The position numbers were made by a program, and so were the translations under genes. From assembly GCA_017550775.1 (NCBI GenBank), contig JAFZOA010000292.1:1-13478 (forward strand): 13,478 nucleotides of DNA, in the 5' to 3' direction. This DNA is from Ruminiclostridium sp. (GTDB lineage: Bacteria; Bacillota_A; Clostridia; Oscillospirales; Ruminococcaceae). The notes under the pieces were generated by a model. It did no database searches. It saw only the letters and a list, made by a program, of their open reading frames with translations, and was not told the origin of the DNA. How positions within the stretch are numbered: position 1 is the first letter of the stretch; each line of letters starts with the position of its first letter. Shown one piece after another: positions 1 through 13,478 of this stretch.

Positions 1-819
1 ACTGTCGTAGTTAGGCTGCTTCCTGGTCGAGCTTCCGGAGGTATTTATCGTGAATACCAGATAAACCACCGCCGCCGCAAGCAGCAGGAACATGACTATC
101 TTCTTCAGTACTCCCCATATCTTCTTTATCTTATCCCATATCCTGTACCATATAGATCTGGGCTCCTCATCGCCCGCATTCCTCTCGACTACCGAGGTCA
201 TCATCATATAGTATTTGCTGTACAGCTCTATCTTATCCGAACCCATAAGCTCCGGCAGCGAGTCAAAGAACGCCATGAGCTCATCCGGCACCTTACGCTC
301 TATCTCCTGAGCAAAAATGGTGCGCATAAGCTTCTCCGCCTTTGCCATAGGCGCACATTCCCGTGATCCGATTATATCCTCGATCGGGTAGTTGAAGCTT
401 ACGGTAAGGTCGGGCTGAACGATTATGTGACGGGGGTCGAGGCACCTGTCGAGGAAGTAATCCGGTATATCCATAAGCACCGCGCGTTCAAGTATCCTGC
501 GGCACAGCTCAAGCCGTTCACGGAAGGGTGCCGCTTCGGTATCGCTCCGGTCGGCGAGAGTAATGCCCTGGGTGTATTTCATAACGATACAGAGCGTATC
601 CTCAAACATGAAGCTGTCTATGTAATCCGTGAACACCGAAGGATCCGCGTTCGCGGAGAGCCACCCCACGAGCTCAGGGAACAGCGCCTTGTTCTTTATG
701 CTCATTATCCGGCAGAAGCCGCCGTCTCTGTCGTCCGTGCAGATATAGATGTTGTACTCGTCGGTGGACTTCTGTACGCTTGTTACCGGGTATTCATGCC
801 CGTATGTATAAATGACCAA
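1..819 (-). CDS. Single-pass membrane protein with a degenerate kinase-like N-terminal domain, partial (3' end outside window)
   Basis: Seen: 273 codons stay open to the left edge with no stop. The start is TTG at 819, preceded by AGGGAGG with 8 bases of spacing, and an in-frame TGA lies just upstream, so this start is well supported. About residues 1-150 look kinase-like to the eye: a possible beta-3 lysine (K42), a helix-C-like segment (PELVGWL), a hinge-like stretch TLCIVMKYTQGITLAD (75-90), and a catalytic-loop-like LDPRHIIV (127-134). The HRD aspartate, its loop lysine and asparagine, and the DFG motif are all replaced (C126, D128, H131, NYP at 143-145), so phosphotransfer is unlikely. 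A basic stretch (KIKKIWGVLKK) precedes one membrane helix at about 241-258, which puts the N-terminal domain in the cytoplasm and the unseen C-terminus outside. Inferred: a membrane anchor or signal receiver for the CIS, a role like that reported for CisA in Streptomyces. Homology to CisA is not shown. EssB of type VII secretion also joins a pseudokinase to one membrane helix, but this is only an analogy. Confidence 0.8.
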   Translation of the reverse strand, partial: MVIYTYGHEYPVTSVQKSTDEYNIYICTDDRDGGFCRIMSIKNKALFPELVGWLSANADPSVFTDYIDSFMFEDTLCIVMKYTQGITLADRSDTEAAPFRERLELCRRILERAVLMDIPDYFLDRCLDPRHIIVQPDLTVSFNYPIEDIIGSRECAPMAKAEKLMRTIFAQEIERKVPDELMAFFDSLPELMGSDKIELYSKYYMMMTSVVERNAGDEEPRSIWYRIWDKIKKIWGVLKKIVMFLLLAAAVVYLVFTINTSGSSTRKQPNYDS

Positions 820-827
820 CAGCTTCG

Positions 828-834
828 CCTCCCT
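828..834 (-). promoter_or_regulatory. Ribosome binding site deciding a TTG start
   Basis: AGGGAGG on the minus strand lies 8 bases before the TTG at 819. It lies after the stop of the upstream gene (855-857). The nearby ATG codons (first bases at about 842 and 797) run into stops within about 16 codons, so this site selects the TTG start of the membrane protein. Confidence 0.75.
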
Positions 835-854
835 TACTCATGTTTTATGCGGCA

Positions 855-2561
855 TTATCCGCGAACCACTACCATTATGGACGCCTTTATCTCCGGATAT
901 ACCGCGCTCTGCGCTATGACCTCATAAACGCCCTCTATGTTCGGTGCGGAGTACATACCATTCGCGTCGATCTCGCCGCCGGTGGACGGAGATACCGACC
1001 AGCGCACGGTCTTGTTCGTCATGTTGCTGCACACCGCTTCGAGATACTTTGTCTCTCTCGGCTTGATAACGAGCGAATTGGGCTTTATTGTGATCTTCAT
1101 GCTGCTCTTTTCGGCGACCTTCTCGTCCACGTCCCTGAACGCCGTCCACTTCACGTCGATATAATCCTGGAGCATGGTGGATTTTGTGAGTATGCCGATG
1201 ACGAAGCTGCCCTTCGTCGGGTCAAGCTTCGCCGCCGCCTCGTAGGGCGCGTCGTCGCTTCGGAACACGGACGGATTGCCGTAGATCATACCCGACTCCG
1301 TTACCGCGCCGAGAACGATCGTAACGCTGCCGAGACCGAGCCCGTGGAAGATCTCGTCCGAATAGAACACCTTGTTTTTTAAGCTTCCCGCGTTGAGGTT
1401 GATACGGCAGACTCCGCTCGCTATCTCGGGTGCGTTCTTACCGCTGCCGCGCGGCGCAGCTTCCGTCTTCTGCACAGCGGGAAGGTTCTCGCTGCCGGAG
1501 CGCAGAGTACGGCTCACCGCGGAGAGCAGGATATTGCTCGCGACGTACTGACCGAACGGGACATTCTCTATACTGTCGATTATCGCGGAGCCCGCCGAGT
1601 TCACAAGGATTATCCGTGCAAGGTAAAGACGCTGACCCACCGTATTGCGAAGCTCGGTATCCATGCTGTGGTCATAGCTGTCCTTCACGAGCGCGTCATA
1701 TATGTCGTCGTCGGTTATCTTAACGCTCGATCTTCCGGACAACACGCCCTCCGACGGGATCTTGTCATAAGCAAAGCGGAAGGTGAGCGGGTCGGGAGTC
1801 GCGGTACCCTCTGTATCGGTAACGTTCGAGGCGACAAGCTCATATTCGAGTGTATATTTACCCGCCTTGTCGAAAAGCGTCTCGTCGAAATTCACCTTGA
1901 TGACGGAGCCGCCGTCCGATGCGCTGTTGAGGCACACAAGCTGTATATCATACGAGAAAGCTATGAACTGCTTCGAGTATGTATCTATCTCCACCCTGAA
2001 TGTGAACGGAGAATCGGGGTTCACGAATTTCGGCATTATATGACGGATGCGGACGGTACCGTTGCGGAAAACGGTAACTGCCTGCTCATAGAGCATATCG
2101 GTGCGGTCTATGTCATCTCCGGGCTCGCTCGCGGTGAGGTAGAGGTTATAGCCCTCCTTTATCCTCTCGGCATTGACAACGCTCGTTTCGTTCACGATGC
2201 TGTGAGCGTTTCCCTTCTCTCCCTCGCTGTATTCGAGGCAAAGATATACATAGGCGTTGCTGCCGCTGCTTATCGCGGTATCATAGCCGCTGAGCATGGA
2301 GAGCTTCTTGGTAACGGGCATATCCACAACTATCTCGCGGCCTGTGGTATCGAAGGCAAGACCGCTCTCGACGGAGATCGTCGTATCGTCAACTCTTACG
2401 ACATTAAGTCCGCAAAGCACGCCGATGCCGTGTACGAGACGGTTGATGAGTCTGCGCTTGTCGTTGATGTACTTCTGCTCGAAATTGAAATCCTCAACAC
2501 TCAGAAGCTTGCCGTAAAAGTACTTGTTTCTTTCAAAGGGATAAAGCTGTGTGTTTTTCAT
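855..2561 (-). CDS. Conserved CIS-associated protein with C-terminal Ig-like domain
   Basis: This is a 568-residue protein. Its N-terminus carries the pattern NKYFYGKLLSVEDFNFEQKY (residues 12-31), followed by a leucine/arginine-rich helix, GIGVLCGL, and a VESGLAFDTTGREIVV strand pair. I recognise this arrangement from uncharacterised proteins in many CIS and phage-tail-like loci; its function is not established. The middle (about 100-480) is probably beta-rich and has no domain I can name. Residues 486-568 read as a bacterial Ig-like (Big_2-type) domain: ITIKPNSLVIKPRETKYLEA, then VRWSVSP, then GGEIDANGMYSAP and a YEVIAQS strand. Such domains usually mediate adhesion or act as structural spacers. 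There is no signal peptide, which fits assembly on a cytoplasmic particle. ATG at 2561 follows AAGGAG with 5 bases of spacing, and the site starts only 12 bases after the gpI-like gene, so the two are likely translated together. Inferred: a peripheral baseplate or short-fibre-like component. Confidence 0.85.
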   Translation of the reverse strand: MKNTQLYPFERNKYFYGKLLSVEDFNFEQKYINDKRRLINRLVHGIGVLCGLNVVRVDDTTISVESGLAFDTTGREIVVDMPVTKKLSMLSGYDTAISSGSNAYVYLCLEYSEGEKGNAHSIVNETSVVNAERIKEGYNLYLTASEPGDDIDRTDMLYEQAVTVFRNGTVRIRHIMPKFVNPDSPFTFRVEIDTYSKQFIAFSYDIQLVCLNSASDGGSVIKVNFDETLFDKAGKYTLEYELVASNVTDTEGTATPDPLTFRFAYDKIPSEGVLSGRSSVKITDDDIYDALVKDSYDHSMDTELRNTVGQRLYLARIILVNSAGSAIIDSIENVPFGQYVASNILLSAVSRTLRSGSENLPAVQKTEAAPRGSGKNAPEIASGVCRINLNAGSLKNKVFYSDEIFHGLGLGSVTIVLGAVTESGMIYGNPSVFRSDDAPYEAAAKLDPTKGSFVIGILTKSTMLQDYIDVKWTAFRDVDEKVAEKSSMKITIKPNSLVIKPRETKYLEAVCSNMTNKTVRWSVSPSTGGEIDANGMYSAPNIEGVYEVIAQSAVYPEIKASIMVVVRG

Positions 2562-2573
2562 ATCTGCTCCTTA

Positions 2574-3731
2574 TCAATACTGTTGGGTTTGATCTTCCCG
2601 GTTCCCGAGGACGCTGAAGGACATCCTTGACTTGCCGTTGAACGCGGCATTCCCCGGCTTGCCGAGGTAAGAGTTTATGCCGAGATAGGAATAGTACCCG
2701 AGGAATATGTACGGCTCAAGCACCTTGAGTTCAAACTCCACCGTTACGGGCATCATCTCGCGGGCTATGCGCCAGAGCACATCTATATCCTTATCCGACT
2801 TTATTACCTCGCTTCTGACGAGGATGAATATTTTGTATGGGTCGCTTCCGTACATCGGAACGATCGTGTTTTCGTACTCGCGGGTATTGCCCTGATCGCG
2901 GAGCGCGAAGTTCTCTACTATGAACGGCCTTTCCCCGGTGTACAGCTCTATCGCCCTGCACAGACATTCCCGCGTACCTCTGCTCCGGTACAGGCTCATC
3001 GCCATGAGAAGCAGCCTGCGAAGCTTCTTCTCCTCCCATACCGAGCAGTCGAAGATGTCGAGCCAGCCGGCAAGCCATTCGAGGTATTCGCTGTCTGCGC
3101 TGTCCGGGTCGAACTTGTCGGCGATACGGTCTATCCCGTCCTCGATCTCCTCATAGAGCGTCTGGAATATTCCGAGATAACGTTCAAGGAAGCCGCTCTC
3201 CGCGTCCGATCTCCGGTAGATCTGCGGAAGATAGTCTATCCAGGACACAGCCGGTAAGTACAGCCTTATGTCCTTTATCACCGCGGGTCTTCCGCTTATG
3301 CCGAAAAGCTCGATGTACACCCAGAGATATCGTCCGCTCACGTCATGGAGCAGTACATCTCTCGCACCGACTATCTTCTTCTTTTCGAGCACAGAAAAGA
3401 TACGGGTCTTTTCTTCGAGACCTATGCTCCTGTCGCCGAACACGGTATCAATGCTGTATGCAGTGCCATTATAAACAAATTCCTTCGTATCGGAAGCATA
3501 CACGGTTATATGGAGCTCGTCGGCGGAACAGTTTTCGGTGTTTATCAGAAGCCTGTGCCAGACCACGCCCCGGTCTTCGGAATCGAATATCCTCGTCATG
3601 AACCGTCCTATCCCGGATATCCTGTCCGAGGAAAACCGCAGGTCGCTTCCTTCGGCTTTCATGTTCTCAAATATGCCGCGCCCGAAATCATAAGCGTTGT
3701 TCAATATGAAATATTTCAGCTTTTCTCTCAT
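2574..3731 (-). CDS. Phage tail protein I (gpI)-like baseplate protein
   Basis: This is a 385-residue protein. Residues about 160-275 match the P2 gpI tail-protein family: SWIDYLPQIYRR (163-174), a FLERYLGIFQTLYEEIEDGI helix (181-200), DKFDPDSADSEYLEWLAGWL (206-225), and RRLLLMAMSLYRSRGTRECL (238-257) ending in YTGERPFIVEN. In phage P2, gpI belongs to the baseplate wedge. The first 150 or so residues are an extra, probably beta-rich domain that classical gpI lacks; similar extensions occur in other CIS loci. ATG at 3731 has GAGG about 11 bases upstream, a little far but the only good site. The gene follows the second J protein after 19 bases. Inferred: it joins the wedge proteins to outer baseplate parts such as the downstream Ig-domain protein. 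Confidence 0.88.
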   Translation of the reverse strand: MREKLKYFILNNAYDFGRGIFENMKAEGSDLRFSSDRISGIGRFMTRIFDSEDRGVVWHRLLINTENCSADELHITVYASDTKEFVYNGTAYSIDTVFGDRSIGLEEKTRIFSVLEKKKIVGARDVLLHDVSGRYLWVYIELFGISGRPAVIKDIRLYLPAVSWIDYLPQIYRRSDAESGFLERYLGIFQTLYEEIEDGIDRIADKFDPDSADSEYLEWLAGWLDIFDCSVWEEKKLRRLLLMAMSLYRSRGTRECLCRAIELYTGERPFIVENFALRDQGNTREYENTIVPMYGSDPYKIFILVRSEVIKSDKDIDVLWRIAREMMPVTVEFELKVLEPYIFLGYYSYLGINSYLGKPGNAAFNGKSRMSFSVLGNREDQTQQY

Positions 3732-3750
3732 TTCGTATTGATCCTCTTTA

Positions 3751-5802
3751 TCACATATTGATCATGATGTCTATATCGGTAAGACAGGGCGCGACATTGC
3801 TCGCGAGTATGAGGTCTCCCTCTCTTGTGCGTTCGGCATTGCTTCCCTCGACCTGCATCGTGAGCACGTTGACCGAAAGTACACAGTCAAGTCCGTCGAT
3901 AAGCTCATAAAGCTTGCTGTATATTATCCCGACGCCGAACTCGTCCTTTATCGCCGAGAAGAAGTCCCTGACCGCGCCGTAAACCGCGTCTCTCGGGTCG
4001 GAATACTTCCTCGACACCGTAACATCGGTAAACACCGAGACCTCCGCATACTCGGGACGAACTATCCTGAACTGTGAGCCGAGCATCCTGCGCGGTTCGA
4101 GCCCCGCGATTATGTTCCGGATATAGCGCTCGCCGGGAACGCCCATTCCGTTCTCCGCGTAAGGCTTGACTACCACCGTGGTCACAAGCCCGTCGTCGCG
4201 GTCGGTCTTTATGACCTTGCACTTCTCTATGCGAAGCCCCTGCGTTCCGGCAACACAGCTTTCGCAGTCCGCGTCAGTAACAACGGTCTCGGTGGTCCCG
4301 ATAAGCTTCTGAGCCATTATGAAGCAGTCCTCCATTGACTGCTCATTCAGCCCGCCTGTTGAAGCGCGAAGGTTCTCAACATATATCTCTTCCCTGTCGA
4401 AGCCGTCTATCTCGTTTATCTTGCCCTTGGTGACGCAGCCGTCCGCGCCGCGCGTCAGAGAATAGCCGATTATGAGTATATCCCCTTCCGGTGCCATTCC
4501 GTGTATGCAGTCACCGAAGGTTATGACGCCTTTTCCGGTATCGAGAGTATAAACAAACTCGTCGGGTTCGGACGCGGAGAAGTCGCTTACTTTCTTCCAT
4601 TCCACATACCGCCCGCCGCTGTCCGGAAGCTCCGACATCACAGCAAAGCTCTCGTACTCCAGCTCGTCGGTATCAAGGTCGTACTCCTGGAACGGAAGTC
4701 CCGTCCCGTACCCGAGCGCCCCGTCGATCATGAAATCGGAAACAAGGTTCACCGCGCGTATGCCTTCCGATCCCGCTCCTCCGGGCACTGTGACTACGAT
4801 CCTGCCCGACCCGGCATCGAGCTGCTTCACAAAGGTCTTCACCGGTGTGAACAGCCCGTCCCTGTCTTTCAGGAATATCCGCGTGTTGCCGATAGCGGCG
4901 AGCTCCGTGAAAAGCTCTATCTCATCTCCCGGCGGAAGGTCGGCATACTCCGCCTTTGTATCTCTCTGCGTCACGGGGAGAAGGTTGAAATGAACTTTCT
5001 TTATCACGGGAAGAGCGTCGTATTCTCCGCCCGTTATGACAAATCTGATGTAGTACGCCTCATGCCCGGCTATACCGCACTTCCCGTGCTCCCTGCCCAG
5101 ACAGAACACTATCCTTCCGGGAAACAGGAACCCGTAGGTCTCGTCCATGCGCTTTACGCGTTCCCAGTTCACTCCGTCGAAGTACTCCATTTCCATGTCC
5201 ACGAGCGGCACAAAGCTTTCCGGGTCGGTGACCGGGTTTCTTCCTATCCCGTCCTCGCTTATCACATCGAACCATATCGTGTGGTATTCCTTCGCGGCGA
5301 GGGGCTTGTCGAAGCCTATATAGAATATCCCGCTGTCCGCCTTCATAAACGGGAGTATATGAAGGTTGCCGCCGAAATAGAACTGCTCACGCTCAATGAT
5401 GTTCTTCTCGTCACCGTAGTCGCACACGCAGATATCTATGGACGAAGCGGATATATATGTGCGTCTGTCCGCTTCAAAGCATATATCCCCCGCATAAAGC
5501 TTGGTACCCTTTATCGCCGTCACGTCGCTTTCGCAGATGACCGATACGTCCGTGGATGACGGCACTTTCGTGCGCCTATCCACCCCGAGAAGCTTAAGGT
5601 ACTTCCGGATGTTCTTTGAGCCTATTTTGTTTGCGTAGAACTGCTGTGCTTCCTTGAGCCACGCAAACATTTCGACCATGGTCATTCCGGGATCGTGATA
5701 GTTGAAATCCGTCCATTCCGGATATACGCTCACGATCATGTTTCTCGCGTTGTCAAGTATGTCATCAAAGTATTCGTTGTCAAGATCAATGTCGGGTAAC
5801 AA
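3751..5802 (-). CDS. Baseplate J family protein 2 (Afp12/gp6-gp7-like wedge)
   Basis: This is a 683-residue protein with a TTG start at 5802 supported by GAGG 7 bases upstream; the next in-frame ATG is at codon 22 and would cut off conserved sequence. The N-terminus has YPEWTDFNYHDPGMTMVEMF (27-46), the wedge-dimerisation signature typical of CIS baseplate J proteins. The central baseplate J signature lies around 455-500: a GYSLTRGADGCVTKGKINEI stretch, then ASTGGLNEQSMEDCF, then TVVTDADCESCV in place of the usual AVT-x-x-D. The C-terminal part (about 560-683) contains the DVTVSRKYSDPRDAVYGAVR and GVGIIYSKLYELIDGLDCV segments usual for the family. It follows the larger J protein, as afp12 follows afp11. 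Inferred role: with J1 it forms the wedge ring that triggers sheath contraction. Confidence 0.92.
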   Translation of the reverse strand: MLPDIDLDNEYFDDILDNARNMIVSVYPEWTDFNYHDPGMTMVEMFAWLKEAQQFYANKIGSKNIRKYLKLLGVDRRTKVPSSTDVSVICESDVTAIKGTKLYAGDICFEADRRTYISASSIDICVCDYGDEKNIIEREQFYFGGNLHILPFMKADSGIFYIGFDKPLAAKEYHTIWFDVISEDGIGRNPVTDPESFVPLVDMEMEYFDGVNWERVKRMDETYGFLFPGRIVFCLGREHGKCGIAGHEAYYIRFVITGGEYDALPVIKKVHFNLLPVTQRDTKAEYADLPPGDEIELFTELAAIGNTRIFLKDRDGLFTPVKTFVKQLDAGSGRIVVTVPGGAGSEGIRAVNLVSDFMIDGALGYGTGLPFQEYDLDTDELEYESFAVMSELPDSGGRYVEWKKVSDFSASEPDEFVYTLDTGKGVITFGDCIHGMAPEGDILIIGYSLTRGADGCVTKGKINEIDGFDREEIYVENLRASTGGLNEQSMEDCFIMAQKLIGTTETVVTDADCESCVAGTQGLRIEKCKVIKTDRDDGLVTTVVVKPYAENGMGVPGERYIRNIIAGLEPRRMLGSQFRIVRPEYAEVSVFTDVTVSRKYSDPRDAVYGAVRDFFSAIKDEFGVGIIYSKLYELIDGLDCVLSVNVLTMQVEGSNAERTREGDLILASNVAPCLTDIDIMINM

Positions 5803-5807
5803 ACTAT

Positions 5808-5813
5808 CACCTC
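5808..5813 (-). promoter_or_regulatory. Ribosome binding site deciding a TTG start
   Basis: GAGGTG on the minus strand, with 7 bases between GAGG and the TTG at 5802. The same GAGGTGA core precedes the J1 and gp27-like genes, which supports reading TTG as the true start of the second J protein. Confidence 0.7.
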
Positions 5814-5889
5814 GTTTCTTCCGGATCTCCGGCCGCTATCCTGCCGATTTACGCGTACTTTCGCGCTTCGTCACGATTAAGATCCGCGC

Positions 5890-5900
5890 GCGCAGTGCGC
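5890..5900. repeat. Short GC-rich palindrome in the 119-base J1-J2 gap
   Basis: GCGCA-G-TGCGC is a perfect 11-base palindrome lying 3 bases from the heptamer array at 5904-5926. It sits in the longest gap of the window (5803-5921), which also holds the inverted repeat CCGGA-TC-TCCGG at 5821-5832 and the ribosome site of the J2 gene. There is no T-run, so a terminator is not supported. Confidence 0.5.
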
Positions 5901-5903
5901 ACC

Positions 5904-5926
5904 TTAATTATCAATTATCAATTATT
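5904..5926. repeat. Heptamer tandem array (AATTATC type) overlapping a stop codon
   Basis: Plus strand shows AATTATC, AATTATC, AATTATT in direct succession (5906-5926), preceded by TT. On the coding (minus) strand this reads as repeated AATTGAT. The array supplies the TAA stop of the large J protein (5922-5924). A related array of AATTGTC units is in another gap at 11281-11305. Such heptamers are common short intergenic repeats in some Clostridia; that is recollection, not shown here. Confidence 0.65.
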
Positions 5927-8882
5927 CGACCGTTACGGTTATGTCGTGCTCGCCGTTGCGGGGAAGGATATAGCTGTACTGCGAGATAGTGTCGCTGTCG
6001 ATCTCTTTAAGCTGCCCCGCACCGGAAACATACATCGTGATATACAGGTTGCGTATGTATTCAACGTTTCTGAGCCGCAGCAGAGCGCTTCTTATCTGCT
6101 GCTCGTTCGGTACCATGCCGAGCCGCCACACATTGTCGCCGTCCGTGCCGGAAAAGGACGCGAAGTAATCCGCAAGGCACTTCTCCACGCTCTTTTTCAG
6201 CTCGAAGATACCGTTGAGCTCTTTGGTCTTGATCTCCGCGCGGACGTTTATCCTGACGAACGTAGGCTCGGTTATGTAGAGGCTGTCATCGGAGACTATA
6301 TTCCCCGGGAGTCGTCCGCTCAGGTACTGTCTGATATCTCTTACTATCCTGCTGAACTCGGAATGTTCCTTTTTCAGCACCACAAGTGTCACCGCGCCGC
6401 GCTCTTTCGCTCCGAAGGCATTTCGACCGCTCACACAGCGCAGCTTCTTTATGCTTCTCGAAGCGTTGAAGGTAAGGGTCTCAAGGTCTCTCGCCGTGAC
6501 CGCCTTCCCCTGTGTCCGTATCATGACCGCGCTGCGCTTCATCGCCTCGGCGACGGTCTCGGTGTCACAGCCGCCGTAGAAGCGCTTGTGATTGGTGACC
6601 CCGGAAACAAAGCCGTATGAGCGCTCTAAGCTCACTATCCTGCCCGCTTCGGCATTCGAGCGGTCACCGCCGCCCGTGGTGTATAGCACCCTGATGTTGT
6701 TGATGTCGGACACCGAGGGTATTCTCCCCTTGCGGCCGTTGCCGAAGGTGAAAACGCCGGTGCTCCGGTCAATGGTGTAGCAGCGCGAGCTGTTGTCCTC
6801 CATGGCGAAGGAGTTCACCTCGTTCCACTTCACCCAAATCTGCGTATCTATACCGCCGTTTCCGGAAACGCGTATAACTCTCCCCGCTTCCTCAAGCGCG
6901 TCGGCTTCCGCGTCGGTGATGGTCGTGAACTCGTTAACATACAGCTCGAAATCGAGCACGTCCGCAGCGGCAAGCCGGAACTCCGCGTTTTCGGTATATA
7001 CGTTCATGGCGAAGTATTCCTCGTTGTGGCTGTCCACGTTGACCGCCTTTACCGAGTTGAAGAATATCCCCTTTATCACCGGGAGCCCGCATCTCTTTGC
7101 CCTGTACGCGTTCTCGCCGTCGGACACGGCGACCCAGTACAGCTCCTCGCCGAACAGCTTCTTCTTCACAAAGCCGTGGTTGTCGAGGAATACCGTAAGC
7201 CCGACCCTGGTGAAATTCTCGGTCTCGTCCGCAATGTTCATGGGCTTCCAGCCCTCCGCGGTGAGATATTTCCACCGAAGCTTCGGGCGAACGGAGAGCG
7301 GGTCTTCCTCGACATCCCAGAGTATTCTCATGGGGCCGTTGTCCGGCGCGGCGGAAAAGCCGAAATACACCGTCCTGTCGGAAGCCCCGGCACAGCGGAA
7401 CGGCACGAAGCCTTCACTCTGCGCCGCCGGGGGTTCAAAGCGCCGCTCCTCTATATTGTTGTATGAAACGATGTCGCGGATATGACAGCCGCTTCCGCCG
7501 TAGTGATACTCGAAGGATATGTTGCGTATCTGCGGCGACATATACCAGCCCTTGGTCTTGTAGAGGTTCTCCGCCGAGAGCACCCTTGCCCTTATGTAGT
7601 ACCCCTCGTGCGGACCTGCGAAGGTCATGCTCATATCCCGCGGACAGGTGAAGGTCATGGTTTTGAAGCTGCTCGTAACGCCCTGAACGATGTTGAACAG
7701 GTCGGAATACCTGCTGTCCGGGAAAAGCCTTGCCCAGCCGTTTCCGTTGAAGTACTCCCATATTACGCCGGTTATCGCTATCCGGTAGGATTTGGATTCC
7801 TTGAAGTCCTTCTTGTTCGCGATCCATTTCCAGTTTATGCCGTCGTCGTCGAGCTGGTTTTCTATCGGTACCTCGACGATGTTCATGTCAAAGCTCATGG
7901 TGACCTCGGCACCGAGCTTGTCGAGTATCTCGCCGCACCCGAAATACACTTCGTTGAAGAGCTGGAAACGCTCGCCGAACGGATAGAACTCGTTGATGTC
8001 GTATTCTATGTTCCCGTTGGTAACGCAGTCGGGCGATATCGGCCCCGCCGACGGCAGAGCCTCGATGTGCGAAAAAGCAAAGCCTTCAAGCCCGGACACG
8101 TCCTTCACGGTAAAGCGTATGCTGAAGCCGTCCTCGTCCGCGGCAACGGGCGGGATATCGCCGGTCTTCGTAAGCAGAAGCTCTCCGCCGTTCTCGCTCA
8201 CACCGGAGAAGTGTAAAAAGCCGGTCTCCTCGCCCGCGTAGTATTCTATATCCACGGCCGACGGGTCTGCAAGCGCCCTGATGATCTCGTTTCCGACGAG
8301 CGAGCCGCCCTTCCGGAAGAACCTCAGCGCGATAACGCCGTCCGTTCTCACATTGAACGAATACGGGTGCGCTATCCGCATGACATGGCTTTGAAGGTTT
8401 ACGGGCGGGAGACCGAAAAACGCGGCCTTCTCTTCCTTAAAGCTCTCATACTCGCCGATAAAATCGTCGCGGTCATCGGCGCAGAATATCTTTTCTATCC
8501 TCGCGGGGGACACAAGAATGTCGTCGCAGGTCTCAAAGTGTATCGTCCCGCCGTCCTCGGAATACGACGACATCACCGCGCCCTTTTCGATAGGCGTGCT
8601 TCCCACGTCGTCCGAGGACAGCGTAAAGCTCACATATCCCTCCGACGGAGCCGCGGGGAGCAGAGAAGCGTTGACCATGTTGAAGAACGCTATCTTGTTT
8701 TTAAGCATGATACCGTTCATCTTTTTCATCGTCCCCGAGAGCATCTCCGCGTAGACAAGGGCAAGAACGGCGGCAATGTCCGGGTGAGAAAGGTTCATGT
8801 TCCATTCCGGAGTATAGCTCTTCGCCCTTTCCGTCATCTTCGCTATTATTTCGTCTTTGTCCCTGTTATCGACCCTGACCAC
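5922..8882 (-). CDS. Baseplate J family protein 1 (Afp11/gp6-like wedge)
   Basis: This is a 986-residue protein counted from GTG at 8882. An in-frame GTG lies three codons upstream (8891), but GAGGTGAG at 8887-8894 sits correctly for 8882 and overlaps the 8891 codon, so I prefer 8882. The N-terminus has YTPEWNMNLSHPDIAAVLAL (from residue 23), matching the PEW...H-x-D/DP segment of the second J protein and pointing to common ancestry. The baseplate J signature spans about 740-800: TTGGGDRSNAEAGRIVSL, then GVTNHKRFYGGCDTETVAEA with the GG near 769, then RTQGKAVTARDLETL. The region before it (about 350-700) is long and beta-rich, as in Afp11-type proteins. The C-terminus has the usual ELKKSVEKCLADYF helix and the LRNVEYIRNLYI strand. 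Role: inner baseplate wedge around the spike hub. The TAA stop lies inside a heptamer repeat. Confidence 0.93.
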   Translation of the reverse strand: MVRVDNRDKDEIIAKMTERAKSYTPEWNMNLSHPDIAAVLALVYAEMLSGTMKKMNGIMLKNKIAFFNMVNASLLPAAPSEGYVSFTLSSDDVGSTPIEKGAVMSSYSEDGGTIHFETCDDILVSPARIEKIFCADDRDDFIGEYESFKEEKAAFFGLPPVNLQSHVMRIAHPYSFNVRTDGVIALRFFRKGGSLVGNEIIRALADPSAVDIEYYAGEETGFLHFSGVSENGGELLLTKTGDIPPVAADEDGFSIRFTVKDVSGLEGFAFSHIEALPSAGPISPDCVTNGNIEYDINEFYPFGERFQLFNEVYFGCGEILDKLGAEVTMSFDMNIVEVPIENQLDDDGINWKWIANKKDFKESKSYRIAITGVIWEYFNGNGWARLFPDSRYSDLFNIVQGVTSSFKTMTFTCPRDMSMTFAGPHEGYYIRARVLSAENLYKTKGWYMSPQIRNISFEYHYGGSGCHIRDIVSYNNIEERRFEPPAAQSEGFVPFRCAGASDRTVYFGFSAAPDNGPMRILWDVEEDPLSVRPKLRWKYLTAEGWKPMNIADETENFTRVGLTVFLDNHGFVKKKLFGEELYWVAVSDGENAYRAKRCGLPVIKGIFFNSVKAVNVDSHNEEYFAMNVYTENAEFRLAAADVLDFELYVNEFTTITDAEADALEEAGRVIRVSGNGGIDTQIWVKWNEVNSFAMEDNSSRCYTIDRSTGVFTFGNGRKGRIPSVSDINNIRVLYTTGGGDRSNAEAGRIVSLERSYGFVSGVTNHKRFYGGCDTETVAEAMKRSAVMIRTQGKAVTARDLETLTFNASRSIKKLRCVSGRNAFGAKERGAVTLVVLKKEHSEFSRIVRDIRQYLSGRLPGNIVSDDSLYITEPTFVRINVRAEIKTKELNGIFELKKSVEKCLADYFASFSGTDGDNVWRLGMVPNEQQIRSALLRLRNVEYIRNLYITMYVSGAGQLKEIDSDTISQYSYILPRNGEHDITVTVE

Positions 8883-8886
8883 TGTT

Positions 8887-8894
8887 CTCACCTC
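8887..8894 (-). promoter_or_regulatory. Ribosome binding site deciding a GTG start
   Basis: GAGGTGAG on the minus strand, with 8 bases from GAGG to the GTG at 8882. The upstream in-frame GTG (8891-8889) lies inside this site and has only a weak purine stretch before it, so initiation at 8882 is more likely. Confidence 0.65.
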
Positions 8895-8944
8895 GCTTTT
8901 CTGTCACATATCTCCGGATGCACAGCACGATACTGCGTTCCCGG

Positions 8945-9361
8945 TCATCTTTCCGTATCTCCGTAGCCCTCGCTGATATAGAACGGGTAAACGAGGTTGA
9001 ACGGATTGTTCGTAGAGCGCACGACGTAATTCACCGTTATGACGAGCTTCCCGTCCCCGCCGTCCGACGGCTTTACATCCGCCTTTATATCCTTTATGCG
9101 GGGCTCCCAGACCACAAGCGCTCTTTCAACCTCGCGCTTTATCATCATTATCGTCGTATAATCCTGTCCGCTGAAAACGAACGAGTTTATCGCACAGCCG
9201 AAATCCGGCATCATAGGGCGCTCTCCCGGAGACGTTCCGAGGATTATCCGTATCGACTCGGCTATATCGTCCTCGGCGGATGATGTGCGCACCCTTCCGG
9301 TGTTCGGATCGACACATACCGGGAATTTAAAGCCCGTGCCGAGAAAGCTTTTATCATACAT
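8945..9361 (-). CDS. gp25-like baseplate wedge protein (Afp9 type)
   Basis: This is a 138-residue protein, a typical length for the family. The diagnostic stretch is ILGTSPGERPMMPDFGCAIN (40-59): GERPMMPDFG is the conserved core of the T4 gp25/T6SS TssE fold, although the family was once called lysozyme-like because of weak similarity. Upstream, AEDDIAESIRIIL forms the first helix. Downstream, TIMMIKREVERALVVWEPRI is the second helix, followed by DIKADV and LVITVNYVVRSTNNPFNLVY strands. In CIS and T6SS, gp25 joins the wedge to the first sheath ring. ATG at 9361 follows AAAGGA with about 10 bases of spacing. It sits between the spike and the J proteins, as in Afp (afp8-afp9-afp11). Confidence 0.93.
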   Translation of the reverse strand: MYDKSFLGTGFKFPVCVDPNTGRVRTSSAEDDIAESIRIILGTSPGERPMMPDFGCAINSFVFSGQDYTTIMMIKREVERALVVWEPRIKDIKADVKPSDGGDGKLVITVNYVVRSTNNPFNLVYPFYISEGYGDTER

Positions 9362-9384
9362 TGCAAAACGATCCTTTCAGAAGC

Positions 9385-10161
9385 TCAGTTTATCTTCACC
9401 ATTGCGCCCTTTATTTCCGTCAGAGCACTTGACTGCTGCTTTATCGACGCGTTCGCCTTGATCTCGATATTCGTGCCTTCGATCTTGGTGGTGGTGCCGC
9501 TGGAGCTGAATGTCTGATCCGCCTTGATGCTTACCGTCGCGGCTTCAAGCGATATCTTCTTTCCGCTCCCGTCGAACACGCCCTTCACGCCGCCCGCATC
9601 TATCGTTATCTTCTTCTCCGCCTTTATGGAGATCTCACCGTTCTTGGAATCTATCGTAACGGAGTTGTTGCTGTCCTTGTCATGGACGGTCATGCTGTCC
9701 TTTTCCTCGTCGAGCATGATCGTCTTCCCGTTTGCCGTTTTTATCTCGATCTTCTGCTTGTTTTCGGTATCGTCTATCATGATCTCATCGTTGCCCTTGG
9801 TAACGAACCGCTTGGTCATGTTCTTTTCGGTCACGGTTTCCGCGGGCTGCGGATTTTTGCCGCTCCATATACTTCCGATAACGATAGGACAGTTCCTGTC
9901 GCCCATGCGGAACGCGACCACGACCTCATCGCCGATCTCGGGAAGAGCGTATCCGCCGTATTTGTTCCCGGCATACGGCGTCATCACCGGTATCCAGCCG
10001 GTAACGTTAAGGCCGCTTTCCCCGAGGAAAAGCTCGACCTTCACCTTGCCCGGGTTGTCCTTGTCATAGTTTTCCTTTACGGTACCGGTGACTACCCCGT
10101 TGATAATACCGCCGTCGCTTTCTCCGGGGGTGTAACCGGACATTTCATCAAACAGACTCAT
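9385..10161 (-). CDS. gp5/gpV-like OB-fold spike protein with beta-helical tail
   Basis: This is a 258-residue protein. Residues about 20-103 form the OB-fold seen in phage spikes and VgrG: GVVTGTVKENYDKDNPGKVK (22-41), GWIPVMTPYAGNKYGGYALP (55-74), EIGDEVVVAFRMGDRNCPIV (75-94) and IGSIWSGKNP. From about 112 onward comes a series of short alternating strands rich in I/K/D/T/S (such as KISLEAATVSIKA and TNIEIKANASI) that should trimerise into the intertwined beta-helix of the spike needle. It ends with GAMVKIN. There is no lysozyme domain as in T4 gp5 and no PAAR domain. ATG at 10161 follows AGGGGG with 5 bases of spacing, and the gp27-like gene ends 15 bases upstream. In Afp8 and VgrG the gp27 and gp5 parts are one protein; here they are two genes, as in phage P2 or T4. 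Function: membrane-piercing tip of the injection tube. Confidence 0.94.
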   Translation of the reverse strand: MSLFDEMSGYTPGESDGGIINGVVTGTVKENYDKDNPGKVKVELFLGESGLNVTGWIPVMTPYAGNKYGGYALPEIGDEVVVAFRMGDRNCPIVIGSIWSGKNPQPAETVTEKNMTKRFVTKGNDEIMIDDTENKQKIEIKTANGKTIMLDEEKDSMTVHDKDSNNSVTIDSKNGEISIKAEKKITIDAGGVKGVFDGSGKKISLEAATVSIKADQTFSSSGTTTKIEGTNIEIKANASIKQQSSALTEIKGAMVKIN

Positions 10162-10176
10162 CTTGTCCCCCTATGA

Positions 10177-11256
10177 TCATACCCAGCCCTTTGCCTCGAA
10201 CAGCGTTCTGAATGTTGACGAGTTGATGTGATGCGTTACCTCGGTCAGGTAATAGCTCTTGTTCGCGATCTCGTCTATCTCGTCCACCTGAAGGTACCGA
10301 CCCGGGACTATCTCCGGGATCCCTATGAGCTCGCCCTCGGCATAGCAGCTTTCCCGTTTGAGCTTATCAGAGATGCTGCATACGCGTATCTTCGCCTTTT
10401 CCTCGCTGTCCGCGTCCGCGTCTATGAAGAACTGCTTCTGTGCCGGGGTGAGAACGGGCGTCTGCTGCTCGCTGCTCTTGACGGTCGCCTTTGAGGAGAT
10501 GCTTACGCTGTTTTTCGGGTCATAGCCTATGACCTCTATCTCGGTATCGAGATAATCCGACATGGTGCTTATCCGGAAGAGCTCTCTCCCGTAGATCACC
10601 GTCATTATCGGTGTTTTGTTCGCACAGGGCTTCCTGAAATATGCTTTATCGTAGAGAATGAAGAATTCGCGCTCGGATTTTCCCTTTTTCAGCAGCTCGT
10701 TCTTCACGAAGTTATAGTCGCTGGTGCTCTGGGACACGGGCGCGGTAAGCTTGTCGTTCGTGGCTTCCGCCTCTATGCTGCAAAGCTTTGAGTACCTGCC
10801 CATGACCTTCTTGAAAATATCGGAGTAGTTCTTGTCGTCGTATAGCTGCTTTCTTATACCGCTCGTCATCATGAGCCTGCGAGCGTCCATGAGCTTTACG
10901 ACCAGCATCGGTTCCTCGTCGATCTCTGTCCCGAGACCGTCAACATAGCCCTTGAACACGGGTATCGTCGCAGAAAGATATCCGACCTCGATCTCCATTA
11001 CCGTACCGAGCTTGAAAAGAGACTTCACCTTGCTGTCGAAGCTCCTCTTTTCTATATTGTAGAGACCGGCGAGCTTTATTACCGCCATTCCTGCGTTTTC
11101 CAGAGAGAGCGTCACGGAAAGATCGGCGACCGTGAGATTGTTCTTCGCTACCAGATCCGTGCCGCCGGACTTTATCCTGAACGCCGGCACAACGAAGCAC
11201 CCGTACTTATTCTCAAGAGATGAGTACTTCTCGGTAGCCGTCATAAGGTCTGCCAT
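10177..11256 (-). CDS. gp27/gpD-like spike hub protein (VgrG N-terminal half)
   Basis: This is a 359-residue protein resembling phage late-control gpD and the gp27 half of VgrG/Afp8. Visible family features are the N-terminal barrel with SVTLSLENAG (47-56), the VFKGYVDGLGTEIDEEPMLV strands (100-119) where a new ring contact is expected, the VSQSTSDYNFVKNELLKKGK stretch (174-193, the usual S-D-Y/x-F-V/L motif), EREFFILYDKAYFRKP, and the C-terminal VPGRYLQVDEIDEIANKSYY (317-336) followed by LTEVTHHIN. These hubs form a trimer that adapts the sixfold tube to the threefold spike. ATG at 11256 follows GAGGTGA (GAGG 9 bases upstream). It precedes the OB-fold spike gene by 15 bases, with which it forms the split hub-spike pair. 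Confidence 0.9.
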   Translation of the reverse strand: MADLMTATEKYSSLENKYGCFVVPAFRIKSGGTDLVAKNNLTVADLSVTLSLENAGMAVIKLAGLYNIEKRSFDSKVKSLFKLGTVMEIEVGYLSATIPVFKGYVDGLGTEIDEEPMLVVKLMDARRLMMTSGIRKQLYDDKNYSDIFKKVMGRYSKLCSIEAEATNDKLTAPVSQSTSDYNFVKNELLKKGKSEREFFILYDKAYFRKPCANKTPIMTVIYGRELFRISTMSDYLDTEIEVIGYDPKNSVSISSKATVKSSEQQTPVLTPAQKQFFIDADADSEEKAKIRVCSISDKLKRESCYAEGELIGIPEIVPGRYLQVDEIDEIANKSYYLTEVTHHINSSTFRTLFEAKGWV

Positions 11257-11280
11257 TCCCGTTCACCTCGGCTCGTTAAA

Positions 11281-11305
11281 AATCAATAATTGTCAATTGT
11301 CAATT
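11281..11305. repeat. Heptamer tandem array (AATTGTC type)
   Basis: Plus strand shows AATCAAT, AATTGTC, AATTGTC and a broken AATTC copy in succession, in the 74-base gap before the gp27-like gene. On the coding strand the units read GACAATT, so each carries TTGACA, a perfect -35 sequence. A matching -10 is poor (TTTAAC at 11275-11280, 17 bases away) and would start transcription inside the ribosome site, so I treat this as a repeat and not a promoter. It resembles the array at 5904-5926. Confidence 0.65.
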
Positions 11306-11306
11306 C

Positions 11307-11322
11307 GTCTGTTGTGACAGAC
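11307..11322. repeat. Perfect 6-bp inverted repeat beside the heptamer array
   Basis: GTCTGT-TGTG-ACAGAC is a 6-bp stem with a 4-base loop, one base from the heptamer array and 8 bases after the stop of the LysM gene (11331-11333). On the transcribed strand it would fold into a small hairpin. The following A/T stretch is not a T-run, so a rho-independent terminator is doubtful; mRNA processing or a repeat-element end is possible. Confidence 0.5.
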
Positions 11323-11330
11323 TCCAGGTA

Positions 11331-12056
11331 TTACCTGTCGCCTATCGAAGGCACCCTGAGTATCTCGCCCACCGGGATATCGAGCGGGTTCATTATCCCG
11401 TTCGCGTCCGCGATCCTGCGCCATTCGCGCACATCGCCGTACTCCTTCTTCGCTATGTTCCAGATACTGTTGTCCTCGGTCATCACTCTCGCCTTTGTGC
11501 GGTCGGGCGACTGGAACGGGTCAAATTTCATCGAAACGAAGCCGTTGGTGCCGCGAAGCGTCAGATCGACTGTCGCACGAAGCGGCTTTCCGAACATATC
11601 GAACATCGTGTATGTTATAGCGACGCTTTCCGCGTAACCGTTAAAATCGGTGCTTCCCCATAAGAACTGAACGCTCGGGGGTTCGTGACCTTCGCCGTCG
11701 ATGAGGGTAAGATCCGCAAGACGCTCGATCTTGTCCATCATGTCCTCTTCGTCGTTCAGAAAGTTTGACGCAGCTTCGGCGACAGCGCCCAGAGACAAAT
11801 TGAAATCGCTGTCAAAATAAAGCTTGACATTGAGCACCGCGAGCGGTCTTCCCACGAACTGTACAGAGGGGGTGTTCTCCTGCCGCCGGGCTGCCTCAGA
11901 GTAATCGGTGCGTTCAAGTATCCGGTACTCGGAAGGGTTGAACTGCGCCACTATCGCGTTGTCCTTATCCCCGTCCACTATTATCGAAGCCTTCTGCCTG
12001 CCGGGTTCGTCCATAAGCTTGGCTCCGCCGTCAATAAGGGTCGTTGACAATCCCAT
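11331..12056 (-). CDS. CIS tube-initiator protein with C-terminal LysM domain (Afp7/gp53-like)
   Basis: This is a 241-residue protein. The N-terminal part (about 20-185) matches the CIS tube protein family: a VAQFNPSEYRILERTDYSEA stretch (37-56, the family's F-N-P-x-E/x-Y signature), VQFVGRPLAVLNVKLYFDSD (65-84), PPSVQFLWG, AVTITYTMF-like strands and LRATVDLTLRG. The C-terminus (about 190-238) is a LysM domain: EDNSIWNIAKKEYGDVREWR (194-213), IADANGIMNPLDIPVGEILR (216-235), VPSI. In CIS the family sits at the base of the inner tube and its LysM domain contacts the baseplate, so cell-wall binding is not implied. ATG at 12056 follows AAAGGAG with 7 bases of spacing. Its place before the hub gene mirrors afp7-afp8. 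Confidence 0.92.
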   Translation of the reverse strand: MGLSTTLIDGGAKLMDEPGRQKASIIVDGDKDNAIVAQFNPSEYRILERTDYSEAARRQENTPSVQFVGRPLAVLNVKLYFDSDFNLSLGAVAEAASNFLNDEEDMMDKIERLADLTLIDGEGHEPPSVQFLWGSTDFNGYAESVAITYTMFDMFGKPLRATVDLTLRGTNGFVSMKFDPFQSPDRTKARVMTEDNSIWNIAKKEYGDVREWRRIADANGIMNPLDIPVGEILRVPSIGDR

Positions 12057-12105
12057 AATACCGCTCCTTTCCGTTCCGTAAGCTCCCGGATATATTCGTC
12101 ACCGC

Positions 12106-13478
12106 TCAGGTGAACCGCGATCTGTCGAGCCTCATGCGGCTCCGAAGTCTTCTTATCATCTCGTCGGAAATAGACTCCATATCGCTCGATCTGAGCGTTG
12201 TACGCTCTATCTCCCTCTGTTTGTCGCGTATCTCCTCGATAAGCTTGCTGTTGACGGCTACCTTCTCCGCAGTCGCTTCTATTGCCGCCATCGCTTCTCC
12301 TATCCCGTGCCTTCCGACCTCGAAGGACGGCATAAACCCCGCGTCCGCGCCCTCGATAAGGTTGCCGAACTGCCTTATAAGCTCGTTCCTGTCCGGCTGC
12401 GGAGGAGCCGCCTGCTGTACGGGCTGCGCGTCCCGTGCGGGAGCCTGACTGCGGTATTGAAGCGCCGGGCTTTCCGGCATCAGTGCAGTCATAGAACCGT
12501 TTTCCGCGTTCTCATTCCCGGCAGTCCTCACCGCCGCGCCCGTATCATATCCGTTTGCCGCCGCGCTCTGTCTGCCCCTGACAAGCAGGTCCCGCGCGAC
12601 TGTCACAGGCTTTCTGTGTACCGTCATGTCTCTGCCCGCCGCGGAAGCTTGCCGCTGTATCACGTCCGTGCTTACAGCCGCCGAAGCTCCGGCGCTCCCC
12701 GGTATTATCATTCGTTCGAGCGAACGCAAGGGGAGCAGGTGAACACTCTCCGCTGCCGCGCCGCCGCTCACAAGCGTTACCGGGAGCTCATACTCCGATA
12801 TCACTGTGTTGTATGTGTAGTTATAGTCCGCGTGATCGACCGTGCCGGGGGTGGGAGAAACGCTGTCCCCGACGATACCCGAATACCCGGCGGGAGCGGT
12901 CTTTCCCGCATACGCCGGCCGCCCGTGAACGGACGAGCCCGCCGACACAGACGGGACAGTAGCCGGACTGCGCCGTGTCGCCCCCGCCGGGGCAGCGCCG
13001 ATACGTTCTGCGGCGGTCTTGAACATTCTTTCGTATATCGCTGTACGCTCTGCCGCCGTTCCGCCCGGAGACAGCCTGTAGACCGCATTTGCCGGAGCGG
13101 CGCTGTTCATGTATTCATTGTAAGTCGTGTCTGCAATATTCACCGTGCCGCCCGCAATACCCGTTGTCAGGCGGGATACATCGGCGTTCGTAACGTTGCC
13201 GCTGTGATATGACCGGATATCGTTCCTTACCGTAATGTTGGTTCTCCGGTCGGTATATCTCTCCGCTCTCTCCGGAAGCCGTAAATGGGCATCGTTCGCG
13301 TCACGCGCGGCGGTTACCGCGTACCGCATCTCCGTCGGCATATATGCGGCGTTCCTGACTCTTTCGGTAAGCAGTCTCTCCGTACCCGACGCGCCGGGAA
13401 CTCCGAAATAAAGCTTTCCAAGCTCCGAAGCGACCGTTGTTCCCGAACCTGCCGCACTTGCGGCTCCGATGTACTTTA
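12106..13478 (-). CDS. Alanine- and arginine-rich protein with C-terminal coiled coil, partial (5' end outside window)
   Basis: Function not recognised. The frame is open to the right edge: 456 residues are visible and the first 45 lie upstream of the ATG at 13341, which has no ribosome site before it, so that ATG is internal and the true start lies beyond the window. The sequence is low in large hydrophobics and rich in A, R, G, S, T and P. It looks largely disordered, with recurring tyrosine/arginine segments and loosely similar phrases (LSPGGTAAER and LVSGGAAAES). A proline/glutamine linker (QPVQQAAPPQPDRN) precedes a charged helical C-terminus, about visible residues 392-456, with IEATAEKVAVNSKLIEEIRD and ERTTLRSSDMESISDEMIRR, likely a coiled coil. 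No signal peptide or membrane helix is visible. It ends 49 bases before the tube-initiator gene, so it is in the operon. It could be a structural, assembly or cargo-related protein; homology to Afp6 or a tape measure cannot be shown. Confidence 0.75.
   Translation of the reverse strand, partial: KYIGAASAAGSGTTVASELGKLYFGVPGASGTERLLTERVRNAAYMPTEMRYAVTAARDANDAHLRLPERAERYTDRRTNITVRNDIRSYHSGNVTNADVSRLTTGIAGGTVNIADTTYNEYMNSAAPANAVYRLSPGGTAAERTAIYERMFKTAAERIGAAPAGATRRSPATVPSVSAGSSVHGRPAYAGKTAPAGYSGIVGDSVSPTPGTVDHADYNYTYNTVISEYELPVTLVSGGAAAESVHLLPLRSLERMIIPGSAGASAAVSTDVIQRQASAAGRDMTVHRKPVTVARDLLVRGRQSAAANGYDTGAAVRTAGNENAENGSMTALMPESPALQYRSQAPARDAQPVQQAAPPQPDRNELIRQFGNLIEGADAGFMPSFEVGRHGIGEAMAAIEATAEKVAVNSKLIEEIRDKQREIERTTLRSSDMESISDEMIRRLRSRMRLDRSRFT

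Follow-up and report, generated by a model that had tools for sequence, protein, structure and literature searches.

Contractile injection systems (CIS) whose particles lie in the cytoplasm and have no envelope complex of the T6SS type raise the question of how the particle comes to the membrane and is told to fire, and two answers to it were found in the literature. The bitopic protein CisA of Streptomyces is needed for firing, and its gene stands right behind the baseplate genes, a position usually taken by tail fibres (PMC12237407); the protein combines a disordered N-terminus with an exported domain like that of substrate-binding proteins. In Anabaena, Cis13 gives the particle its membrane anchor at the baseplate: its N-terminus binds the baseplate, its C-terminal transmembrane (TM) helix anchors the particle to the thylakoid membrane, and 9 of 14 particles floated free when the helix was missing (PMC8894136). 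Bitopic proteins with kinase-like domains are described from other Gram-positive machines. YukC/EssB, the interaction hub of the T7SSb, has a pseudokinase domain (residues 3-206) that binds the FHA region of the ATPase, followed by a TM helix (220-243) and an extracellular domain (244-384) (PMC9600267). TraF of the pIP501 T4SS, a Gram-positive envelope machine for conjugation, has a kinase-like N-terminal domain and two soluble domains (PMC13037476).

The window analysed here is a stretch of 13,478 nucleotides from Ruminiclostridium sp. (contig JAFZOA010000292.1). Its ten genes run in the order open frame, CIS tube, GPD-like hub, VgrG-like spike, gp25, two baseplate proteins, CIS12-like protein, CIS13-like protein and a bitopic pseudokinase, here called PK:

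12106-13476, minus strand: open frame of 456 aa before the tube gene, rich in Ala, Arg and Thr
11331..12056, minus strand: CIS tube protein with a LysM-like end (Pfam CIS_tube; LysM match below the cut-off)
10177..11256, minus strand: hub protein, GPD-like (weak match below the cut-off)
9385..10161, minus strand: VgrG/gpV-like spike protein (Pfam Phage_base_V)
8945..9361, minus strand: gp25-like baseplate wedge protein (Pfam GPW_gp25)
5922..8891, minus strand: Baseplate J-like protein, 989 aa (Pfam Baseplate_J)
3751..5802, minus strand: baseplate assembly (J-like) protein, 683 aa (TIGR02243, E 9.5e-42, below the cut-off; PHROGs baseplate wedge)
2574..3731, minus strand: Tail_P2_I / CIS12-like protein (family matches)
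855..2561, minus strand: CIS13-like baseplate/fibre protein, 568 aa, encoded directly before PK
828..835, minus strand: AAGGGAGG, ribosome-binding site of PK with a spacing of 8 nt to the start codon
1..819, minus strand: PK gene, with a TTG start at 819 and the left edge still open
184..819, minus strand: kinase-like domain of PK, residues 1-212 (AlphaFold model, fold searches, profile matches)
43..99, minus strand: predicted single TM helix of PK, residues 241-259 (hydropathy 2.55; helix 223-259 in the model)
1..42, minus strand: start of the predicted exported tail of PK, residues 260-273, with the first part of the conserved FDSIGTV, which continues beyond the edge

The 456-aa frame has no match in Pfam or NCBIfam and one weak match in PHROGs, with no function named. 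The CIS13-like protein matches the NCBIfam model CIS13_fam over residues 8-150 (E 1.4e-21, 77 bits against a family cut-off of 370), a match limited to the N-terminal part. Judged by hydropathy, PK has the only clear TM segment among the ten proteins, and the CIS13-like protein is the runner-up with a peak of 1.51. In Anabaena, one protein binds the baseplate and crosses the membrane, whereas the window has one gene for the CIS13-like protein and another for the TM protein. Since the CIS13-like protein lacks a clear TM segment and the next gene encodes both such a segment and a putative binding platform, PK may supply the missing anchor. Docking split over these two proteins would be the simplest reading of the gene arrangement.

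The original prediction had described a TTG-opened frame with a ribosome site that runs off the left edge, and both the site and the frame hold; the N-terminus of the PK in the window is common to its relatives. A search among 5.8 billion proteins returned 76 relatives at E<=1e-3, and the few source names on them are Ruminiclostridium, Ruminococcus and Lachnospiraceae. The closest relative has 99% identity and a length of 283 aa, so the PK of the window should stop about 10 residues beyond the left edge; the genes beyond this edge are known from relatives alone. The concern that the protein might end soon after the edge and lack a conserved exported part was therefore half justified: the stop is expected that early, but the short tail is nonetheless conserved. 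Compared with the loci of three relatives, pN of PK is 0.11-0.17 and pS is 0.62-0.64, and this difference indicates that selection keeps the protein.

The AlphaFold model and fold searches assign PK a two-lobed protein kinase-like (Hanks type) fold, and this fold was predicted twice, from separate alignments of two PK clades. The kinase-like order first noticed in the N-terminal 150 residues is thus real and extends further, to about residue 212. At the profile level, PK is linked to kinases by matches to NEK1 and PAK1, and the NCBIfam models for Bud32 and for PknB-type kinases match 11 (best 5.4e-4) and 3 (best 1e-4) of 41 PK members. A plain kinase was considered and rejected, with no Pfam kinase model among the families listed for these 41 members.

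On our reading of the HMMER alignment, the site of the HRD aspartate is PK residue 126, which is Cys in 73 and Ser in 3 of the 76 relatives and Asp in none. In a wider set of 48 proteins (39 survey copies from CIS loci, 3 references and 6 from outside CIS), Asp is absent from this site in all 47 non-gap rows, the distant ones being roughly aligned. The string HRD does occur in the clade-2 protein P0109, at residue 229, which lies before the helix and outside the catalytic loop. PK residues 142-144 read F-N-Y and are nearly constant (F in 75, N in 74 and Y in 75 of 76, with Asp at 143 once), and a literal HRD or DFG is found in none of the 76 relatives. The putative beta-3 lysine, Lys42, is Lys in 69 relatives, His in 5 and Arg in 1. 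Because the HRD aspartate is lost, PK is, judged by its sequence, a pseudokinase rather than a kinase. The claim that the catalytic residues are missing stands in full for this aspartate and is less clear for the DFG motif: the 76 relatives have no literal copy, but 31 of the 39 survey copies keep an acidic residue at position 147 or 148, slightly beyond the place where DFG is expected. This residue is mostly D followed by F or L, and the copy in L103 reads LDFG. As this residue is mostly kept, the kinase-like domain may still bind a nucleotide or metal.

The topology proposed at the outset, with one membrane helix, positive residues before it and the kinase-like domain in the cytoplasm, is borne out by the relatives. 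In 72 long relatives the median hydropathy of the helix is 2.63, and in 71 of them the net charge is higher on the N-terminal side of the helix than on its C-terminal side, which makes an N-in orientation likely. A median of 24 residues follows the helix. The linker is variable (mean commonest-residue fraction 0.41), and by the same measure the tail at positions 270-280 (0.79) is conserved to a degree comparable with the kinase core at 61-150 (0.76). The tail consensus is F-x-x-I-G-T-V-x-I, with I274 and G275 present in 72 of 72 non-gap rows. Clade 2 has its own version, in which F270, I273, G274 and E276 show no variation across 55 aligned rows; F..IGT lies near the C-terminus in 91 of 117 long members, compared with 0.2% in shuffled sequences, and ten inspected tails without it all carry IGL. 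The string IGTV is also found in the carboxypeptidase-regulatory-like protein of locus L006.

One of the described systems closest to PK is EssB/YukC. Both have a kinase-like cytoplasmic domain of about 200 residues that has lost catalytic residues (in PK, the HRD aspartate), followed by one TM helix, and both are encoded in a Gram-positive export or injection locus. They differ outside the membrane, where YukC has the extracellular domain cited above and PK only about 24 residues. Membership in the EssB/YukC family was rejected: PF10140 is absent among the 24 families listed for the 41 members at E<=1, and hhalign gave a probability of 0.6% against one EssB-type protein, taken from a PF10140 search of 60 and 199 genomes (1 and 2 matches at E<=1e-3, one of them above the cut-off). 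The 50 matches listed for each fold search with the PK models include no EssB/YukC chain, a listing short enough that a structural match may lie beyond it. TraF resembles PK in its described layout and differs in its two soluble domains and its role in conjugation. CisA shares with PK the single membrane pass and the gene position right after the CIS baseplate genes; it differs in its disordered N-terminus, where PK has a folded kinase-like domain, and in its exported substrate-binding-type C-terminal domain, which is absent in PK with its short tail. By analogy, we consider it about evenly balanced whether PK is a membrane hub of the EssB/YukC kind, one that would tether cytoplasmic particles to the envelope and connect them with the locus's receptors. 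To the same explanation, which is the best one available and is held with the same reserve, belongs the view of PK as a standard accessory part of the contractile injection systems of Clostridia.

The genomic context was assessed with two samples. A scan of genome contigs identified 29 PK loci, and baseplate genes lie upstream of PK in 28 of them. In the exception, L017, housekeeping genes lie upstream and CIS genes downstream; since the CIS13-like gene of this genome ends 187 bases from a contig end, the exception may stem from assembly. The idea that the PK gene ends the operon was wrong. A MORN-repeat membrane protein gene follows PK in 25 of the 29 loci (L001, L028 and L029 end at or before it, and in L005 the frame caller took an antisense frame), and it is followed by genes for Pvc16_N, carboxypeptidase-regulatory-like, DUF4280/PAAR-like and small cyclase-like proteins, a HAMP-SpoIIE phosphatase, an AAA ATPase and a protein termed c6, each present in 16 to 24 loci (clustered frames, with Pfam names from L006). 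As conserved CIS genes, among them those for the Pvc16-like cap and the PAAR-like tip, follow PK, it closes the baseplate block and not the operon.

Several members of this downstream run deserve mention in their own right. The MORN-repeat protein, with an N-terminal TM helix, is encoded at L006:10862-13702 (+) and in 24 further loci; no description of a role of such proteins in CIS was found in the open-licence literature. The HAMP-SpoIIE phosphatase (L006:16393-18129, +), the small cyclase-like protein with weak PycC matches (L006:15538-16350, +) and a HAMP-guanylate cyclase receptor within a CIS locus (L083:5252-8134, +) are a possible signalling module of CIS loci. The label "cyclase-like" for the small protein comes from weak PADLOC cyclase matches (best E 4.8e-4) and from its profile similarity to larger receptors, among them one that Pfam names a guanylate cyclase. 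The c6 protein of about 170 aa, without a Pfam match, occurs in tandem pairs at the locus end (L015:19645-20166 and about 20102, +; also L009, L016-L019 and L023). In L009, a BTAD/AAA-type regulator (18369-20498, +) after the CIS genes replaces the AAA ATPase of the other loci.

The second sample started from the CIS13-like protein, which was searched in 391 genomes of the class and in 247 and 250 genomes of two families, the samples overlapping. At E<=1e-20, 45 distinct loci were obtained, of which 42 are evaluable because L105, L123 and L130 end at once; six genomes with best E-values of 1.0e-7 to 5.6e-4 in frames of 855-1975 aa had been dropped before this count, as their matches cover a short stretch only. 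PK is tightly linked to the CIS baseplate genes: a match to the PK profile, which was built from all three PK alignments and includes at least five of the surveyed copies (L036-L040), directly follows the CIS13-like gene on the same strand in 39 of the 42 evaluable loci, starting between -61 and +190 nt from its stop. PK is absent beside this gene in L041, L042 and L131, and so the particle can do without it. All 34 complete copies have a TM helix, and all 34 have an [IV]G[TDSN] tail, a motif that shuffled tails match 8.6% of the time; 22 of them have F three places before it. The length is 278 to 302 aa in 32 copies and 277 and 393 aa in the other two. The remaining five of the 39 copies are cut, and one of these, complete in L082, has 249 aa and no TM helix. 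The distant copy of L029 (197 aa) also has none, and a search with it matched only itself and one clade-1 protein. Because of these two copies, membrane anchoring is not universal.

The gene after PK encodes a TM protein in all 33 loci where it is visible, 16 matching the MORN profile and 17 not matching it. Wider stretches were viewed for seven divergent CIS genomes, of which six have MORN proteins, five have PK, and five have TM-sensor proteins (795-960 aa) matching cyclase profiles; among these sensors, Pfam names a cyclase in that of L083 and HAMP in those of L082 and L083, but no receptor domain in the other three (L077, L079 and L080). A hydropathy peak of at least 1.6 was observed in 9 of 70 CIS13-like proteins (7/44 and 2/26), so a membrane contact of their own is conceivable. 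In a CIS locus without PK, L084:13868-17411 (+), two genes follow the CIS13-like gene, one for a protein of the ABC substrate-binding type, a type to which the exported domain of CisA has been likened as well, and one for a membrane protein of the MFS type.

This arrangement bears on what PK might do other than docking. It could be a signalling adaptor that binds the phosphatase or cyclase ends of the receptors and controls expression, assembly or release of free particles. Such a role would fit the HAMP-SpoIIE phosphatase in the downstream run, the TM-sensors with cyclase-profile matches beside PK in divergent loci, and the well-documented cases in which a pseudokinase works as an allosteric adaptor (PMC13037476, PMC12599244). 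We nevertheless regard it as rather unlikely, since the steady neighbour of PK is the baseplate gene, whereas the receptor varies in type and place and is encoded several genes away in the L075 and L001-L029 loci. TM proteins of phage-derived loci are often lysis factors, which could suggest that PK is a holin-like release factor or, alternatively, a cargo or immunity protein of the particle. For a cargo, the tendency of eCIS toxins towards the 3' end of operons, as given in a survey (PMC8213781), could be cited as well. However, the PK gene lies between those of the baseplate and the cap, its position and length are stable, it evolves under constraint, and neither PADLOC and PHROGs nor the phage records contain a match; these roles appear highly improbable.

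Beyond CIS loci, a profile of 13 PK members matched 81 of the 391 class genomes at E<=1e-3. The six top matches (E<=2.8e-56) are the sample's own CIS copies, the majority of which had gone into the profile. Six further ones (E 2.7e-21 to 1.1e-13) rank next and consist of a kinase-like domain and a TM helix followed by LysM (L069-L071) or PKD (L072-L074), and many lower-ranked matches are short segments of frames of 400-900 aa. The stretches of 4.6 to 19.9 kb around L069-L074 contain no matches to CIS profiles, and the kinase-like part of these proteins has no Pfam name. Profile comparison with PK gave 96% for L072 and 95% for L070, and comparison of PK with clade 2 gave 96% over nearly the full length, tail included, which supports a common descent of PK, clade 2 and the LysM/PKD relatives. 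These relatives resemble PK in the homologous kinase-like domain and TM helix and differ in their folded exported domains and in the lack of surrounding CIS genes. Hence, the pseudokinase-TM architecture serves other roles too, and the expectation that homologues would be found mostly in CIS loci holds for the close family, whose 29 loci all contain CIS genes, but not for the remote relatives.

One CIS copy connects the two groups. The PK of L096 (3261-4442, +; 393 aa) has the IGT tail motif and then a LysM-like domain, which scores 20.4 bits against a Pfam cut-off of 20.9; it bridges CIS and non-CIS proteins and hints at the wall as the outside partner of PK. It could also be read, together with the LysM and PKD relatives, as a sign that PK is an envelope or wall sensor, in which the tail or LysM-like end would sense the state of the wall and the kinase-like domain would pass this on to the particle or to a kinase. 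This reading is improbable, because the tail measures 20 to 34 residues in 33 of the 34 complete survey copies, which is less than any known wall-binding fold needs.

For PK as a docking hub, the following mechanism can be proposed. The kinase-like domain would serve as a cytoplasmic protein-binding platform and contact the periphery of the baseplate, where the C-terminal part of the CIS13-like protein is the probable partner, as suggested by the adjacency of the genes. An otherwise free particle would thereby be docked under the cytoplasmic membrane. The helix would cross the membrane, and the exported [IV]G[TDSN] tail would engage a partner in the envelope, for which the MORN-repeat membrane protein and the wall are candidates. 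Receptors of the locus, either the HAMP-SpoIIE phosphatase or the TM-sensors with cyclase-like ends, could signal to the docked particle, and their proximity suggests that docking is the entry point for a signal as well. Each of these contacts, the docking and the gating of firing are what we infer from gene order and from the analogy to known hubs. A more far-reaching and more tentative proposal is that Clostridia have a class of envelope-docked CIS built around a bitopic pseudokinase, a MORN-repeat protein on the wall side and HAMP-phosphatase or cyclase receptors, in which PK holds the particle cocked and an outside signal triggers firing from within the cell.

That no CIS component of this design had been described agrees with the database searches, as no family in Pfam, NCBIfam, PHROGs or PADLOC covers PK and all matches there are weak. 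An origin as a phage or plasmid gene was rejected for lack of a match in phage or plasmid collections, two pattern matches in viral contigs not being confirmed, and a defence gene was rejected for lack of a PADLOC match. In the open-licence literature, no published account of a pseudokinase in contractile injection systems was found; subscription papers could differ. The papers returned deal, judged by their titles, with other subjects, such as human or animal cells, a cockroach gut and the T6SS protein Fha. The text of the eCIS survey (PMC8213781) does not use the word "transmembrane" and mentions kinases three times, none of them a CIS pseudokinase, and that of a review on bacterial pseudokinases (PMC12599244) contains neither "contractile" nor "LysM".

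CIS loci with PK occur in many gut and rumen bacteria. Besides CisA of Streptomyces and Cis13 of Anabaena, PK is a candidate for a third way, widespread in Clostridia, in which contractile particles could reach the membrane, and it gives experiments a single gene and a single tail motif as targets. The finding also suggests a repeated recruitment of bitopic pseudokinases as assembly hubs by Gram-positive secretion machines. If the proposed role is true, the CIS of Clostridia would join the T7SSb with EssB/YukC and the T4SS with TraF as a third Gram-positive machine for secretion or injection that a dead kinase organises.
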